Positions 1 through 64,000 of a stretch of 64,000 nucleotides of DNA are shown piece after piece. The translations under genes and the position numbers were made by a program. The stretch covers positions 29,388 to 93,387 of the forward strand of contig JANLFM010000004.1 of the NCBI GenBank assembly GCA_024655865.1. Direction: 5' to 3'. Within the stretch, counting starts at the first letter, position 1. Each line of letters opens with the position of its first letter. Under the pieces are notes generated by a model. It had not been told where the DNA came from. It did no database searches and was given only the letters and a program-made list of their open reading frames with translations. The stretch comes from Caldisericota bacterium. GTDB taxonomy: Bacteria > Caldisericota > JANLFM01.

Positions 1-1
1 C

Positions 2-580
2 AGATACCTTAGCACGAACACCGCTTCTATATTCTCCTTAAATTCTTTCTACAAATGGATAAAAGAGATCTATCACATCACCCCGAGGACCCTATTGAAC
101 TATATTGGTCATCTTGAGGACATAGGGCTTTTCTTTTTCACAAGGAGGTTCTCCTTCTCTTTAAAGGAGCAGGCCAAAACTCTAAGAAAGTGCCATATTG
201 TAGATAATGGCATAAGACTCGCCTATGGATTTAGGTTCAGCGAAGACAAAGGCAAAAATCTGGAAAACTCTGTCTTTTTGGAACTTGCCCATAGAAAAGT
301 CCGGAATCCCTTTATGGAGATATTTTACTGGCAGGATTACAGAGGAAAAGAAGTAGACTTTGTAGTTACAGAAGGTAAAAGAGTGACATCCCTCATTCAG
401 GCCTGCTTTAAAATTGAGGATATTAAAGCTAAAGAGAGGGAAATATCATCTCTTATTAAGGCTTCAGAGGAATTGAGATGCGCCAACCTTCTTGTAATAA
501 CCCTCGACTACGAGAAAGAAGAAGTAATTAATGATAAAAGACTAACCTTTATGCCCTTCTGGAAGTGGGCTTTATTATGA
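2..580 (+). CDS. AAA ATPase of the DUF4143 type, C-terminal part (cut by window edge)
   Basis: The reading frame is open from base 2, so the gene starts before the window and only about 192 C-terminal residues are visible. The segment YWQDYRGKEVDFVV matches the nuclease-like C-terminal region (DUF4143) of a widespread family of bacterial and archaeal AAA ATPases. The N-terminal ATPase half must lie upstream. The next gene is a full-length relative and shares the motif GKEVDFV, so the two form a tandem pair of diverged paralogs. The cellular role of this family is not established; some members are suspected toxin-like or mobile accessory genes. A TTG at 95 is an internal codon and not the start. 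Confidence 0.75.
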   Translation, partial: RYLSTNTASIFSLNSFYKWIKEIYHITPRTLLNYIGHLEDIGLFFFTRRFSFSLKEQAKTLRKCHIVDNGIRLAYGFRFSEDKGKNLENSVFLELAHRKVRNPFMEIFYWQDYRGKEVDFVVTEGKRVTSLIQACFKIEDIKAKEREISSLIKASEELRCANLLVITLDYEKEEVINDKRLTFMPFWKWALL

Positions 581-732
581 ATAAAACTCTGATGATGAGC
601 GCTCTGCTTCGGCTGCCACTTGAAAAGGGCTCTGAAAGGGAATTCACCCCCTTACCTGTTTGATGTCCATTTTCGGAGGAAGGCTCCCTTTAGGCAAAGC
701 TGGAAATTTAGCTTTAGACTTCTCTCCATGAA
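581..732. other. Intergenic stretch between the two ATPase genes
   Basis: No convincing gene is visible here. The stretch separates the partial ATPase from the promoter/operator repeats at 733-798. A TAGACT hexamer at 715-720 could be the -35 of the downstream promoter. Confidence 0.4.
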
Positions 733-798
733 ATGGTATAATTTTGTTCAGTAGAGTGAACAAAAATGGTACGATTTTGTTCAGTAGAGTGAACAAAA
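733..798 (+). promoter_or_regulatory. Tandem 33-bp repeat with palindromic operators and a -10 box
   Basis: Two head-to-tail 33-bp units occupy 733-765 and 766-798 and differ at only two positions. Each holds a perfect palindrome with 9-bp arms TTTTGTTCA / TGAACAAAA and a 6-bp spacer GTAGAG (742-765 and 775-798). The first unit contains TATAAT at 737-742, with TAGACT 16 bp upstream. In the second unit the same place reads TACGAT. A regulator binding the palindromes would cover the transcription start of the downstream ATPase gene, which suggests repression, possibly autorepression. The promoter is inferred; the repeats and palindromes are directly visible. Confidence 0.65.
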
Positions 799-814
799 TT
801 TAAACGAGGTGCCT

Positions 815-2209
815 ATGATAGATTTAGAGCGATATAACCCATGGTGGATTAGGAGTGAGGGTATGGAGACCGATCCTCAATGGCGAGCCTTCAGGGATTC
901 GCGCCTTCGTTGGCAGCCGAAAATCCTTCAGAAATTAGATTTACAAAAAGAAGGGGTTTATACTCTCCGTGGTCCCCGTCAGGTAGGGAAAACCACGCTG
1001 ATTAAGATCTGGATCTCTCAACTCCTTGAAAATCACGTTGACCCCAGGGCAGTGTTTTATTACTCCTGTGATCTTTTAAACGACAAAAAGGAACTTTTTG
1101 CGGTTCTGGAACAATATCAAAACATCTCTCTTAATCGAGGGTTCAAGCATCGCTATATCTTTCTTGATGAGGTAACCCTCATTGAGGACTGGCAGCACGC
1201 TGTGAAGCAGGCAGTTGACCTGGGATGGATGCAAAATACCACAATCCTGGCATCTGGTTCTTCGGCCATAGACCTGCGCAGGGGTGCTGAGAGGATGCCT
1301 GGGCGTCGTGGGCGAGCGGAAAAGTTAGACTGGGTGCTTATGCCTCTTTCCTTTGGAGAATTCTTAAAGTATTGCTATCCGGAGCTCCCAACATTAACCA
1401 TCTCCCTTGATCTTCTTTGTAACGGGGTCCAAATTAAAAATCTCGTTTCCGATTGGTTAAGCTTTGCTTTAAGGTTCCAGTTTGCTTTAGAAGAGTATCT
1501 CAAAACGGGCGGCTTTCCTCTGGCACTGGAGCGATACTTAAGACAGAGAGAGGTTGATGAGAGCCTCAGACAGGCCTATCTATCGGTTTTGCGCTCGGAT
1601 GTGGAAAAATTGCGCCGGAACCGTGGAATCTTGAACAGTCTCCTGGCTCGAATAGTGATTACAGAAGGCTCCCCTCAAAGCTGGCAAAACCTCAGTAAAG
1701 ATGCGGGGATTGGCTCCCCGAACACAGCAATAGATTATGTAGAAATTTTAGGGGATTCCTTCTTACTTTTTGTTCTCCAGGCCCTGGATCGAAACAGGAA
1801 AGCAGCAGAACCAAAAAAGGACAAAAAAATTTATTTTTGCGACCCTCTGGTTCGAGATGCGATCTCGAAGGATTTGGGTTTACCTGGGCTTCCTCTGGAG
1901 CATAAAGTAGAGGCTGCTGTGGGGTTTCATCTAATCAGGCTTTTTGAGAAAAACCCTGAGGAAGGGTTATCTCATTTAAACAAAGTTTATTACTGGCGCA
2001 ATGTTAAGGGAAAAGAAGTAGACTTTGTTGCCCTTTATGAGAAAGGGGTTCTTCCTCTTGAAGTTAAGTTTCAAGAAAGTATCAACAAAGAAGATTATTC
2101 CCTTATTCAGCGCAGTTTCGGTTCAGGCGTAGTGGTCACCAAAAACGTTTTGGAGCGAAGGGAGGGTATCCTTTTTCTTCCTGCAGCCCTTTTCCTTCAA
2201 ATGGAGTAA
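815..2209 (+). CDS. AAA ATPase of the DUF4143 family, full length
   Basis: A protein of 464 residues with an N-terminal P-loop (LRGPRQVGKTTLIK, near residue 50), a Walker B-like stretch (YIFLDEVTLIEDW), a sensor-like segment (ILASGSSA), and a C-terminal DUF4143 region with the motif YYWRNVKGKEVDFV. These features define a common but poorly understood ATPase family. The upstream GTG at 809 overlaps the GAGG ribosome site (805-808), so ATG 815 is preferred. It is a paralog of the partial gene at 2-580. It is preceded by the tandem palindromic operators at 733-798, which suggests its own regulation. Family assignment is firm; function is unknown. Confidence 0.8.
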   Translation: MIDLERYNPWWIRSEGMETDPQWRAFRDSRLRWQPKILQKLDLQKEGVYTLRGPRQVGKTTLIKIWISQLLENHVDPRAVFYYSCDLLNDKKELFAVLEQYQNISLNRGFKHRYIFLDEVTLIEDWQHAVKQAVDLGWMQNTTILASGSSAIDLRRGAERMPGRRGRAEKLDWVLMPLSFGEFLKYCYPELPTLTISLDLLCNGVQIKNLVSDWLSFALRFQFALEEYLKTGGFPLALERYLRQREVDESLRQAYLSVLRSDVEKLRRNRGILNSLLARIVITEGSPQSWQNLSKDAGIGSPNTAIDYVEILGDSFLLFVLQALDRNRKAAEPKKDKKIYFCDPLVRDAISKDLGLPGLPLEHKVEAAVGFHLIRLFEKNPEEGLSHLNKVYYWRNVKGKEVDFVALYEKGVLPLEVKFQESINKEDYSLIQRSFGSGVVVTKNVLERREGILFLPAALFLQME

Positions 2210-2281
2210 GCGCAGGGCCCGTCCCCAAAGTCAACCTTAAAGTTTATAATTGTGAGGAAAACAAAACTTAAGGAGAAGCCC

Positions 2282-3319
2282 ATGGTCAAGGTGGTTTTTC
2301 TGGCTGGAGGAAGCGGGGAACGCTTCTGGCCTAAAAGTCGAAAAGGGAAGCCCAAGCAGTTCCTGAAGCTTTTAGGAGAAAATTCCCTCCTCAGGGAGTC
2401 CTTCCTGCGCATCCAGGGGTTCGTCCCCGAGGAGGCGGTCTATCTCGTGACCTATTGGGAGCACAGGATGCTCGCAAGAAAGGAATTGCCCGAGATTCCC
2501 GAGGAAAACGTCATAGGGGAACCTATGGGGAGAAATACCGCCGCTGCCATCATTCTGGCCTCTTTAATCCTGGACGAGGAAGACATTATGGTGGTCCTTC
2601 CCTCAGACCACTACATCCCGGAGGTGGAGAAGTTCCAGGAAACCCTGCGCAAGGCCATCGTCCTCGCAGAGAAAGGGTATCTTACCACCATTGGCATTCA
2701 GCCCTCGCGACCGGAAACGGGCTACGGATATATCGAGGTGGAGGAGGAAATTCCCGGAGGGTTTAGGGTGAGACGCTTCCGGGAGAAGCCCTCCCGGGAA
2801 GTGGCGGAGGAGTTCCTTTCCTCCGGGAGGCACTTTTGGAATTCCGGAATGTTCATCTGGCGCATCAGCACTTTCAGGGAAGCTGCGCGCAAATATCTCC
2901 CCCATACTTACAGTGTGCTCGAAGAAGCAAGCGAATCCTATCAGGACCTGGCTGCGCTCGCTCGGGCCTACGAACAAATAGAGAGCATCTCCGTGGATTA
3001 CGCCATCATGGAGAAAGCGGAGAACGTGGCCATGGTGAAAGGGGACTTCCTCTGGTCGGACGTGGGAAGCTGGCTTTCCCTGGCTGAACTCTTAGGAAAA
3101 GGGGGAGCATATGCGGAAAACCCTCACCTGGTTACGGCCAGCGAGGCGGAAAAATACCTGATTTTGGGGAATACCAAGGAGGTAGCCATTCTGGGCTTGA
3201 AGGATGTGGGTTTTATTGAGACCGAGGACGCCATCTTGATCTTGAACCTGGAAAATGCCCAGGATGTGCGGAAGATCGTGGCCCAACTCAGGGAGAAAGG
3301 GAAGGAGCACCTCCTTTAA
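2282..3319 (+). CDS. manC: Mannose-1-phosphate guanylyltransferase
   Basis: It makes GDP-mannose from mannose-1-phosphate and GTP for surface polysaccharides. The 345-residue protein has the nucleotide-binding signature GGSGERFWPKSR followed by KPKQFL at its N terminus, the FREKPS sugar-site motif and WNSGMFIW, all typical of the ManC/CpsB nucleotidyltransferase domain. It lacks the C-terminal cupin isomerase domain of bifunctional ManC proteins. The start is ATG 2282, with AAGGAG 7 bases upstream; the in-frame GTG at 2252 has no ribosome site. It overlaps the next gene by one base, so the two are probably co-translated. It opens the exopolysaccharide cluster. Confidence 0.9.
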   Translation: MVKVVFLAGGSGERFWPKSRKGKPKQFLKLLGENSLLRESFLRIQGFVPEEAVYLVTYWEHRMLARKELPEIPEENVIGEPMGRNTAAAIILASLILDEEDIMVVLPSDHYIPEVEKFQETLRKAIVLAEKGYLTTIGIQPSRPETGYGYIEVEEEIPGGFRVRRFREKPSREVAEEFLSSGRHFWNSGMFIWRISTFREAARKYLPHTYSVLEEASESYQDLAALARAYEQIESISVDYAIMEKAENVAMVKGDFLWSDVGSWLSLAELLGKGGAYAENPHLVTASEAEKYLILGNTKEVAILGLKDVGFIETEDAILILNLENAQDVRKIVAQLREKGKEHLL

Positions 3320-4251
3320 TGGCCACCTATCTCGTCACGGGAGGAGCAGGGTTCATCGGATCGCATCTCGTGGAGCTCCTCCTCGCTTCCGGCCACAGGG
3401 TGAAGGTCTTAGACGACCTTTCCACGGGCTCCCTGAAAAACCTTGAGGCTTTACAGGACAAAATTGAGTTCTACAAGGGGGATATCCGCTATCCGGAGAA
3501 AGTGGCGGAGGCTTTCTCAGATTTAGACGGGGTCTTCCATTTGGCAGCCATCTCCTCTGTGGAGCGCTCCCTCTTGGAGCCAGAAATCACGCGCGAGGTG
3601 AACGTCAGGGGCACCCTCCAGGTGCTCCTCGCCTCCAAAAAGCACCGGGTGAAAAGGGTGGTCTTCATTTCTTCAGCTTCGGTTTACGGAAATCCGGAGA
3701 CCTTTCCCATTTCGGAGGAGCAAGAACCGCGCCCCCTTTCCCCTTACGGAGCAACCAAAGTTGCAGGGGAGGCCCACACCAGTGCCTTTTTCAATTTGGG
3801 CTTCCTGGAGACGGTCTCGCTCCGGCTCTTTAACATCTATGGCCCGCGTCAGGACCCCGCCTCCCCCTATTCCGGGGTGATCAGCAAGTTCCTGGAAGCG
3901 GCGGTTTCCGGGAGGGAGCCCGTGCTTTTCGGGGACGGAAAGCAGACTCGGGACTTCCTCTACGTGGAGGACGCCTGCCGGGCCATGCTCATTGCAATGG
4001 AAAAAGAAGAAGCAGCAGGCCAGGTCTTCAATATCGCCAGTGGGAAGGAAACGAGTATTACGGACTTGGGAAAAATCATCTTTTCCCTTATGGGAAAAGA
4101 TTTTGAGCCTGAGAAGAAGCCGGAAAGGCCTGGGGATATCCGGAGGTCCCTGGCTTCTATTGAAAAGGCCGAGAGAATCTTAGGATGGAGGCCCCAAGTC
4201 TCCCTCGAGGAAGGGCTCAAGAAAACCTTAGAGTGGGTAAAATCCCTCTAA
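3319..4251 (+). CDS. NAD-dependent sugar epimerase/dehydratase (extended SDR)
   Basis: A 310-residue extended short-chain dehydrogenase that alters nucleotide sugars. The N-terminal Rossmann motif TGGAGFIGSHLVE, the SSASVYG segment carrying the catalytic Ser, and the YGATK catalytic Tyr-Lys pair are all present. It is closest in style to UDP-glucose 4-epimerase (GalE-like) proteins, but the exact sugar cannot be read from the sequence. Its ATG overlaps the manC stop (TAATG), indicating an operon with manC. Its 3' end overlaps the convergent O-antigen ligase gene by 4 bases. The role in exopolysaccharide precursor supply is inferred from context. Confidence 0.85.
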   Translation: MATYLVTGGAGFIGSHLVELLLASGHRVKVLDDLSTGSLKNLEALQDKIEFYKGDIRYPEKVAEAFSDLDGVFHLAAISSVERSLLEPEITREVNVRGTLQVLLASKKHRVKRVVFISSASVYGNPETFPISEEQEPRPLSPYGATKVAGEAHTSAFFNLGFLETVSLRLFNIYGPRQDPASPYSGVISKFLEAAVSGREPVLFGDGKQTRDFLYVEDACRAMLIAMEKEEAAGQVFNIASGKETSITDLGKIIFSLMGKDFEPEKKPERPGDIRRSLASIEKAERILGWRPQVSLEEGLKKTLEWVKSL

Positions 4252-6497
4252 GGCAGGGTTTTCAGCTTCTCTAAAATATCCTGGGCGTCCTTGTTCTGAG
4301 GATCGAAGCTCAAAAGCTTCTCCGCCAGCTCCTTGGACCTGTTCAGGTATTTGTTCGCTTCCTCTGTTTTCCCTTCCCCCTTAAGTTTGGCGCCGTAATT
4401 GAAGTTGGTCTGGGCTCCTAAAAGAAGGCTGTAATTGCGGTTCTCCGTGGGCTGGGCGTAGAGCACTCCCTTTTCTGCTTTCTCCACGGCTTTATCCGGT
4501 TCCCCAAGTTCGGTGTAGATGGAGGCGAGCTGGAAGTACAGGGGGTAGTCTCCGGGATCAGCCTGAACCCCTTTCTCGAAGTTCTCCGCGGCTTTCCTTA
4601 AGAGCTCCTGACGTTGGTCCGGCTTCTCGGTCGCTTCTTCCTGATAGGAGCGCCCCAGCATCATATAGACGTTCTCCAGATACATTGTGGTCTTCAAAGC
4701 CTCCTGCCACTCTTCCCTGGCCAGGGAGCGGTACTTTTCCTTCAGAGTGGGGTCCGTGATCCTGCGTGAAAGCTCGTAATAAAGGTTTCCCAGCCCGGAG
4801 GTGTGTCCCTCGGTGGCGGTGCGATATCCGGCCTCCCAGGGATTGAGCATCACGGCCTGCGAGTAGTTATCTAAAGCCTCGGTCAAAAGCCTGTCCCCCT
4901 CCTTAAGTATGGAGTCCTTCTTCTGAGAATCGGTTTCCTTCTGCGCTTGCTGTTCTAAATATTGGGCGGTGCGCACGGCGGTTTCCCCTCGGCCATAAGC
5001 TAAATCGGCAGACATGAAGCGAATGGCCCAGTACCCGGAGGTAAAAAGGATCAGGGCGCAAACGATGTAAACCAGGTATTTTACCGGAGCGTGAAATTCC
5101 GGAAGGAGCTTTCTTGAAGGAGTTCTCGCCTCGTAGACGGGAATTCCCCCTGAGGGAGCAAGCTCCTTTTTCCCGGCTTTAACTTTGACCGGGGCGAGTT
5201 CCATCTGGGAGAGCGCCACGTTGAGCGCCATAAGCATCCAGAAATAGAGGATAGTGGGAAGGACGCCGAAGGCCACGAGATTCTGACCCAAATACGCCAG
5301 AACGCCCACGGCGATCCCGGCAACCATGGCCTTCCAGTAAGGGTCCAGGGCAGACGTCCAGGTCTTGAAGGAGGTGACGAAGAAAGTCACGAGCATCCAC
5401 ATATAGACCAGAAAGCCAATTGCTCCCCGCATGATCAGCTCGTCCAGATACTGGTTGTGCATCCGGTCCGGATTGTTCATAGGTTCAATTAAGGAGTAGC
5501 GCAGGTCCTTGAAGGGCGGGGAGGCAATGCGTAGGACATCCGGGCCCACTCCTAAAATGGGGTAAGCGAGGAAAATAGAAAGGCCTCCCAGCCAGATGTA
5601 AAACCGGCTCTGGACCGTTCCTATTCTCAAGATGGAGGAGATGAGGTCGGTCTTCCACACAAGGTACACCAGGATAAGCACGAAAGCCGCCCCAAAAGCG
5701 ATCAGCCAGTTCTTGTTCTCCCTGTAGGCCCTTTTGCTTATGAAGAATAAAAGGACAGGAAGGGAAATCACCAGGCCCACATAGGAGCCCCTGGTCTGAG
5801 CAACCACAACGTTGAAGGCAAGAAGGCCAATGTAAACCAGAAGGTAAAGCTTGAGCTCCAGTTTTGGGGCGTAAAGGAACTTCATCAGGGCAATGGGGAA
5901 AAGCATGATGAGAAAGTGAGGGAAGAAGTCCGGGTTCCCCAAAGTGGAGAAGGGCCTGCCCTTTGAGGCCCAGGAAATCCAGTCCAGGCCAAAGAACTGA
6001 AGCGTCCCATAAATTATGGTCACGAGGCCGGACCAGAGCATCACCTGGAGCAAGCGGTTCACCTGCTCCGTGGTCTTGTACGTGGAGGAGGCAATGAAGA
6101 AAAGGAGAATCATATTGGCGATGGTCCAGAAGCCCTCCTGCCTTAAGTAGTTGCCTAAAAAGCTCACCTCCGGCCTTAAAGAAAAAATGGAGGAAAGAAG
6201 CCAGGATAAAAGGACGGCCAGAACCGGCCAGGTCATGGGGGATTTAAGGCGGTAGAACTCCCTGGTCTCAAAGAGGCGGATCACCCAGGCCAGAGCCACC
6301 GGGATGGTCATAATGCGCAAAAATGTCAGCCGGGGAAGGTTAAAGATGTCCGCCCCCGTGGAAACGGTGAAGATCAGGGGGACGAAAAAGACAATTAAAA
6401 TCAGGCCCGCTTCGATGACCTTATCGCACCAGTAAACTACTTTTTCCTTCGTTTCTGGAATGTGCTTCTTTCCGGATTTACCTTTGGCTTTCTTCAT
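4248..6497 (-). CDS. O-antigen ligase/polymerase-like membrane protein with TPR repeats
   Basis: About 749 residues. The first ~450 contain roughly a dozen hydrophobic segments and a periplasmic loop of the Wzy/WaaL (O-antigen ligase) type. The C-terminal ~250 residues carry TPR-like repeats, for example ADPGDYPLYFQLASIYTELG near residue 660. Such proteins polymerise or ligate lipid-linked oligosaccharides, and the TPR tail is common in non-proteobacterial members. Start: ATG 6497 lies a suitable distance from GGAGGG, while the in-frame ATG at 6506 sits almost on top of that site. It is probably co-transcribed from the sugar transferase upstream on the minus strand (24-base gap). Confidence 0.8.
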   Translation of the reverse strand: MKKAKGKSGKKHIPETKEKVVYWCDKVIEAGLILIVFFVPLIFTVSTGADIFNLPRLTFLRIMTIPVALAWVIRLFETREFYRLKSPMTWPVLAVLLSWLLSSIFSLRPEVSFLGNYLRQEGFWTIANMILLFFIASSTYKTTEQVNRLLQVMLWSGLVTIIYGTLQFFGLDWISWASKGRPFSTLGNPDFFPHFLIMLFPIALMKFLYAPKLELKLYLLVYIGLLAFNVVVAQTRGSYVGLVISLPVLLFFISKRAYRENKNWLIAFGAAFVLILVYLVWKTDLISSILRIGTVQSRFYIWLGGLSIFLAYPILGVGPDVLRIASPPFKDLRYSLIEPMNNPDRMHNQYLDELIMRGAIGFLVYMWMLVTFFVTSFKTWTSALDPYWKAMVAGIAVGVLAYLGQNLVAFGVLPTILYFWMLMALNVALSQMELAPVKVKAGKKELAPSGGIPVYEARTPSRKLLPEFHAPVKYLVYIVCALILFTSGYWAIRFMSADLAYGRGETAVRTAQYLEQQAQKETDSQKKDSILKEGDRLLTEALDNYSQAVMLNPWEAGYRTATEGHTSGLGNLYYELSRRITDPTLKEKYRSLAREEWQEALKTTMYLENVYMMLGRSYQEEATEKPDQRQELLRKAAENFEKGVQADPGDYPLYFQLASIYTELGEPDKAVEKAEKGVLYAQPTENRNYSLLLGAQTNFNYGAKLKGEGKTEEANKYLNRSKELAEKLLSFDPQNKDAQDILEKLKTLP

Positions 6498-6521
6498 TCC
6501 CTCCATACCCTCCAGTTATTA

Positions 6522-7862
6522 TTATCTTGCTCCCTTTCTGCCCAGCATTAATTTAAAGGTCAAAAAGAGCAGGCGCAAGTTAAGCAAAAACGATTGGTTG
6601 CGAATGTAGGCCAGATCATATCTCAGCTTGTTTGCCGGGCTGGTCTCGTAAGTGCCGTAGATCTGGGCCATCCCGGTCATTCCGGGCTTCACCAGAAAGC
6701 GCAGGGAGTAACCGGGGACTTCCTTTTCAAATTGTTCCACGAAGACCGGGCGCTCCGGCCTGGGACCCACCAGGCTCATCTCTCCCTTTAAGACGTTCAA
6801 GAACTGGGGAAACTCGTCTACGCGCAGGAGCCTGAGGAAGCGGCCGAAGGGGGTAATCCTGGGATCCTTCTCCTGAGCGAAGACCGGTCCAGTCTCCTTT
6901 TCTGCATCCGGCTTCATGGTGCGAAACTTGATCAAATTGAAAACCTTTCCTCCCAGCCCCACCCTTTCTTGCTTGAAAAAAATGGGACCGGGGGAAGTGA
7001 GCTTAATCCCCAAAGCTGCAAAAAGAAGGAGCGGAGAAAGGACAATTAAAAGGAGGAGAGCACCGAAAATATCCAGGGCGCGGATCAGGAAGCGATCCGT
7101 GGAGGAAACATCCCGCCAGAGTTCTACTATGGGGACGTTCCCTAAGCGGGAGAAGTTTGAGCTTCCCGTGAGCATTTCATAAAGGGAAGGCACCATAGAG
7201 ATTTTGACCCCTTTTCTTCTGGCCTCAATTAAAAGGTCGAGAATCCGGGGCGCGATCTCCGGGGAGGAGAGGATTAAAATCTCCTCCGCTTTTGCTTCCT
7301 TTAAAAGTTGATCGCAGGGACCGGGAGGGAAGGCCTTAAGTCCTGGGACCTCCTCCTGATTCTCACTGATCCAGCCCACAACCTTCACGGAGTCCGTTTT
7401 TCCTTCCTCAAGGAAGCTCTGCACCTCATCCCTTTTTCCTAATAAGAGTGCCTTGGGTGGAGCCAGGGTGCGCTGGAGCAGATGGGAATCGAGCACGCGG
7501 AAGAGAGCAGTTAAAAACCAGAGGAACAAATAAGCGGAAATCAGGGTCAAACGGGGAAAGGCAAATTCCCTCAGGAGGAAAAGCATCCCTAAGTGCACGA
7601 CCACAAATACCCCCACGGCCGGCGCCAGCACTAAGAGATGGTCGAAGAAGCCAAAGTCCTTCTCCATCTCGTAAACTCCAAAGATTGCCAGGATCAGGAT
7701 GTAGGTCAGGGTGAAAAGGGGAAAGTATCGCAAATAAGGAAGGAAATTGGCGTAGGGGATCTCCAGGCCGAAGCGCACTACATAGGCCAGGAGGAAGGAG
7801 GCGTTGAGAATTATCGCATCCCCCAGAATCAGAAAAAAAAGGCGGTTCTTGCTCCAGCTCAC
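6522..7862 (-). CDS. Polyprenyl-phosphate sugar-1-phosphate transferase (exopolysaccharide initiation)
   Basis: A 446-residue protein of the WbaP/WcaJ (bacterial sugar transferase) type, which transfers a sugar phosphate from a nucleotide sugar to undecaprenyl phosphate in the membrane and so starts polysaccharide assembly. The N-terminal half has four hydrophobic segments and a CoA-binding-like region. The C-terminal catalytic domain shows KFRTMKPDA, LRVDEFPQFLNVLKGEMSLVGPRP and VKPGMTG, the hallmark motifs. The GTG start at 7862 has only a poor ribosome site, so the precise start is uncertain. It lies between the nucleotidyltransferase/PMM fusion and the O-antigen ligase gene, on the same strand. 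Confidence 0.88.
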   Translation of the reverse strand: MSWSKNRLFFLILGDAIILNASFLLAYVVRFGLEIPYANFLPYLRYFPLFTLTYILILAIFGVYEMEKDFGFFDHLLVLAPAVGVFVVVHLGMLFLLREFAFPRLTLISAYLFLWFLTALFRVLDSHLLQRTLAPPKALLLGKRDEVQSFLEEGKTDSVKVVGWISENQEEVPGLKAFPPGPCDQLLKEAKAEEILILSSPEIAPRILDLLIEARRKGVKISMVPSLYEMLTGSSNFSRLGNVPIVELWRDVSSTDRFLIRALDIFGALLLLIVLSPLLLFAALGIKLTSPGPIFFKQERVGLGGKVFNLIKFRTMKPDAEKETGPVFAQEKDPRITPFGRFLRLLRVDEFPQFLNVLKGEMSLVGPRPERPVFVEQFEKEVPGYSLRFLVKPGMTGMAQIYGTYETSPANKLRYDLAYIRNQSFLLNLRLLFLTFKLMLGRKGAR

Positions 7863-7915
7863 CTCAGCGCAACATCCTTTCGGACTATTCTCCTAAAGCT
7901 TAAAATTGAACTTCT

Positions 7916-10420
7916 TTATTTTACACCGATCCAGGAGCTGATTTCTTTTAAGTAAAGTTCCACGAGCCTCCTTGCCACTTCCTCCGTATCCGCTTCCGCA
8001 TTTATATGAAGCAGGGGGCGGTCCTTATCGGGCAGGACCAGCACCCAGGAGTTATCGAAGTAGATCTTCACGCCGTCCAGGGCCACGATCTTGTTCCTGG
8101 CGTTCTCCTCTAAAAGTCTCCGAATTACGGTTCCCTTCATCTCCCAGGGGCAGGCCAGGTGTTCCCGCACCATGGCTCTGGGCTTAATCAACGAGGAGAC
8201 CTCCCTCAGGATGGCCTTCTCCAGGGAAAGGAGCTCCAGAATTTTAGCCAGGGCAAACATTCCGTCCGTGAAGGGCTGGAACTCCGGGAAGATGTACCCG
8301 TTTTTCACCTCTCCCACAAAAACGGCCTCTTTCTTCTTAGCCTCTAACATCATGGCGCTGCTTGAGGTCTTGGTGTAGATTACCCTTCCTTCAAATGACC
8401 TGGCGATCTCTTCCAGGGTAGAGGAAGCGGTAACCGGAACGGCGATTGTTTTCCCCGGTTGAGCCTTGAGCACAAGATAGGCGATGCAGGCCAGGCTCTC
8501 ATCGCCGGAAAGTATCCTACCCCGATCGTCCACCAGAAAGAGCTTCTCTGCTCCGGCATCCAGCATGAAGCCGGCGTTGCATTTTAAGGAAACGACAATC
8601 TCGGCCAGGGTTTTTAGGGCTTCCTCGTACTCTTCCTCCGACTTGGTAATCTTCCTTTCGTCCAGATAGGCGTTGAGGGCCACTACCTCCACCCCCATCT
8701 TTCCAAAGAGCATGGGGAGGACAGTGGAAGCAGTGCCGAAACCATAATCCACCACGACCTTAAACCGCGCATCCCTCAAAGCATCAAGGTTTAGGGCGTG
8801 AAGGAATGATTCCTGATAGTACTCCAGGATCCTCGAGGGGAAGGAAATTGTCCCCACTTCTTCGGGGCTCACCCTCAGGAACTCCTCCCGGAAGTAAGAG
8901 TTTTCAATAGCTTTTTCCCTCACCGGAGGCAGGTCCAGACCAGTCTCGTCGAAAAACTTGATATCTATTACCTGGGGGTTAAAGGGAGATTTGCGCACGT
9001 GAACCCCTCCCGCTGCCTCCAGGCTGACGATAGCCTGTCTGGCAACAGGAATGGCCACCTGTCCCAAATCGTAGACGTTAATGCCCGTTGAAAGGAGGCC
9101 GGCCATCAGCGAGCGGTGAATCAAGCGAGATGCCCTGTGCCCATCGTAAGAGGATATGACCGCCTGACCCTTTTTCAAGAGGGTGCCGTAAGCTGCCCCC
9201 ACTTTAGCCGCGAACTCCGGGGTGATTTCCTGGTTGGCCAGGCCGGTGATGCCGTAATTGCCAAAGAGGTTCCTCGTCCAGCGATCCCCCCAGATCAGGC
9301 TTCCGGTGAGGTAAGCACCTCCCTCCACGTGTTTGTAGGGCCAAACCCTCACACCACTCGATACGGTGGCTTTGTTTCCGATCAAGCAACCGTCGGCGAT
9401 TACGCTTCCTTCCTGGATGGAAGCTATGGACCCGACCTTCACCCCGTATCCCAAAATCGCCTTCTTGATGCGCGCATCTTTGCCGATCTCGCAATTGCTC
9501 CAGATAACGGAATCAGTAATCTGTGCACCTTCCCAGATCACCGTTCGGGGTCCGATCACGGAATCATGGAGGTAAGCGCCCTCCCCCACCTGCGAGCCTT
9601 CCCCTAAAATCACCGTTCCCCTGAGCCTTGCCCGGGGATGGATTTTCACTCCTTCTCCCACCCAAACGTCCATTCCCACACGGTTTATCCTGGTTCCTTC
9701 CACCTTCAAATTCACTTCCCCGTGGAGGACGTCCATGTGCGCCAGGCGGTAGTCTTCGAGGTTGCCGATATCCCTCCAGTATCCTGGTGCAATCAATCCA
9801 TGAAGGGAGAATCCCTCTTTGAGAAGAATGGGAAAGAGGTCTTTGGAAAAGTCAAAGGGATAATCAGGGGGGATTTTCTCTAAGACTTCTGGTTCCAGAA
9901 CGTATATTCCAGTATTTACCGTGTCTGAGAAGACCTCTCCCCATGTGGGTTTTTCTAAGAAAGAGAGAACCCTGCCGTCCTCTCCGGTGATCACGATGCC
10001 GTAAGCCCGGGGGTCTTTGACCCTGGTCAGGAGAATGGTAGCGGAGGATTTCTTCTCTTTATGGAAACGGAGGGCGGCTTCAAGGTCGAAATCCGTGAGC
10101 ACGTCCGCGGAAATTACAAGGAAAGTGTCCTCCAGGTAGGGCTGAGCTTTCTTTACGCTGCCTGCGGTGCCAAAATCCGCCTCAGGTTTAATGTAATCAA
10201 TCCTCAGGCCCCATCTTTTCCCATCCTGGAAATAGTTCTGGATGGCTTCCGGTTGGAAGTAGAGGAGCACAATCAACTCCTTGAAACCGTGGTTTTTCAA
10301 AAGCTCCACCACGTGTTCCATGATGGGGCGATTAATTACCGGGACCATGGGTTTGGGGATGTTCATAGTTAAAGGACGGAGGCGCGTGCCGAAACCTCCC
10401 GCCATAATCACTGCTTTCAT
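7916..10420 (-). CDS. Mannose-1-phosphate guanylyltransferase-like protein with degenerate phosphomannomutase domain
   Basis: An 834-residue fusion. Residues 1-235 are a nucleotidyltransferase (AGGFGTRLRPLT, LEKPTW). Residues about 245-370 are left-handed beta-helix hexapeptide repeats. Residues about 375-834 have the phosphohexomutase fold. The mutase part has lost its catalytic loops: where active enzymes have TASHNP it has HVRKSPFNPQ (474-483), the metal loop DGDADR is replaced by DAGAEKLFLVDDRG (621-634), and neither GGExSGH nor RPSGTEP is present. Comparable fusions are annotated as mannose-1-phosphate guanylyltransferase. The start is ATG 10420 behind AGGGGGTG; the longer frame to 10456 is unlikely. 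The mutase domain may be regulatory or structural. Confidence 0.85.
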   Translation of the reverse strand: MKAVIMAGGFGTRLRPLTMNIPKPMVPVINRPIMEHVVELLKNHGFKELIVLLYFQPEAIQNYFQDGKRWGLRIDYIKPEADFGTAGSVKKAQPYLEDTFLVISADVLTDFDLEAALRFHKEKKSSATILLTRVKDPRAYGIVITGEDGRVLSFLEKPTWGEVFSDTVNTGIYVLEPEVLEKIPPDYPFDFSKDLFPILLKEGFSLHGLIAPGYWRDIGNLEDYRLAHMDVLHGEVNLKVEGTRINRVGMDVWVGEGVKIHPRARLRGTVILGEGSQVGEGAYLHDSVIGPRTVIWEGAQITDSVIWSNCEIGKDARIKKAILGYGVKVGSIASIQEGSVIADGCLIGNKATVSSGVRVWPYKHVEGGAYLTGSLIWGDRWTRNLFGNYGITGLANQEITPEFAAKVGAAYGTLLKKGQAVISSYDGHRASRLIHRSLMAGLLSTGINVYDLGQVAIPVARQAIVSLEAAGGVHVRKSPFNPQVIDIKFFDETGLDLPPVREKAIENSYFREEFLRVSPEEVGTISFPSRILEYYQESFLHALNLDALRDARFKVVVDYGFGTASTVLPMLFGKMGVEVVALNAYLDERKITKSEEEYEEALKTLAEIVVSLKCNAGFMLDAGAEKLFLVDDRGRILSGDESLACIAYLVLKAQPGKTIAVPVTASSTLEEIARSFEGRVIYTKTSSSAMMLEAKKKEAVFVGEVKNGYIFPEFQPFTDGMFALAKILELLSLEKAILREVSSLIKPRAMVREHLACPWEMKGTVIRRLLEENARNKIVALDGVKIYFDNSWVLVLPDKDRPLLHINAEADTEEVARRLVELYLKEISSWIGVK

Positions 10421-10464
10421 GTGCGCACCCCCTTTCTTTCGCTCATGCCATCTCACTTATTTTA

Positions 10465-10573
10465 CTCAAAAATGGGGACTGTCCCTATATTTTTTATGCG
10501 GGATGGGGAGCCGCTTTCCGGCCTCATTTTTCCAATTTTTGCGAATAAAAAATGGGGACAGTCCCTATTTTTC
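10465..10573. repeat. Short repeat element with GGGACTGTCCC ends
   Basis: A stretch of about 110 bp between the guanylyltransferase fusion and plsY. It carries AATGGGGACTGTCCC at its left end (10471-10485) and AATGGGGACAGTCCCTATTT at its right end (10551-10570), which on the other strand also reads GGGACTGTCCC. The ends are therefore inverted copies of one palindromic motif, as in a small non-autonomous element. The right end touches the stop codon of plsY. The same motif recurs at 14482-14682. Confidence 0.6.
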
Positions 10574-11189
10574 AAATCGGCTTCGCCGTAAAGAGGTCCT
10601 CCACCTCCCGCCGGTCGTCCCCGGTCTTCGCCTTCAGCTCCCGAGCCTCCTTCAGGTACTTGGGAGCCATCACCAAAAGCATCAGCAAACCAAAGAGGAG
10701 GGTAATCCACTGGGGATTGGCAAAATACAAAAAGGCGGAGGCGCCAGCAACCCCTCCCAAAATCCCCAGGGCCATACGGCGCACAAAAATGAGCAGGGAA
10801 AGGCAAACGGCTGCGAATACAAGAAGAGCAAACCAGTTCAACCCCAAAAGTCCGCCCACCCAGGCCGCCACCCCTTTTCCTCCCTTAAAGTGCAAAAAGG
10901 GAGACCAGTTGTGACCGGCGACGCAGGAAACAGTGCAAAGGTAAGGGGCCCAGGAAGAGTCCCCCAGATGAATTCCCATAAGGCAAGCGCCCAACCCCTT
11001 TCCACCGTCTAAAAGCGCTCCTAAAATACCGGCTCCTCTGTTGACGTTGAACATCAAATTCCAGGCACCGGGGTTTCTGTCCCCTGTCTGAAGCAAGTCC
11101 TTTCCCTTTAGCCGTCCCAGAATATAGGAAAAGGGAATTCCACCCAATATGTACGAAATAAAAATCAGGCCCAAATCCTTGTAAGGCAT
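10572..11189 (-). CDS. plsY: Glycerol-3-phosphate acyltransferase PlsY
   Basis: A 205-residue integral membrane enzyme that acylates glycerol-3-phosphate from acyl-phosphate, the first step of phospholipid synthesis. The conserved GIPFSYILGRLKGKD start, the TGDRNPGAWN segment (family: GSGNxGATN) and GHNWSPFLHFKGGKGVA motif are present, with multiple hydrophobic segments between. The second motif is somewhat divergent, so substrate preference could differ. ATG 11189 has AGGAGGG directly upstream and is preferred over the longer frame to 11219. Its stop codon abuts the repeat element at 10465-10573. Confidence 0.88.
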   Translation of the reverse strand: MPYKDLGLIFISYILGGIPFSYILGRLKGKDLLQTGDRNPGAWNLMFNVNRGAGILGALLDGGKGLGACLMGIHLGDSSWAPYLCTVSCVAGHNWSPFLHFKGGKGVAAWVGGLLGLNWFALLVFAAVCLSLLIFVRRMALGILGGVAGASAFLYFANPQWITLLFGLLMLLVMAPKYLKEARELKAKTGDDRREVEDLFTAKPI

Positions 11190-11244
11190 TTTTCCCTCCT
11201 TTCTCAATACACCCTTCAATCAAGCTTTCTCGGTACACCTTCAA

Positions 11245-12465
11245 TCAAGAGTAGTGGAGAGGGACCCTGCTCTCCTCCTCTTCCTCAGAATCCAGCCAGG
11301 GTTCCTCGCTGGCTTTTGTCCTGTACTTCCTGCCCTTCCATATTACCCCTATGCCGCTTAGGTGGAGAAAGACAGAAAAGAGGGCGATTAAGTTGATATG
11401 AATCACGGAGAGTGGATGAAGAAGGGCATCCCCACGTGATTGGAAGCGGAAGGATTGGTAAAATCTCAGTCCGATGATCACCGCCACCTGAACCGAGATC
11501 ATTAAATTTGCCGGGGCAGGATAACCTGCTCCCAGAAGCATTCTGAGCAAATAGAAGAATGGGGTGAGGAACAGGGCGTCGAAGATGGCCATCACCAGAA
11601 TAAGGGGTAGGAGGCGAAATTGAAAGACAGCAAACAGGAATTTGGAGAAGCCCAGCCAGACCTCCTTCAAGCTCCGGTACATTCTGCAGAAAACCAGGGA
11701 ATTCCCGTCCAGGAAAAGGGGGGCCAGGCCAAATTCCTTTATCCTCCGGGCGAGCATTATGTCCTCCACTACTTCCCCTTTTACCGAGGCATGGCCTCCG
11801 ATTGCGCGGTAAGCCGTCCTCCTGAATATCATAAACTGCCCCACAGCCATGGAGATCAGAGGGTTAGGGCTGTTGCGGATTAAATTAAAGGGAAGAAAGC
11901 ACATGGGGGCGAAGTGCATGAAGGGGACGATCATCCTCTCCCAGATGGTGCCGGTAACCTCTGTAGGAAAGAGGCTTAAAAAATCGCTTCCGGTCTCTTG
12001 AAGAGCGGCAAGGCCAGCCCTGACGGCACCAGGGGAGAGCCAGGTATCGGCATCCATAAAAAGCAGAATTTCTCCTTCGGCCTCCTGGGCAAGCTGATGG
12101 CAGGCGTAGTTTTTCCCCACCCACCCTTTAGGGAGGGCCTTGCCCTCTATGATTTTTAGCCGCTTTTCCGGATATTGCTTTTTCAGCTCTTCCAAAATCT
12201 CCCTGGTTTTGTCCGTGGATTGGTCGTCCAGAACGATGATTTCCAAATTTTCGTAGTCCTGAGAAAGGATGCTCTGGATTGAGCGGCGGATATTCCTTTC
12301 CTCGTTCCTTGCAGGAACAAGCACTGAGACCAGGGGTTTGCTTAAGAGAAGGCAATTTCCAAAATCGCGCAAGAACAAAAGGTCCTTCAGGTTCCTGCGG
12401 AAATTCCAGAGGACCCAGAGTAAACCAGTAGTAACCAGTCCCTGATAAAGAATAAATAAAGCCAA
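11245..12465 (-). CDS. Membrane-bound family 2 glycosyltransferase
   Basis: A 406-residue GT-A type glycosyltransferase. An N-terminal hydrophobic segment is followed by SVLVPARNEERNIRRSI, the nucleotide-binding start of the domain, then LDDQSTDKT, a DAD metal motif (LLFMDADTWL) and an ARRIKEFG segment. Three or so C-terminal hydrophobic stretches follow. It resembles hopanoid- or carotenoid-associated glycosyltransferases (HpnB/CrtQ-like), but the acceptor cannot be deduced. The start is TTG 12465, with AGGGA a few bases upstream. The upstream region holds two copies of an ATATTAGAC repeat (12529-12566). plsY follows 55 bases downstream and may be co-transcribed. Confidence 0.8.
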   Translation of the reverse strand: MALFILYQGLVTTGLLWVLWNFRRNLKDLLFLRDFGNCLLLSKPLVSVLVPARNEERNIRRSIQSILSQDYENLEIIVLDDQSTDKTREILEELKKQYPEKRLKIIEGKALPKGWVGKNYACHQLAQEAEGEILLFMDADTWLSPGAVRAGLAALQETGSDFLSLFPTEVTGTIWERMIVPFMHFAPMCFLPFNLIRNSPNPLISMAVGQFMIFRRTAYRAIGGHASVKGEVVEDIMLARRIKEFGLAPLFLDGNSLVFCRMYRSLKEVWLGFSKFLFAVFQFRLLPLILVMAIFDALFLTPFFYLLRMLLGAGYPAPANLMISVQVAVIIGLRFYQSFRFQSRGDALLHPLSVIHINLIALFSVFLHLSGIGVIWKGRKYRTKASEEPWLDSEEEEESRVPLHYS

Positions 12466-12528
12466 ACTAATCCCTTTTAATAGATCCCTTAAGCCATTCT
12501 AAGCTGAAGGAATCTACTTTGTCTATAA

Positions 12529-12566
12529 AATATTAGACGTTTTTGTTTATGAATATTAGACATTTT
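12529..12566. repeat. Two direct copies of AATATTAGACRTTTT
   Basis: Two 15-bp copies, at 12529-12543 and 12552-12566, differ at one base and are spaced 23 bp apart. They lie in the promoter region of the minus-strand glycosyltransferase gene and just past the 3' end of the GH57 gene. They could be operator sites; no regulator is suggested by the neighbours. Confidence 0.4.
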
Positions 12567-12575
12567 GAGCCCCCT

Positions 12576-14435
12576 TTACTTCCTCCTGGTTAAAATTTGC
12601 ACCCGATTCCTTTCCTCTTTAAGGGGAAGGATGAAAAAGATTGACGTTCCCTGGTAAAACTTCTCCAGGCCAGCTCCAGAACTGGAGATGGTGAAAATCG
12701 GTTGCGCGCGGAAAAGGACTTCCTGGGAGAACTCAAAATGAAGCCCCAGGCCAGGGAAGGGTACAAAAAGGGACCTTCCTCTTTCTTCGGCCAGTTTCCA
12801 GTCCTTAAGACAGGACAGGTTGAGCTCGATCATGTAATAGGGCTTTCTCTTTTCCACCTCCAGGTTCAGGAGAAGCTCGTTCTCCCTGATGGTGAACTCC
12901 TTTAAAGGAATCCCCTCTCCTTTAAAGCTCAAGGTAAAAGGAGAGGCGGCCTCCACCTGATAGAGGAAAAAATTAGGCAGACTGCGCTCCCACTCCTCAG
13001 GGGAATCGAGGAAATGGTCAAGGAAGTTCTCTTTAACGTAGCGGTCGAACACCGGCTCATTTTGGGTCCCGGAGGAAGAGGAGCCACTTCCAGAGTTTGC
13101 GCCCTGTCCTTTCTCTATATGATAGGTCTCAAGGTAGCGGGTCATGACATTGGTCAGGTTAGTAAAGGAGGGTCGGTCATCCCACTCTAAGACCCTGCCC
13201 CCTTTCCTGTGAAAGAAGAGATTGAAGGTCTTCCCCAGATAGACCCATTCCTCCAGGCCATCCTTATCGAAATCCAGCCTCGAGAAGTTCTCGGGGACAG
13301 GAAGCTCCGTTTCTGCCTTGAGGAACTCCCGGTACACGGCATCCCTCAAGAAGGGGAAGTACAGACCGCCGAAAACTCCGTGCCAGTAAGCGCAGTTGCA
13401 CTGTCCGCGTAGGTAGTGTCGGAATGGCTTTCCCCTCTCACCCCTGAGCCTGTCACGGAGAAAAAGCATGCGCTTGTGCATTTTGTTGGACTCGGTGTAC
13501 TTGGAAAGGAAATTTTGAAAGTAACCGCTCGAGAGAAAGCGCCTGGATTTCTGATCCATTGACGCCTTTATTCTTTTGAGCTCTAACTGTGTCCTGGGAG
13601 GAAGGGACCATTCTTCCATCTCCTCGTAGGAGGAAGGGGGAATGTACACCCTACCTTTTGGGGGAAGGGAGCTTAAAACTTCAGAGGGAAAGACCGTCTC
13701 CACTTCTTTTTCATTCGAAAGAAGGTCCAGGAAGCGCTTCAGCCAACCATCCCGGTAAAGGCGATCGCGGGTCCCAGGCCAGAGGCCGAACTTTTCCCCG
13801 TCGTCCCCATAAACCAATACTGCATCCTGATCAGGGAAATTTTTGATATACTGGATTACCTCCTCTGGACTGCTGGCAGGGATCAGGTATCTTAAGCGTT
13901 TGGAAATGGGGAAGAGCTTCAAAGTGAATCCCTCATCCTCGGTAATAAAATACCCGCCCAGCTCTTCCTCCTTAAGCCCCAGCTTATAGAAACCGTTATC
14001 GTCGATCAAAGTATATTCCATTCCTGCGCGGGTCAATGGTTTGATCAAGCTTGTCTCCCAGACCCTTTCTGCAAGCCAGAGTCCGTGGGATTGATAATTG
14101 AAGGTTTGTTTCAGGAACTCATTCATGAGCTCAACCTGGGCCACGATGTCCTCTTCCGGGATCATGGGCAGGATGGGCTCGTAGAAGCCCCCGCTCAAAA
14201 GCTCTAACTGTCCCCTCCCCAAGAGCTCCCGGATTAGGTCCAGGTAATGGTGCTGGTTTTTCTCGAGCAGGTATTCGTAAATCGGGCCAGAAATGTGTAG
14301 GGCTACCTTGATGGTGGGAAATTCCTTCAGGGTCTGAAGGAAGGGAAGGTAAGCCTCCTTTAAGGCCTTCTCGAAGACCTCGGTGAAGTTTCCCACCGGT
14401 TGATGGTTGTGCACGCAAAAAACGAACTTTTTCAT
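12576..14435 (-). CDS. Glycoside hydrolase family 57 (4-alpha-glucanotransferase/alpha-amylase type)
   Basis: A 619-residue GH57 enzyme acting on alpha-1,4-glucans such as glycogen. The N terminus has the family region FVFCVHNHQPVGN, then SGGFYEPILPMI, then GLWLAERVWE carrying the likely nucleophile Glu, and VYGDDGEKFGLWPG carrying the likely acid/base Asp. The C-terminal half matches the beta-sandwich domains (DUF1925/DUF1926) found in 4-alpha-glucanotransferases. No signal peptide is visible, so it should act in the cytoplasm. The start is ATG 14435 with GGAG upstream. It is divergent from the glycogen synthase fusion at 14714, and the two probably belong to one glycogen pathway. Confidence 0.88.
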   Translation of the reverse strand: MKKFVFCVHNHQPVGNFTEVFEKALKEAYLPFLQTLKEFPTIKVALHISGPIYEYLLEKNQHHYLDLIRELLGRGQLELLSGGFYEPILPMIPEEDIVAQVELMNEFLKQTFNYQSHGLWLAERVWETSLIKPLTRAGMEYTLIDDNGFYKLGLKEEELGGYFITEDEGFTLKLFPISKRLRYLIPASSPEEVIQYIKNFPDQDAVLVYGDDGEKFGLWPGTRDRLYRDGWLKRFLDLLSNEKEVETVFPSEVLSSLPPKGRVYIPPSSYEEMEEWSLPPRTQLELKRIKASMDQKSRRFLSSGYFQNFLSKYTESNKMHKRMLFLRDRLRGERGKPFRHYLRGQCNCAYWHGVFGGLYFPFLRDAVYREFLKAETELPVPENFSRLDFDKDGLEEWVYLGKTFNLFFHRKGGRVLEWDDRPSFTNLTNVMTRYLETYHIEKGQGANSGSGSSSSGTQNEPVFDRYVKENFLDHFLDSPEEWERSLPNFFLYQVEAASPFTLSFKGEGIPLKEFTIRENELLLNLEVEKRKPYYMIELNLSCLKDWKLAEERGRSLFVPFPGLGLHFEFSQEVLFRAQPIFTISSSGAGLEKFYQGTSIFFILPLKEERNRVQILTRRK

Positions 14436-14481
14436 GGTGTCTCCTTTATGGTCTCAAACGCAGCGTGAGGACAGATGATCT

Positions 14482-14682
14482 AAATAGGGACTGTCCCCAA
14501 TTATTTCGAGACTGAGAGAACTCAACAATTCCTGAGTTCCTGTCGCTCGCATTAACAGATTAACGACTTTTATGAAAATGATACAATTTTCTTCTAAAAA
14601 CTAAAAATAGCGTCTCCTAAACCAGATCAGAAAAGAGATAGCGGCCCCACAAAAAATGGGGACTGTCCCCAATTATTTGACA
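14482..14682. repeat. Pair of GGGACTGTCCCC repeats framing 200 bp
   Basis: Two copies of AATRGGGACTGTCCCCAATT followed by ATTT occur at 14483-14506 and 14656-14679, in direct orientation. The core GGGACTGTCCC is a near-perfect palindrome. The ~150 bp between them has no gene. The same motif frames the element at 10465-10573. The right copy forms the -35 region of the glycogen synthase promoter. Confidence 0.6.
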
Positions 14683-14705
14683 GGGGGTTCCTCTTTCTCT
14701 AATAT
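14677..14705 (+). promoter_or_regulatory. Sigma-70 type promoter of the glgA-galT fusion gene
   Basis: TTGACA at 14677-14682 and TAATAT at 14700-14705 are separated by exactly 17 bp. Transcription would begin near 14712, only about two bases before the GTG start codon at 14714. No Shine-Dalgarno sequence precedes that codon, so the mRNA is probably leaderless. The first bases of the -35 box are the last bases of the repeat copy. Confidence 0.7.
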
Positions 14706-14713
14706 CAAAAACT

Positions 14714-17152
14714 GTGAAAATAACATTCGTTACCGCAGAAGCTGCTCCATTTGCCAAGATCGGGGGCCTGGGTGATGTAGCCAGCTCCCTTCCCAAAGCG
14801 CTCGCCCAGAAAGGTCACGCTCTTTCCGTGATCATTCCCGGATATTCCCTGATCCCCGGGATCAAGGAGATGGAGGAAATTGCTAACTTCTCCGTTCCCT
14901 GGCAGGGGGGTGAGGAGCGCGTTCTTCTGCGCAAAAAGAGCCTCTGGGACATCGATTTTTACTTTTTGGAAAACCAGAGGTACTCGAGCCGGGAGAAGAT
15001 TTATGGCTATCCGGACGACGCCCTGCGCTTCGCCTTTTTTTCCCGATCCACCCTGGAGTCCCTGAAGGTCATAGGATTCCCTGAGCTCCTCCACCTCCAC
15101 GACTGGCACAGCTGTCCCATTTTCCTCTATCTGGGAACAGTTTACAAGGATAACCCCGATTATTCCCGCCTGGCCACGGTTTTCACGATCCACAATTTGG
15201 CCTTTCAGGGTATCCAGGATCCGCACTTCCTGAATGAAGCGGGAATTCCGATTTCCCCTCATGATGAGAGGGTGGAGTTTTACGGAAAGGTGAACCTCCT
15301 CAAAGCCGGGATCCTCTCCTCGGATATGGTGACTACGGTGAGCGAAACCTACGCCCGGGAAATCCAGACCCCTGCTTTAGGCATGGGGCTGGAGGGAGTC
15401 CTCGCCCTGCGCAAAAAACAGCTCGTGGGCATTACAAACGGCATCGACACCGAGGAGTTTGACCCCGCGGAATTCGGATATAAATCGGGAGATCCTTCCT
15501 CCTTTAAGGTCAGAGCCAAGCAGGTTCTTCAGCAAAAGCTGGGCCTGGAGGTAAATGAGAAAATTCCACTTTTGGCCTTGGTTTCCCGCCTGACCGATCA
15601 GAAAGGCCTGGACCTTTTCCCTCCCATCCTGGACCAGCTCATGGCCAAAGATGTGCAGCTTGTGATCCTGGGACAGGGCGAGGAGCGCTATCAAGCCTTT
15701 TTTAAGGAAGCGGCATCAAGGTACCCGGAGAGGATCTCCCTGAATTTGACCTTCGATCCGGAACTCGCCAAACTGATCTACGCTGGAGCGGACATCTTCC
15801 TCATGCCCTCTCGTTTCGAGCCCTGTGGCCTGGGGCAGATGATTGCCATGCGCTACGGAACGATTCCTGTGGTCAGGAAAACCGGAGGATTGGCGGACAC
15901 CGTAATTCATTTCGACCGGGAGGGAGGAACTGGAAACGGTTTCCTCTTCAGCCAGTATGAACCCCGCTCTTTCTTAGAGGCTATAATAGAGTGCCTGGAA
16001 GTCTACCGTGACAGGAGCCTCTGGATACAGCTTGTGCGCAATGCCCTATCAAGCGATTTCTCCTGGGGAAAGACGGTTTTTAAGTACGAGGAGGTTTACC
16101 GCCGGGCCATTTACCTGCACGCCAAAAAAATAGGGACCGTGAATCCCCCGGAAATCCGCAAGGATCCGATTTTGGAGGAGTGGGCAATCATTGCCAAGGG
16201 GAGGACAAAAAGGCCCAGCGATTACAAGTCAAAAGAGGACGAGTATCAGAAGAACCAGCTGGAGAACTGCCCCTTCTGCCAGGGAAACGAAAAAATGACC
16301 CCGGATGAGCTTTATGCTTTTCGCCCCAACGGAGGGAAGCCCAACTCCCCCGGCTGGGAAGTGCGCGTTTTCGACAACAAATACCCGGCTTTGATGAAGG
16401 ATGAGGACCCGGCACACGGGCACTCCTGGCTCTTCACGCACATCTCCGGCGTGGGAGCGCATGAGGTGATTGTGGAGACTCCGGACCATCATAGGGACCT
16501 TCCTGATCTTTCTGACGAACAATTGATTCATGTCCTCAGGGCATACCGGGAAAGGTATCGCGTTTTATCCCTGAACAAGGACCTGCGCTATATTTTGATT
16601 TTCCGCAACCACGGGCGTTCCGCAGGGGCATCCCTGTCCCACCCTCATTCCCAGTTAATTGCCACACCCATCGTTCCCAGGCGCATCAAGGAGGAACTGG
16701 ATTCCGCCCACACTTTCTACGAGCATACCGGGGAATGCATTTTCTGCGCCTTAATCAGGGAGGAACTGGAACAAAAGCAACGGGTGATCTTAGAGAATCA
16801 GGATTTTCTGGCCTTCGCCCCCTACGCCTCGCGCTTCCCCTTTGAAATCACGGTCATCCCCAAAAGACACCAGGCGGCATTCTCCGATCTGGAAAACGGG
16901 GAGCTCCTTTCCCTGGCACAAATGCTCAAGGATGTCCTGGGCCGGTTGAAGAGAGGAGTTAATGACCCTCCTTACAATATGATGATTCACTCCGCACCCC
17001 TGGGCTTCCTTTACATCCCTTACTATCACTGGCATATCGAGATCATTCCCAGGCTGACAACGCCCGCTGGTTTCGAGTGGGGAACGGACTTTTATATCAA
17101 CCCCACCCCCCCGGAGGAGGCGGCCCGATTCCTTAAAGAGGGAAAGATCTAA
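14714..17152 (+). CDS. Glycogen synthase (GT5) fused to galactose-1-phosphate uridylyltransferase
   Basis: An 812-residue fusion. Residues 1 to about 475 are a GT5 glycogen/starch synthase: KIGGLGDV (15-22) binds the nucleotide sugar, TNGID (241-245) and SRFEPCGLGQM (366-376) are catalytic-domain signatures. Residues about 478-812 are a GalT of the HIT superfamily: CPFC (519-522) and CIFC (675-678) are metal-binding pairs, HPHSQ (643-647) carries the nucleotidylated His, and HWHIE (772-776) closes the fold. The junction is in frame without a stop. The fusion could link nucleotide-sugar exchange to glucan extension. The GTG start lacks a ribosome site; see the promoter at 14677. Confidence 0.9.
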   Translation: MKITFVTAEAAPFAKIGGLGDVASSLPKALAQKGHALSVIIPGYSLIPGIKEMEEIANFSVPWQGGEERVLLRKKSLWDIDFYFLENQRYSSREKIYGYPDDALRFAFFSRSTLESLKVIGFPELLHLHDWHSCPIFLYLGTVYKDNPDYSRLATVFTIHNLAFQGIQDPHFLNEAGIPISPHDERVEFYGKVNLLKAGILSSDMVTTVSETYAREIQTPALGMGLEGVLALRKKQLVGITNGIDTEEFDPAEFGYKSGDPSSFKVRAKQVLQQKLGLEVNEKIPLLALVSRLTDQKGLDLFPPILDQLMAKDVQLVILGQGEERYQAFFKEAASRYPERISLNLTFDPELAKLIYAGADIFLMPSRFEPCGLGQMIAMRYGTIPVVRKTGGLADTVIHFDREGGTGNGFLFSQYEPRSFLEAIIECLEVYRDRSLWIQLVRNALSSDFSWGKTVFKYEEVYRRAIYLHAKKIGTVNPPEIRKDPILEEWAIIAKGRTKRPSDYKSKEDEYQKNQLENCPFCQGNEKMTPDELYAFRPNGGKPNSPGWEVRVFDNKYPALMKDEDPAHGHSWLFTHISGVGAHEVIVETPDHHRDLPDLSDEQLIHVLRAYRERYRVLSLNKDLRYILIFRNHGRSAGASLSHPHSQLIATPIVPRRIKEELDSAHTFYEHTGECIFCALIREELEQKQRVILENQDFLAFAPYASRFPFEITVIPKRHQAAFSDLENGELLSLAQMLKDVLGRLKRGVNDPPYNMMIHSAPLGFLYIPYYHWHIEIIPRLTTPAGFEWGTDFYINPTPPEEAARFLKEGKI

Positions 17153-17162
17153 CGGGGAAGAC

Positions 17163-18806
17163 TCAGTTCGACCTATTCGCTTTTCTGATGCGCTGAAGAA
17201 CACCCATCAGCTTATCTCTTCCTCGTTTTAAATATCCCAGGTAGCGGTTCACTTCCTCGATTTTCATGATCCAGGAAAGGAGGGCGTAGATGAGAACTCC
17301 CAATCCGCAGACTATGGCGAGTATGGTGAGTTTCACCCAGAAGTTTTGGGGGTGAAGCCAGGCCAGAGCTCCTTGCCAGAGGAAGTAAACCGCAGCCCCC
17401 ATTAGCAAGGAGGCCGCAGTCATCTTAACAAGCTCCAGGAATGGTCCCTCAAGGATGCTCTGGCCCACTTTCTTCCTGAGGAGGACGAAAAGAAGAATGA
17501 AGTTCAAGAAGGCAGCGAGCGACGTGGCTAAGGCGATTCCTGATGCTCCCATTACCCGGGAGAGCGCCAGGTTCAGGAGGATGTTTACCGCCACAACCAG
17601 AAACCCCAACTTCATGGGGGTCACGGTGTCGCGCAGACTAATGAAGGCGTTACTCAAGAGAGCGTTCCCGCCGTGAGCGAAAAGACCCAGGGAATAAAAG
17701 GCTAAAGCTCCAGAAGTAAGCAGGGTGTCCTCGGCGGTAAAAGCCCCGTGCTGGTAAATAGCCGCAATTATCGGGCTGGAAAGAAAAATCAGGCCCGCTG
17801 TGCTGGGAAGAATAACGAACCAGAGGGCCTGAAGTCCCCGGGAGAGGGAACGTTTGAAATCCCCCATGGCGTTTTTGGCTACATGGAGGGAAAGGGTGGG
17901 GTAAATGGCCGTGGCCACGTTGGCGATGAACATTCCCTGGGGAATGCCCATGATTTTGGAAGCGTAATTCAAGGCGGAAATTGAAGCCTCAGGAAGGCCG
18001 GAGGCGATTGCCCTATCCACAAGCAGGTTCAAAAGCCCCGCGGAACTGCCAATAACGATAGGGATCACCATCTTAAAGACCAGGGAGAGGTTGGGATCGC
18101 GCCAGTTGAGGTTAATCTTCAAATAGGGCTTGCGGGCAAAAAGCCCTCCTCCCACGATCAGGAACTGGAAAATTACCGCCCCCAGGGAGCCGATGATTAG
18201 GCTGACAATTCCACTCTTAGAGGAGAGGAGAACCACTGCCAGAATCAGGAAGACGTTATTCAAAAGGGCGGCGGCCGCCGGGAGGAGAAAATGCTGGTAG
18301 GCATTGAGCACCGCAGTGAATAGCCCCAGGAGCGTTCCTAAAAATATTGTGGGGATCATGTATTTTACCAGCCAGCTCGCTAACTCCTGCTCGCTGGGAC
18401 CGAAGCCGGGAGCCATGATCCTGGTCACTGGTCCAGCAAAGAAATAGATTAAAAGGGAAATTAAAATTAAAAGCAGGGCCAAAAGGGAGAAAATCTTAGA
18501 AGTTAGCTCCCAGGCGGATTTTTCACCGCTCAATTCCTTCACGCGCACGAAGACCGGGATGAAGGCGGAAATGATTGCTCCGGCGATGATCGTGCCGAAG
18601 ACGTTGGGCAAAATCTGGGAGACAAAGAAAGCATCGGTAATCCTGGAGGCCCCGAAGAAGTCCGCAATCACGATCTCCCTCAAAAGCCCCAGGGGCTTTG
18701 AGATTATGGAGATAATCGTGAGAAGTAAAGCTGCCTGAGCCGCGGTTTGCTTCTTCAAAAATGACAGGATGTTTGCGCCTCTACTACCTGCCGCCTCGGT
18801 TTTCAA
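17163..18806 (-). CDS. murJ: Lipid II flippase MurJ
   Basis: A 547-residue polytopic membrane protein of the MurJ/MviN family, which flips lipid II or related lipid-linked sugars across the membrane. The N-terminal signature SKPLGLLREIVIADFFG and ITDAFFVSQILPN is typical, and about 14 hydrophobic segments follow. TTG 18806 is used as start: GAGG lies in the last codons of the upstream phosphomannomutase gene, 6 bases away end to start, suggesting coupling. As it follows sugar-nucleotide genes, it could alternatively serve an exopolysaccharide. It is convergent with the GlgA-GalT gene, 10 bases apart. Confidence 0.9.
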   Translation of the reverse strand: MKTEAAGSRGANILSFLKKQTAAQAALLLTIISIISKPLGLLREIVIADFFGASRITDAFFVSQILPNVFGTIIAGAIISAFIPVFVRVKELSGEKSAWELTSKIFSLLALLLILISLLIYFFAGPVTRIMAPGFGPSEQELASWLVKYMIPTIFLGTLLGLFTAVLNAYQHFLLPAAAALLNNVFLILAVVLLSSKSGIVSLIIGSLGAVIFQFLIVGGGLFARKPYLKINLNWRDPNLSLVFKMVIPIVIGSSAGLLNLLVDRAIASGLPEASISALNYASKIMGIPQGMFIANVATAIYPTLSLHVAKNAMGDFKRSLSRGLQALWFVILPSTAGLIFLSSPIIAAIYQHGAFTAEDTLLTSGALAFYSLGLFAHGGNALLSNAFISLRDTVTPMKLGFLVVAVNILLNLALSRVMGASGIALATSLAAFLNFILLFVLLRKKVGQSILEGPFLELVKMTAASLLMGAAVYFLWQGALAWLHPQNFWVKLTILAIVCGLGVLIYALLSWIMKIEEVNRYLGYLKRGRDKLMGVLQRIRKANRSN

Positions 18807-18812
18807 AGAAAC

Positions 18813-20150
18813 TTATCCTCGCTTTAAAAGTTCTAAAAGCTGTGATGTTTTTTTCTTCAAGAGTTCCTCGTTCAGCGCTTCCACGTTCAACCGCACCAGG
18901 GGTTCAGTCTGGGAAGGTCGAAGGTTGAAGCGCCACTCTGGATATTCTACTGAGACCCCATCCAGAAAGGATGCCTCCCCATCGGAAAATGCCTCCCGGA
19001 CTTTTAAAAGGAGTTTTCCTGGATCCTCCACCCGGATGTTGATCTCTCCCGAGATGAAATATTTTGATTTTAAGGGTTGAACGAGCTGGGACATCTTCAT
19101 TCCCCGGACGCTCAAAAGCTCCAGAATTAAAAGGGCGGGGATCATGCCGTTATCCGCATAAAAGTTATCCCGGAAATAATAGTGCCCGGAGGCTTCTCCT
19201 CCAAAAATGGCGTTCTCCTGGCGCATTCTAGCTTTAATGAAGGAATGCCCTGCCCTATTTAAGAGGGGGATTCCCTTATTTTTCCTCGCTGTCTCCAGGT
19301 TTGCCCAGACCAGGCGATTGTCGAAAATCACCTTTTCTCCCGGATGCTTTCTCAAAATAGCTTCGATCAGCAAAGCTGTAACGTAATAGCCCTCCACAAA
19401 TTCCCCTTGATCATCGATGAAGAAGCAGCGATCAGCGTCCCCGTCCCAGGCAATACCTAAATCGGCCTTCTTTTCAAGCACCGCCTTAACGATCTCTTCC
19501 CGGTTTTCTGGAAGCAGGGGGTTGGGCTCGTGCGCGGGGAAGCGCCCATCGGGGGTAAAGTTCAAGGGGATGATCTCAATCTGGGGAAGGGAGGAAAAAA
19601 TGTGTCGGGCCAAAACTCCCGCCACCCCACTTCCTGCGTCCATAACCACCTTCATAGGCCGGACGAGATCGGGTCCAATAAAGGAGAGCACGTGACTGGC
19701 ATAATCCTGGTAAATGTCCCTTCTTTTTAATTCCGGGGGAGGATAAGGCTGAAATTCGATCTGGTCGTACAGGGAGCTGAGCTCAGGCAATCCGGAATCC
19801 CCGCTCAGGGGGATCACGTTCTCCTTGAGCAGCTTAAATCCGTTGTACTCTGCGGGATTATGGGAGGCGGTGACCATGCAGGCTCCCTGGTATCCGTAAT
19901 AACCCAGGGCGAAATAGACCATATCGGTGGAGACCATCCCGGCGTGCGTAACCTGGCAATTTTCCTTTAGGGCTCCAGCGGAGAAGGCCTCACTTAAAGA
20001 AGGGGAGGAGAGCCGGGCGTCGTGGCCGATGACCAGCTCCTTGAGGCCCAGCAGGCGAGCGAAGGCCCGGCCGATCCGGTAGGCTTTTTTCTCATCCAGC
20101 TCCTGAGGATAAACCCCCCTGATGTCATAGGCCTTGAAGATCCCCTCCAT
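18813..20150 (-). CDS. manB: Phosphomannomutase/phosphoglucomutase
   Basis: A 445-residue cytoplasmic enzyme interconverting hexose 6- and 1-phosphates, supplying mannose-1-phosphate (or glucose-1-phosphate). All four active-site loops are intact: TASHNP (94-99) with the phosphoserine, metal loop DGDADR (236-241), sugar loop GGEASGH (317-323), and phosphate loop RPSQTEP (411-417). It should therefore be the working mutase, in contrast to the degenerate domain at 7916-10420. ATG 20150 has GGAGG eight bases upstream; a GTG at 20156 overlapping the previous stop is the alternative. It lies in an operon with the UDP-sugar dehydrogenase and murJ. Confidence 0.9.
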   Translation of the reverse strand: MEGIFKAYDIRGVYPQELDEKKAYRIGRAFARLLGLKELVIGHDARLSSPSLSEAFSAGALKENCQVTHAGMVSTDMVYFALGYYGYQGACMVTASHNPAEYNGFKLLKENVIPLSGDSGLPELSSLYDQIEFQPYPPPELKRRDIYQDYASHVLSFIGPDLVRPMKVVMDAGSGVAGVLARHIFSSLPQIEIIPLNFTPDGRFPAHEPNPLLPENREEIVKAVLEKKADLGIAWDGDADRCFFIDDQGEFVEGYYVTALLIEAILRKHPGEKVIFDNRLVWANLETARKNKGIPLLNRAGHSFIKARMRQENAIFGGEASGHYYFRDNFYADNGMIPALLILELLSVRGMKMSQLVQPLKSKYFISGEINIRVEDPGKLLLKVREAFSDGEASFLDGVSVEYPEWRFNLRPSQTEPLVRLNVEALNEELLKKKTSQLLELLKRG

Positions 20151-20152
20151 TT

Positions 20153-21457
20153 TCACAGCCTCCAGATATTCCCCTCGAGGCCGCGGAAAGCGTTCCTGGT
20201 ATCCACGATCAGCTTGCTCTCCCTGGCGATTTCAGGATAGGGAAAGGCCCTGTGGGCAGTAAGGAGAAGGACACAGTCCGCATTTTTCCAGGGTTTCTCA
20301 GAAAGGGAAAGTGAGCTCATAGTTTGATCCTCTATCTCTAATGAAGGGACCAGGGGGTCACAGTATTTCACCTGTGCTTCCCGCTCCTTAAGCAAGGGGA
20401 TAATCTTCAGGGCCGGGGATTCCCGCAAATCGCTGATATCCTGTTTGTAGGAGACCCCTAACACCAGGATCCTGCTCCCTTTAAGGGGCTTCCCTTCCTT
20501 ATTCAAGGCTTCGGCCACCAGATCCACCACAAAGTAGGGCATAGAATCGTTGATCTCCCCCGCGAGCTCCACGAACCTTAAATTAAAATCGTAGGCTCGG
20601 GCTTTCCAGGAAAGGTAGAAGGGGTCAATGGGGATACAATGTCCCCCCATTCCCGGGCCGGGGTAGAAAGGGGTGAAGCCGTAGGGCTTGGTGGAGGCTG
20701 CTTCGATCACTTCCCAGATGTTGACCTTCATCCTCCTTGAGAGCTGGGCCAGCTCGTTTACCAGAGAGATATTTACCACGCGGTAGGTGTTCTCCAAAAG
20801 TTTTGTCATCTCTGCCACTCGGGGAGAGGAAACGGGAACCACGCGCTCCACGATGGTGCTCAAAAGATAGGCCGTAAGCTCGGTACAGGCAGGGGTTACC
20901 CCGCCCACCACCTTGGGCGTATTGCGTATGCCGTAGGCTTTATTCCCGGGATCGACCCTCTCCGGAGAAAAAGCCAGGTAAAAATGCATCCCAACTTTCC
21001 TTCCTCCTTTTTGAAGGAGTGGTAAAAGAATCTCCTCTGTCGTCCCGGGATATGTGGTTGAGACCAGAACCACAAGCTCCCCTAATTTCAGGTATCGGGC
21101 GACCGATTTGCCCGCGGCGATAACAAAGGAGAGGTCGGGTTCCCTATTTTGGGTAAGCGGGGTGGGGACACAGACGAAAACAGCATCGGCACCGGCAAGG
21201 GCTTCACTTTCCCTGGTCGTGGCGGTAAATTCCTTCTTTAGCGCGTGCTCTACCTCCAGGGAAGGGATGTCGTCCACATAGCTTTTCCCTTCATTAAGAA
21301 CCTTCACTTTCTTAAGATCTTTGTCCAGCCCGGAAACAGGGAAGCCCTCCTCGGCAAAGGCCAGGGCCAGGGGCAATCCCACGTATCCCAGACCGATCAC
21401 CGCTATCCTGTACTCCCTTTTTTCAATTCTCCTTTTCAGCTCCGAGACGTTGTCCAT
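20153..21457 (-). CDS. Nucleotide-sugar 6-dehydrogenase (WbpA/WecC type)
   Basis: A 434-residue NAD-dependent enzyme that oxidises a UDP-sugar to the uronic acid. The Rossmann start IAVIGLGYVGLPLALAFA, the ENTYR segment and catalytic Cys in GMGGHCIPIDPFYL are present, followed by the C-terminal SYKQDISDLRESPALKI domain. The GHCIPIDP form is more usual for UDP-N-acetylglucosamine/mannosamine dehydrogenases than for UDP-glucose dehydrogenase, but the substrate is not certain. ATG 21457 has AAAGGA upstream; TTG 21478 and ATG 21475 are weaker options that would overlap archease. The operon continues with phosphomannomutase and murJ. Confidence 0.85.
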   Translation of the reverse strand: MDNVSELKRRIEKREYRIAVIGLGYVGLPLALAFAEEGFPVSGLDKDLKKVKVLNEGKSYVDDIPSLEVEHALKKEFTATTRESEALAGADAVFVCVPTPLTQNREPDLSFVIAAGKSVARYLKLGELVVLVSTTYPGTTEEILLPLLQKGGRKVGMHFYLAFSPERVDPGNKAYGIRNTPKVVGGVTPACTELTAYLLSTIVERVVPVSSPRVAEMTKLLENTYRVVNISLVNELAQLSRRMKVNIWEVIEAASTKPYGFTPFYPGPGMGGHCIPIDPFYLSWKARAYDFNLRFVELAGEINDSMPYFVVDLVAEALNKEGKPLKGSRILVLGVSYKQDISDLRESPALKIIPLLKEREAQVKYCDPLVPSLEIEDQTMSSLSLSEKPWKNADCVLLLTAHRAFPYPEIARESKLIVDTRNAFRGLEGNIWRL

Positions 21458-21467
21458 TTTTTTCCTT

Positions 21468-21878
21468 TCACACATCAAAAATTACTCGTATTTTCCAGAA
21501 CCGCCCTTCCTTAAAGATTTTAAGGTTGTAATAAGTAGCGGCCTTAATAGGAATTCCAGGTGTATGTCTCTTTAAGGAAAAACGCTCCCCTAAAAGCTCC
21601 GCCTTGAGGCTCCTCTTCCCCAACTTCGAGATCCGGATCTCTCCTACAGCGAAGCGTTGAGCATCAAAGAGGAAGATAATCTCGTTGAGGAAATTCACAA
21701 ACAGGGACTCCCGATCCGGTTCTTTGAGCTCCACAATTCTTTTAGAGAGGCGCCGCACCTTACCCCGCACCAGGAGCGAGGACACAGCTAAAGCTGAGGT
21801 TTGAAAGGCCTCCTTTAGCGTTCGGGCAGTAATTAAAAGCCCCATGTCCGCAGTATGGGGAATAATTTCTACTTTCAT
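21468..21878 (-). CDS. Archease, activator of the RtcB RNA ligase
   Basis: A 136-residue archease. In archaea and animals archease speeds the guanylylation and turnover of RtcB. The sequence begins MKVEIIPHTADMGL, contains LFVNFLNEIIFLFD and GIPIKAATYYNLKI, and ends RVIFDV, a pattern characteristic of the family, with conserved acidic residues for metal binding. ATG 21878 matches the usual N terminus; ATG 21902 would add eight untypical residues. No clear ribosome site is seen, and TAAAAT ends seven bases before the start, so a leaderless message is possible. Its likely partner rtcB lies at 36559-38013. Confidence 0.87.
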   Translation of the reverse strand: MKVEIIPHTADMGLLITARTLKEAFQTSALAVSSLLVRGKVRRLSKRIVELKEPDRESLFVNFLNEIIFLFDAQRFAVGEIRISKLGKRSLKAELLGERFSLKRHTPGIPIKAATYYNLKIFKEGRFWKIRVIFDV

Positions 21879-21962
21879 AATTCCAATTTTAGCAAATGGC
21901 ATTAAAAAATACTCTGGGGCTCATGTGGTAAAATATAGCTGGCGGAAGGAGGAAAAATCCGG

Positions 21963-22598
21963 TTGAACAACGTGATTCAAGAAATGGAAAGTGCGCTTAT
22001 GCGCATTAAATCTGTTTTGGGGGCCAAAATTGTCACGGACCAAAAAGGGGAGATCGTGGAAGTTCACGTCCTGGCAACAGACCAGAGAAACCCAAAACAG
22101 GTGGTCAGGGATGTCGAGTCCACCCTGCTCGTGAAATTCGGAAGAAAAGTGGATCACAAAAAAATCGGGGTTGTCCAGCAGAGCGAGAGGGAAGCGGAAC
22201 ATCCTCTGGAAGGAAGGCTGAAGTTTGTGGGGATTAGCACCATGCCCGGGGAGCAGAACTTCTTCGAAGTCATCCTTAGGGACCCCTCGGGAGTAGAGCA
22301 TCCCGGACAGGCCTTCATCCGCGACCCCTTGCAGAGACTCCAGGCTATCGGGCAGGCCGCGATCACCGCCGTAAACCACTTCCTGAATCAGGAAAGGCTG
22401 CACCTCCAGGAGGTTTATGTGCTCAAGACCGTGGAACTGCCCTTCGTTGTTTCCTCGGTTCTTTACCGTGGAAAAAAGGGGAACCTGGTATTGGCCGGCG
22501 CGGCACCTGTCCGAGGAAGCGAGGAGGAAGCAGCAGTGAAGAGCGTTCTGAGCGCTATTAACCGCTTGCTCCCCAAGATCGTGGAGGGAGAAGTTTAA
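21963..22598 (+). CDS. Uncharacterised alpha/beta protein, paralog of the protein at 45288-45929
   Basis: A soluble 211-residue protein without signal peptide or membrane segment. I do not recognise a named domain. The N-terminal part (RIKSVLGAKIVTDQKGEIVE, then RNPKQVVRDVESTLL) is followed by a linker and a C-terminal module with QAAITAVNHFL, VVSSVLYRGKKGNLVLAGAA and AVKSVLSAINRLL. The C-terminal module has the same order of features as the protein at 45288-45929, so the two look like distant paralogs. TTG 21963 is the start, behind AAGGAGG with a rather long spacing. It precedes the HD-domain genes, which may suggest a signalling link, but this is only context. Confidence 0.6.
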   Translation: MNNVIQEMESALMRIKSVLGAKIVTDQKGEIVEVHVLATDQRNPKQVVRDVESTLLVKFGRKVDHKKIGVVQQSEREAEHPLEGRLKFVGISTMPGEQNFFEVILRDPSGVEHPGQAFIRDPLQRLQAIGQAAITAVNHFLNQERLHLQEVYVLKTVELPFVVSSVLYRGKKGNLVLAGAAPVRGSEEEAAVKSVLSAINRLLPKIVEGEV

Positions 22599-22612
22599 AA
22601 TTTTTCGAAAAA

Positions 22613-22641
22613 TTTACCCCTTGACCTGAATCCTCTATAAT
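22613..22641 (+). promoter_or_regulatory. Promoter upstream of the structured RNA and HD operon
   Basis: TATAAT at 22636-22641 is a perfect -10. TTTACC at 22613-22618 lies 17 bp upstream as a 4-of-6 -35. A perfect palindrome with arms AAATTTTTC/GAAAAATTT covers 22598-22615, overlapping the -35 and possibly acting as an operator. Transcription would begin near 22649, exactly at the base of the long-range stem. Confidence 0.6.
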
Positions 22642-22649
22642 CTTTTTTC

Positions 22650-22854
22650 GGACGGCGCATTCTGAAGCGGGAAACTCCCTTGAGCGGAGCGCTTGTTTGG
22701 AGAACAAATGAGTGCGAAAGGGGGTATCCCCATGAGACGCTGGTTAACGAGAGCTCTGTGGTTTGTAGCCACCATCGCTTCCTTGATCCTGGCATCCGGA
22801 GCGGACGTAAAGTGGGGCGGCAGGTAGCGAACGCCTGAGGGGAGTGCGCCGTCT
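22650..22854 (+). ncRNA. Candidate structured RNA (leader or ncRNA) ahead of the HD genes
   Basis: The two ends pair over 205 nt: GACGGCGCA (22651-22659) with TGCGCCGTC (22845-22853). On the 3' side the stem continues as AGGGGAG (22838-22844) pairing with CTCCCTT (22675-22681), leaving a small 5' insertion. Inside, 22689-22699 pairs with 22705-22715 over 11 bp around a GAGAA loop, and GGGG/CCCC forms a hairpin at about 22720-22731. The start matches the predicted transcription start. I could not match it to a riboswitch, 6S, SRP or RNase P RNA. It ends 9 bases before the HD gene start codon, so it could be its 5' leader. Confidence 0.5.
22732..22827 (+). CDS. Possible 31-residue membrane peptide inside the structured leader
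   Basis: ATG 22732 opens a 31-codon frame with a basic start (MRRWLTRAL) and a hydrophobic stretch (LWFVATIASLILASGA). AAGGGGG lies at a workable distance upstream but is part of a GGGG/CCCC hairpin, which would hide it. The frame lies wholly inside the 22650-22854 RNA structure, so it may be chance. If translated, it would be a small membrane peptide whose synthesis could alter leader folding. Confidence 0.3.
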   Translation: MRRWLTRALWFVATIASLILASGADVKWGGR

Positions 22855-22863
22855 AATAAAAGG

Positions 22864-24105
22864 ATGAAAAAAGAATTTCCAAAAGGCCTAAAGGTCTATC
22901 TGGCGCTGATCATCACAGGGGGTTCTGCTGCCCTCTATCTTACTTTCCCTTACTGGCACGCAACTCTTATCTGGGATTATCTAATCTTTGCCCTCATCAG
23001 CTATTTTGCCTATATTCTTCTCGTCAAACTTCCAAAGCTCAACGCATACCTTTCCGTGGCCTCCCACATGAACTTCGCAGCACTTTTCCTCTTCGGTCCC
23101 TTCGCCATCTGGATCCCTGCTCTAACCGGGGCTCTCCCGGATAGCCTCCCCTTAAAGAAACCCTACATTTACCTCTTCAACGGAGCTCAGTTCGCCCTCT
23201 CCTACGGCCTGGCGGCCCTGACTTATTACGGCGCCGGAGGAACTGCCCTCTCTTTATCTTTTGCGGTTCCCATAAAAACCATCCTCCCCGCTCTCCTGAG
23301 CGGATTAGTTTATTCCTTAGTCAATGTCGGCCTGACTGCAGGAGCGATCTCCTTTGACCAGGGGCCTTTTGTTAAGGTTTTCTGGAACGTCATCAAGTGG
23401 GAATTCCCCAACATGCTGATCGCCGTCCCCTTCGCCCTCTTTCTGGCCTACATCTTCACCCAGTTAGGCTATCTGGGACTGGCGATCCTCTTTTTCCCCC
23501 TGCTCGCCTCCCGCTATATCTTCCAGGCCTACATTCGTATTCAGGAAACCTATTCCGAGACCGTCCGTGCCCTGATGGCCACGGTGGACAAAAAGTTCGG
23601 GCAGCCCGGCCGCAACCAGAAGGTCTACCAGTACGCGCTCCAGGTTAGCCAGAGTCTGGGTCTTTCCCCGGAGGAAGCTGAAATTTTAGGATATGCCAGC
23701 TACTTACGCCACATTGGATTAATAGGGATTGAAAACAGCATGCTGGAGTTCACCCTTTCCCAGCCCATCTGGTCTTCGAGCCCCATAGTCGTTAATGCCT
23801 TACTTGCTGGCTCTCAGATCTTGGAGCGGACCGAGACTTTGAAAAGGGCCGCCCCCTTCATCCGGCTACACCATGAAAAATGGGATGGAACTGGCCCCTG
23901 GGGTTTGAAGGAGGAGCAAATTCCTCTCGGGGCGCGCATTATCTCCGCCTGTGAATTCCTGGAGGAATTAGAATACCGTGGAAGTAAAAGGGAGGAAATT
24001 TTGAAACACTTGAGGGAAAGGAGCGGAAAGCATTATGATCCCCGCGTGGTGCAGGCTCTTATTTCCCTTCTGGAAAAGGAGAGAGATGAACAGAAAACTT
24101 CTTAA
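22864..24105 (+). CDS. Membrane protein with degenerate HD domain
   Basis: A 413-residue protein: about seven hydrophobic segments in residues 1-220, then a cytoplasmic HD-type domain. The metal-binding HD pair is lost: the position of LHDIGK in active relatives reads LRHIGLIG. Later it has HHEKWDGTGPWG instead of HHEKxxGxGYP, and the downstream aspartate of LADAFDAM-like segments is missing (SACEFLEEL). It is therefore probably catalytically dead and may sense a signal or regulate its partner. It overlaps the next, intact HD-GYP gene by 20 bases, and the two share the same architecture. The upstream leader contains the structured RNA. Confidence 0.75.
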   Translation: MKKEFPKGLKVYLALIITGGSAALYLTFPYWHATLIWDYLIFALISYFAYILLVKLPKLNAYLSVASHMNFAALFLFGPFAIWIPALTGALPDSLPLKKPYIYLFNGAQFALSYGLAALTYYGAGGTALSLSFAVPIKTILPALLSGLVYSLVNVGLTAGAISFDQGPFVKVFWNVIKWEFPNMLIAVPFALFLAYIFTQLGYLGLAILFFPLLASRYIFQAYIRIQETYSETVRALMATVDKKFGQPGRNQKVYQYALQVSQSLGLSPEEAEILGYASYLRHIGLIGIENSMLEFTLSQPIWSSSPIVVNALLAGSQILERTETLKRAAPFIRLHHEKWDGTGPWGLKEEQIPLGARIISACEFLEELEYRGSKREEILKHLRERSGKHYDPRVVQALISLLEKERDEQKTS

Positions 24106-25357
24106 TTACCTTTTAATTCTCTCCCCGGCACTTTTAATCTCCGGGTGGTACGCATTTTCTCTTGACCCGGGCTCTTTTTTGGGGGTCGTGCCCTTAGCGG
24201 TTTTGGCTTTCCTTTTGCGTTCTCTGGAAGTCTCCTATTTTGGGGAAGTGATTTCCCCCGCAAGCGCCGTCACCCTAACTTCCCTTTTTCTTTTCCCCGC
24301 TCCCCAGGCCCTTGTGGTTCTCTTTGCCTCTCTTCTTGGAGGCCTTGCTTTTCTCCGCTTTTCTCACATCCAAGAGGACGGTTTCCTGAAATCCATAGCC
24401 TCCGAACTGGGCGGTTTCCTTGGGGCTTTGCTCCTCTATCGCCTATATTTCTCATCCCAGTTAATTGGCATCTCGTTAAGCACGTATTCGCCATCTCTTC
24501 TCTTGGCCCTGGGGGCCGTCTTTGGGGGATATGCTCTTACCTCCAGTATCCTTTCTCTCATTAGCTCATTTGTCCTCCGCACCAACTTAAGGGATACCCT
24601 GAGAGTGCAGCTTTCTCCTTTCTATTTCGGCCTCTATTTCGTTCTGGGAGTGAGCCTGCTCCTCCTCGTCCCCACATATTCCGCCTTTGGCGTTTTGGGT
24701 TTCCTTTTGGGCTTGATTCCCCTGTGCGTATTTTTCTTCGCCTCCAAGCTCTACTTTCACACTCAGGAGGTTTACCGTCAGTCCCTGCGCTCGCTGGTGG
24801 GAGTGATCGAAGCTATGGACCCCTACACGCACGGCCATTCCGACCGGGTGGCCCTCATCTCCCTGGAAATTGGGAAGAGGATGCCTTTATCCCAGTCAAG
24901 GTTGCAGCTTTTGGAATACGCCGCCTACTTGCACGACATGGGCAAGGTCTCCATCGATCCCGCCATCCTGCGCAAACCGGAGGCCCTTTCCGAGGAGGAG
25001 TGGAAAATAATCAGATCCCACCCTGAGGATGGGGTAGAGATCCTGCGAAACGTGAAATTCCTCAAGCCCATCCTGCCCTGGATCGAGCATCATCATGAGA
25101 AGGCCAACGGTACCGGTTACCCCTCGGCTCTCCCCTTAAAGAAAATTCCCCTGGAAGCCCGAATTATCACCCTGGCCGATGCCTTTGACGCCATGATCTC
25201 CAATCGCCCTTATCGCCCTGCCCTGACGGTGGAGGAGGCGAAAAGGGAGATCGAGAGGAACACGGGTTCCCAGTTCGACCCCATCCTGGTGAAAAAGTTC
25301 CAGCGCCTCATAAAGAAAAAGGACTTTGTTCGGACGCTGGGCTTCCCCAAGCGGTGA
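24086..25357 (+). CDS. Membrane-anchored HD-GYP domain phosphodiesterase
   Basis: A 423-residue protein with an N-terminal multi-pass membrane region (residues 1-220) and a C-terminal HD-GYP domain. LHDMGKVSID has the intact HD pair, and HHHEKANGTGYPS is the GYP motif, followed by ARIITLADAFDAM. HD-GYP proteins usually hydrolyse cyclic di-GMP or related dinucleotides. ATG 24086 has AAGGAG upstream and overlaps the degenerate partner gene; the frame open from 24035 is not used. No other c-di-GMP gene is visible in the window, so the signal is uncertain. Confidence 0.82.
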   Translation: MNRKLLNYLLILSPALLISGWYAFSLDPGSFLGVVPLAVLAFLLRSLEVSYFGEVISPASAVTLTSLFLFPAPQALVVLFASLLGGLAFLRFSHIQEDGFLKSIASELGGFLGALLLYRLYFSSQLIGISLSTYSPSLLLALGAVFGGYALTSSILSLISSFVLRTNLRDTLRVQLSPFYFGLYFVLGVSLLLLVPTYSAFGVLGFLLGLIPLCVFFFASKLYFHTQEVYRQSLRSLVGVIEAMDPYTHGHSDRVALISLEIGKRMPLSQSRLQLLEYAAYLHDMGKVSIDPAILRKPEALSEEEWKIIRSHPEDGVEILRNVKFLKPILPWIEHHHEKANGTGYPSALPLKKIPLEARIITLADAFDAMISNRPYRPALTVEEAKREIERNTGSQFDPILVKKFQRLIKKKDFVRTLGFPKR

Positions 25358-25371
25358 CAACATTCTGGGGC

Positions 25372-25399
25372 TTGCAAAATTGAGCTAAAGGATTAAAAT
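25372..25399 (+). promoter_or_regulatory. Promoter of the pyr operon leader
   Basis: TTGCAA (25372-25377) and TAAAAT (25394-25399) with a 16-bp spacer. They lie in the gap after the HD-GYP gene and about 35 bases before the leader peptide start. The predicted transcript carries a leader peptide and a terminator before pyrK. Confidence 0.5.
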
Positions 25400-25433
25400 A
25401 CGAAAAATTTACCCTTATGGAGGTGAAAATAAC

Positions 25434-25550
25434 TTGGGCCAGAAGAAAAAATGCGGCCGCCTTCAGGGGGGTAATATTTCCTTACGAGCCTCTCGAGGCT
25501 CTTTTTTTATGCCCTCGGGCTTCAGGGTGAACCCCGGAGGTGAGCTTTGA
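25434..25550 (+). CDS. Leader peptide of the pyr operon (38 residues)
   Basis: TTG 25434 follows GGAGG (25419-25423) by 10 bases and opens 38 codons ending at TGA 25548-25550. The frame runs through the terminator hairpin at 25486-25508 and its last bases overlap the TTG start of pyrK. Its beginning is MGQKKKCGRLQGG. The arrangement resembles the E. coli pyrBI leader, where a ribosome closely following a polymerase paused at U-rich sequence prevents the terminator from forming. Here this is inference. The good ribosome site and the stop/start overlap with pyrK support real translation. Confidence 0.55.
   Translation: MGQKKKCGRLQGGNISLRASRGSFFMPSGFRVNPGGEL
25486..25508 (+). terminator. Intrinsic terminator (attenuator) before pyrK
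   Basis: GAGCCT and AGGCTC form a 6-bp stem with loop CTCG at 25486-25501, followed by seven T at 25502-25508. It lies inside the leader peptide frame and 38 bases before pyrK, so it should act as an attenuator and not as the end of the HD operon alone. Confidence 0.75.
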
Positions 25551-26317
25551 ACTCCGTAATTCAGGCGCGGATCGTAAAAAAAGATAACCTCTCTGGGGAG
25601 ATTTTCCATATGGTTTTGGAAACCGAGATTCCCCTTCAGAGTTTGCCCGGCCAATTCCTCAGGCTTTCTCTGCCCGGAATCCTCGATCCCTTCATTCCAC
25701 GCCCCTTTCTCATTTTCAGGGAGCACGGTCCTGTTGTAGAAATAGTCTTTAACATGCGCGGAAAGTTCACCCGGATGCTTTCTCAAATGGAACCCGGGCA
25801 ACCTCTGGAATTACATGGCCCTCTGGGAAAGCCATTTTTCCTTCCAGATGCCGAAAGCTATCTTTTAGTGGGAGGAGGGACAGGAGCAGTTTTCTTCTCC
25901 CGCTACCTCCAGGACCTTCAGGAAAAACGGCACCTTTTCCTCCTCGGTTCTCGGAACAGTTCCACTAACTGGTTCTCCCTTTTCTATCCAGCCGAGAACG
26001 TCCTCCTTGTAACTGAGGACGCCTCCGCCGGTTTAAAGGGGACAATTCTGGACTACCTTCCGAAAACAGTGAGGGATTTTAAACCTGCTCTTATTCTGGC
26101 AAGCGGCCCCCTTTCCCTGCTTAAGGGAATCGCCTCTCTCCTTGAGGACGACCATACTCCTCTGTGGATAGTTTTAGAGGAGATGATGGGGTGCGGAGTA
26201 GGAATTTGCTTGAGCTGCGCCATTACTTTACGCGGGGAAGAGGGCCTGCGTAAGGCTTGCCTCTGCCGCGAAGGCCTGGTCTGGAAGGCAAAGGAGGTGA
26301 TCCTTCCTGAACCTTGA
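25547..26317 (+). CDS. pyrK: Dihydroorotate dehydrogenase B, electron transfer subunit
   Basis: A 256-residue FAD and 2Fe-2S protein that passes electrons from dihydroorotate oxidation (by PyrD type 1B) to NAD. The N-terminal ferredoxin-reductase-like domain has RPFLIF and a GGGTGAVFF nucleotide-binding turn. The C terminus has the iron-sulfur cysteines C216, C221, C224 and C238/C240 (MGCGVGICLSC, KACLC). TTG 25547 follows GGAGG by six bases and overlaps the leader peptide stop. The gene overlaps pyrD downstream. Together they form the heterotetrameric NAD-linked enzyme found in many Gram-positive bacteria. Confidence 0.9.
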   Translation: MNSVIQARIVKKDNLSGEIFHMVLETEIPLQSLPGQFLRLSLPGILDPFIPRPFLIFREHGPVVEIVFNMRGKFTRMLSQMEPGQPLELHGPLGKPFFLPDAESYLLVGGGTGAVFFSRYLQDLQEKRHLFLLGSRNSSTNWFSLFYPAENVLLVTEDASAGLKGTILDYLPKTVRDFKPALILASGPLSLLKGIASLLEDDHTPLWIVLEEMMGCGVGICLSCAITLRGEEGLRKACLCREGLVWKAKEVILPEP

Positions 26318-27215
26318 AACTCGCCTGGGAAAATTAATTTTGCCTAATCCGGTGATGGTGGCCTCGGGCACATACGGCTGGGGGGAAGAGGCAGCTCTGC
26401 TATTAGACCTCGACCAGCTTGGTGCCTTCGTCACGAAGACCGTCACTTTAAAGCCCCGCCTGGGAAACCCGCCCCCTCGTATCTGGGAGACCCCTGCCGG
26501 GCTGCTCAACTCCATTGGCCTCCAGAACGAGGGCTTGAAGGTTTTTTTAAAAAAAGCGCTCCCTATTTTTGAGCGCTTTCGGGTTCCTTTGATTGTGAGT
26601 ATCGCCGGGGAAAGCGTGGAGGAGTACCTGGCCCTCGCGGAGGCCCTGGAGGACGAGCATAGAGTAAATGCTTTGGAGATCAATGTCTCCTGTCCCAACG
26701 TGAAGGAGGGAATGCTTTTTGGAACAAGCCCGCGCTTGACCGCGGAATTGGTGAGAAACTTGCGCCGAGCCACCTCTAAAACCCTGATCGTGAAACTCAC
26801 CCCGAATACGGGAGAAATTAAAGAGGTAGCGCAGGCCGCAGAAAACGAAGGGGCAGACGCCCTCTCTTTAGTGAACACCTTCTTGGGGATGGCCATTGAT
26901 CTTCGAACCAGGCGCTCCCGTCTCTCCACCCTTTTTGGGGGCCTCTCGGGGCCAGCTATCAAGCCCCTAGCCCTGCGCTATGTTTTTGAAGTCTATCGAG
27001 CGGTAAAGGTCCCGATCATCGGCATGGGAGGGATTACGAGCGGCGAGGATGCCCTGGAATTCATCATTGCCGGGGCCTCGGCGATAGCCGTGGGGAGCGC
27101 TTCCTTCCGGAGGCCTGATGCCCCACTCCAAGTATTGAGGGAGTTAACCTCGCTTTTTGAGGAATTGGGAGTTAAAAGCCTCAAAGAAATAAAAGGGAGT
27201 TTCCAGTATGAGTGA
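26307..27215 (+). CDS. pyrD: Dihydroorotate dehydrogenase B, catalytic subunit (CTG start)
   Basis: A 302-residue FMN enzyme that oxidises dihydroorotate to orotate. NPVMVASGTYGWG near the N terminus, INVSCPNVKEG with the class 1B catalytic Cys, and GMGGITSGEDALEFI are characteristic. The first ATG/GTG/TTG option in frame (TTG 26340) would remove the conserved N-terminal strand. CTG 26307 gives NLETRLGKLILPNPVMVASG, which fits the family, and lies nine bases after a full Shine-Dalgarno AAGGAGGTGATCC (26291-26303). The start is therefore probably the rare CTG, overlapping pyrK by 11 bases. Confidence 0.88.
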   Translation: MNLETRLGKLILPNPVMVASGTYGWGEEAALLLDLDQLGAFVTKTVTLKPRLGNPPPRIWETPAGLLNSIGLQNEGLKVFLKKALPIFERFRVPLIVSIAGESVEEYLALAEALEDEHRVNALEINVSCPNVKEGMLFGTSPRLTAELVRNLRRATSKTLIVKLTPNTGEIKEVAQAAENEGADALSLVNTFLGMAIDLRTRRSRLSTLFGGLSGPAIKPLALRYVFEVYRAVKVPIIGMGGITSGEDALEFIIAGASAIAVGSASFRRPDAPLQVLRELTSLFEELGVKSLKEIKGSFQYE

Positions 27216-28101
27216 GAACTTCGCGGATTTCTTGCTTGATTCTATAAGAAAGAAGGGCTCTGTCCTCTGTCTCGGAATGGATCCAGTCCTGGAGCATTTT
27301 CCCCCCGATCTTTCGGGCCTTCCCCCAAAACGGGCCCTTTATAGCTTCGTCATGGAAATTATGGAGAGCGTCCAGGACTTGACCCCGGTAATCAAATTTC
27401 AGATTGCCTGCTTTGAGCGCTACGGAAGTGAAGGAATAAGGATTCTGGAAGAGGCATTGAGGAAAGCCCAAAAGAGCGGGATCATCACGATCCTCGATGG
27501 CAAACGAGGGGACATTGGCTCCACTTCGGAACAGTATGCCCTGGCCTACTTCTCTCAGCAAGCACCCCTGCCCGCGGATGCAGTCACTTTGAACCCGTAT
27601 CTGGGCCGGGATTCACTGGAGCCCTTCTTCCCCTTCTTCAAATTAAGAAAGGGAGCCTTTGTGCTCCTGCGCACCTCCAATCCCTCCGCCCGCGAAGTTC
27701 AGGATTTAAAGGTTGAAAGCGGCCCTCTTTATTTGGAAGTGGCCAAACTGGTTAAGGAATGGGGGAAACCGTTCCTCGGGAAATTTGGCTACAGCTCCCT
27801 GGGAGCTGTAGTGGGCGCCACTTACCCGGAAGAGCTTTCTCTACTTCGAGGCCTCTTTCCGGAAATGTTTTTCCTCGTTCCTGGATATGGAGCGCAAGGA
27901 GCAACGGAGAAGGAAGTGGCCTCAGCTTTTGACACTCGTGGGGAAGGAGCGATTGTGAACTCCTCCCGCCAGTTAATCTACGCTTACAAGCGCTCCCCTT
28001 ATTGTGAAATGGGGGTAAAATTCGGGGAGGCAGCGCGCCTGGCATACCTTGATGCTCGAGAAAAATTAAATTTGGCCATTAAAGAAAGGGTGAAAAAATG
28101 A
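27208..28101 (+). CDS. pyrF: Orotidine 5'-phosphate decarboxylase (type 2)
   Basis: A 297-residue enzyme making UMP from OMP, the last step of the pathway. CLGMDPVLEHFP and the catalytic ILDGKRGDIGST (Asp-Lys-Asp network) identify the longer type 2 subfamily, found for example in mycobacteria and some other bacteria. LVPGYGAQGA is the C-terminal phosphate-binding region. Its ATG overlaps the pyrD stop by 8 bases, showing tight operon coupling. Confidence 0.92.
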   Translation: MSENFADFLLDSIRKKGSVLCLGMDPVLEHFPPDLSGLPPKRALYSFVMEIMESVQDLTPVIKFQIACFERYGSEGIRILEEALRKAQKSGIITILDGKRGDIGSTSEQYALAYFSQQAPLPADAVTLNPYLGRDSLEPFFPFFKLRKGAFVLLRTSNPSAREVQDLKVESGPLYLEVAKLVKEWGKPFLGKFGYSSLGAVVGATYPEELSLLRGLFPEMFFLVPGYGAQGATEKEVASAFDTRGEGAIVNSSRQLIYAYKRSPYCEMGVKFGEAARLAYLDAREKLNLAIKERVKK

Positions 28102-28682
28102 ATAAGGATGAACTTTTAGAAACGCTCTATCGCACAGGGGCACTGCAACAGGGGCACTTTTTGCTTTCCTCTGGATTGCATTCCGATCGCTACGTGCAGT
28201 GTGCCCTGCTCCTCCAGTATCCCGGCATTTCCTCCAGGGTAGGGGAAGAGCTGGCAGAACTTTTTTCTGACCTCCAGGTAGAGACGGTCATTGGACCGGC
28301 AATGGGTGGAATTATTATCGTTTACGAGGTGGCCAGGCACCTGAAGAAAAGGGCGATCTTCACCGAAAGGGAGCAGGGGAAGATGGTCTTGAGAAGAGGG
28401 TTCTCTCTGGAGCCCGAGGAACCGGTGCTCGTGATTGAGGACGTAATCACCACTGGCGGATCGGTTCTCGAGGTGATTGACGTCTGCCACGCTTTCCGGG
28501 CAAAAGTTATGGGGGTCGGTTCCATTATCGACCGCAGCATTAAATCATTGGATCTGGGAGTGCCCCTGAAATCGCTTTTAAGGCTGGAAATCCAGACCTG
28601 GAAAAGGGAAGAGTGCCCCTTATGCCAGCAGGGGATTAAGCTGGTGAAACCAGGAAGTCGGGAAATCCCTCTTTCCTTCTGA
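28098..28682 (+). CDS. pyrE: Orotate phosphoribosyltransferase
   Basis: A 194-residue enzyme joining orotate and PRPP to give OMP. VLVIEDVITTGGS is the PRPP-binding motif, and GPAMGGIIIVYEVAR is also characteristic. The ATG overlaps the pyrF stop by four bases (ATGA). The operon ends here; carAB, pyrB, pyrC and pyrR are not in the window, so the early pathway is encoded elsewhere. Confidence 0.92.
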   Translation: MNKDELLETLYRTGALQQGHFLLSSGLHSDRYVQCALLLQYPGISSRVGEELAELFSDLQVETVIGPAMGGIIIVYEVARHLKKRAIFTEREQGKMVLRRGFSLEPEEPVLVIEDVITTGGSVLEVIDVCHAFRAKVMGVGSIIDRSIKSLDLGVPLKSLLRLEIQTWKREECPLCQQGIKLVKPGSREIPLSF

Positions 28683-28803
28683 GCCCTTCAGGACTATCTC
28701 TTCCCGGAAGGGAAATCGTTCACCTTATCCGGGGGACGGAGCTTGATAATGAAGGCAGCATCCTTGCTCCTTCTTAAAAGCGGAGGGGCGTGTTAATATT
28801 TAA

Positions 28804-29187
28804 ATGATGAGAGCAAGGGCTTTCCAGAATATTTTTGCTCTTTTTATCCTGGCTGGAGCTCTGGTTTTTGGCTTCCTGCCAAGAAGCGATTTGTTTCCTA
28901 TCAAGGTGGACATTTACATTCAGGGTGACACTTTCACCTTCCGAGAGATCGAGAGCGATTTCGAGGAGGGGGTCCGTGCCCTGGACATCGTTGTGGACAA
29001 CAGCTTTTCGGCCTCGGCCTTTTACGGGGATCTGCTCCTCACGCCAGGCCAACACTACCTCGTCTTTCATTACAAGTACCGGGGGGAACTTCTGGATAGC
29101 CGTGATTTGAACTTAGAGCCTTCCGGACATAGCGCCATCAGGGTTGACCTCAACCGCACGAGCATTCTCAACGTGGAGGCGAAATAG
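28804..29187 (+). CDS. Small secreted or membrane-anchored protein of unknown function
   Basis: A 127-residue protein with one N-terminal hydrophobic segment (residues 8-24) and then a beta-rich soluble part. I recognise no domain. TAATAT (28794-28799) lies just before the tandem ATG codons at 28804 and 28807, and no good ribosome site is present at normal distance, so a leaderless mRNA is possible. The rhomboid protease gene starts one base after its stop, with GGAGG inside its last codons, so the two are probably one operon. The protein could be a substrate or partner of that protease, but this is only context. Confidence 0.55.
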   Translation: MMRARAFQNIFALFILAGALVFGFLPRSDLFPIKVDIYIQGDTFTFREIESDFEEGVRALDIVVDNSFSASAFYGDLLLTPGQHYLVFHYKYRGELLDSRDLNLEPSGHSAIRVDLNRTSILNVEAK

Positions 29188-29188
29188 C

Positions 29189-29857
29189 ATGGTGCTTCCC
29201 ATCTATGATTTAAACAGAAGAAGGTCCTTTCCCTTTATCACTCTGACGCTGATTGCCTCTTGCATAATAGTTTTTATCTACCAGCTCACCCTGGGGCTCT
29301 CTTCTGAGGAGGGCAACCGTTTTGTGACGCTCTACGGGGCGGTCCCCGCATTGATCCTTCAGGGACAGAACATCTCCTCCATCTTCAGCTCCATGTTCCT
29401 GCACGGTGGCTGGCTCCATCTGATCGGAAATATGTTTTTCCTCTGGGTTTTTGGCGACAACGTGGAAGATTTCCTGGGACCTGTGCGCTACACCCTTTTC
29501 TACTTGCTCTCTGGAGTTGCTGCAGCCTACAGCTACGTTCTCTTCTCAGGGAACTACCCCTATACACCCATGATTGGAGCCTCTGGGGCGATATCCGGGG
29601 TCATGGGAGCTTACATTTATTTCTTCCCCAGAGCACCGATAATCACGCTGATTCCCCTGGGAATTTTCTCAAGGGTGATCCCCCTTCCTGCCTGGATCTA
29701 CCTCTTAATCTGGTTCGGCTCGCAGTTCCTGATCGCTCCTTCGGAAGGCGTTGCGGTTCAGGCCCACATTGGAGGTTTCCTGGCCGGAATTGCTCTGGCG
29801 ATCATCTTTAGCTTAGGTAAACGCCCCACCCCATCCGGGGGTCAGGTCTTGCAATAA
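29189..29857 (+). CDS. Rhomboid family intramembrane serine protease
   Basis: A 222-residue membrane protease with about six transmembrane segments that cleaves substrates inside the bilayer. The catalytic Ser is in GASGAISGVMGAY and the catalytic His in AHIGGFLAG; the HGGWLHLIGNMFFLWVFGDN motif is also classic. ATG 29189 follows GGAGG by 10 bases; the frame open from 29144 is not used. The last six codons and the stop codon come from the inserted repeat element at 29838-30114, so the natural C terminus has been replaced or trimmed. Confidence 0.9.
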   Translation: MVLPIYDLNRRRSFPFITLTLIASCIIVFIYQLTLGLSSEEGNRFVTLYGAVPALILQGQNISSIFSSMFLHGGWLHLIGNMFFLWVFGDNVEDFLGPVRYTLFYLLSGVAAAYSYVLFSGNYPYTPMIGASGAISGVMGAYIYFFPRAPIITLIPLGIFSRVIPLPAWIYLLIWFGSQFLIAPSEGVAVQAHIGGFLAGIALAIIFSLGKRPTPSGGQVLQ

Positions 29858-30114
29858 CACATTTGCTTTTTTCGGCATTCTATGCGCTCTGGGGAGATGC
29901 CTTCGGGTGCTTTTAATACTGCCGTAGCGGCCCTCTTTCACCTCTTTTTCAATGGAAATTTCCATAAACCTCTATGGCCTGCCCTTTGAGCCTGAAATAG
30001 AAGGCAGAAGCTCATGAGCCATTAAACCAATATTTGAAACATAGCCCCTTTTTAGCCTGAAAACGAAGCAGAAGCCCGTCGAAATTAAAATGTTGGATTG
30101 CAAGACCTGACCCC
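29838..30114. mobile_element. 277-bp non-autonomous element, copy 1
   Basis: The ends are perfect 18-bp inverted repeats, GGGGTCAGGTCTTGCAAT and ATTGCAAGACCTGACCCC. No gene lies inside. A second copy of identical length and orientation is at 34494-34770; the right halves are nearly identical and the left-centre is more diverged. The end sequence is the same repeat that borders the Y1 transposase locus at 45974-47536, the likely source of mobility. The left end reads into the rhomboid gene. Confidence 0.8.
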
Positions 30115-30119
30115 GGAGC

Positions 30120-30148
30120 TTGACAGTGGCACTCGATAAACCTATGCT
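30120..30148 (+). promoter_or_regulatory. Promoter of the sugar ABC transporter operon
   Basis: TTGACA (30120-30125) and TATGCT (30143-30148) with a 17-bp spacer, beginning five bases after the right end of the 277-bp element. The substrate-binding protein gene starts 37 bases further on. Confidence 0.75.
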
Positions 30149-30184
30149 ATTTTTGCACTTCAAAAAAGGGGGTAAGTGGAACAA

Positions 30185-31534
30185 ATGAGAGGGAAGTGGA
30201 AAGTTTTACTGGTTTTGGTTTCTCTCCTCGCTATTACAGCTATGATCGCCAGTTGTGCTGCTCCTACGCCAAGCCCTACACCCACCGCGACTTCTCCTAC
30301 GCCCACACCGACTTCTCCACCGCCAGAAGTTAATGCGCTTACGGTCTATCACTGGTGGACCTCGGGCGGAGAGAAAGCGGCAATTGATGCCCTTGTTAAA
30401 GTTTTCGCCACAAAGTATCCCGATGTAGCAATTATGCAGACTCCTGTAACAGGGGGCGCAGGCTTTACCATGATGGGCATCATTAAGACCCTGGTCTTAG
30501 CAGGGGATGCTCCAGATGCCTTTCAGATGCATGCTGGATACGAGGGCAAGCCCTATTTCGACGCCGGCCTTCTTGACCCCATAGATGATCTCTGGAAAGA
30601 AGAGGGCCTGGAAGCCGTAATACCTGAAGTGGTCAGGCACATGTGCCAGTTCGATGGGCATTATTACTCTGTGCCCGTGAACATTCACAGGGTAAACGTC
30701 GTCTGGTACAACAAATCCCTTCTGGATAAAAACGGGATTGACCCCACCACTTTAACCACCTGGGACGCCTTCTTTGCTGCCTGCGACAAGCTAAAAGCTG
30801 CAGGCGTCCAGTATCCCATTCAAATGGGTGAAGCCTGGACGGCCGCTCACGCTTTTGAACAAATTGTGGCCAGCATGGGCATAGACTTCTATCAGGATTG
30901 GATCAACGGCAAGATAACCGCTGCGGATGATCCCAAGCTGACGCAGGCTCTGGAAATCTTCAAAAAGTACCTGAGCTACGTTAACCCCGATCATGCTGCT
31001 TTAACCTGGGATGACGCCACAAAGAGGATCATCACCGGGGAAGGCGCCTTCAACATTATGGGTGACTGGGCCAACGGAGAATTTTACGTTGCCAAGATGA
31101 CGTACGGCGAAGATTACGGAACATTCGCGGTGCCCGGAACTGAGGGGATGTACGGCCTCTGCATCGATGTTTTCCAGCATCCCAAGGGGGTAAAGCACCC
31201 CACCAACTCCCTGCGATGGCTTAAGGTGGTAGCCTCCAAGGAGGGGCAGGACGCCTTTAACCCTATCAAGGGTTCCATCGCTGCCCGGACAGATGCCGAT
31301 ATCTCTAAGTACGGTCCTTACCAGCAATCCGCTATTGCGGACTTCAAAGTAGCCAAATACATGTTCCCCAGCGTGGTCCACGGGAGCGGAGCCCCAGAGT
31401 CCTTCAAGGTTAAGCTGTCCGACATCATCTCTGGGTTTACCACCGACTTAGACGTGAATAAGGCAGCACAGGCCCTGACCAGCTATACCAAGGAGATCTC
31501 CGGCGAATACACCATTCAGTGGTCAATTAAATAG
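30185..31534 (+). CDS. Sugar ABC transporter, substrate-binding lipoprotein
   Basis: A 449-residue extracellular solute-binding protein (family 1). A lipoprotein signal with lipobox MIASC is followed by a Pro/Thr-rich linker of repeated TPTPT-like units that tethers the domain to the membrane. The mature domain starts near NALTVYHWWTSGGEKAAID, a typical sugar-binding start, and ends with a canonical lobe. The sugar cannot be deduced. ATG 30185 gives the cleaner signal peptide; GTG 30176 sits too close to the GGGGG ribosome site. A strong hairpin terminator follows the gene, so it should be made in excess over the permeases. Confidence 0.85.
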   Translation: MRGKWKVLLVLVSLLAITAMIASCAAPTPSPTPTATSPTPTPTSPPPEVNALTVYHWWTSGGEKAAIDALVKVFATKYPDVAIMQTPVTGGAGFTMMGIIKTLVLAGDAPDAFQMHAGYEGKPYFDAGLLDPIDDLWKEEGLEAVIPEVVRHMCQFDGHYYSVPVNIHRVNVVWYNKSLLDKNGIDPTTLTTWDAFFAACDKLKAAGVQYPIQMGEAWTAAHAFEQIVASMGIDFYQDWINGKITAADDPKLTQALEIFKKYLSYVNPDHAALTWDDATKRIITGEGAFNIMGDWANGEFYVAKMTYGEDYGTFAVPGTEGMYGLCIDVFQHPKGVKHPTNSLRWLKVVASKEGQDAFNPIKGSIAARTDADISKYGPYQQSAIADFKVAKYMFPSVVHGSGAPESFKVKLSDIISGFTTDLDVNKAAQALTSYTKEISGEYTIQWSIK

Positions 31535-31549
31535 GTGAAGGTTTCCAAA

Positions 31550-31580
31550 GGAGGGGGGAGTACTCCCCCCTCCTTTTTTT
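31550..31580 (+). terminator. Terminator between binding protein and permeases
   Basis: A perfect inverted repeat with 12-bp arms GGAGGGGGGAGT/ACTCCCCCCTCC at 31550-31573, followed by seven T. Located between the binding-protein gene and the permease genes, it probably lets partial readthrough set a lower permease level. The first permease has no other Shine-Dalgarno close to its ATG. Confidence 0.85.
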
Positions 31581-31586
31581 CTAAAG

Positions 31587-32477
31587 ATGACGGTTTCCTG
31601 GAAGGCTTTCAAAGATAGAATATTAACGATAACCCTTTTCCTGCCCGCCCTAGTCCTTGTAGGGTATTTTGTCTACTTCAGTATAGGCTGGAATATAGTT
31701 GTTTCTCTTTCAGACTGGAAGGGCCTTGTCCCCAGTTATCGCATTGTAGGTTTTTCTCAATACCTCAAGCTTATAAGTGACCCAGTATTTCTCATCTCGC
31801 TGAAGAATAACCTGATTTTAATGGCCCTTTTTGTCCCCGGAAGCCTGGCTCTGGGACTGTTCCTGGCCATTCTTCTCGATCAAAAGGTAAGGTTTGAGGC
31901 GAGCTTCAGGGCCATTTACTTGCTTCCTTTCACCCTCTCCTTCGTGATTACCGGTTATCTCTGGCGCTGGATGTACAACCCGACCATAGGGGTGATCAAT
32001 ACAATTCTGGATAAAACCGGGCTGGGTTTTTTAAAGAGCGGGTGGATCACCGACCCCAACATCGCACTTTATTGCGTAGTTCTCGCTCTGATCTGGCAAT
32101 TCGCGGGATATACGATGCTCATTTTTCTCGCAGGGATCCGGTCCATTCCTGAATCGCACATTATGGCTGCCCAAGTTGACGGGGCCTCGGGATTTTACCT
32201 ATATAGAAGAATCATCATCCCTCAAATTAAATTTTCCTTCTTCACGGCTTTCGTAATCCTTATGGTTTTTGCCCTGAAAGCCTTTGACTTCATTTATATT
32301 CTTACTTCCGGTGGTCCCGGCTATGCCACGGAAATTCTCCCCCTGACTATGTACAAGGAAAGCTTCGCTATGACGCACTTTGCCTACGGATCGGCCATCG
32401 CCTCCCTCTTGTTCTTTCTGGTGATGATGATCGTGGTCCCTTACCTTTTGCGCACCTATTGGAGGCAAGAGAAATGA
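31587..32477 (+). CDS. Sugar ABC transporter permease (MalF/UgpA type)
   Basis: A 296-residue inner-membrane permease with six hydrophobic segments and the EAA loop AAQVDGASGFYLYRRIIIPQ that docks the ATPase. SGGPGYATEIL is typical of carbohydrate uptake 1 family MalF/UgpA subunits. ATG 31587 is seven bases after the T-tract of the preceding terminator and lacks a clear ribosome site. It overlaps the second permease gene by four bases (ATGA). Confidence 0.88.
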   Translation: MTVSWKAFKDRILTITLFLPALVLVGYFVYFSIGWNIVVSLSDWKGLVPSYRIVGFSQYLKLISDPVFLISLKNNLILMALFVPGSLALGLFLAILLDQKVRFEASFRAIYLLPFTLSFVITGYLWRWMYNPTIGVINTILDKTGLGFLKSGWITDPNIALYCVVLALIWQFAGYTMLIFLAGIRSIPESHIMAAQVDGASGFYLYRRIIIPQIKFSFFTAFVILMVFALKAFDFIYILTSGGPGYATEILPLTMYKESFAMTHFAYGSAIASLLFFLVMMIVVPYLLRTYWRQEK

Positions 32478-33298
32478 CTCGCCCCCGGGTCAGTCGCTTT
32501 TTCCTGTACCTGATTCTGATTTTCTTCGTCATCCTCTTCCTTCTCCCCCTGTGGAGCGCCCTGGTGACCGCCCTGAAAACCGAGCAGGACCTGATCTATA
32601 CCACTCCTATAGAACCGCCTAAAGATCCCACCCTGGAGCCCCTGAAAACCACACTGTCCATAATGGGTCGTCCCCTTTTAAACAGCTTGACCTTCACTTT
32701 GGGAGCAACTCTCCTTTCTTGCCTTTTTGGTTCTATTGCAGGATACGTTTTGACCAAAATCAGGTTCCCGGGTTCCGGTATTATTTTTGCTTTGATCATT
32801 CTGGGCATTTTTATCCCCTATCAGGCAGTCCTCGTGCCTTTAGTGTTGACTATGGTCAGGCTCGGCCTCTACAACACCATATGGGGACTGATTTTGACCC
32901 ATACAGCCTACGGGATACCAATTTGCACCCTGCTTTTCCGGTCCTTTTATGAGGATATTCCCGACAGCCTGGTTCGAGCCGCACAAATAGACGGGGCCGG
33001 CACCTGGACTATATACAGGCGAGTGATACTTCCCCTATCCTGGCTTCCTTTCGCAGTGGCTGCGGTCTTCCAATTCACCTCTATCTGGAACGACCTGTTA
33101 ATTGGCCTGGTCCTTTCCCGGGGGATTGAGGCTATGCCTGCATCTGTGGCTTTAGCGAATCTCAAGGGTGGCTTTGTCGCTCTCTGGAATTTACAGATGG
33201 CAGGCACGCTCTGGTATGCTCTACCCGCTTTGATTATTTATTTCGTTTTAGGAAAATATTTGATAAAGGGATATATGGCTGGAGCGATCAAGGGCTAA
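32474..33298 (+). CDS. Sugar ABC transporter permease (MalG/UgpE type)
   Basis: A 274-residue second permease with six hydrophobic segments and the EAA loop RAAQIDGAGTWTIYRRVILP. It pairs with the MalF-type subunit. ATG 32474 follows GGAGG by eight bases and overlaps the previous stop. Its final codons (CTGGAGCGATCAAGGGCTAA) are repeated in slightly altered form after the repeat inserted at 33300-33326. Confidence 0.88.
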   Translation: MTRPRVSRFFLYLILIFFVILFLLPLWSALVTALKTEQDLIYTTPIEPPKDPTLEPLKTTLSIMGRPLLNSLTFTLGATLLSCLFGSIAGYVLTKIRFPGSGIIFALIILGIFIPYQAVLVPLVLTMVRLGLYNTIWGLILTHTAYGIPICTLLFRSFYEDIPDSLVRAAQIDGAGTWTIYRRVILPLSWLPFAVAAVFQFTSIWNDLLIGLVLSRGIEAMPASVALANLKGGFVALWNLQMAGTLWYALPALIIYFVLGKYLIKGYMAGAIKG

Positions 33299-33299
33299 T

Positions 33300-33326
33300 G
33301 GGGTCAGGTCTTGCAATCCAACAATT
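33300..33326. repeat. Single repeat copy inside the transporter operon
   Basis: GGGGTCAGGTCTTGCAATCC plus CAACAATT, one half-site of the dispersed repeat, lies between the second permease and the ATPase gene. It is flanked by two 20-bp near-copies of the permease 3' end (33279-33298 and 33335-33354, three differences). Confidence 0.85.
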
Positions 33327-33356
33327 TCAGAGGACTGGAGCGATTAAGAGTTAAAA

Positions 33357-34472
33357 ATGGCGAGCGTAATCATTAAGAACCTGAAAAAAAGATACGGCAA
33401 ATCCGAGGCCGTGGACAATTTAAACCTGGAAATCAGGGATGGAGAGTTTTTTGTCCTTCTTGGTCCGTCTGGTTGTGGCAAGACGACAACCCTGCTTTCT
33501 ATCGCCGGGTTGATTACTCCTGACGAAGGGGAAATCTGGTTAGGAGAAGAGCTGGTAACCTCAAAAGAAAAGAGGAGTTTCCTTCGTCCTCAGGAACGTG
33601 ATGTGGCCATGGTTTTCCAGGATTACGCTATCTACCCCCACCTGACCGTTTTTAGAAATATTTCTTTTCCTCTGGAAGTGAGAGGGATGAGCAAAGAGAT
33701 AATAGAGAAAAAGGTCAGGGAAGTGGCCGAAAGCCTGGGCATTGCAAGCCTGCTTTCCCGAAAACCGGCACAGCTCTCAGGTGGTCAAAGGCAAAGGGTG
33801 GCCCTGGCCCGGGCCATCGTGAGGGAGCCCAAAGTTTTCCTCATGGATGAGCCGCTGTCTAATCTTGACGCCAAGCTTAGAGTGTCTGCCAGGGCTGAAT
33901 TAAAAAAATTACACGAGAGAATTAAAACAACGATCATCTACGTCACCCATGATCAGGTAGAAGCTATGTCCATTGGGGACCGTATTGCTATTTTAAACAA
34001 TGGGCGCCTTGAGCAGGTGGGAACCCCTCGGGAAGTCTATGACCGCCCCGCCAATATTTTTGTGGCCTCATTCATCGGCAGCCCGCCCATGAATTTCTTT
34101 GAGGGCCTCATCCGGGGGCAAGACGAGAAGATTGTGCTGGATTTAGGTTTTACCTCCATAGAGCTTCCCGAAAGAATCAAGAAGGCCATAAGAGAGAACG
34201 GGCTTTCTCAGGTAACGGTTGGCATCCGACCGGAACACGTAGAAATCGTAAAAGAAAGGGGAGCCAAAGGCTTAATTGAAGCCAAAATTGACGTCATAGA
34301 GCTCGTGGGAAAAGAGTTTATAGTGCACCTGGACCTTGACAGATGGTCCATAGTTTCCGTAACCAGTGCCAACCTGGATCTGGTTGCGGGGGAAAAGGTG
34401 GGGCTTTTCCTGGACATAAACAGGATGCACTTTTTTGAGAGTCAAACCGGAAAGGCCCTTTCCACTTCTTAA
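33357..34472 (+). CDS. Sugar ABC transporter ATP-binding protein (MalK/UgpC/MsmX type)
   Basis: A 371-residue ATPase that powers the two permeases. It has Walker A GPSGCGKTT, signature LSGGQRQRVALARA, Walker B VFLMDEPLSNLDAK and the H-loop YVTHDQVEAM. The C-terminal ~130 residues form the TOBE domain (VGIRPEHVEIV). The inserted repeat at 33300-33326 separates it from the permease genes, but readthrough is likely. It completes a full four-subunit importer bracketed by the two 277-bp elements. Confidence 0.9.
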   Translation: MASVIIKNLKKRYGKSEAVDNLNLEIRDGEFFVLLGPSGCGKTTTLLSIAGLITPDEGEIWLGEELVTSKEKRSFLRPQERDVAMVFQDYAIYPHLTVFRNISFPLEVRGMSKEIIEKKVREVAESLGIASLLSRKPAQLSGGQRQRVALARAIVREPKVFLMDEPLSNLDAKLRVSARAELKKLHERIKTTIIYVTHDQVEAMSIGDRIAILNNGRLEQVGTPREVYDRPANIFVASFIGSPPMNFFEGLIRGQDEKIVLDLGFTSIELPERIKKAIRENGLSQVTVGIRPEHVEIVKERGAKGLIEAKIDVIELVGKEFIVHLDLDRWSIVSVTSANLDLVAGEKVGLFLDINRMHFFESQTGKALSTS

Positions 34473-34493
34473 ACCACTGAAAAAGTGAACCTC

Positions 34494-34770
34494 GGGGTCA
34501 GGTCTTGCAATCACACATTTGCTTTTTTCGGCATTCTATGCGTCCTGGGAATGTACCTTCAAATACCTTTAATACTGTCATAGCGGGCCTCTTCTTTTTA
34601 TCAATTGAAAATTTCAATGAGATTCTCCACAGCCAGCCCTTTGTAGACCGAAATAGAAGGCAGAAACTCATGAGCCATTAAACTAATATTTGAAACATAG
34701 CCCCCTTTTAGCCTGAAAACGAAGCAGAAGCCGGTCGAAATTAAATTGTTGGATTGCAAGACCTGACCCC
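34494..34770. mobile_element. 277-bp non-autonomous element, copy 2
   Basis: Same length, same orientation and same 18-bp inverted ends as copy 1 at 29838-30114. It starts 21 bases after the stop of the transporter ATPase gene. Shared internal blocks include GGCAGAA, CTCATGAGCCATTAAAC and AATATTTGAAACATAGCCCC. The stretch from its end to proS (34771-34840) holds only a weak promoter candidate (TTTACC 34780-34785, 17 bp, TAAATT 34803-34808). Confidence 0.8.
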
Positions 34771-34840
34771 GGAAACTACTTTACCTCATCCTCTTAAACT
34801 GCTAAATTTACTCCAACTTCCTTTAAACTGAGGAGCGAAG

Positions 34841-36280
34841 ATGGCAGAGGAATTTGTTACCGAAATCACAAAAAAATCAGAGGATTTTTCCGAATGGTAC
34901 GTTCAAATAGTGCGGCGCGCCGAGCTCGCAGATTATAGCCCCTTGAAAGGCTGCATGGTGATCCGCCCCTATGGCTACACCATCTGGGAGAACATCCAGG
35001 ACGCTCTGGACAGGCGCCTTAAGGAGACGGGGCACGTCAACGCTTACTTCCCCCTCTTCATCCCGGAAAGCTTCCTGGCCAAAGAGGCGGAACACGTCAA
35101 AGGCTTTGCCCCCCAGGTAGCCTGGGTTACCCAAGGCGGGGACGAAATCCTGGAAGAACGCTGGGCGGTGAGACCTACTTCCGAGGCCATTATCGGCTAT
35201 ATGTATTCCAAATGGGTGCGCTCCTGGAGGGATCTTCCCATCCTGATCAACCAGTGGTGCAACATCGTGCGCTGGGAAAAGGTCACGAGACTGTTCTTGC
35301 GTACTACCGAGTTCCTCTGGCAGGAGGGGCACACTCTGCATCGCACCCACGAGGATGCCCTGGAGGAAGTGCTTCGGATTTTGGAGATTTACCGGGATCT
35401 CGTAGAAAATGATCTCGCCATCCCGGTGATTACCGGAAAGAAATCTCCCTCTGAAAAGTTCGCTGGCGCTCTGGATACCTACACCCTTGAGGCGCTGATG
35501 CCCGATGGCAAAGCATTGCAGTGTGGCACCTCCCACGATCTCGGTCAGAATTTCTCCAGGGCTTTTGAAATCACCTTCCTGGATTCTGACGGCCAGGAAA
35601 AGCATGCCTGGTCAACTTCCTGGGGGGTATCCACGCGTCTGATCGGTGGTCTAATCATGGTTCACGGGGATGATTCCGGACTGATCATCCCTCCAAAGAT
35701 TGCCCCTTATCAGGTGGTGATCGTGCCCATCTTCTACGGTGAAGAGCAAAGCGCGGTGATTGCCAAGGCCCATGAGCTTAAAGAGATGCTCAAAAAATCC
35801 GGAATTCGAGTCAAGGTGGATGACCGGGACGAGTACACCCCTGGTTGGAAATTTTCCGAGTGGGAGCTTCGGGGAGTGCCTCTGCGCCTGGAGATTGGGC
35901 CCAGAGATCTGGCTTCCAGCGAGGCCGTGCTTGTCCGCCGGGACACTCGGGAAAAGGTCAAAACTTCCTGGAACGCTCTTCCCCAGCAAACCTCAGAGCT
36001 TTTGGAAAGCTTGCATCGCTCGCTCTTTGAAAGGGCGAAAAGTTACAGGGAAGCAAACACGCATGAGAGCGAAAACTTCGAGGAGTTCAAGGGCATAATT
36101 GAAGAGAAGAGAGGGTTTATCCTTTCCCCCTGGTGTGGCAGCGAGGCCTGCGAAGAGGAAGTGAAAAACCAAACTACAGCAACGATCCGCTGTCTGAAAG
36201 AGGAAGGGCCGGAAGGAAAAAAGTGCCTGGTCTGCGGCCAAAAGGCAAAATATTTAGCCTATTTTGCCAAATCCTATTAA
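34841..36280 (+). CDS. proS: Prolyl-tRNA synthetase, archaeal/eukaryal (type 3) form
   Basis: A 479-residue class II synthetase that charges tRNA-Pro. The short form lacks the bacterial editing insertion. RPTSEAIIGYMYSKW and FLWQEGHTLH are motifs of the catalytic domain, KIAPYQVVIVPI begins the anticodon-binding domain, and the C terminus has the zinc-binding-like extension with cysteines (SPWCGSEACEEE, KKCLVCG) and the terminal Tyr (AYFAKSY) typical of type 3 enzymes. ATG 34841 is preceded by GAGG. The 3' end overlaps the convergent small membrane gene by four bases. Confidence 0.92.
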   Translation: MAEEFVTEITKKSEDFSEWYVQIVRRAELADYSPLKGCMVIRPYGYTIWENIQDALDRRLKETGHVNAYFPLFIPESFLAKEAEHVKGFAPQVAWVTQGGDEILEERWAVRPTSEAIIGYMYSKWVRSWRDLPILINQWCNIVRWEKVTRLFLRTTEFLWQEGHTLHRTHEDALEEVLRILEIYRDLVENDLAIPVITGKKSPSEKFAGALDTYTLEALMPDGKALQCGTSHDLGQNFSRAFEITFLDSDGQEKHAWSTSWGVSTRLIGGLIMVHGDDSGLIIPPKIAPYQVVIVPIFYGEEQSAVIAKAHELKEMLKKSGIRVKVDDRDEYTPGWKFSEWELRGVPLRLEIGPRDLASSEAVLVRRDTREKVKTSWNALPQQTSELLESLHRSLFERAKSYREANTHESENFEEFKGIIEEKRGFILSPWCGSEACEEEVKNQTTATIRCLKEEGPEGKKCLVCGQKAKYLAYFAKSY

Positions 36281-36558
36281 TCCGGTTTTTCCCCTAAAAG
36301 GTTCAAAATCTGGGTTGCGGCTACCGCACCCAAGATCATCCAGAAGAGCAGGCTGAGGTTGTAAAGCACGGGCAGGTCGATATAGAGCTTGAAGATCACA
36401 GCGCAGACGAAGTCCAAAAGGAATGCTCCCAAAATCCCCACAAAGGCAAAAAGCCAGACTCCTCCTGTGACCCTTTTCACTGAGAGAAACCCGGTGATGA
36501 TCCCTATCAGGCCACCAACAATGATTATCGCCAGCCAGTGCCAGAAACTGGTAATCAT
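36277..36558 (-). CDS. Small membrane protein resembling the GlsB/YeaQ/YmgE family
   Basis: A 93-residue protein that is almost entirely hydrophobic, with three predicted membrane segments and glycine-rich turns (IIVGGLIGIITGFLS, FVGILGAFLLDFV). This pattern resembles the GlsB/YeaQ/YmgE stress-response membrane proteins, whose function is poorly known. The ATG directly follows the rtcB stop codon, with AAAGGG in the end of rtcB as ribosome site, so it is the second gene of an rtcB operon. Confidence 0.55.
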   Translation of the reverse strand: MITSFWHWLAIIIVGGLIGIITGFLSVKRVTGGVWLFAFVGILGAFLLDFVCAVIFKLYIDLPVLYNLSLLFWMILGAVAATQILNLLGEKPD

Positions 36559-38013
36559 CTATCCCTTTATCACCCCTAAGGGTTTCATTTTAGCCACCTT
36601 ACGGGAAATTCCTGCGCCGGCTACTGCCTCCACTACCTGGGTAACGTCCTTGTAGGCGTCCGGGGCTTCCTCCACCAGGGTCTCTCTGCTCGCTGCCTGA
36701 ACCAGAATTCCTCTTTTTTGGAGTTCAGCCACCAGTTCCTGCGGCTTGATCTCTCTTTTTGCCTCACTGCGGCTCTTCACCCTTCCGGCCCCGTGGCAGG
36801 TGGATCCAAAAGTCTCCTTCATGGCCAGATCCGTCCCTACAAGCACATAGGAGCACCTTCCCATATCGCCCGGTATCAGGACGGGTTGCCCCACTTTCCT
36901 GTAGCGCTCTGGAAGTTCAGGGTGTCCTGCGGGAAAAGCCCTGGTTGCTCCTTTGCGATGCACGCAGAGAGTCATCCTCTTCCCATCCACTTCGTGATCT
37001 TCGATTTTGGCCACGTTGTGTGCCACATCGTACACTACCTGGAGGCCCAGCTCGCGCTCGCTCAGCTTGAAGACAGAGGTCACCGCCTCCCTCACCCAGT
37101 GGGTGATCAACTGCCGGTTAGCCCAGGCAAAGTTTGTGGCCGCCCTCATAGCCTGGAGGTACGCCTGACCCTCGTCCGATTTCACAGGGGCACAGGCCAG
37201 TTGCCTATCTGGCAAAGATATGCCATATTTCTGCACCGCCTTCTGCATCACCTCGATGTAATCGGAACACACCTGGTGGCCCAATCCCCTGGAACCCGTA
37301 TGGATCAAGATGGTGATCTGACCGACCTCCTTGATCCCGAACGCCTCAGCCACTGATTGATCGTAGATTTCCACGACTTCCTGAACCTCAAGGAAGTGAT
37401 TCCCGGCCCCTAAACTGCCGACCTGGGAATAGCCCCTTTCTTTGGCGCGATTGGAAACCCTTCCCGGGTCGGCTCCCTTCATTTCCCCGTAGGATTCAAT
37501 CGCCTCCAGGTCCTCCTTATGGCCGTAACCCTTCTCCACTGCCCAGCGGGCGCCGTGGCGCAGAAGGTCGTCTATTTCTGCACGGGAAACCCTAATTTTA
37601 CCCTCAGACCCAACTCCTGAGGGAACGTTTGAGGCGATCTTGGGCACCAGGCTCTCCAGCTTATTCAAAAGGTCCTTTTTATGCAAGGTAGTGGTGAGTA
37701 GACGCACACCACAGTTGATATCGTACCCCACCCCTCCCGGGGAGATCACCCCTTCCTCAACGTTGAAAGCTGCCACGCCTCCGATGGGAAAACCGTAACC
37801 CCAGTGAATGTCGGGCATGGCCAGCGAAGCCTTCACTATTCCCGGGAGGCAGGCCACATTAGCCACTTGCTCCGGTGCATCTTCGGAGAGGATATCGGGG
37901 AGCAGCGCCTCAGAAGCGTATATGATGCCGTCGACTCGCATCCCGGGCTTGTATCCTTGTGGAATGCGGTACTTGTACTGATCTAATTTTTCTAGCTTTC
38001 CTTTCCAAGCCAT
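36559..38013 (-). CDS. rtcB: RNA-splicing ligase RtcB
   Basis: A 484-residue GTP- and Mn-dependent ligase that joins RNA 2',3'-cyclic phosphate (3'-phosphate) and 5'-OH ends in tRNA splicing or RNA repair. The metal-binding Cys is in DINCGVR (98-104), SLGAGNHFLEV (200-210) is the purine/metal site, and the guanylylated His is H407 in STCHGAGR. No intein is present. ATG 38013 has GGAGGAGA upstream. Its activator archease is encoded at 21468-21878, about 15 kb away. Confidence 0.93.
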   Translation of the reverse strand: MAWKGKLEKLDQYKYRIPQGYKPGMRVDGIIYASEALLPDILSEDAPEQVANVACLPGIVKASLAMPDIHWGYGFPIGGVAAFNVEEGVISPGGVGYDINCGVRLLTTTLHKKDLLNKLESLVPKIASNVPSGVGSEGKIRVSRAEIDDLLRHGARWAVEKGYGHKEDLEAIESYGEMKGADPGRVSNRAKERGYSQVGSLGAGNHFLEVQEVVEIYDQSVAEAFGIKEVGQITILIHTGSRGLGHQVCSDYIEVMQKAVQKYGISLPDRQLACAPVKSDEGQAYLQAMRAATNFAWANRQLITHWVREAVTSVFKLSERELGLQVVYDVAHNVAKIEDHEVDGKRMTLCVHRKGATRAFPAGHPELPERYRKVGQPVLIPGDMGRCSYVLVGTDLAMKETFGSTCHGAGRVKSRSEAKREIKPQELVAELQKRGILVQAASRETLVEEAPDAYKDVTQVVEAVAGAGISRKVAKMKPLGVIKG

Positions 38014-38072
38014 TCAGATCTCCTCCCTTTATTCTAATGATAACCAATGCGAAAAAAAGTTAAAATATCCCC

Positions 38073-39386
38073 ATGGATCGGCGCAAGGTCCCGATAATAA
38101 TTTTAGCGTCGCTTACCATAGTAGCGATCGGCGTCGCCTTTGTTCTCAGTTTCTGGGGCATAGGGTACGGCCTTCAACCCTTCCCTCTTCCCTCCCACGC
38201 AAAGGTGCTCTTTATCCTCCCCCACCCCGATGACGAGGTCATCACGGCAGGAGGGGTGATCTCTGAGCTGGCGAAGATGGACTGTGAATTGACTTTCGTG
38301 TATCTCACGAACGGCGAGAACTTTGAGTGGGCGGCGGAAGAAGAAGCCGATACCCTCCTCCTCAGGCCTCAGGAATACCTGAAATTTGGCTACGAAAGAC
38401 AAGTGGAAACGGAGAGGGCGCTCGAGGACCTGGGTTTGACCAACCCAAAATTAATTTTTTTGGGCTATCCGGACCGCAACCTGACCGCCCTTTTAAGGGA
38501 ATACTGGTCCTCTCACAATCCCCTCTACAGCAAGCAGCTTAAAACAAATAAAACCCCTTTTTTCAACTCCTTTAATCCCCAGGCTGTCTTTTCTGGAGAA
38601 TGCTTGCTTCAGGACTTAAAAAGGGTGCTCGCGCAGGAACCCTGGGATGTGATTTTCCTTCCCTCTCCCTACGATTCCCATCCGGATCACCGGGCGGCAG
38701 CGGCTTTTTCCCGGATGGCTCTCGAGGAAACGAGGGAGAATTCGGGGAACTCACCCACCCTGGTCTCTTACCTCGTGCACCGCGGGAACTGGCCCGGTCA
38801 GAACGGCAAATCCCGATTCCCCCTTCTTCCCCCAAGCTCCATGAGAAATCAAGAGGAGCTCTGGACGAGTTTCCATCTTACCCCAGAAGCCCTGGTCAGA
38901 AAAGAAAGGGCTCTAAATCAGTACAAAAGTCAGCTCAGAATCTTATCAGGGTACCTTTTTTCCTTCCTCCGGCCCAACGAGCTTTTCTCCCTGGATACCC
39001 CCTTGGTTCTCCAGAACGAGGTGACGGTGTGGGAACCAGCCGCGGATACTTTCTGGCGCACCGTCTTTAAAGGAGCGGACTTCAAATCCCTTTCCTTTTC
39101 CTGGGAGAATGGATTAAAGCTTAAAATTGAGACCTCGGGTTCTTTTCCCAAGACCTTCGATCTGGAAATACACGTTCTTTCTCTTAAAAATGGTGCCTGG
39201 AGCCCGGTGTTCGTCAAAGATGCCTTCCGCAATTTGAAAGAGTTGAAGGGAACGATAGAACGGTCAGGCAAAACGATAGAGGCCTTTATTCCCATGGAAA
39301 GGCCGCAGGCTTTTGTCCTGGCGCTCTCCTCAAGATATTGGGTGAATATCGACCGCAGTGCTTACTGGCTGATCAAGCTCCCTTAG
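38073..39386 (+). CDS. PIG-L family deacetylase with N-terminal membrane anchor
   Basis: A 437-residue protein. Residues 8-28 form a membrane segment. The PIG-L (GlcNAc-PI de-N-acetylase) domain follows with the metal motif LPHPDDEVITAGG and a later PYDSHPDHRAAAA. The last ~120 residues are a separate beta-rich region. Such enzymes remove acetyl groups from N-acetylglucosamine-containing sugars; here the domain should face outward. TAAAAT (38061-38066) ends six bases before the ATG and no ribosome site is present, so the message may be leaderless. It is divergent from rtcB and overlaps the convergent degV-like gene by 14 bases. Confidence 0.82.
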   Translation: MDRRKVPIIILASLTIVAIGVAFVLSFWGIGYGLQPFPLPSHAKVLFILPHPDDEVITAGGVISELAKMDCELTFVYLTNGENFEWAAEEEADTLLLRPQEYLKFGYERQVETERALEDLGLTNPKLIFLGYPDRNLTALLREYWSSHNPLYSKQLKTNKTPFFNSFNPQAVFSGECLLQDLKRVLAQEPWDVIFLPSPYDSHPDHRAAAAFSRMALEETRENSGNSPTLVSYLVHRGNWPGQNGKSRFPLLPPSSMRNQEELWTSFHLTPEALVRKERALNQYKSQLRILSGYLFSFLRPNELFSLDTPLVLQNEVTVWEPAADTFWRTVFKGADFKSLSFSWENGLKLKIETSGSFPKTFDLEIHVLSLKNGAWSPVFVKDAFRNLKELKGTIERSGKTIEAFIPMERPQAFVLALSSRYWVNIDRSAYWLIKLP

Positions 39387-40278
39387 CGCCGTGCCTTCTT
39401 GCCCAGGAGGGAAGCACTCCGGTTTCATCCTCCAGGAAACAGGCAAAGCCCAAAAGGCCAGGACCGGTATGAGTGCTGAGTACTGGTCCCAGGCCAGAAA
39501 TGAAGGCCTCCTCCGGTTTGAGCTTTTGCCTTAAATTTTCTAAGACCTCCCTGGCCTCCTCCAGAGCCTCCGTCTGGTGGATGGCTATTCTCATCCTGGC
39601 TTGCGGATATTCATTTCTGATTTCCTCGAGAATGGCGATCATCCTCGCTCGGGCTGCAGCTTGAGTGCGCACCTTTTCCAAAACCTCGATTTTCCCCTCT
39701 TCTAAAAAGAGAATTGGTTTGATTTTGAGCAAAGTGCCGAGCAGTGCTTGCGCGCCGCCGATCCTTCCTCCTTTGTGTAAGTACTCCAGGGTGTCCACGA
39801 CGAAGATCACCGTTATCCCCTCCCGCACTGCATTTACTCGAGCCAGCACCTCCTCTTTGCTCGCCCCTCCTCTGACCGCCTTCAGGGCTTCCAGCACCAT
39901 AAAGCCCAGGCCCATCCCCGTAAAGAGGGAGTCTACAACTTCAATTTCCCCTCCTACAATTTTCGCCGCCTGCTGAGCTGAGTCTACAGTGCCCGAAAGC
40001 TTAGAGGAAATATGAAGGGAAATTATTGCGGAGCCCTCCTCGACGAGGGGTCTATAGACTTCCAGAAAATCCCCCACAGAGGGCTGGGAGGAGGTGGGTA
40101 GCGTCTTAGATTTTTTCAGCATGGAGAAAAAATCCTCTGTCTTAAGGTTCACCCCTTCCCGATAACTTTTTTCCCCGAAGCTCACGTAAAGGGGAACAAT
40201 GACCAGCTCTGGATACTCCTGGAGTACCTCCGGAGGCAGGTAGCAGGTTGAATCGGTAACTATTCTTATTTTGCTCAT
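39373..40278 (-). CDS. DegV family fatty-acid-binding protein
   Basis: A 301-residue DegV protein. These bind long-chain fatty acids and, in Firmicutes, act with fatty acid kinase (FakB). The N-terminal IVTDSTCYLPPEV, TLPTSSQPSVGDF (lipid phosphate-proximal Thr-Ser), and ISLHISSKLSGT are hallmark segments. It lies alone, convergent with the PIG-L gene, and a repeat copy (40306-40332) is inserted just upstream of its start. Confidence 0.9.
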   Translation of the reverse strand: MSKIRIVTDSTCYLPPEVLQEYPELVIVPLYVSFGEKSYREGVNLKTEDFFSMLKKSKTLPTSSQPSVGDFLEVYRPLVEEGSAIISLHISSKLSGTVDSAQQAAKIVGGEIEVVDSLFTGMGLGFMVLEALKAVRGGASKEEVLARVNAVREGITVIFVVDTLEYLHKGGRIGGAQALLGTLLKIKPILFLEEGKIEVLEKVRTQAAARARMIAILEEIRNEYPQARMRIAIHQTEALEEAREVLENLRQKLKPEEAFISGLGPVLSTHTGPGLLGFACFLEDETGVLPSWARRHGAKGA

Positions 40279-40305
40279 CCTTCATCCCTCTTTCTTCCCC
40301 CTCAT

Positions 40306-40332
40306 GGGGTCAGGTCTTGCAATCCAACAATT
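40306..40332. repeat. Single repeat copy between degV-like and deacetylase genes
   Basis: A full copy of the dispersed repeat (GGGGTCAGGTCTTGCAATCC then AACAATT). It lies between the divergent DegV and deacetylase genes and within the upstream open frame of the latter, so it may have displaced that gene's original start region. Confidence 0.85.
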
Positions 40333-40372
40333 CTTAAATGTATTAATATTAAATGCTAAAAGAGTTTTAAAT

Positions 40373-41326
40373 TTGACGACGGGAAAAATAACAAAGTTCC
40401 TGGTGGCTCTTTGGGATAAGGTGAAAAAGTTTAAATTACGAACTCAGGAGTATTTCGTCATTATTGGGGGCGTGTTAATTCTGGCCCTCATCCTCTACTT
40501 TGTTTTCCACTCTCGCTCTTCTCCCCTTCGGGGCTTTGATTTAAGCCAGGTAATTGGCGCCGGGCATTTGAAAAATTCTTCAAGCCCAACCTCGAGCTCC
40601 CCACCCCCTACCTTTTCCTCTTCCAGGCCGGAGGCTCCATTAATAGCTTTGGTGCTCGACGACAACGGCTACAACCTGGAGCAATCGCGAACCTTCATCG
40701 CCCTCCCCGTTCCCCTCACGCTTTCCGTCCTGCCCTCCCTCAAGTATTCCAGGGAAGTGGCACAGGAAGCTCTTGCTAAGGGTAAAGAAGTTATTTTGCA
40801 TTGTCCCATGGAGTCTCATAAGGGAAACAACTGGTTGGGTCCGGGAGCGATTTTCACCACAATGAGCGATGAGGAAATTAAAAAACAGATCGAGGCCGAC
40901 CTTTACGATGTTCCCGGGGCCACGGGAGTTAATAATCACATGGGCACAAAGGCTACCGAGGACTCGAGGGTGATGAGGGCGCTCCTCTCATATCTCAAAG
41001 AGAGAGGGCTTTTTTTCCTGGACTCCAGGGTGACTTCTGGCTCAAAAGCGCGGGAAATCGGCCTGGAACTGGGAGTTCCCGTTCTGGAAAATGACCTTTC
41101 ATTAGATCACGATCCAGACCCCCAGGCGATCAGGGAAAAGATGAAAAGGCTGGGAGAGATCGCCCGGAAAAGAGGGGTAGCCATCGGCATAGCCCACGTC
41201 TATACCCGGGACATCCTCCCCCTTCTTTCGGAAGGAATAGGTTACTGGGAAGAGGAGGGCTTTCAGATGGTGCGCCTTTCCGAAATTATCCCCTATTGGG
41301 CGCCTTCACCGGGAGGGAAGCCTTGA
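40373..41326 (+). CDS. Divergent polysaccharide deacetylase (YibQ/DUF610 type)
   Basis: A protein of about 317 residues: one membrane segment (VIIGGVLILALILYFVF), a Ser/Pro-rich linker (SSPTSSSPPPTFSSSRPE), and a divergent polysaccharide deacetylase domain with LIALVLDDNGY, HCPMES and the conserved NNHMGTKAT. It should act outside the membrane on cell wall or other glycans. The start is uncertain: the frame runs upstream through the repeat to 40271, but TTG 40373 is the first reasonable start after it; GTG 40403 and 40421 are alternatives. The stop overlaps the next gene. Confidence 0.78.
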   Translation: MTTGKITKFLVALWDKVKKFKLRTQEYFVIIGGVLILALILYFVFHSRSSPLRGFDLSQVIGAGHLKNSSSPTSSSPPPTFSSSRPEAPLIALVLDDNGYNLEQSRTFIALPVPLTLSVLPSLKYSREVAQEALAKGKEVILHCPMESHKGNNWLGPGAIFTTMSDEEIKKQIEADLYDVPGATGVNNHMGTKATEDSRVMRALLSYLKERGLFFLDSRVTSGSKAREIGLELGVPVLENDLSLDHDPDPQAIREKMKRLGEIARKRGVAIGIAHVYTRDILPLLSEGIGYWEEEGFQMVRLSEIIPYWAPSPGGKP

Positions 41327-41928
41327 ACGATCCCACGCTTCTCATTGAGGAGCTCCTAAAGAAGATCCGTTCCTGTCGCGCCTGCCAAGAAAAGGGGTAT
41401 ATTCCGGAAGCCAGACCCGTCTTCTCCCCGGTCTACCCCTCTTCCTGGATGCTCATCGGACAGGCCCCGGGGAAGGTGGAGCAGGAATCCGGGCTTCCCT
41501 TTATGGGACGGGCGGGAAGAAATCTTTTCCGCTGGTTCAAAGAGATCGGATGGGAGGAAAGGGGCTTTCGGAGGTCCGTTTACATGACCTCGGTCACAAG
41601 GTGCTGGCCGGGGAAGCAAGCGCGAACGAGTGGAGACAGGGCGCCTTCCCGAAAGGAGATCGACCTCTGCCTCCCGTTCCTCATGGAGGAAATAGAACTG
41701 GTCTCACCCAGAGTGGTGATCCTTGTGGGGAAGCTGGCCGTGAAAGTGTTCCTGAATATTGATAAACTGGAAGATGCGGTGGGGAAAAAATTCCAGCAAA
41801 AGGGCAGGATCTGGATTCCTCTTCCCCACCCTTCCGGGGCGAGCAGGTGGTTGAATCCCGAGGAAAATAAGGCCCGACTCCGGGAGGCTTTGAGAATTAT
41901 AAAGGAGCTCAGGGATGCTGGAAATTGA
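41323..41928 (+). CDS. Uracil-DNA glycosylase superfamily protein
   Basis: A 201-residue protein of the uracil-DNA glycosylase superfamily (family 4/5-like), removing uracil from DNA. GQAPGKVEQESGLPFMGRAG is the first active-site motif and PLPHPSGASRW the second. Four cysteines (CRAC near the N terminus, then CWP and DLC) fit an iron-sulfur cluster as in family 4. TTG 41323 has GGAGG six bases upstream and overlaps the previous TGA; a TTG at 41296 is less likely. Confidence 0.85.
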   Translation: MNDPTLLIEELLKKIRSCRACQEKGYIPEARPVFSPVYPSSWMLIGQAPGKVEQESGLPFMGRAGRNLFRWFKEIGWEERGFRRSVYMTSVTRCWPGKQARTSGDRAPSRKEIDLCLPFLMEEIELVSPRVVILVGKLAVKVFLNIDKLEDAVGKKFQQKGRIWIPLPHPSGASRWLNPEENKARLREALRIIKELRDAGN

Positions 41929-42457
41929 TGATTCCGGATGGGGTTGCCCCGTGGGCGGGGTTTTGATCGGAGTGCTCCGCAGGGAAACCGAGGAATACCT
42001 GACAGGCATCATTCCTGTCTCTTACTTCCAGGAGGAGTTCAAGAAGGGATCATACCTTCTGAAGGCTCGTAGCCTTACTAAAAACCTGATGGGGATGCTT
42101 AAGGTCGGGCCGAGGGAGCAGATTATCGTTTGCCCCGGCCCCCTTTTCCGGGAGTTTCGGACCTTCCTTTATGAAAAGGGATTCAACTTCCAGGTGCGCA
42201 CGATCGGGGACCCCTTGCAGTCTCTCCTTCAAAAATCCTTTGCCCAATATCTGAATAGCCTGGGAGTTCCTCCCGAAGTTCTCGCACAGGGATCCACTCA
42301 TCCCTCAAAAAGGTTCCGCGCGCTACTTAAATGGGTAGCGGAAAACTACAATGAGCGTATCAGGCTCTGCAAAACTGGATGGTCCTCCTGGGAAAAATGG
42401 GAGGAGCTCATCCTTAAGGAGATCCACTCCTCAAACGAGGAGTCCTATTTCACATGA
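41915..42457 (+). CDS. Uncharacterised protein beginning with a DDSGWG motif
   Basis: A 180-residue soluble protein. I cannot name its family with confidence. It opens MLEIDDSGWGCPVGGVLIGV, where an Asp-rich strand followed by Gly-rich turns recalls the first strand of RNase H-like folds. The rest is mixed alpha/beta with a basic C-terminal part. It overlaps the uracil-DNA glycosylase-like gene by 14 bases, so the two are translated from one message, and a nucleic-acid role is possible. Its 3' end overlaps the convergent gene at 42450. Confidence 0.55.
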   Translation: MLEIDDSGWGCPVGGVLIGVLRRETEEYLTGIIPVSYFQEEFKKGSYLLKARSLTKNLMGMLKVGPREQIIVCPGPLFREFRTFLYEKGFNFQVRTIGDPLQSLLQKSFAQYLNSLGVPPEVLAQGSTHPSKRFRALLKWVAENYNERIRLCKTGWSSWEKWEELILKEIHSSNEESYFT

Positions 42458-42674
42458 CCATGCAGGTCATGGTGGCAACCACGCCCTCAATCTGGTGAAT
42501 CTTGGAGGTAATCAAATTGGACATCACCGAGGGATCCTCTGTCTCCACCACCGCAATCACATCGTAGGGACCGGTCACCACATCAGCCACTTTCACCTCG
42601 GGCAGGGCCAGAAGCTCCTTCTGCACATGAGGAATAGAACCCACTTCCGCATCAATAAGAACGTATGCCTTCAT
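42450..42674 (-). CDS. Stand-alone Lrp/AsnC ligand-binding (RAM) domain protein
   Basis: A 74-residue protein consisting only of the alpha/beta ligand-binding domain of Lrp/AsnC regulators (AYVLIDAEVGSIPHVQKELL, VTGPYDVIAVVE). The DNA-binding helix-turn-helix is absent. Such stand-alone domains bind amino acids and may modulate other proteins. ATG 42674 has AAGGAGG upstream; the longer frame to 42716 is not needed. Confidence 0.85.
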   Translation of the reverse strand: MKAYVLIDAEVGSIPHVQKELLALPEVKVADVVTGPYDVIAVVETEDPSVMSNLITSKIHQIEGVVATMTCMVM

Positions 42675-42726
42675 TTCTTTCCCTCCTTTTCCTCTATTGT
42701 AAAGGCAAGGAAGCAATTCCTACAAG

Positions 42727-44019
42727 TCAAGGGGTCAAACGATTTATATCACGGGGAAAGAGGCAGGCTTGCCTGATGTTTTCGAGATCCAGAAGCCTTG
42801 CTGTAATTCGTTCCGCACCGATAGCCAGCCCACCGTGGGGAGGCATTCCGTACTTGAAGGGTTCCAGGTAAAAATCAAAGCTCTCCGGATCGAGTCCAAA
42901 TTTTTTGATATTCTGGACGAGCAGTCCGTAGTCATGAATTCGCTGGCCTCCAGTGGTGACCTCCATTCCCCGAAAGAGGAGGTCAAAGCTCCTCGTGATT
43001 GAGGGATTATCCTTATCGGGCATGGCGTACATTGGGCGCAAGGAGACCGGGTAACTGGTGACGAAGAGGAACTCGGAGTTCAGCTCCGACAGGGCGAACT
43101 CGCTGAGTAACTTTTCCGCTTCTGGATCGAGGTCGTCCTCTTCCTCCAGGTGCTTCCCGTATTTTTTCCTCAAGACCTCCTTGGCCTCAGAGAGGGTGAG
43201 CTGGGGGATGCTCTCCTGCGGCTCGGGAATCTTCGCTTGGAGCAGTCTAATCTCCCGGGAGCAGTTTTCCCTGATTCGGGAAAGAGCGTAAGCCAGAAGA
43301 CGCATCTCCAATTCCATGACGTCCTGCTCGTCCTTGATGAAACCCATCTCGTAATCTAAACTAAGGTACTCGTTGATGTGTCGGGAGGTAGCGTGAGGTT
43401 CCGCCCTGTAAACGTGACCCACCTCGAAAACTCGTCCAAAAACCCCAACCATCATTTGTTTGTAAAATTGCGGGCTCTGAGCCAGATAGGCTTTTTTCCC
43501 CATGTAATCGATGGGGAAAAGGGAGGCTCCTCCCTCAGTACCGGTGGCCACAATCTTGGGGGAGAAGATCTCAGTGAAGCCCTCCCCGCGCAGGAAGTCA
43601 CGGAAGGAACTCACGAATTCAGCCTCTATTCTGAAAATGGCCCTTTGTCTGGGATGGCGCAAGCTGAGGGGGCGATGATCAAGGATCAAACTCAAGCTGA
43701 CCTCCAGTTCCTTCTTGTTCAGCTCGAAGGGCGGCAATTCCAGGGCTTTTGAGAGCAATTCCACTGATTGGGCGTGGACCTCAAGGCCCAAGGGAGCCCT
43801 AGGCTCGCTTACCACCTGTCCCTGGATGCGCACCGCGCTCTCTACGGGAAGGTCCCTCACGGTTTCCGCTTCGGGGATAACGACCTGCACGACGTCCCAG
43901 GGGTCACGCAGGAGAAGGAAAGCGAATGCGCCCATATCCCTGATCCTGTGCACCCACCCCGTAAGGATCACTGTCTCTCCGACGAATTTTTCCAGGTAGC
44001 GGGAGTCCGCCTGCTTCAT
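42727..44019 (-). CDS. aspS: Aspartyl-tRNA synthetase, archaeal-type
   Basis: A 430-residue class IIb synthetase. An OB-fold anticodon-binding domain ([22 protein letters not shown]) is followed by the catalytic core with [24 protein letters not shown]-type motif 2 region and [13 protein letters not shown] (motif 3). The absence of the large bacterial GAD insertion marks the archaeal/eukaryal form, which is often non-discriminating and can make Asp-tRNA-Asn. Its ATG overlaps the metK stop by four bases, so the two are co-transcribed. Confidence 0.92.
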
Positions 44020-45212
44020 AGACCTCTTACCTCTTTCAGGAGCTCATCCACCCTGTCAGTTCGTTCCCAAGGGAAAAGCACGTCCTGCCGACCAAAGTGT
44101 CCGTATGCGGCGGTTTTCCGGTAAATAGGTTTCAAAAGGTCCAGTTGATCAATAATCGCTTTGGGGCGGAGGTCAAAGACCTTGAGGATCGCTTTCTGAA
44201 TTTTATCCTCAGGGACCTTTGCCGTGCCGAAGCTATCGGTGAACACCGAGACCGGCCTGGCCACGCCAATGGCGTAAGAGACCTGGATTTCAAAGACGTC
44301 CGCCAGACCCGCGGCAACCACATTTTTAGCAATGTAGCGGGCCATATAGGCTCCAGAGCGATCGACCTTTGTGGGGTCCTTTCCCGAGAAGCACCCTCCT
44401 CCGTGAGCCCCCTTTCCGCCATAGGTATCCTGGATAATTTTTCTCCCCGTGAGCCCCACATCGGCCACAGGCCCTCCAGTTACAAATCTTCCCGTGGGGT
44501 TGACATAAATTATCGTTTGCTCATCTAACAGCTCCGGAGGAATTACGCGCTTAATCACCTTTTCCCTTATATCTTCGTCTATGCGTTCTCGAGTGATCTC
44601 CTCGTTGTGTTGTGTGGATACGATGATTGTGTGCACTCTATAAGGGACATTTTTTCTGTATTCCACAGTCACCTGGGTCTTTCCGTCAGGCCTCAAGTAG
44701 GGAAGCCTGCCGCTTTTTCTTTCCTCAGCAAGGGCGAAGGAAAGGCGATGTGCCAGGAATATAGGCATGGGCATTAGTGCCGGGGTTTCATTGCAGGCAT
44801 AGCCCACCACCATCCCGGAATCCCCGGCCCCGATCTCGTCATAATGGTCCTGAGCGATCCCCAGTCTCACTTCCTGAGATTTGTCCACCCCCATAGCGAT
44901 GTCGGGGGATTGTTTGTCCAGGGAAATCAAGACGGCGCAGGTGGAGGCATCAAAACCCAGGTCCGGGGAATTATACCCAATCTCTCTGACCGTTCTCCTG
45001 ACTACTTCAGGGTAATCCACCATGGCCGTGGTCGTAATTTCCCCGGCTACAAACACTAAACCGGTAGAAACCATGACCTCACAGGCGACCCTGGCTTTAG
45101 GGTCCTGAATCAATATCTCGTCCAGAATAGCGTCGGAAATCTGGTCCGCTATCTTATCTGGATGTCCCTCAGTCACAGATTCGGAGGTAAACAAATATTT
45201 CTCCTGATTCAT
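44016..45212 (-). CDS. metK: S-adenosylmethionine synthetase
   Basis: A 398-residue enzyme that makes S-adenosylmethionine from methionine and ATP. The N-terminal [25 protein letters not shown] region, [12 protein letters not shown] and [16 protein letters not shown] are all classic, and the length is normal. No SAM riboswitch was seen in the short upstream region. aspS follows with a 4-base overlap. Confidence 0.95.
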
Positions 45213-45287
45213 ACTTGGCCTCCTTAAAAGATTCCCATAAATTAGCGCAAAATTGTCGCTATGACAAGGGGGAAGCGCCCAATCCTG

Positions 45288-45929
45288 TCAGATGGAGATC
45301 CGTCCCCAGATCCTGTTCAAGCTGTCCAGAGTAGCTTTGACTACAGCTTCCAGATAGTTGTTCTTCACAAAGGCCGAACCGGTCAGGGTTTGCTCTCCGT
45401 ATGAGGAACAGACGCTAACGCAGACCACAATCAACGCTCTATCCTGTATGGTGAGTTCCTGGCACCCTAAGAGGGAAAGGCTGAATGATTCCTTGAGAAA
45501 GCCCTCTAAGGCCCTCAGCGTGGCCTGGGAAATGAGCATGCGCACGAAGGCTGCCGTGTTTGGGCCCGAGGCCTCTCCCCAAAAATGATCGCCTCTCCAG
45601 GAAAGACAAACCCTCACCTGGGCGTGATCTGCAGAGGTCTCAAAAGAAACTTTGTCCACCTTGGGCCTACCCCAGCTCTGAGCGAGGTCTCGGGAATTCC
45701 AAACGGCGATGTTAATTACTGCGGGATCAAGGTCGTCACCCATGAGTTCTGATACGAGCTGAGAGATCTCTCTCCTCCATTGAGAATAATTGCGGGAATT
45801 ATCTACGATGAGGTTCAGCGCCTCAAGCTTGTTTTCTGTTCCAAATTTGGAGGATACGGCCAGGATTCCTTCGATGCTCCTCAGCTTTTCCTCCAAGATT
45901 TGCTTTATTTCCATGCTTTCCCGGCCCAT
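45288..45929 (-). CDS. Uncharacterised alpha/beta protein, paralog of the protein at 21963-22598
   Basis: A soluble 213-residue protein of unknown function. It shares the domain order of the 211-residue protein at 21963: an N-terminal helix with a GIL/SVL turn, LVSELMGDDLDPAVINIAV, then RMLISQATLRALEGFL, IVVCVSVCSSYGEQTLTGSA and AVVKATLDSLNRIW. Two starts are possible: ATG 45929, only ten bases after TATAAT (45945-45940), which would make a nearly leaderless message, or ATG 45914 with a weak GGGA. The transposase locus begins 45 bases upstream. Confidence 0.6.
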   Translation of the reverse strand: MGRESMEIKQILEEKLRSIEGILAVSSKFGTENKLEALNLIVDNSRNYSQWRREISQLVSELMGDDLDPAVINIAVWNSRDLAQSWGRPKVDKVSFETSADHAQVRVCLSWRGDHFWGEASGPNTAAFVRMLISQATLRALEGFLKESFSLSLLGCQELTIQDRALIVVCVSVCSSYGEQTLTGSAFVKNNYLEAVVKATLDSLNRIWGRISI

Positions 45930-46019
45930 AATTTTAAATATTATACCATAAATCCCACCCCCTCTGAGCTCTGAGGGTCAGGTCTTGCAATCCAACAATG
46001 AAGAGGATAAACTTTAACC

Positions 46020-46862
46020 ATGGCCAGACCACTGAGAATCGAATATCCCGGAGCTGTATACCACGTCACCTCTCGGGGTAACGCCCGCCAGGATATATTC
46101 CTGGACTCAAAGGATCGAGAACTTTTCCTCAAAACGCTCGCCGAGGTTGTCGATGAGTTTAACTGGCTCTGTCACGCCTATTGCCTCATGGATAACCACT
46201 ACCATCTCCTTCTGGAAACTCCGGACGCCAATCTCTCCCGGGGCATGCGCCAGTTGAACGGGGTTTACACTCAAATATTCAACCGCAGGCATAATACTTT
46301 TGGCCATCTCTTTCAGGGCCGCTACAAGGCAATCCTGGTAGAAAAGGAACGCTACCTCCTGGCGCTCTGTCGGTACATTGTCCTCAACCCCGTGCGCTCC
46401 GGAAAAGCGAAAGAGGTTCAAGATTGGGCCTGGAGCAGCTATCAAGCCACGGCCGGCCTCGCTCCGCCCCCTCCATTCCTTGTTACCGATTGGATTTTGG
46501 GGCAATTTGCACCCGAGAAGAATAAGGCCCAGGCACTCTATCGCCAGTTTGTAAATTCCTGGCCGGGCACCTCTCCCTGGGATGATCTCCGCGGACAGAT
46601 TTATTTGGGGAGCGAGAGGTTCATTAAGGATCTTGCCAATGGGAATGCCCTTGCCAAAGGAAATGCCCTTACTGAGGTTCCCCGCTTCCAGAGGAACGTG
46701 AACCGGCTCGGGCTCGAGGAAATTTTTGCAGGACGACCCCAGGAGGAGGCGATTGCCCTGGCTTATCGGGAACATGGCTACACGATGAAGGAGATCGCCG
46801 CATACTTGGGAGTTCATTACGCTACTGTCAGCAGGCGCTTACGGCGCTCCCGCCCCCTGTAG
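46020..46862 (+). CDS. REP-associated tyrosine transposase (IS200-like Y1, RAYT)
   Basis: A 280-residue single-strand DNA transposase. The N terminus MARPLRIEYPGAVYHVTSRG is the signature of RAYT proteins. MDNHYHLLLET has the HUH metal motif (His-Tyr-His here), and the catalytic Tyr is in CRYIVLNPVRSG. The C-terminal ~60 residues form a helix-turn-helix (MKEIAAYLGVHYATVSRRLR). An internal repeat NGNALAKGNAL is visible near residue 205. It is flanked by inverted copies of the dispersed repeat, as expected for a RAYT and its REP targets. The gene looks intact. Confidence 0.9.
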   Translation: MARPLRIEYPGAVYHVTSRGNARQDIFLDSKDRELFLKTLAEVVDEFNWLCHAYCLMDNHYHLLLETPDANLSRGMRQLNGVYTQIFNRRHNTFGHLFQGRYKAILVEKERYLLALCRYIVLNPVRSGKAKEVQDWAWSSYQATAGLAPPPPFLVTDWILGQFAPEKNKAQALYRQFVNSWPGTSPWDDLRGQIYLGSERFIKDLANGNALAKGNALTEVPRFQRNVNRLGLEEIFAGRPQEEAIALAYREHGYTMKEIAAYLGVHYATVSRRLRRSRPL

Positions 46863-46988
46863 GATATTGGATTTTCGATACAGTTCTTATCCTGACTGCC
46901 TTTAAAGAGGAGGGACCGAAGGGAACACGACTTTGTAAGCGGTATGGGCGCCTCTGTCAGGAGCGACTTTGTAAACGAAATGGCTCGA

Positions 46989-47098
46989 CTTTGTCGGTGG
47001 CGTGACTCGCTTTTGTAAGCAGCACGGGCACCCTTTTTCGGTGTAATGACCCCCCTTTGTCGGTGGCGTGACTCGCTTTTGTAAGTGGCACGGGCGCC
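46989..47098 (+). repeat. 44-bp direct repeat downstream of the transposase
   Basis: Two copies starting CTTTGTCGGTGGCGTGACTC at 46989 and 47055 (66 bp apart) match over about 44 bp with only a few changes near the end. Shorter related pieces such as GACTTTGTAA and CTCTGTCAG occur nearby, giving a degenerate repeat field between 46925 and 47165. Confidence 0.7.
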
Positions 47099-47334
47099 TC
47101 TGTCAGGGAAAACGCTCGGCCTTCTCGTCTCTGTCAGTGGCATGACCCCCTTATCAGCGGCCTGACCGGCGAAGAGAGGCTTATGGAGAGCCAATCCTAG
47201 CCTTCTCTTCCTATCCCACAGTTTCCTCAGGCGGCTGATTTTGGGCCGGTTCTGGTTATATCCACCTGGCCTGTTCGGCTCCTTGCAGAAAGGGGCCCTT
47301 GGCAAAAGACCCTGAGGTGCGAGGCTGAAATTTG

Positions 47335-47429
47335 ATCCGCAGAGGATCCCCGCTTCCGCAGAAGCTCCTTGCATCCGCGAAGAGCCCTTGCATCCGCAGA
47401 AGCTCCCTGCACTCGCAGAGGATCCCCCG
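47335..47429 (+). repeat. Five tandem 19-bp units
   Basis: Five contiguous units of exactly 19 bp with consensus ATCCGCAGAAGCTCCTTGC occupy 47335-47429. Units 2 and 4 are closest to the consensus. There are no spacers, so this is a minisatellite and not a CRISPR array. Confidence 0.75.
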
Positions 47430-47464
47430 CGGTGCACCATCTAAAGGGAAATCCAAAAATGTAT

Positions 47465-47483
47465 GATTGCAAGACCTGACCCT
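47465..47483. repeat. Extra inverted end copy next to the transposase locus right border
   Basis: GATTGCAAGACCTGACCCT, an inverted copy of the dispersed repeat end, lies 45 bp inside the right border of the transposase locus. It may be the trace of an earlier or nested insertion. Confidence 0.7.
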
Positions 47484-47547
47484 ACTGGCTGGCCCTATTG
47501 GAATTCTGGAATTGTTGGATTGCAAGACCTGACCCCGTTACATGGCG

Positions 47548-47576
47548 TTGACAGCCAGCCAATTATTTGCTAAAAA
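47548..47576 (+). promoter_or_regulatory. Promoter of the valS T-box leader
   Basis: TTGACA (47548-47553) and TAAAAA (47571-47576) are 17 bp apart. The promoter begins 11 bases after the right border of the transposase locus and would start transcription near 47583, just before T-box stem I. Confidence 0.7.
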
Positions 47577-47582
47577 GGCCCC

Positions 47583-47800
47583 AAAGCGAAGAAGGGAGAG
47601 GAGTAAGCCTCGTCGCTTGCCTCAGAGAGGGGAAGTAAGGTGCGAGTTCCCTGGCAGGCAGAAGCTGAAGTCGCTCTCTGAGCTGGATGCTGAAATTAAA
47701 AGTAGGCTTTCCCGCTGGCTGCGTTAAAACCAAGAGAGCCCATTATGGGAATTAAGGTGGTACCGCGGACCTCCGTCCTTGACGGAGGTTTTTCTTTTTA
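47583..47800 (+). promoter_or_regulatory. T-box riboswitch (tRNA-Val sensing) with terminator, controlling valS
   Basis: The T-box core AAGGTGGTACCGCGG is at 47754-47768. Its TGGT can pair with the ACCA end of uncharged tRNA-Val. Upstream stem I shows the AGTA turn (GAGGAGTAAG), AGAGAG and GGTGCGAG elements, and a specifier region CTGAAGTCG with the valine codon GTC. The terminator has 9-bp arms ACCTCCGTC/GACGGAGGT (47769-47789) followed by a T-rich run to 47798. Low charging of tRNA-Val would favour the antiterminator and raise ValS. Confidence 0.92.
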
Positions 47801-47819
47801 AAGATGGAGGAAGGAGAAT

Positions 47820-50447
47820 ATGGAGATATCCACGGCTTACGAGCCTAAGGCAGTAGAAAAAAGGATATACCGGTTCTGGCTGGACGGAAATTATTTCCGT
47901 GCCGAAATCGATTACCACAAAAAACCGGCTGTAATTTCTATGCCCCCTCCCAACGTTTACGGCTCCCTGCATATGGGACATGGCTTCAATAACACCCTTC
48001 AGGACCTGATCATCCGCTTTTGGAGAATGAGCGGGCTGAACGCTCTCTGGGTTCCCGGACTGGATCACGCTGGTTTAGCTTTCCAGAACGCAGTAGAAAA
48101 GGAGCTTCGCAAGGAGGGCCTCTCCCGTTTCGATTTGGGGAGAGAGGAGTTTTTAAAGAGGTGTTTTAAGTGGAAGGAGGAACAGGCTGCCTACGTGGTG
48201 GAACAGCTTCAGACAATGGGGGCTTCAGCGGATTGGTCCCGTTTGCGCTTCACGATGGACGAGGCTTACCAGAAAGCTGTGCGCCGCCAATTCGTGCAAC
48301 TTTTCCAGGATGGATTGATCTACAGGGGAACCCGGATCATAAACTGGTGCCCTACCTGTCTCACGGCACTTTCGGATATCGAGGTGGAGTACGAGGAGGA
48401 GCAAGCCTTCCTCTATTATGTGCGCTATCCCCTGGAGGGAGGGGAGGGCTTCATCACGGTGGCCACAACCAGGCCGGAAACGATGCTCGGAGACACAGGA
48501 GTAGCAGTACACCCGGAGGATTTAAGATACCGTTCCTTAATCGGTAAAACAGCCATCCTCCCCATTATGAATCGCAAAATTCCCATTGTGGCCGATGAGG
48601 CTGTTGACCCCACCTTTGGTACAGGAGCGGTAAAGATCACCCCGGCTCATGATCCGGTGGACTACGAGGTTGGTCAGAGGCACAATCTTCCCCCCATCTC
48701 CGTGATCGGCGAAAAGGGGAAGATGACCTCTGATGCCGGAAAGTACGCGGGAAAAGATCGCCTGGAAGCGCGAAAGGAAATCGTAGAGGAACTTAAAAGA
48801 GAAGGGCTTCTTCTGAAAGTGGAGCCCTACACTCACGCCTTGGGCAAGTGCTACCGCTGCCACCAGCCCATAGAGCCCTTGATTTCCACACAGTGGTTCG
48901 TGAAAATGAAACCCCTGGCCATACCGGCGATGGAGGTCGTGGAAAGAGGAGAAATTAAGTTTTACCCTGAGCGATGGAAAAAGGTATATATGGACTGGAT
49001 GGAGAATATAAAGGACTGGTGCATCTCGCGCCAGATCTGGTGGGGGCACCGGATTCCTGTCTGGTACTGTCAGTCCTGCGGGGAAGTTTTCGCCAGCGAG
49101 GATGATCCGGAAAGGTGCCCCCACTGTGGTTCTCCTGATTTAAAGCAGGATCCTGACGCCCTGGACACCTGGTTTTCCTCTAATTTATGGCCCTTCGCCA
49201 TCTTAGGCTGGCCTGAGGACACCCCCGACCTCCGCTATTTTTTCCCCACCACGGTGCTCTCTACGGGATACGACATCATCTTCTTCTGGGTGGCACGCAT
49301 GATTATGGCTTCCCTCTATTTCACGAAGAAGATCCCCTTCAGCAAGGTGTACATTCACGGGCTAATCAGGGATGGAAAAGGAAGAAAGATGTCCCGCTCC
49401 TTGGGCAACGTGATAGACCCCTTAGAGAAAATGGAGCAATACGGCACCGACGCTTTTCGATTCGCCATGGCGGCCTCAGCCACTCTTGGAGGCCAGGACA
49501 TTCCTATGGGTGAAGAGCGCTTCGAGCGGGGGCGAAATTTCACGAACAAGCTCTGGAACGCCTCCCGCTTCCTTTTAATCAACCTCGAGGGGTACGACCC
49601 TCAAGCTCGACCCGCCGACTCCCTCCCTCACAGATATATTCGCTCTCGCCTGAACAAAGTAATTGAGGAAGTTACCAGGGACCTTGAGGAGTTCAATTTT
49701 GCTGATTGTACGCACACTCTGGAGGAATTCTTCTGGGGAGAGTTCTGCGACTGGTATATCGAGATGTGCAAAACCGACCTTGCCCGTGGTGGTGAGGCCA
49801 AGAAAGGGGCACAGGTGGTTCTCCACGACACCCTTGAGACCATCCTCAGGCTCCTACATCCCATTTGCCCCTTCATCACCGAGGAGCTCTGGCAGAAGCT
49901 ACCGGGTAAAAAGGGGCCTGCCTTGATCGTTGCTCCCTGGCCCAAGCCCGAGAAAAGCCTTTACGATGAGGATGCGGAAGAGAGGATGGAGTGTCTTAAG
50001 GCCTTCGTGCGCACTGTACGCAATTTGCGCGCCGAAGGGGGCCTTCCTCCATCGAACTTCATCAAGGCTCTGGTGATTACCGATTCCCAGACTCAAAAAA
50101 CTATCCAGGAGTCCCTGGAATACATTCTTCCCCTGGCCCGCCTGAGCGAGGTGGAGTTCCTGGAGGAGAAAAGAAGGCCTAAAGGGTCCCTTGGCGGGAT
50201 TGCTCAGGGCATGGAGATCTTTCTGCCCCTTACCATTCAGGAAAAAGAAAGCCTGCTTGCCCGGATGAGGAAGGATTCGGAGAAATTGAAAGCGGACTAC
50301 GAGCGCGTCCTTCTTCGGATATCTAACCCCGAGTTTCACAAAAAGGCTCCTCCCGAGGTTTTGGAAAAACAAAAAAGAAGCCTTGAGGATTTGAAGTTTC
50401 GCCTGGAGCGAGTGCAAAAAATCATCGAAGAGCTGGAGGAAGAATGA
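47820..50447 (+). CDS. valS: Valyl-tRNA synthetase
   Basis: An 875-residue class I synthetase that charges tRNA-Val and edits mischarged threonine. PPPNVYGSLHMGHGFNNT contains the HIGH motif (HMGH), GRKMSRSLGN the KMSKS motif, and VATTRPETMLGDTGVAVHP the editing domain. The C terminus ends in the usual coiled-coil arm (KLKADYERVLLR through KIIEELEE). The helical segment after HIGH has GLDHAGLAFQ, a variant of the usual GTDHAGIATQ. ATG 47820 has AAGGAG upstream. folC overlaps by four bases. Confidence 0.95.
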   Translation: MEISTAYEPKAVEKRIYRFWLDGNYFRAEIDYHKKPAVISMPPPNVYGSLHMGHGFNNTLQDLIIRFWRMSGLNALWVPGLDHAGLAFQNAVEKELRKEGLSRFDLGREEFLKRCFKWKEEQAAYVVEQLQTMGASADWSRLRFTMDEAYQKAVRRQFVQLFQDGLIYRGTRIINWCPTCLTALSDIEVEYEEEQAFLYYVRYPLEGGEGFITVATTRPETMLGDTGVAVHPEDLRYRSLIGKTAILPIMNRKIPIVADEAVDPTFGTGAVKITPAHDPVDYEVGQRHNLPPISVIGEKGKMTSDAGKYAGKDRLEARKEIVEELKREGLLLKVEPYTHALGKCYRCHQPIEPLISTQWFVKMKPLAIPAMEVVERGEIKFYPERWKKVYMDWMENIKDWCISRQIWWGHRIPVWYCQSCGEVFASEDDPERCPHCGSPDLKQDPDALDTWFSSNLWPFAILGWPEDTPDLRYFFPTTVLSTGYDIIFFWVARMIMASLYFTKKIPFSKVYIHGLIRDGKGRKMSRSLGNVIDPLEKMEQYGTDAFRFAMAASATLGGQDIPMGEERFERGRNFTNKLWNASRFLLINLEGYDPQARPADSLPHRYIRSRLNKVIEEVTRDLEEFNFADCTHTLEEFFWGEFCDWYIEMCKTDLARGGEAKKGAQVVLHDTLETILRLLHPICPFITEELWQKLPGKKGPALIVAPWPKPEKSLYDEDAEERMECLKAFVRTVRNLRAEGGLPPSNFIKALVITDSQTQKTIQESLEYILPLARLSEVEFLEEKRRPKGSLGGIAQGMEIFLPLTIQEKESLLARMRKDSEKLKADYERVLLRISNPEFHKKAPPEVLEKQKRSLEDLKFRLERVQKIIEELEEE

Positions 50448-51736
50448 ACTATAAGGAGGCTCTGGAGTTTCTGGAATCCCCCTCCCGTTTCTCCCCGAAG
50501 TTAGGGTTGGAAAGGATCAGGGTATTTTTATCGGAGCTGGGTTCCCCTCAGGATTGCTTTCCCTCCGTTCTGATCGCGGGGACCTCGGGCAAGGGGTCCA
50601 GTTGCAAGATGATAGAGAGCGTCCTCACGGCATCTGGGTACAAAGTGGGGCTCTTCACCAAGCCACACCTCCAGTCATACCGGGAGCGCGTTGCCCTTGG
50701 AGATGAATTGATTTCCCCAGAGGACCTTACGAGGCTTGTAGAAAAAATGGTTCCCTTGGCGGGGAAAATCGGCAGTACACCCCTGGGCTTCCCCACTTAT
50801 TTCGAAATGGGAGTAGCTCTGGCCTTTCAGTACTTTGCCCTGAATAAGGTGGATATCGCCATAGTGGAAGTGGGTATGGGAGGAAGGCTTGACGCCACAA
50901 ACATCCTAATGCCCATCGTATGCGGAATCACTGAGATCGGTTTCGATCACGAGAAGTATTTGGGGAGCACCCTTTCTCAGATTGCAGGAGAGAAGGCGGG
51001 AATTATCAAGCCCGGGGTGCCGGTTGTGGTCTCCCGTCAGGAACCAGAGGCCATGGCAGTCATCACAAGAGTGGCCCGGGAACTTAGAGCGCCCATTTTT
51101 GATAGCGATAATAGGGGCGATGGTCCTCTCTCGTTCAGCTTAGAGGGGCAGACCTTTAATCTCCGGGGAAGGGATAACCTTTACAGGGAACTCTTCATCC
51201 CTCTTTTAGGTGAGCATCAGATCAGGAACGCTGCCTTGGCCCTCACGGTCCTCGAGGTCCTTCGTGATCTGGGGTTTTCCTGGAACGAGGATCATTTGCG
51301 CAGAGGCTTCGCGGAGCTTAAATGGCCAGGGCGTCTGGAGGTTCTTTCCCAATCGCCCCTCGTGGTCATAGATGGAGCGCACAACCCGTGCAAGGCCCAG
51401 GCTTTAGCACAGGCAGTGGCGGAATACCTGCTCTTTAAGCGCCTGATATTGGTTCTGGGGGTCTCCAGGGATAAGGACTTTCTCGGCATCCTGGAAAAAT
51501 TCCTCCCCATGAATCCTCTGGTGATAGCTACCGCTGCCAGTTCCGGAAGGGCCTTATCTCCTCCTGAAATTAAGCAAGCCTGCCAGAACCTGGGCATTCC
51601 CTGCGAGGATTTTCCCAGCGTAAGGACTGCCCTGAAAAGAGCCATTGAGGTTGCAGAAGCGGAGGATTTGATCCTGGTATCCGGTTCTATATACGTTGCC
51701 GGGGAGGCGCGAGATCTTTACTTTCAAGTGGGGTGA
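50444..51736 (+). CDS. folC: Folylpolyglutamate synthase/dihydrofolate synthase
   Basis: A 430-residue Mur-ligase-type enzyme adding glutamate to folates (and probably to dihydropteroate). AGTSGKGSSCKMIESVL is the P-loop, GLFTKPHLQSYRERV follows, and EVGMGGRLDATN and VIDGAHNP are family signatures. It is the second gene of the valS operon (ATGA overlap). Its end overlaps the convergent YkoP-like gene by 13 bases. Confidence 0.93.
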   Translation: MNYKEALEFLESPSRFSPKLGLERIRVFLSELGSPQDCFPSVLIAGTSGKGSSCKMIESVLTASGYKVGLFTKPHLQSYRERVALGDELISPEDLTRLVEKMVPLAGKIGSTPLGFPTYFEMGVALAFQYFALNKVDIAIVEVGMGGRLDATNILMPIVCGITEIGFDHEKYLGSTLSQIAGEKAGIIKPGVPVVVSRQEPEAMAVITRVARELRAPIFDSDNRGDGPLSFSLEGQTFNLRGRDNLYRELFIPLLGEHQIRNAALALTVLEVLRDLGFSWNEDHLRRGFAELKWPGRLEVLSQSPLVVIDGAHNPCKAQALAQAVAEYLLFKRLILVLGVSRDKDFLGILEKFLPMNPLVIATAASSGRALSPPEIKQACQNLGIPCEDFPSVRTALKRAIEVAEAEDLILVSGSIYVAGEARDLYFQVG

Positions 51737-52326
51737 TCGCCGTATAGACGCATCAGCTTTTCCCGGGAAAGCCAGATGCGTCGCGATACCAGGGCTTTTT
51801 TCTTTTTTTTCTCAAACCCCTCCTCAAGGTACTTTCGCAAAAAGAAGTACTGTACCCTTGTCTCCCATACCTCTTTAGTTTTGGTTTCCATGGGAAACAC
51901 CTCAAAGCCCAGCCGCTTTGCTCCTTCATGAAGCAGGGTGGTCCCCCGGAAAGCCTTCACCTTAAGCAGGCGGGGATCCGAATTGGCCATCTTTGCCAGC
52001 TCCCTTAAAGAGAGTCTCGTCCTTCTCAAAACTTCTACGTAAAAGGACACCGGGTCCTGAATTTCCTTCCTTAGTTCCCTGATCATTTTATTATCGGTAT
52101 GAAGTTCGCCCACCACTTCCCCTTTTTTGATTTTGATTCCCCCCTCGAGTGTGATTCCCGGACCCCGATAGTGGGTCAAACCCCAGCGGAGGGTCCCTTC
52201 CCCTGGAGGGCCTACTGGTTTTATGCGAAAAAGCCACTCGTAGAAACGCTCATAAAAATCCCAGAATTTCTCGCTTAACGACCCGAAAGCCGGCATCCAT
52301 GATCGCTTTTTGAAGCTCATCGTCAA
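51724..52326 (-). CDS. YkoP-like domain protein
   Basis: A 200-residue protein resembling the YkoP-like domain proteins of Firmicutes: LRWGLTHYRGPGITLEGGI followed by KKGEVVGELHTDN. The function of the domain is not known; it often accompanies deacetylases. TTG 52326 has GGAGG six bases upstream, inside the end of the ChbG-family deacetylase gene, and the two frames overlap by 77 bases. ATG 52320 and ATG 52296 are alternatives. Its last codons coincide with a hairpin at 51747-51782. Confidence 0.65.
   Translation of the reverse strand: MTMSFKKRSWMPAFGSLSEKFWDFYERFYEWLFRIKPVGPPGEGTLRWGLTHYRGPGITLEGGIKIKKGEVVGELHTDNKMIRELRKEIQDPVSFYVEVLRRTRLSLRELAKMANSDPRLLKVKAFRGTTLLHEGAKRLGFEVFPMETKTKEVWETRVQYFFLRKYLEEGFEKKKKKALVSRRIWLSREKLMRLYGDHPT
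51747..51782. other. Long inverted repeat at the folC/YkoP-like convergence
   Basis: GACGCATC (51747-51754) and GATGCGTC (51775-51782) pair, and the inner sequences GCTTTTCCC/GGGAAAGC extend the stem with one bulge. No T-tract follows on either strand, so it may slow convergent transcription or stabilise 3' ends and not be a true terminator. It lies within the last codons of the YkoP-like gene. Confidence 0.45.
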
Positions 52327-53068
52327 CTAAAACCTCCATTTCTCCTCTGTGTCCCGGGTGGACCATGACCTCAGTAAAACCGGAATCCAGGCGCCTCAAC
52401 ATCCCTAAGACACTGCTTAAGGAAAAGTTCGGTTCCTGCTCCAGGATTCCCGCAAAGTATTCGCTGGTTATAAAGTCGTCATTTTTTAAATAGTCATAAA
52501 GGGAGCCCGCCCATAGGGATAAAAAAAGAATCTCCAGGGCCCTTCCTATCCGGGGCAGAGCTCGAAAAAGGTTCACTTTCTTTTCCCTGGGGCAACGTAT
52601 ATATCTAAAACCGTATTCCTTAACGGTCTGGCGCAAAATAGGAAAAACGCCCGGCATAACATGCGTGTGGTTATGGCTATCGAACCTGTTTGGCTGAAAC
52701 CCGAAGGAGAGGAATTTTTCAATCTGAGCGCGGCACTCCTTTTTTAAGTCCTCCGGGTCGATCAAACCCTGGCGCATCCTGAGCAGAAATTTGGCCGGGG
52801 GGTAAAACAGGCCCTCTTTGTCCACAAGGGAAGGAGCCTTTGAAAGAGGTGAACCCTCAGTAACGTTAAAATGAAGGCCAACCGGGAGACCTGCCTCTTT
52901 TGCTTTCTGGGCCCCCTCTTCCGTGGCCATCCCCATGTTCACGATCAAGGAAGCGCCACCCACGGGACCCTTCTTAAAGGAGGCAATAATCCTCTGGTTC
53001 GTTGCCGAATCGAATCCTAAATCATCAGCCTGAAAGAGCACAAGTTTATCTTTGGGCACCTTCTTCAT
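52250..53068 (-). CDS. ChbG/HpnK (YdjC) family carbohydrate deacetylase
   Basis: A 272-residue deacetylase acting on acetylated amino sugars. The metal-binding FQADDLGF and FDSHNHTHVMPGVF motifs are intact, and TEVMVHPGHRG is near the C terminus. ATG 53068 is chosen; a TTG at 53077 is possible. It overlaps the YkoP-like gene by 77 bases. With the PIG-L and DUF610 proteins it makes three deacetylase-type genes in the window, fitting an exopolysaccharide-rich lifestyle. Confidence 0.85.
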   Translation of the reverse strand: MKKVPKDKLVLFQADDLGFDSATNQRIIASFKKGPVGGASLIVNMGMATEEGAQKAKEAGLPVGLHFNVTEGSPLSKAPSLVDKEGLFYPPAKFLLRMRQGLIDPEDLKKECRAQIEKFLSFGFQPNRFDSHNHTHVMPGVFPILRQTVKEYGFRYIRCPREKKVNLFRALPRIGRALEILFLSLWAGSLYDYLKNDDFITSEYFAGILEQEPNFSLSSVLGMLRRLDSGFTEVMVHPGHRGEMEVLVDDELQKAIMDAGFRVVKREILGFL

Positions 53069-53147
53069 CCGTAACAAAAGTTGACCGCCTTTGCTCTAAA
53101 TATTAAAACAAATAAACAGCTTGATTCAGTATTTTAAGGAGGGGAAA

Positions 53148-53894
53148 ATGGATTTTGACGCTATTGTCCTCGCCGGGCCAGGAAAGGAAGACTGGCTGGC
53201 TCAGGAAGGTGTGAGCAATAAAAGCCTTTTGCCCATTGATGGCAGACCAATGGTGGAATACGTGCTTCAAGCCCTTAAGGGCTCCCGATTTTTAAAAAAC
53301 CTGATCCTCGTTGCCGACTTTCCCTTAAGCGAGGGCCTGAAACCTCTTGTAGATAAATATGTGCCCGCCGGCGATACTATGGAGGAAAACATCGAAAGGG
53401 GTGTATTGGAAACCTCCAGTCCTCTCGTAGCCATCATGGGCTCGGACATCCCTTTTATTTCCAGCGAAACTATTGATCGGGTGATCTCCCTTTGCAGTTC
53501 CTACCCTGCCTCGCTTTACCTCCCGGTGATCAGGAGGGAGGACATCGAGAGGATCTTTCCTGGGAGTCAGCGCACTTATGCTCGTTTAAAGGAAGGAGAG
53601 GTAAAGGCCGGGAATATCTTTTTATTCAAAAGGGAGAACTGGCACACGGTAGAGGGCTTCCTTTCCAAAGTGGTAGCCGGAAGAAAACAGCTATGGAAGC
53701 TTGCCGCCATCCTGGGGTGGAAATATGTGCTCAAGTTCCTCCTGGGAAAGCTCTCCGTAGAGGAGCTGGAAAATGTGGTGGCCAGGGAAACCTCCCTGCC
53801 CGTTAAGGCTTTCCTGATGGATGCTCCAGACCTGGGAGTGGATGTGGATAAGTTAGATGATCTAATTTTGGCCCGGGCGGTTCTGGAAAAGTAA
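53148..53894 (+). CDS. Nucleotidyltransferase-fold protein (MobA-like)
   Basis: A 248-residue protein with a GT-A/MobA-like nucleotidyltransferase fold. DAIVLAGPG and KSLLPIDGRPMVEYVLQAL at the N terminus and AIMGSDIPFIS as the metal Asp region support this. The usual GGxxxRMG loop is altered (AGPGKEDWLAQEG), so activity and substrate are uncertain. ATG 53148 follows AAGGAGGGG by a normal distance; the frame open from 53121 is not used. It is divergent from the deacetylase pair and convergent with ndk. Confidence 0.7.
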   Translation: MDFDAIVLAGPGKEDWLAQEGVSNKSLLPIDGRPMVEYVLQALKGSRFLKNLILVADFPLSEGLKPLVDKYVPAGDTMEENIERGVLETSSPLVAIMGSDIPFISSETIDRVISLCSSYPASLYLPVIRREDIERIFPGSQRTYARLKEGEVKAGNIFLFKRENWHTVEGFLSKVVAGRKQLWKLAAILGWKYVLKFLLGKLSVEELENVVARETSLPVKAFLMDAPDLGVDVDKLDDLILARAVLEK

Positions 53895-53896
53895 TT

Positions 53897-54304
53897 TTAA
53901 AAATCCTGGCCGAAGAAAATCTTGCTCTCCCGCTTGAAGGACTGCGGGGAATCTGAGGCATGCACAATATTTGCGGGAAGCTCCAGGCCGAAATCCCCCC
54001 TGATGCTTCCAGGCAGGGCTTCTTGAGGGTTTGTCGCCCCGATTAGGGTGCGCACGATCTTCACCGCATTCGGCCCCTCTAAGACCATGCCCACGGCCGG
54101 TCCCGAGGTGATTAAATCCACGAGGGAGGAGAAAAAATCCTTTCCCTTATGTTCCTCGTAAAATTCCTCTGCTAATTCCCGATCGAACTGGCGCATCTCG
54201 AGGGCCACAATTTTTAACCCTTTGTTCTCAAAGCGCCTGATAACCTCGCCCACCAACCCCCTGGAAAAACCGTCTGGTTTCACCATAGCAAATGTGCGTT
54301 CCAT
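53897..54304 (-). CDS. ndk: Nucleoside diphosphate kinase
   Basis: A 135-residue enzyme that balances nucleoside triphosphates through a phosphohistidine. TFAMVKPDG is the N-terminal nucleotide motif, and the catalytic His is in NIVHASDS. Length and sequence are typical. It follows the phosphofructokinase gene by nine bases on the minus strand, so they are probably co-transcribed. Confidence 0.95.
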
Positions 54305-54313
54305 ATGTGCGCC

Positions 54314-55345
54314 TCACCTGAAGAAAAGTTTTATTTGGTTATAGAGCTCAATGGGAACCCGCTTCGTTTGCGAAAGAACGGTCCCCAGATCCACCGAAAT
54401 GTATTCCGTGCCTCGGAGCGCGGACATATAATCCCACTTTTTCTCCTTGATCAGCTCAACGGCCTTAAGTGCCAAATAAGTGCCTAAATTTCTGTCAAAG
54501 GGCGTAGGGGGTCCGGAGCGGATCAGGTGGCCGAGGACAGTGGCCCTGGTCTCCATTCCGGTCTTCCGCTCTAAGAGTTCCGCGAAAACGTGGCCCACTC
54601 CCCCTAACCTGACGTGCCCGAAGGCGTCCACCTCCCTTTTCTCGTATCCAAAGGGCTCTGTGCCGTCTTTGGGGTGAATGGCCTCCGATACCACAATCAG
54701 GCTGTAGGTATTACCCTTGGCTTTGCGCTCCAGGAGGAAATTGGCGACTTCCTCGAGATCGTAAGGGACCTCGGGAATAAGAATCAGGTGCGCTCCGCCA
54801 GCAAGTCCACTGGCGATAGCTACCCATCCCGCATCCCTTCCCATAACCTCAACCACCATCAGTCTCCGGTGGGAGGCGGCTGTAGTATGCAGCCTGTCGA
54901 TAGCTTCGGTGGAGATATTTACTGCCGTATCGAAACCGATGGTGTAATCCGTGAGGGGGACATCGTTGTCCATCGTTTTGGGAACCCCCACAATGGGCAA
55001 ACCCCTTTGGGCCAGCTTGTGGGCTACGGTGAGAGTATCATCCCCGCCAATTGCTATCAGGGCATCGAGGCGCATTTTTTCGAAGTTTTCCATAACCCTC
55101 TTATCATCACCCTCGCGCTTGAAGGGGTTAGTTCTCGAGGTTTCCAGCATGGTCCCACCCAGAGAGACTGTCTTTTCCACAAGCGACCAGGAAAGGGGCA
55201 GGCTATCATTTTCTAAGAGTCCTGCCCATCCCCGACGGATGCCGATGACCTCCCATCCCAGATCCTCCACCCTGGCTACTGCGGCGCGGATACAGGAGTT
55301 TAGTCCGGGGGCGTCCCCGCCACCAGTCAGTATCCCGATTCTCAT
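54314..55345 (-). CDS. 6-phosphofructokinase, probably pyrophosphate-dependent
   Basis: A 343-residue group A phosphofructokinase. It starts MRIGILTGGGDAPGLN. Two positions point to pyrophosphate in place of ATP: GGDDT (100-104, ATP enzymes have GGDGS) and PKTMDND (122-128, ATP enzymes have PGTIDND), where the extra Asp blocks ATP and the Lys contacts PPi. EVMGRDAGW is the substrate region. The reaction would be reversible, serving both glycolysis and gluconeogenesis. No ATP-type paralog is in the window. Confidence 0.9.
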   Translation of the reverse strand: MRIGILTGGGDAPGLNSCIRAAVARVEDLGWEVIGIRRGWAGLLENDSLPLSWSLVEKTVSLGGTMLETSRTNPFKREGDDKRVMENFEKMRLDALIAIGGDDTLTVAHKLAQRGLPIVGVPKTMDNDVPLTDYTIGFDTAVNISTEAIDRLHTTAASHRRLMVVEVMGRDAGWVAIASGLAGGAHLILIPEVPYDLEEVANFLLERKAKGNTYSLIVVSEAIHPKDGTEPFGYEKREVDAFGHVRLGGVGHVFAELLERKTGMETRATVLGHLIRSGPPTPFDRNLGTYLALKAVELIKEKKWDYMSALRGTEYISVDLGTVLSQTKRVPIELYNQIKLFFR

Positions 55346-55386
55346 CGCTCGTGCTCCTCTCTTAATGGAGAATTAAGAAATCAACA

Positions 55387-55407
55387 ATATCCACAAAATT
55401 ATCCACG
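55387..55407. promoter_or_regulatory. DnaA-box-like pair between gyrB and pfk
   Basis: ATATCCACA (55387-55395) and TTATCCACG (55399-55407) each differ from the DnaA box TTATCCACA at one base. They are in the short gap after gyrB and add to the DnaA sites around dnaA. Confidence 0.4.
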
Positions 55408-55425
55408 CTTATCAAATTCATCAAC

Positions 55426-57330
<1,905 letters not shown>

Positions 57331-57343
57331 TTATTTTACCTTT

Positions 57344-57667
57344 TTATTTGTTTTTTGTCAGACCAACTGTCTTCAAATCGGAGACTGCCTCTCCCTTCAA
57401 ATGAGCATTCAACCTCTTGATTAGCTCCCCGCTGTTCAGGCGGACCTCCTGTGCCCAGGTAGAGGAGGAACAGGATATGAGAATAACTCCCTTTTTAAAA
57501 TTCTGGAAATGTACATGCGCCCGCCAGACCTCGGGAAGGCATTTTTCCCAGGCCTTGCGGACCTCTTCCTCCAACAACTTTCCCTCCAGGCCAAGGGAGA
57601 TAACAACCGGGCCCAGCAGTTCAGATATTGGTTTAAGCGCTCTTTCGCGCTTCCCCTGCTTGTACAT
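57344..57667 (-). CDS. DUF721/DciA family protein
   Basis: A 107-residue DUF721 protein. Members between recF and gyrB are common, and the family includes DciA, which helps load the replicative helicase in bacteria lacking DnaC/DnaI. LGPVVISLGLEGKLLEEEVRKAW and ILISCSSSTWAQEVRLNSGELI are typical. ATG 57667 has GGAGG six bases upstream. The gene overlaps recF by 35 bases. A helicase-loading role is inferred from family and location. Confidence 0.8.
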   Translation of the reverse strand: MYKQGKRERALKPISELLGPVVISLGLEGKLLEEEVRKAWEKCLPEVWRAHVHFQNFKKGVILISCSSSTWAQEVRLNSGELIKRLNAHLKGEAVSDLKTVGLTKNK

Positions 57668-58715
57668 AAAAAACCTCCGCGGTACTCGAAAATGGATCAG
57701 GAAGAAACCTTTTAGAAACCAGAGAGAGAAAGGTCTGGGGGTAGCCACTGAGAAGCGAAAGAAGCGCTACCTGTCTCCTTTCGTCCAGCTCAGAGAGGGC
57801 ATCGTCCAGAATGAGCAAGGGCTCTTCTCCTGTTTCCTCCTTTACCAGCTCCCACTCTGCCAGCTTGATCGCCAGGGAAAGGGCCCTGGTTTCCCCCTCT
57901 GAGGAGAAACTTTTAGCTTCTTTGCCATCGAGGTAGATTTCCAGCTCATCTAGGTGGGGCCCAAAAAGGGAGGAGCCCTGAAGTATTTCCTTCTGGCGGC
58001 TCAGGCTGATATCCCGAGCCAGGTTTTGGCTCGACGGGCGGTATTTAATAATCACCCTTTGGTCCCCGGCACCTATTTGCTCGTAAGCGGAATTCGCCTT
58101 TTCGGCCAGAATTTCGATCTTCTTGGCCCTTTCCTCAACCACAGCCTGGCCGAAATTCACAAAAGCCTCTTCCCAGATGAGCAAACTTTCCTCGCTCTCT
58201 CCGCGGGACAATTTTTTAAGGATAGCGTTTCTCTGCTTTAATGCCAGGCTGAACCGCAACAGGTTGTGTCTGTAGGTGGGGGAAGCCTGCCCCAGAAAGC
58301 GGTTGAGGAATTGCCTTCTTACCATAGGTGGGCCCTTTATCAACTGCACATCTTGGGGGCTGAATACCACTGCTTTGGCCTCGCCCCAAAGGTCGATTAT
58401 CCTTTTTAGTGGCTGAGAATTCACTTCCACTGTTTTTGCCCTCTTCTCCTTGTTGTAGACCAGGACCACTTTCATCTCTCCGGCCCTGCGCTCCACTTTA
58501 CCAGAGAGTCGGAATCCGGATGCTCCCTCCCGAACTAATACCGATTCTTCCACGGGCCTAAATGAGCGTCCTACTACGAGGGTGTAAATTGCCTCCAGGA
58601 GGTTCGTCTTTCCCTGGGCATTGGGTCCTACAAAAACCTGAAGGCCCTCTCCAAAAGAGAGGGTTTGTTCCACCAGGTTCCGGAAACCGTAAACAGTAAG
58701 ATTTAAGAGGAGCAA
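57633..58715 (-). CDS. recF: DNA replication and repair protein RecF
   Basis: A 360-residue SMC-like ATPase that helps load RecA at gaps. Walker A is GPNAQGKTNLLEAIY, and the signature/Walker B region has FSSEGETRALSLAIKLAE and LLILDDALSELDERR. Length is normal. It follows dnaN by three bases in the replication cluster. Confidence 0.93.
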   Translation of the reverse strand: MLLLNLTVYGFRNLVEQTLSFGEGLQVFVGPNAQGKTNLLEAIYTLVVGRSFRPVEESVLVREGASGFRLSGKVERRAGEMKVVLVYNKEKRAKTVEVNSQPLKRIIDLWGEAKAVVFSPQDVQLIKGPPMVRRQFLNRFLGQASPTYRHNLLRFSLALKQRNAILKKLSRGESEESLLIWEEAFVNFGQAVVEERAKKIEILAEKANSAYEQIGAGDQRVIIKYRPSSQNLARDISLSRQKEILQGSSLFGPHLDELEIYLDGKEAKSFSSEGETRALSLAIKLAEWELVKEETGEEPLLILDDALSELDERRQVALLSLLSGYPQTFLSLVSKRFLPDPFSSTAEVFYVQAGEARKSA

Positions 58716-58718
58716 CTT

Positions 58719-59819
58719 CTAAGCCCTGAGGGGCATAGCCAGATAAAGGTAGCCTTTTTCGTCCGAAGGCCTGAGGACCAAGGGGCGCTCTTTGCCCGTG
58801 AATCCTATAAAGGTATATTCCGTCTTTATTCCCCTCAAACCTTCAAGCAAGTACCTCACATTAAAATGAAGTTCTATATTCGCAGTGCCCTGCGCCCATT
58901 CTACTTCTTCCTCCACGCTTCCTACTTCCGGCACAGTTGTAGAGAGGAGGAATGCCCCTCCTTCCCCCTTGAGGTGTACCTTGTTGGCTATCAGGCGAGC
59001 GAGCAAATAGCAGCGGTCCAGGGCTTCCTGAAACTTTTTGGTATCCACGAGGAAGGTTGCCTCATAACTTTGCGGGATAACCTGCTCCCAGCTGGGAAAT
59101 TTGCTCTGGATTTTTCTTGTGGAGAGTTTTTTGGCGGGCATAATAAAATCTACCTGGTTCTGCCCGATGATAATTTTTAACTCCTCCTCGTCTCCGGAAA
59201 TGCGCAAGTATTCCTCAAGAGCCCGCGAAGGAAGCAAAACTTCCTGCTTGGAAGTGATCCCGGTTTCCTCCTCAATTTCTCTTAAAGCTAATCTGTTTCC
59301 ATCTGTCCCCACGGCTTGAACTTTATCAGGATAAAGCACCAGCAAAATTCCGCTGAGTTCTGGCCTGGTAACCTCATCTTTGGAAGTAGCAAAGGTGGTA
59401 TCCTCTATCAAAGCTTTCAAGTTCTCGGGCTTAATATTCACTCCTGCGCCGTCTTTTATCTGGGAAAGGATAGGGAATTCGTCGCTGGAGAGCCCGCTGA
59501 TAGAAAAATGTGTTTTTCCGCTCTTTATGTGAATTATTGTTCCTTTTTCTAACTCCATCTCCACTTCGCCTGAGGGAAGCCTTCTTACAATTTCCAGGAA
59601 ATATTTGCCGGGAAAGGTGATGCTGCCCTCTTTTTCTACTTTTGCCGGGAATTTTGCTTCGATAGCCAATTCGATGTCCGTGGCTAAGAGGCGCAGTTGT
59701 TCATCCTTAGCTTCCATTAAAATATTATTTAACACTGGAAGCGTGCTCCTTCCTGAAATTGCCCTCTGAACAGCACCGATGTTTTTGGTCAAAATTTCTC
59801 TCTCACACGCAACGCGCAT
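58719..59819 (-). CDS. dnaN: DNA polymerase III beta subunit (sliding clamp)
   Basis: A 366-residue clamp protein with the three-domain repeat. The N terminus MRVACEREILTKNIGAVQRA, TDIELAIEAKFPA and the C-terminal YLAMPLRA are typical. GAGG precedes the ATG. The 228-bp gap to dnaA upstream is unusually AT-rich and may be part of the origin. Confidence 0.94.
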   Translation of the reverse strand: MRVACEREILTKNIGAVQRAISGRSTLPVLNNILMEAKDEQLRLLATDIELAIEAKFPAKVEKEGSITFPGKYFLEIVRRLPSGEVEMELEKGTIIHIKSGKTHFSISGLSSDEFPILSQIKDGAGVNIKPENLKALIEDTTFATSKDEVTRPELSGILLVLYPDKVQAVGTDGNRLALREIEEETGITSKQEVLLPSRALEEYLRISGDEEELKIIIGQNQVDFIMPAKKLSTRKIQSKFPSWEQVIPQSYEATFLVDTKKFQEALDRCYLLARLIANKVHLKGEGGAFLLSTTVPEVGSVEEEVEWAQGTANIELHFNVRYLLEGLRGIKTEYTFIGFTGKERPLVLRPSDEKGYLYLAMPLRA

Positions 59820-60047
59820 TTTTCTTTACCTCTACTTTTATTTTTCTCTTTTAATATTTATCTTTTAAGTAGTAGTAGCACAAAGCAATACTTGTTCATA
59901 ACTCTATTTTAGAACATTCTTAAAAGCTTTGCTGCCTCACAGCTGGTGTGGACACTCCTGTTAATTATGTTGATTTTTAAAAAATAAAGCAAAAATACCC
60001 TCACTTATCCACAGCCTTCCACAAAGCGAAAAAGACTATAGGGATAA
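59820..60047. other. AT-rich dnaA-dnaN gap, candidate replication origin part
   Basis: No gene. Very AT-rich at both ends. It contains a perfect DnaA box TTATCCACA at 60005-60013 and a TAGTAGTAG run at 59870-59878 like the DnaA-trio motif of unwinding regions, beside a T-rich stretch. With the boxes at 61409-61441 it would form a bipartite origin on either side of dnaA as in Bacillus subtilis. The oriC call is inferred. Confidence 0.5.
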
Positions 60048-61385
60048 CTATTTGAAGTTCGTTGAGAGCTGTTTCTTTATTTCCTCTAATGCCGTGCGCA
60101 GGTTGATGTTCGTCTCACACTCGGTCCTGATCTTGTCGCAGGCATGGAGCACCGTGGAGTGATCTCTTCCTCCGAAAGCTGAACCAATCTGAAGAAGCGA
60201 GGAGTCAGTAAGCTCTCTTGCCAGAAACATGGCGATCTGCCTGGGAACAGTAATTTCCCGCGATCTCTTTTTTGCCACTAAGTCGTCTACCGTGAGGCCG
60301 AAATAAGAGGCCACGGTCTTTTGAATATCCGCCAAGGATAGAGGCCTCTGGACCACGGGGATAATGTCCCTTAAAACGGCGGTGGCCATGGGCAGGTCGA
60401 TTTCCAGATTATTTAAGGACGCATACGCTAAAAGACGCGTTAAGGCGCCCTCCAGCTCGCGGATATTGCTTGTAATGTTCTGGGCGATGTATTCCAGGAC
60501 CTCCGGGGGGAAGGACATCTCTTCGGTTTCGATCTTCTTTTTCAAAATAGCAATCCTGGTTTCAAAATCAGGGGGCTGGATATCCGCAATTAAACCCCAC
60601 TCAAAGCGCGAGCGCAGCCTGTCCTCCAGAGTGGGAATGTCCTTTGGCGGCCGGTCAGAGGAAATCACTATCTGCTTGGAGGCCTCGTGTAAAGCGTTGA
60701 AAGTATGGAAAAACTCTTCCTGAGTGCTCTCTTTTCCGGCAATAAACTGGACATCGTCTATTAAAAGGACATCCAGGGAGCGGTAGCGATCCCGAAACTC
60801 GGACATCCTGCGGTCCCGGATCCCGTTTATTACCTCATTAGTGAAGGTTTCCGAGGAGATGTAAAGCACCTTGAGCGTTTTATTCTTGAAAAGGACGTGA
60901 TGGCCGATAGCCTGAAGGAGGTGCGTTTTTCCCAAACCGACTCCCCCATAAATGAAGAGGGGATTATAGGAGCGCCCCGGGGCTTCCGCTACCGCCATAC
61001 AAGCTGCGTGTGCGAAGCGGTTAGAGTTTCCCACAACAAATGTGGAGAACGTATACCGGGGATTTAAGCGCAACCCTCCAGATTTTTCCTGGAACAACGT
61101 CTCCACCGGTACCGGCTTAGGGGCACTTTCCATTACCTGAAACTCGACTTCGATCTCTTCCTTCAGGGTGGCGGAGGCTGTACTCTTGATTAGGGAATAG
61201 AGCCGGGTTTGCAGCCAGTCTCGGGCGAACTCGTTGGGGACTCCCACCAGTAGTACCCCTTCTTGAAGTGATAAAGCCTTGGTAGATTTTAGCCAGGTCT
61301 CATAGGCGGGCCTTGAAAGCTGCTGTTTTAAAACCTGAAGGACTTGCTGCCAGAGGTCCTCTGGCTCGTCAAAAAGATCGGGCAT
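60048..61385 (-). CDS. dnaA: Chromosomal replication initiator DnaA
   Basis: A 445-residue initiator with all four domains: N-terminal DnaB-interacting region (LWQQVLQVLKQQLSRPAYE), short linker, AAA+ domain with NPLFIYGGVGLGKTHLLQAI (Walker A) and VLLIDDVQFIAGKE (Walker B), and the C-terminal DNA-binding domain ending FGGRDHSTVLHACDKI. Good ribosome site GGAGG before the ATG. DnaA boxes upstream suggest autoregulation or origin function. Confidence 0.96.
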   Translation of the reverse strand: MPDLFDEPEDLWQQVLQVLKQQLSRPAYETWLKSTKALSLQEGVLLVGVPNEFARDWLQTRLYSLIKSTASATLKEEIEVEFQVMESAPKPVPVETLFQEKSGGLRLNPRYTFSTFVVGNSNRFAHAACMAVAEAPGRSYNPLFIYGGVGLGKTHLLQAIGHHVLFKNKTLKVLYISSETFTNEVINGIRDRRMSEFRDRYRSLDVLLIDDVQFIAGKESTQEEFFHTFNALHEASKQIVISSDRPPKDIPTLEDRLRSRFEWGLIADIQPPDFETRIAILKKKIETEEMSFPPEVLEYIAQNITSNIRELEGALTRLLAYASLNNLEIDLPMATAVLRDIIPVVQRPLSLADIQKTVASYFGLTVDDLVAKKRSREITVPRQIAMFLARELTDSSLLQIGSAFGGRDHSTVLHACDKIRTECETNINLRTALEEIKKQLSTNFK

Positions 61386-61408
61386 ACCTCCTCCTTCACC
61401 CGCACATT

Positions 61409-61441
61409 TTTATCCACAGGGCCTGTGGATAAAGTGGATAA
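61409..61441. promoter_or_regulatory. DnaA box dyad upstream of dnaA
   Basis: TTTATCCACAGG (61409-61420), one G, and CCTGTGGATAAA (61422-61433) form a perfect dyad of two opposed DnaA boxes (TTATCCACA). AGTGGATAA (61433-61441) adds a third, one-mismatch box. AT-rich sequence follows. The gap 61386-61508 otherwise holds no gene. Confidence 0.7.
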
Positions 61442-61508
61442 TTTTTATTTTTAGGGAACCCGAGTAAAACTTTAGCAAAGTCAACTCCGGACATCAAGGT
61501 AACCCCCT

Positions 61509-62270
61509 CTATAGCTCAGCCCGCTCTATTACTACGTTGGCCAGGAGGATAAAAATTAAAGTACCCGTTGCGGTAACCAGAACGCCATCCCAAGAATTTA
61601 CAACCTGGCCGCGCATAATCAAGTTCGCAGCCTCAAGGAGCCCGGAGGGAGAATATCGGGAAAACCCTCCTCCCAGGGAGGGAAGGAAGCTTAACGTCAG
61701 GAAAAAGGAGCCCGAAAGCAACCCCGCCCAAAGTCCAGAGGAAAAAAGAGTGCTGGAAAAAATAGTGAAGGAGACCACGAATAAGGAAAAAAGGCTAAAA
61801 AGCAAAAACCCCAGAACAAGGCCCTGTACTGGCGGCGCTTGTGGAAACAAGGCCCCATAATAAAGGCCAAAGGATACAAAAGCCACAGCCAGGCTGAGAA
61901 GCACGGAAAGGGAGCTTGAGAGGAATTTTGCCCAGATCAGGGAGGAACGGGAAGTGGGGCGAGCAAACAAAAGCTCTAACTGCCCCCTTCCCCTTTCTTC
62001 CGAGACGCTCCCCATATTAAAAAGGATGATTACGAGGATCCCTATCTGGCTTAAATTCTTAGCCAGAGAACTCACAATTTCTTCGTATGTGGGCTTCATC
62101 AACTGCTCGAAGGTCGCTTTCAGCTCCGGAGGAACGAGGGCGGGAAGGAACTTGAACAAAAGCGGGGAGGAGATTCCCAAAAAAAGGAAAACAATGAGCA
62201 TTACGGGTAAACGCCAGCTTCTAATGGCCTCTTTCATTTCCTTTTTTAGAAATACCCTAAGACTTTTCAT
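61509..62270 (-). CDS. ABC-2 type transporter permease
   Basis: A 253-residue membrane protein with six hydrophobic segments and the N-terminal FLKKEMKEAIRSWRLPVMLI start typical of ABC-2 exporter permeases; VSEERGRGQLELLFARPTSRSSLIWAKFL is the conserved cytoplasmic loop. It overlaps the ATPase gene upstream by 14 bases and forms an exporter with it. The substrate is unknown. Confidence 0.85.
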   Translation of the reverse strand: MKSLRVFLKKEMKEAIRSWRLPVMLIVFLFLGISSPLLFKFLPALVPPELKATFEQLMKPTYEEIVSSLAKNLSQIGILVIILFNMGSVSEERGRGQLELLFARPTSRSSLIWAKFLSSSLSVLLSLAVAFVSFGLYYGALFPQAPPVQGLVLGFLLFSLFSLFVVSFTIFSSTLFSSGLWAGLLSGSFFLTLSFLPSLGGGFSRYSPSGLLEAANLIMRGQVVNSWDGVLVTATGTLIFILLANVVIERAEL

Positions 62271-63192
62271 TTTCCTCCCGATCCAGAACCTCCAAGAAAA
62301 TTTCCTCCAGAGTGGGCTCCTTTACCTCCATCCTCCTTAAAGGAAGTCCCAGCTCCGAAAAAAGCCTTGGTATTTCTATTTCCGCTCGGCCTATATCCTT
62401 CACGGTCAGATTTAAATTTCCTCCATCCCTTTTTAAATCCTCAACCCAATCCGCCCTCCTCAACCGCAAAAGCAGCTCCTCATTTTCTGAGGTAGTTTCC
62501 AGCTCCACGTTTCTACGCGCGTACCTTTTCCTCAGGGAGGATATAGTCTCCTGGGCTAACATCTTTCCTTGATTGAGGATGCATACTGTATCGCAGACCC
62601 TTTCGGCGTCGGCCAGGATATGCGTGGAAAGGAAGACGGTTACCCCTCCCCTCAGGGACCCGATAGTCTCAAGCAGCTCCTTTCTGCCAAGAGGATCAAG
62701 CGCGGAAGCGGGCTCATCCAGTAGCAGGAGTTTGGGATTGTTCACCAGAGCCTGCGCTATTCCCAGTCTCTGGCGCATTCCCCGGGAGAAGTTGCGAATT
62801 GGCTCCCTAACCCTGTGTAGAGTCACAAGGCCCAAAAGGTACTCTGTCCTCATGCGCAGCTCCTTCCTGCTCATGGAGGAGAAACTCCCCACAAAAAGCA
62901 GGTATTCCCTTGCGGTCATCCAGCCATAAAAGGAGGGATGCTCCGAAAGGTATCCCAAGTCCTTACGGGCTTGATTGGGGCGAGCAAGGACGTCCTCGCC
63001 GAAGAGGAACATTTTCCCGGAGGTAGGTCTGCGGAGACCGGTGAGGAGCTTTATGGTCGTTGTTTTCCCGGCACCGTTGGGACCGAGGAGGCCAAAGATA
63101 GAACCCTCTTCAACTCGAAGGTTCAACCTGTCCAGGGCGAGCCTGGTCCCATATCTTTTTGTGAGCTCAACCGTCTCAATCGCCAGATTCAT
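62257..63192 (-). CDS. ABC transporter ATP-binding protein (ABC-2 exporter)
   Basis: A 311-residue ATPase with Walker A GPNGAGKTTTIKLL, signature NFSRGMRQRLGIAQALV, Walker B LLLLDEPASALD and H-loop FLSTHIL. The C-terminal extension is typical of CcmA/NatA-type exporters. ATG 63192 is preferred over ATG 63198. The start lies only 12 bases from an inserted repeat copy (63204), so part of its original upstream region has been replaced; the 12-bp sequence around the start is repeated beyond the repeats at 63283-63294. Confidence 0.88.
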   Translation of the reverse strand: MNLAIETVELTKRYGTRLALDRLNLRVEEGSIFGLLGPNGAGKTTTIKLLTGLRRPTSGKMFLFGEDVLARPNQARKDLGYLSEHPSFYGWMTAREYLLFVGSFSSMSRKELRMRTEYLLGLVTLHRVREPIRNFSRGMRQRLGIAQALVNNPKLLLLDEPASALDPLGRKELLETIGSLRGGVTVFLSTHILADAERVCDTVCILNQGKMLAQETISSLRKRYARRNVELETTSENEELLLRLRRADWVEDLKRDGGNLNLTVKDIGRAEIEIPRLFSELGLPLRRMEVKEPTLEEIFLEVLDREENEKS

Positions 63193-63203
63193 CCCCATCC
63201 CCC

Positions 63204-63267
63204 GGGGTCAGGTCTTGCAATCCAACAACTTAATTCCCATAGGGTCAGGTCTTGCAATCCAACAATT
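63204..63267. repeat. Two direct repeat copies between the exporter ATPase and PLDc_N genes
   Basis: GGGGTCAGGTCTTGCAATCC plus AACAA at 63204-63228 and a second copy at 63242-63267, head to tail with 37-bp period. They are flanked by AGATTCATCCCC at 63185-63196 and 63283-63294. Confidence 0.85.
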
Positions 63268-63273
63268 ACCGCC

Positions 63274-63474
63274 TTACTCGTTAGATTCATCCCCCGCTCC
63301 CTTTCTTCCTAAGGCAAAGTACAGGACAGGACCCACGATGGAGAAGAGGACGATCACAACTCCCCAGATGAGCGTACCTTTGGGCTTACGCCTTGTAAGA
63401 TCGATCAAAGCCACCACCAGAAGGGCAAGCTGAAGCACAACTAAGGGAACAAAGAGCCAAATTTTCTCGGGCAA
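63274..63474 (-). CDS. Small membrane protein with PLDc_N domain
   Basis: A 66-residue protein with two membrane segments (PLVVLQLALLVVALIDL and GVVIVLFSIVGPVLYFALGR) and the RRKPKGTLIWG turn between them. This is the PLDc_N (phospholipase D-nuclease N-terminal) domain on its own, common next to ABC exporters of this type. TTG 63474 has AAAGGAGG eight bases upstream. Likely co-transcribed with the exporter genes downstream. Confidence 0.8.
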   Translation of the reverse strand: MPEKIWLFVPLVVLQLALLVVALIDLTRRKPKGTLIWGVVIVLFSIVGPVLYFALGRKGAGDESNE

Positions 63475-63823
63475 ATTTTTGCCTCCTTTCTCCGCTCCGA
63501 TACTCCGCTCCGCTCTGATAATTATAGCGAGACCCCGCCCCTCTTTAAAGTATCCAAGTGGGGTCTATCATCGGATTTATGAATCTACCCTCCATATTAA
63601 AGGATGTGAAGTTTTTCACCAAATCCTGTAATATCAAAGATGGCGGGGGTGTGGCTCTGGGGGTCAGCAACCCTTTGGGGATCTGCTCGACTTGAAATGC
63701 CGCCCCCGCTTCATCTTTTATCCAGGAAGCGTCTGCCGGGATGGTGCTGCCCCGGAAGGGGTGTGGCCCTGTGCTGTAGACGAGACGCCCTGGACAACTC
63801 AAACCCTGATCAAGGAGGAAAAC
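63475..63823. other. Gap before the IS110-family transposase
   Basis: No convincing gene. The part nearest 63824 is probably the left end region of the IS110-family element, which characteristically has a long non-coding end and no terminal inverted repeats. I could not define the element border. Confidence 0.4.
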
Positions 63824-64000
63824 ATGTCAGATCCCCGGATTCGCGTTAGCGTGGATGTGGGCTGTAAGACCCATCGGGTGGGAATAGCCAGTTCTGAGGG
63901 GAAAATCCTGGAGGAGTTCACAATCCCCCATTCCCAAGAAGGATTCCAGAAGTTCTTTGATCACATTGAAGGATACCGAAAAGGAGCCAACCTCTCTGTG
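63824..64000 (+). CDS. IS110 family transposase, N-terminal part (cut by window edge)
   Basis: The first 59 residues of a DEDD transposase: IRVSVDVGCKTHRVGIASSE carries the first catalytic Asp, followed by GKILEEFTIPHSQEGFQKFF. ATG 63824 has AAGGAGG at the right distance. The gene runs off the end of the window, so the rest of the protein, including the serine domain, is not visible. Confidence 0.85.
   Translation, partial: MSDPRIRVSVDVGCKTHRVGIASSEGKILEEFTIPHSQEGFQKFFDHIEGYRKGANLSV

What the first reader, a model, noticed from the sequence alone, without database searches (positions are those of the whole stretch)
22650..22854. Unassigned 205-nt structured RNA ahead of the HD/HD-GYP genes
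Seen: a perfect -10 box places the start at the base of a long-range 9-bp stem, extended by 7 more pairs, with an internal 11-bp hairpin including G-U pairs. I could not match it to known RNA classes. Its position suggests a riboswitch-like leader for nucleotide-signalling proteins or an independent ncRNA.
Basis: partly seen in the sequence, partly recalled or inferred. Interest (0 to 1): 0.7.

Follow-up and report, generated by a model that had tools for sequence, protein, structure and literature searches.

The report
Ring-shaped mRNA encoding conserved micropeptide
The supposed non-coding RNA is a real, evolutionarily conserved folded RNA, but nearly half of it is a tiny gene for a 31-amino-acid membrane or secreted peptide that bacteria of five unrelated groups carry, mostly placed just before a membrane-bound second-messenger enzyme, which suggests a signalling partnership not described in the databases and papers searched.

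Summary
In detail: promoter, long-range closing stem and internal hairpin are at the stated place, and the fold is better than shuffles. It is under strong protein-level selection (pN/pS 0.06-0.29) and is better conserved than both neighbours. Related loci in two further phyla keep the layout: 211-aa gene, closed RNA carrying AGCGNAGC, a 21-29-aa ORF, MASE9-HD gene. In one of those phyla the closing stem shows massive compensatory change (15 of 17 pairs changed on both sides; 0/500 shuffles as good). No Rfam, Pfam or NCBIfam family matches. In other lineages, including the rest of the window's phylum, the same kind of micropeptide gene stands before MASE9-HD genes without the closed RNA, in up to six tandem copies. 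So the constant unit is micropeptide plus MASE9-HD protein; the closed RNA is a lineage-specific mRNA leader. The peptide reads as a signal peptide or single membrane helix with a 4-7-residue tail holding a conserved Trp. Best mechanism (inferred): membrane-inserted or exported peptide acting on the MASE9 sensor, with the RNA limiting its translation and protecting the transcript.

The parts
22613..22641 (+). Promoter, -35 TTTACC, 17-nt spacer, -10 TATAAT; start expected about 22648-22650, at the foot of the closing stem
   Evidence: the same TATAAT-8 nt-GGACGGCG arrangement is seen by eye in the two relatives L002 and L003
22650..22663 (+). 5' arm of the closing stem (P1)
   Evidence: covarying counterpart in A7
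22841..22854 (+). 3' arm of the closing stem (P1), between the micropeptide stop codon and the HD gene
22683..22690 (+). AGCGGAGC, the conserved AGCGNAGC motif that lies 46-98 nt (mostly 46-73) before the micropeptide start
   Evidence: present in 33 of 35 ring-type loci, about 0.02 expected per 110 nt
22689..22715 (+). Inner 11-bp hairpin
   Evidence: pairs partly kept in L002/L003
22675..22681 (+). Anti-Shine-Dalgarno CUCCCUU, pairs with the micropeptide's Shine-Dalgarno
   Evidence: SD unpaired probability 0.00-0.17 in the three f1 sequences; not conserved in all lineages
22719..22724 (+). Shine-Dalgarno AGGGGG of the micropeptide gene
22732..22827 (+). Micropeptide gene, 31 aa, MRRWLTRALWFVATIASLILASGADVKWGGR
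22864..24105 (+). MASE9-HD membrane protein; HD-GYP catalytic motifs degenerate (LRHIG, DGTGPWG)
24035..25357 (+). HD-GYP membrane protein with intact motifs (LHDMGK, HHEKANGTGYP); reading frame overlaps the previous gene
21963..22598 (+). 211-aa protein of unknown family that precedes the closed RNA in the ring-type lineages
   Evidence: no Pfam match

Best explanation
The element is the structured first part of an operon mRNA. Transcription starts at the foot of a long stem that closes the first ~205 nt into a ring; the ring holds a short ORF for a conserved micropeptide, and the MASE9-HD and HD-GYP genes follow. Shown: promoter match, closing stem with compensatory changes in relatives, protein-level selection on the ORF, and repeated linkage of this ORF to MASE9-HD genes. 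Inferred: the peptide inserts in or crosses the membrane through its signal-peptide-like helix and regulates the MASE9 sensor domain of the adjacent HD/HD-GYP (c-di-GMP phosphodiesterase type) proteins, either as a bound membrane subunit or as a short exported Trp-containing peptide. Also inferred: the RNA ring shields the transcript's 5' end and, in the window's lineage, hides the micropeptide's Shine-Dalgarno, so that peptide output is limited and can be controlled.
For: ORF: 97% and 71% identity in two relatives, against 82-83% and 51-56% for its neighbours. pN/pS 0.06 and 0.27. It has a good SD, and is the only ORF of its kind in 64 kb; 0 were found in 132 kb of control loci. Linkage: an ORF of this kind lies before the HD gene in 35 ring-type loci, in 8 inspected loci of a fourth phylum, and in five genera of two other families of the window's own phylum, up to six tandem copies. 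All eleven first-downstream proteins that were tested carry MASE9 plus an HD domain. RNA: closing stem and inner hairpin covary in A7, 91.5% cells paired against 75% shuffled and 44-53% slid, 0/500. The motif is near-exclusive to the leader. Every peptide tested has a small residue at a possible cleavage point followed by a 4-7-residue tail.
Against: No expression, topology or binding data exist. Two genomes carry the peptide gene alone with no MASE9-HD gene beside it (L127, L128), so it may have other partners. SD hiding is not conserved: in f209/f210 the SD is predicted open (0.66-0.72 unpaired), so that part of the mechanism is at best lineage-specific. Only three sequences represent the window's own ring lineage, so covariation there rests on homology with the other lineages.
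Confidence: 0.55

Rival explanations
1. Cis-acting leader peptide: translation or stalling of the ORF opens or closes the ring and so sets expression of the HD genes, with no function for the peptide itself.
For: The 3' arm lies between the micropeptide stop and the HD start in the ring-type loci, usually 5-38 nt after the stop; the C-terminal half of the peptide is the best conserved.
Against: The peptide gene is amplified up to six identical copies, stands alone in two genomes, and is separated from HD by over 200 nt with terminator-like hairpins in L091 and L093 (read by eye). Conservation continues where no ring RNA exists.
Confidence: 0.15
2. Riboswitch or protein-binding leader for the HD genes, with the ORF as a passenger.
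For: Strong covariation and the near-invariant AGCGNAGC motif.
Against: Apart from that motif and the two helices no conserved pocket is seen; no Rfam class matches; the ORF is the part conserved where the RNA is absent.
Confidence: 0.12
3. Type I toxin of a toxin-antitoxin pair: a small hydrophobic toxin whose mRNA is kept folded back.
For: 21-32-aa hydrophobic peptide, 5'-3' fold-back, hidden SD in some lineages, resembling hok-type mRNAs (recalled knowledge).
Against: Fixed position before MASE9-HD genes in several phyla, tandem copies with strong SDs, conserved charged-Trp tail; no antisense gene was identified, though it was not searched for exhaustively.
Confidence: 0.08
4. Independent non-coding RNA (6S-like or raiA-like) that merely overlaps an ORF.
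For: Size, closing stem and own promoter.
Against: No match to 6S, raiA or any Rfam family; raiA RNA is a separate element present in the same loci of f209/f210 and absent from G000; coding selection.
Confidence: 0.05

Closest known systems
raiA RNA (ModT), Rfam RF03072
   Same: About 200 nt, conserved in many species; found in the same gene neighbourhood in f209/f210
   Different: Different family by covariance model; described as non-coding (PMC11706538), whereas this RNA encodes a peptide
Phr / RRNPPA pheromone precursors and SHP/ComS short hydrophobic peptides
   Same: Tiny precursor beside its presumed receptor, signal-peptide-like helix, short C-terminal tail; multiple identical copies occur (PMC9765709 reports up to six copies of the mature peptide within propeptides)
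   Different: Adjacent protein is a membrane MASE9-HD protein, not a cytoplasmic TPR or Rgg receptor; copies here are separate ORFs; secretion and signalling untested
Type I toxin mRNAs (hok and similar)
   Same: Small hydrophobic peptide in an mRNA with long-range 5'-3' pairing
   Different: Fixed partner gene, tandem amplification, no antitoxin RNA identified
Leader peptides with structured mRNAs (attenuators)
   Same: Short ORF in a structured 5' leader of a regulated operon
   Different: ORF conserved without the leader structure, duplicated, sometimes transcriptionally separate
HD-GYP c-di-GMP phosphodiesterases with MASE9 sensor
   Same: The downstream genes are members by domain content
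   Different: The first window copy has lost the HD and GYP motifs; the micropeptide partner was not found in the papers searched

Membership tests
raiA RNA (RF03072) | Match to the covariance model at the gathering score | tested here: not met
   No hit in window at E<=5; no hit in the G000 genome; the positive loci L076/L082 hit elsewhere, not at this RNA
6S RNA and all other Rfam 15 families, riboswitches included | Match to the covariance model | tested here: not met
Riboswitch (as a kind) | Ligand binding that changes expression | not testable with these tools
   Needs in-line probing
Type I toxin-antitoxin | Antisense RNA gene overlapping the toxin mRNA | tested here: inconclusive
   The promoter scan of 22550-22950 shows no minus-strand promoter-like site; RNA-seq needed
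Type I toxin-antitoxin | Toxicity on overexpression | not testable with these tools
   Bench test
Peptide pheromone precursor | Signal-peptide-like N-terminus and short C-terminal tail after a small residue | tested here: met
   25 of 25 peptides by a simple pattern; no trained predictor was available, so this is weak
Peptide pheromone precursor | Known family match (Phr, ComS, SHP) | tested here: not met
   NCBIfam best E 0.05 for one of 23 members, Pfam none meaningful
Peptide pheromone precursor | Export and sensing by a receptor | not testable with these tools
   Mass spectrometry and reporter needed
MASE9-HD protein (gene after the element) | PF20972 plus PF13487 above the cut-offs | tested here: met
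   22864-24105: MASE9 36 bits, HD_5 67.5 bits; the second gene has HD_5 but no MASE9 hit
Active HD-GYP phosphodiesterase (first gene, 22864-24105) | HD and GYP motifs | tested here: not met
   First gene: LRHIG and DGTGPWG; the second gene has both motifs intact
Protein-coding gene (micropeptide) | Start, SD, synonymous-biased substitution, frame kept | tested here: met

The most novel reading that the evidence does not exclude
A previously undescribed peptide-signalling system: a precursor reduced to a signal peptide plus 4-7 residues, tail [D/N/R/K/H/G]-hydrophobic-[mostly basic]-Trp, often tandemly amplified, is exported and sensed by the MASE9 membrane domain of the adjacent HD-GYP enzyme, so that cell density or envelope state sets c-di-GMP; in three phyla the precursor mRNA is folded into a closed ring that governs its output.
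Probability: 0.3. Interest if true: 0.9.

Novelty: new variant of a known kind. Interest (0 to 1): 0.72.

Why it matters
What MASE-type membrane sensors detect is largely unknown (own knowledge). A micropeptide genetically tied to MASE9-HD proteins in four phylum-level groups (and found alone in a fifth) is a concrete candidate ligand or subunit and makes the question testable. It also shows how a tiny gene can hide inside what looks like a non-coding RNA: coding and RNA-structure constraints coexist in one 205-nt unit that is absent from Rfam, Pfam and NCBIfam.

Tried and rejected
Known RNA families: none at permissive thresholds. raiA: a real neighbour in f209/f210 but a separate element. 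SD sequestration as the universal role of the ring: rejected, since the SD is open in f209/f210. Ring RNA as the constant part: rejected, since closing stem and motif are absent in seven loci outside the ring lineages. A plain duplex-energy test of the arms was noisy and was replaced by the longest-helix test. The narrow sORF profile (A2) found only three family members; distant members came through synteny with the 211-aa gene and a broader profile. Most weak hits look like chance; of those only L105 was followed up and kept. Literature searches on MASE9, HD-GYP with RNA motifs, and peptide pheromones with c-di-GMP found no description of this module. A single covariance model across all lineages was not built, because inner hairpins differ between lineages.

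Full report
The promoter TTTACC-17-TATAAT (22613-22641) is the only promoter-like site in 22550-22950. The 205-nt stretch folds at -86.6 kcal/mol, against -73.6 +/- 4.5 for dinucleotide shuffles (z -2.9). Its ends pair in 14 uninterrupted pairs (22650-22663 with 22841-22854), better than any of 100 shuffles of the 3' side. The 11-bp hairpin is at 22689-22715. No Rfam 15 family matches, even at E 5.

Bases 22732-22827 (+) are an ORF, MRRWLTRALWFVATIASLILASGADVKWGGR, preceded by AAAGGGGG. Two relatives carry it: L002 (genome G001, same genus; the same region as L021, a Caldisericota MAG) and L003 (G003, same family; the same region as L022, a Coprothermobacterota MAG). The peptide is 97% and 71% identical, while the flanking proteins are 83/51% and 82/56%. 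Substitutions are synonymous-biased: pN/pS 0.06 (window-L002) and 0.27 (window-L003), and 0.12-0.26 within families f205, f206, f209 and f210; f72 gives 0.57 but rests on two sequences. A filter (SD, basic start, hydrophobic core, Trp near the end, 18-36 aa) finds only this ORF in the 64-kb window, and nothing in 132 kb of control loci.

THE SAME LAYOUT IN OTHER PHYLA. Searching with the upstream 211-aa protein (no Pfam family) reached distant genomes. Typical peptides are MAKVLSVLLGLLAIILASGAGFSWRP, MKINKAKLISFLISVMALLLAGGARFRW and MALLPALILSVLMASGGRNDW.

THE RNA RING IS REAL. In 35 ring-type loci the longest helix between the upstream leader and the region after the micropeptide stop codon beats shuffles in nearly all: 0-1 of 100 in 29 of 35; the weaker or unsupported ones are L073, L082, L084, L085, L091 and L093, with 2-21 of 100. 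The sequences of the arms differ completely between lineages: GGACGGCGCAUUCU, GGUCGGUGA, GGGUGGGCCAACAG, GGACCGGGACGAGCC and so on. On an unguided alignment of 17 sequences from G194's phylum (A7), closing stem plus inner hairpin give 91.5% paired cells (75.2 +/- 1.3 shuffled; 44-53% when slid), 21 of 24 pairs with changes on both sides, and a covariation score of 0.553 (0.276 shuffled), 0/500. A caveat: arm ends were chosen by helix search, so the stem is favoured; the inner hairpin (6 of 7 pairs with double changes, 98% paired) was not chosen that way. The motif AGCGNAGC lies before the ORF in 33 of 35 loci, where 0.02 per 110 nt is expected. The window's RNA shares synteny, ORF, motif and arm positions with these loci; in its own three-member lineage variation is too small for covariation.

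THE PEPTIDE IS THE CONSTANT PART, NOT THE RING. A broader peptide profile found the gene elsewhere. In G226's phylum it stands directly before MASE9-HD genes in 8 inspected loci, as one to three copies; where the upstream side could be read, a different gene and not the 211-aa gene precedes it. In other families of the window's own phylum, MASE9-HD genes are preceded by MKWG-starting, KWH-ending peptides of the same build; G008 (closed, 1.6 Mb, probably Caldisericum exile by my inference) has six identical copies in a 104-bp tandem array, and a separate TTGACA/TATAAT-like site, read by eye, follows the array before the HD gene. Seven loci outside the ring lineages have neither ring stem nor motif, which also serves as a negative control of the ring test. 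Two genomes (G098, G424) carry the gene alone.

HOW IT MOST LIKELY WORKS. Tandem amplification, separate transcription in some genomes and conservation without the leader argue that the peptide acts in trans. Its anatomy is a short start (usually basic), about 15 hydrophobic residues, a small residue, and a 4-7-residue tail holding a Trp in 24 of the 25 listed. That fits a signal peptide with a tiny exported product, or a single-pass membrane peptide. Its usual neighbour is a polytopic MASE9 sensor domain joined to an HD-GYP-type domain, so regulation of that sensor is the simplest function. In the window's lineage the first HD protein has lost both catalytic motifs while the second keeps them, suggesting a sensor/effector split. 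The ring begins at the expected transcription start, so it can protect the 5' end. In the window lineage it also buries the SD (unpaired 0.00-0.17), but not in f209/f210; that role is therefore not general. All mechanism steps are inference; anatomy, selection and linkage are shown.

WHAT IT IS COMPARED WITH. It is not raiA RNA (tested), not any Rfam class (tested), and not a Pfam or NCBIfam peptide. It resembles pheromone precursors next to their receptors, for which multiple copies of the mature peptide are on record (PMC9765709), and fold-back mRNAs of small hydrophobic peptides; it is not shown to be a member of either. The papers searched do not describe it (open-access library only).

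Noticed in passing
window 47580-47783 (+): T-box leader (RF00230, 113 bits) upstream of a valyl-tRNA-synthetase-like gene at 47820-50447; the only Rfam gathering-level hit in the window.
   Followed up: no
window 45288-45929 (-): Paralog of the 211-aa protein that precedes the ring RNA (E 2e-8 with A3); relatives have one too (L042, L044). Function unknown.
   Followed up: partly
L082:500-716 (+), L076:3047-3250 (-): raiA RNA (RF03072, about 170 bits) upstream of the HPF/RaiA-like gene, about 1.3 kb before the ring RNA, in two families of G194's phylum; absent from G000.
   Followed up: partly
L050:797-1420: Six identical head-to-tail 104-bp units, each with an SD and a 28-aa micropeptide ORF, before a MASE9-HD gene in a closed 1.6-Mb genome.
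   Followed up: yes
window 22864-24105: MASE9-HD protein with degenerate HD (LRHIG) and GYP (DGTGPWG) motifs, overlapping an intact HD-GYP gene at 24035; the degeneration is shared by L003.
   Followed up: partly
window 14714-17152 (+): 812-aa ORF that looks like a glycogen synthase fused to a galactose-1-phosphate uridylyltransferase-like domain (read from sequence, no domain search run).
   Followed up: no
window 46020-46862 (+): REP-associated (Y1) transposase-like gene next to the 211-aa paralog (read from sequence).
   Followed up: no

What the first reader, a model, noticed from the sequence alone, without database searches (positions are those of the whole stretch)
45974..47536. A Y1 transposase locus and its dispersed repeat family
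Seen: the RAYT gene is bordered by inverted copies of a 26-27 bp repeat starting GGGGTCAGGTCTTGCAATCC. The same repeat occurs at 29838, 30114 (inverted), 33300, 34494, 34770 (inverted), 40306, 47465 (inverted) and 63204/63242. Known: RAYTs act on REP repeats. Inference: this one gene generated all of them. The repeat lacks the obvious hairpin of classical REPs, so the recognition mode may be new.
Basis: partly seen in the sequence, partly recalled or inferred. Interest (0 to 1): 0.72.

Follow-up and report, generated by a model that had tools for sequence, protein, structure and literature searches.

The report
Transposase whose two-part end repeats spread
A bacterial DNA-cutting transposase of the known TIRYT kind sits among about 44 copies of its own 26-letter end repeat; comparing 262 relatives shows that the repeat has a fixed outer half and a variable inner half whose spelling tracks the enzyme's small DNA-reading helix, so the enzyme probably picks its repeats by reading sequence rather than by the hairpin shape its cousins use.

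Summary
In detail: 11 copies in the window (0 in 100 shuffles), about 44 in the genome, around an intact Y1 (HUH) transposase gene at 46020-46862. It is a TIRYT/TIRtron (Di Nocera 2013; subclass 2.1 of Quentin 2018), a known kind, not a hairpin-REP RAYT. The repeat has no hairpin. The same-genus genome G001 lacks both the transposase and every copy.

New evidence from 262 relatives: (1) the 26-nt end is a fixed head GGGGTCARGTCT plus a variable tail; both tails of one element match. (2) The tail covaries with the C-terminal HTH recognition helix far more than with the catalytic domain (partial r 0.33 vs 0.10; Pagel LRT 45 and 39 vs at most 18 for other columns). Two of three helix-to-tail rules held in unseen loci (12/13, 9/9); the third did not. 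(3) Dispersed copies carry the resident gene's tail. (4) 14% of ends show host-junction tandem duplications with a breakpoint peak right after invariant GGGTCA, a possible cleavage footprint. (5) The left end holds the gene's -35 box; the right end often encodes its stop.

In the window the gene's own right end is lost or displaced ~600 bp. Binding, cleavage and mobility are inferred, not shown.

The parts
45974..45999 (+). Left end (LE) of the TIRtron, AGGGTCAGGTCTTGCAATCCAACAAT: head pos 1-12, tail 13-26
45985..45990 (+). Putative -35 box TTGCAA inside the LE tail
   Evidence: position-specific conservation in 125 aligned upstream regions
46008..46013 (+). Putative -10 box TAAACT, 17 bp from the -35 and 6 bp before ATG (leaderless start inferred)
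46020..46862 (+). TIRYT transposase gene, 280 aa; HUH motif H60-Y61-H62, catalytic Y119
46056..46379 (+). Y1_Tnp catalytic domain (residues 13-120)
   Evidence: Pfam PF01797; Foldseek best hit 4er8 E. coli RAYT
46740..46850 (+). C-terminal HTH (residues 241-277), recognition helix residues 267-277 = 46818-46850
   Evidence: Pfam HTH_23/Sigma70_r4_2; AlphaFold helices; covariation with tail
46863..47457 (.). About 600 bp of non-coding DNA with 22-bp and 19-bp tandem repeats between the stop codon and the nearest RE-type copy; unique in the genome. Relatives have the RE 4-25 bp after the stop
47458..47483 (-). RE-type copy, AGGGTCAGGTCTTGCAATCATACATT: displaced right end or independent copy
47511..47536 (-). 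LE-type solo copy in tandem with the previous one
29838..30114 (-). 277-bp non-autonomous element (RE type at 29838, LE type at 30114); its RE supplies the stop codon of the ORF 29144-29857
34494..34770 (-). 277-bp non-autonomous element, 85% identical to the one at 29838; absent from the syntenic place of G001
33300..33325 (+). Solo LE-type copy, 1 bp after a stop codon; absent from G001
40306..40331 (+). Solo LE-type copy; absent from G001
63204..63229 (+). Solo LE-type copy, tandem pair with the next
63241..63266 (+). Solo LE-type copy

Best explanation
The locus is a TIRtron: a Y1 (HUH) transposase gene with its own terminal inverted repeats, plus a family of non-autonomous derivatives (ten head-out pairs of 256-503 bp and solo ends) that the protein, or a lost sister copy, moved in trans. 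Shown by sequence: the end has two parts, a near-invariant outer head GGGGTCARGTCT and an inner tail of about 14 nt that is the same at both ends of one element but differs between elements, and the tail goes with the C-terminal HTH. Inferred: the HTH recognition helix reads the tail (binding specificity), while the catalytic Y1 domain works on the invariant head and cuts after GGGTCA (a CA dinucleotide). In classical RAYTs and IS200/IS605 elements a DNA hairpin anchors the enzyme and a neighbouring tetranucleotide guides the cut; here a linear tail read by an added HTH takes the place of the hairpin. The LE tail also holds the gene's -35 box and the RE head often encodes the last codons and stop (AAG ACC TGA = K-T-stop), so the repeats are also promoter and terminator codon; occupation of LE by the HTH would repress the gene (inferred).
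For: Architecture: LE outer end 44-56 bp before ATG, RE 4-25 bp after the stop, median element 925 bp. Tail agreement of the two ends of one element 61-99% at positions 13-25 against 27-80% when partners are shuffled, 123 elements. Tail against protein: partial Mantel HTH 0.33, Y1 0.10, other below 0.05 in 148 non-redundant loci; head against protein the other way (Y1 0.13, HTH 0.02; weak, little variation). Pagel tests on a tree built without the HTH: R272+[RA]273 with TTG[CT]A[AT] LRT 44-45, T268+K272 with TTGA[AT][AT] LRT 39-40; the best of 60 catalytic/linker columns, each given its most favourable residue, reaches 18.4. Rules made on 68 loci held in 80 not seen before: 12 of 13 and 9 of 9. 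Recognition helix 267-277 in the model. Dispersed copies in 11 other genomes: 51 of 92 match the resident tail at 11/14 or better against 13.8 (largest 43 of 2000) when residents are swapped. Cleavage footprint: 37 of 264 ends have a tandem duplication across the host-end junction, against 0.2-0.8% at control positions; the duplicated part of the end is most often 7 nt, GGGGTCA. A Marinomonas TnpA_REP is known to cut at CT and CA (PMC8266576). Promoter.
Against: All covariation, no biochemistry. The third rule (S268..V273 with TTGACA) failed: 2 of 7 in held-out loci, Pagel p=0.1. Some Y1 columns (L116, A22, E108) also go with the tail, so the catalytic domain may share in reading it. The nearest-neighbour gain of the HTH over Y1 is modest (0.57 vs 0.48 tail identity at under 60% protein identity). 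Part of the tail is also under selection as a -35 box. Traits for the Pagel tests were chosen after looking at half of the data. Nine duplications break at 3-4 nt or at 13-16 nt, not at 7.
Confidence: 0.78

Rival explanations
1. The Y1 domain alone recognises the ends, as in classical RAYTs, and the HTH is an accessory domain (for example for targeting the replication fork, as Quentin et al. 2018 suggest for the DnaA-like version); the tail and the HTH merely drift together by descent.
For: Quentin et al. note that the TIR motif does not resemble DnaA boxes and that the C-terminal domains may not take part in target recognition (PMC6006769). Y1 distance also correlates with the tail (Mantel 0.24).
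Against: The association survives a tree built from the Y1 and linker region, and no Y1 or linker column comes near the helix; partial correlation 0.33 vs 0.10; rules hold in unseen phyla samples.
Confidence: 0.15
2. The ends are recognised by pairing: the two inverted ends on one strand anneal into a long stem, and their tails are alike only to keep that stem.
For: LE and RE of one element are complementary over about 18 nt on one strand; pairs are always head-out (10 of 10).
Against: LE/RE differences are not biased towards G-T wobble on either strand (42 vs 43); solo copies exist in numbers; LE and RE differ consistently at positions 19-21; pairing would not predict covariation with the helix.
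Confidence: 0.1
3. The repeat family is a host feature (regulatory or terminator site) unrelated to mobility.
For: Copies lie between genes, often right behind stop codons.
Against: Absent from all five syntenic places in the same-genus genome and from its whole genome; copies elsewhere track the resident transposase; paired copies share an interior.
Confidence: 0.03

Closest known systems
TIRYT / TIRtron (Di Nocera et al. 2013, PMC3733652)
   Same: Y1 transposase gene between long inverted repeats unrelated to hairpin REPs, motif GGGGWSAS (here GGGGTCAG), moderately abundant repeat family with single and paired copies.
   Different: Two-part structure of the repeat, LE/RE asymmetry, tail-helix correspondence, promoter in LE, stop codon in RE and junction duplications are not in the passages read.
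TnpA_Y1 subclass 2.1 (Quentin et al. 2018, PMC6006769)
   Same: Class 2 RAYT-like core (Y---NP: Y119-N123-P124), length about 280 aa, C-terminal HTH_23-type domain, no REP nearby.
   Different: Quentin et al. doubted a role of the HTH in end recognition; the data here favour one.
RAYT / TnpA_REP with REPs (E. coli, Stenotrophomonas, Marinomonas)
   Same: HUH/Y1 fold (best structural match 4er8), gene between inverted repeats, dispersed copies, inferred cut at CA or CT.
   Different: No hairpin, no GTAG tag, extra C-terminal HTH, about 280 instead of 165 aa.
IS200/IS605 insertion sequences
   Same: HUH/Y1 catalytic core.
   Different: Subterminal hairpins and no inverted ends in IS200/IS605; here inverted linear ends and an HTH.

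Membership tests
TIRYT / TIRtron | Y1 transposase homologous to TnpA_REP with HUH and catalytic Tyr | tested here: met
   Pfam PF01797; H60-Y61-H62, Y119 invariant in the alignment; fold match 4er8
TIRYT / TIRtron | Gene between terminal inverted repeats unrelated to hairpin REPs, motif GGGGWSAS | tested here: met
   Head GGGGTCAG in this family; 161 relatives with both ends. In the window LE is in place; the RE-type copy lies ~600 bp downstream
TIRYT / TIRtron | TIRs form a dispersed family, single or dimeric | tested here: met
   44 copies, 10 head-out pairs
Quentin subclass 2.1 | C-terminal HTH_23/HTH_28/Bac_DnaA_C domain | tested here: met
   HTH_23 28.1 bits, cut-off 24.6; helices 241-277
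Quentin subclass 2.1 | Placement in the 2.1 clade of the published tree | not tested
   The published profiles were not available
RAYT with REPs | Flanking GTAG/GTGG-tagged hairpin REPs | tested here: not met
   No hairpin (0.0 kcal/mol), no GTAG tag
IS200/IS605 | Subterminal hairpins at both ends, no terminal inverted repeats | tested here: not met
Active mobile element | Observed movement or cleavage | not testable with these tools
   Only presence/absence against G001

The most novel reading that the evidence does not exclude
A whole branch of HUH transposases has replaced hairpin recognition by a modular code: an appended sigma-region-4-like HTH reads a linear 'address' tail (helix words such as HYATVSRR read TTGCAAT, HYTTVSK reads TTGAAAT), the Y1 core cuts the invariant head after GGGTCA, and abortive cuts leave junction duplications as a genomic footprint. 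The same tail is the gene's -35 box, so binding would also be autoregulation.
Probability: 0.65. Interest if true: 0.72.

Novelty: new member of a known kind. Interest (0 to 1): 0.6.

Why it matters
TIRYTs were named in 2013 and set aside as REP-less; how they find their ends was open, and the one later survey doubted that the HTH takes part. The comparison makes this directly testable: it names the residues (268, 272, 273 in the recognition helix), the bases they should read (tail positions 14-18) and the phosphate likely to be cut (after position 7). If true, HUH single-strand transposases can be re-addressed by swapping a small helix, and repeat families in genomes can be assigned to their transposase from sequence alone.

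Tried and rejected
Hairpin recognition: no stable fold of either end. One-strand pairing of the two ends: no wobble bias. Exact insertion boundaries from empty sites in G001: insertions are clearly absent there, but intergenic DNA is too diverged (about 75% identity) to give the boundary to the base. A right end at the normal place behind the window gene: only weak look-alikes (for example CCTGAC at 46895-46900), not counted. A Bac_DnaA_C domain reading DnaA boxes: a related 294-aa clade has DnaA boxes mirrored at its ends, but the one such protein checked has HTH_23, so no link was claimed. The 600-bp spacer as a repeated element: unique in the genome. Third helix rule (TTGACA): not confirmed in held-out loci. 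Close homologues of known structure by sequence: none. Literature: no paper holds the motif; only two hold 'TIRYT'.

Full report
Observation. The genome (1.82 Mb) holds 33 exact copies of a 17-mer core against 0 of the reversed control, 44 with a relaxed pattern. The gene at 46020-46862 encodes an intact 280-aa Y1_Tnp protein with a C-terminal HTH. Its AlphaFold model (pLDDT 87) matches E. coli TnpA_REP bound to a REP best (4er8). The ends have no hairpin.

What kind of thing. Di Nocera et al. (PMC3733652) described TIRYTs: Y1 transposases between long inverted repeats with the motif GGGGWSAS, whose repeats can form families. Quentin et al. (PMC6006769) place most of them in subclass 2.1, with a C-terminal HTH. 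The window locus meets these features. It is not a hairpin-REP RAYT. The second Y1 gene of the genome is flanked by a perfect palindrome of other sequence and cannot be the source.

Family in the genome. Copies form ten head-out inverted pairs of 256-503 bp and no tail-out pairs; the rest are solo or tandem. The 277-bp elements at 29838 and 34494 share their interior at 85%. The syntenic stretch of the same-genus genome G001 lacks the copies at 29838, 33300, 34494, 40306 and the whole 45974-47536 block, G001 has none anywhere and no close TIRYT. Of 61 genomes searched, 7 have the 14-nt head; outside this one at most three copies each, and the tails read mostly differ.

Relatives. 80 homologues from many phyla, 51 from the own phylum's relatives and about 130 from Nitrospirota, a deltaproteobacterial phylum and a proteobacterial class gave 262 loci, 202 with a recognisable left end. 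Ends lie at fixed places: LE 44-56 bp before the ATG, RE 4-25 bp after the stop; the element is about 925 bp. The window gene keeps its LE, but the next RE-type copy is ~600 bp away, behind unique, tandem-repeat-rich DNA.

Two-part end. In 123 elements with both ends, positions 2-7 (GGGTCA) are practically invariant, positions 8-12 nearly so, and positions 13-25 vary between elements but agree between the two ends of one element. The end of conservation is at 26 nt.

Tail and helix. In the first 73 loci the tail correlated most with the HTH. In 148 non-redundant loci the partial Mantel correlation is 0.33 for the HTH, 0.10 for Y1, below 0.05 for the rest; for the head it is reversed, though weakly. 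Correlated-evolution tests on a tree without the HTH give LRT 44 and 40 for two helix-tail rules and 8 (not significant) for a third. As a calibration, 60 catalytic and linker columns, each with its most favourable residue, reach at most 18.4. The two strong rules were made on one half of the loci and hold in the other (12/13, 9/9); the third fails (2/7). The window's own helix word, HYATVSRR, goes with TTGCAAT in all ten loci that have it, the tail of nearly all copies in its genome.

Dispersed copies follow the resident gene. In 11 other genomes 51 of 92 copies outside TIRtrons match a resident tail at 11/14 or better; swapping residents gives 13.8 on average, 43 at most.

Promoter and stop codon in the ends. 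Aligned on the ATG, upstream regions show a -10 (T-12, A-11, T-7, with TG at -15/-14 in one class) and a -35 (TTGxxx at -35) that is the tail of LE, 17 bp apart, ending at the ATG. The two distance classes of LE (44-48 and 51-56 bp) match the place of TTG in the tail. Many proteins end in K-T encoded by the RE head, AAG ACC TGA. Promoter use, leaderless start and autorepression are inferred.

Junction duplications. At 37 of 264 ends a host flank of 5-14 nt plus the first nucleotides of the end stand twice in tandem; shuffled flanks give none, control positions 0.2-0.8%. The break inside the end is most often after 7 nt, GGGGTCA, sometimes after 3 or 8. This points to a strand break after GGGTCA and a second break 12-20 nt outward. 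Known TnpA_REP proteins cut at CT, one also at CA (PMC8266576). That the duplications are made by the transposase is inference; how they arise is not explained.

Verdict. An ordinary member of a known, little-studied kind, but the comparison answers, at the level of strong statistical evidence, how this kind may find its ends. Limits: mostly metagenome-assembled genomes, no biochemistry, traits chosen on half of the data, possible share of Y1 columns in tail reading.

Noticed in passing
L157, L185, L187, L189, L193, L195-L199, L203, L204 (about 64 bp before the start codon): A related 294-aa Y1 clade in genomes of the same phylum has a perfect DnaA box TGTGGATAA at a fixed distance before the gene (12 loci), mirrored behind the gene in 9 of them; this might couple the element to replication initiation.
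   Followed up: partly
L152:1171-1892 (G000:C60:64070-64791): Second Y1 gene of the genome, between two copies of the perfect palindrome AAAAATAGGGACaGTCCCTATTTTT: a hairpin-type RAYT locus, unrelated to the repeat studied.
   Followed up: partly
29144-29857: The ORF before the 277-bp element takes its stop codon from the inserted right end (CAA TAA), so the insertion seems to have replaced the natural C-terminus.
   Followed up: no
46990-47089 and 47335-47426: Degenerate tandem repeats of 22 and 19 bp between the transposase stop and the RE-type copy, found nowhere else in the genome.
   Followed up: partly
L145:16, L146 near its end, L148:1834 (contigs C9, C14): Three copies with the altered head TGTTCAGG share the flank AGAGCGGGA and lie near contig ends, perhaps parts of a longer repeated element that broke the assembly.
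   Followed up: no
L155, L156 (G002, G004): The closest TIRYT homologues in the own family (about 50% identical) show no clear inverted end pair; they may be domesticated or decayed.
   Followed up: no
L096 LE, L115 RE, L082 RE: Long tandem arrays of short head units at TIRtron edges (9-bp GGGGTCACA at least seven times in L096; 23-bp units in L115; GGGGTCAT units in L082).
   Followed up: partly
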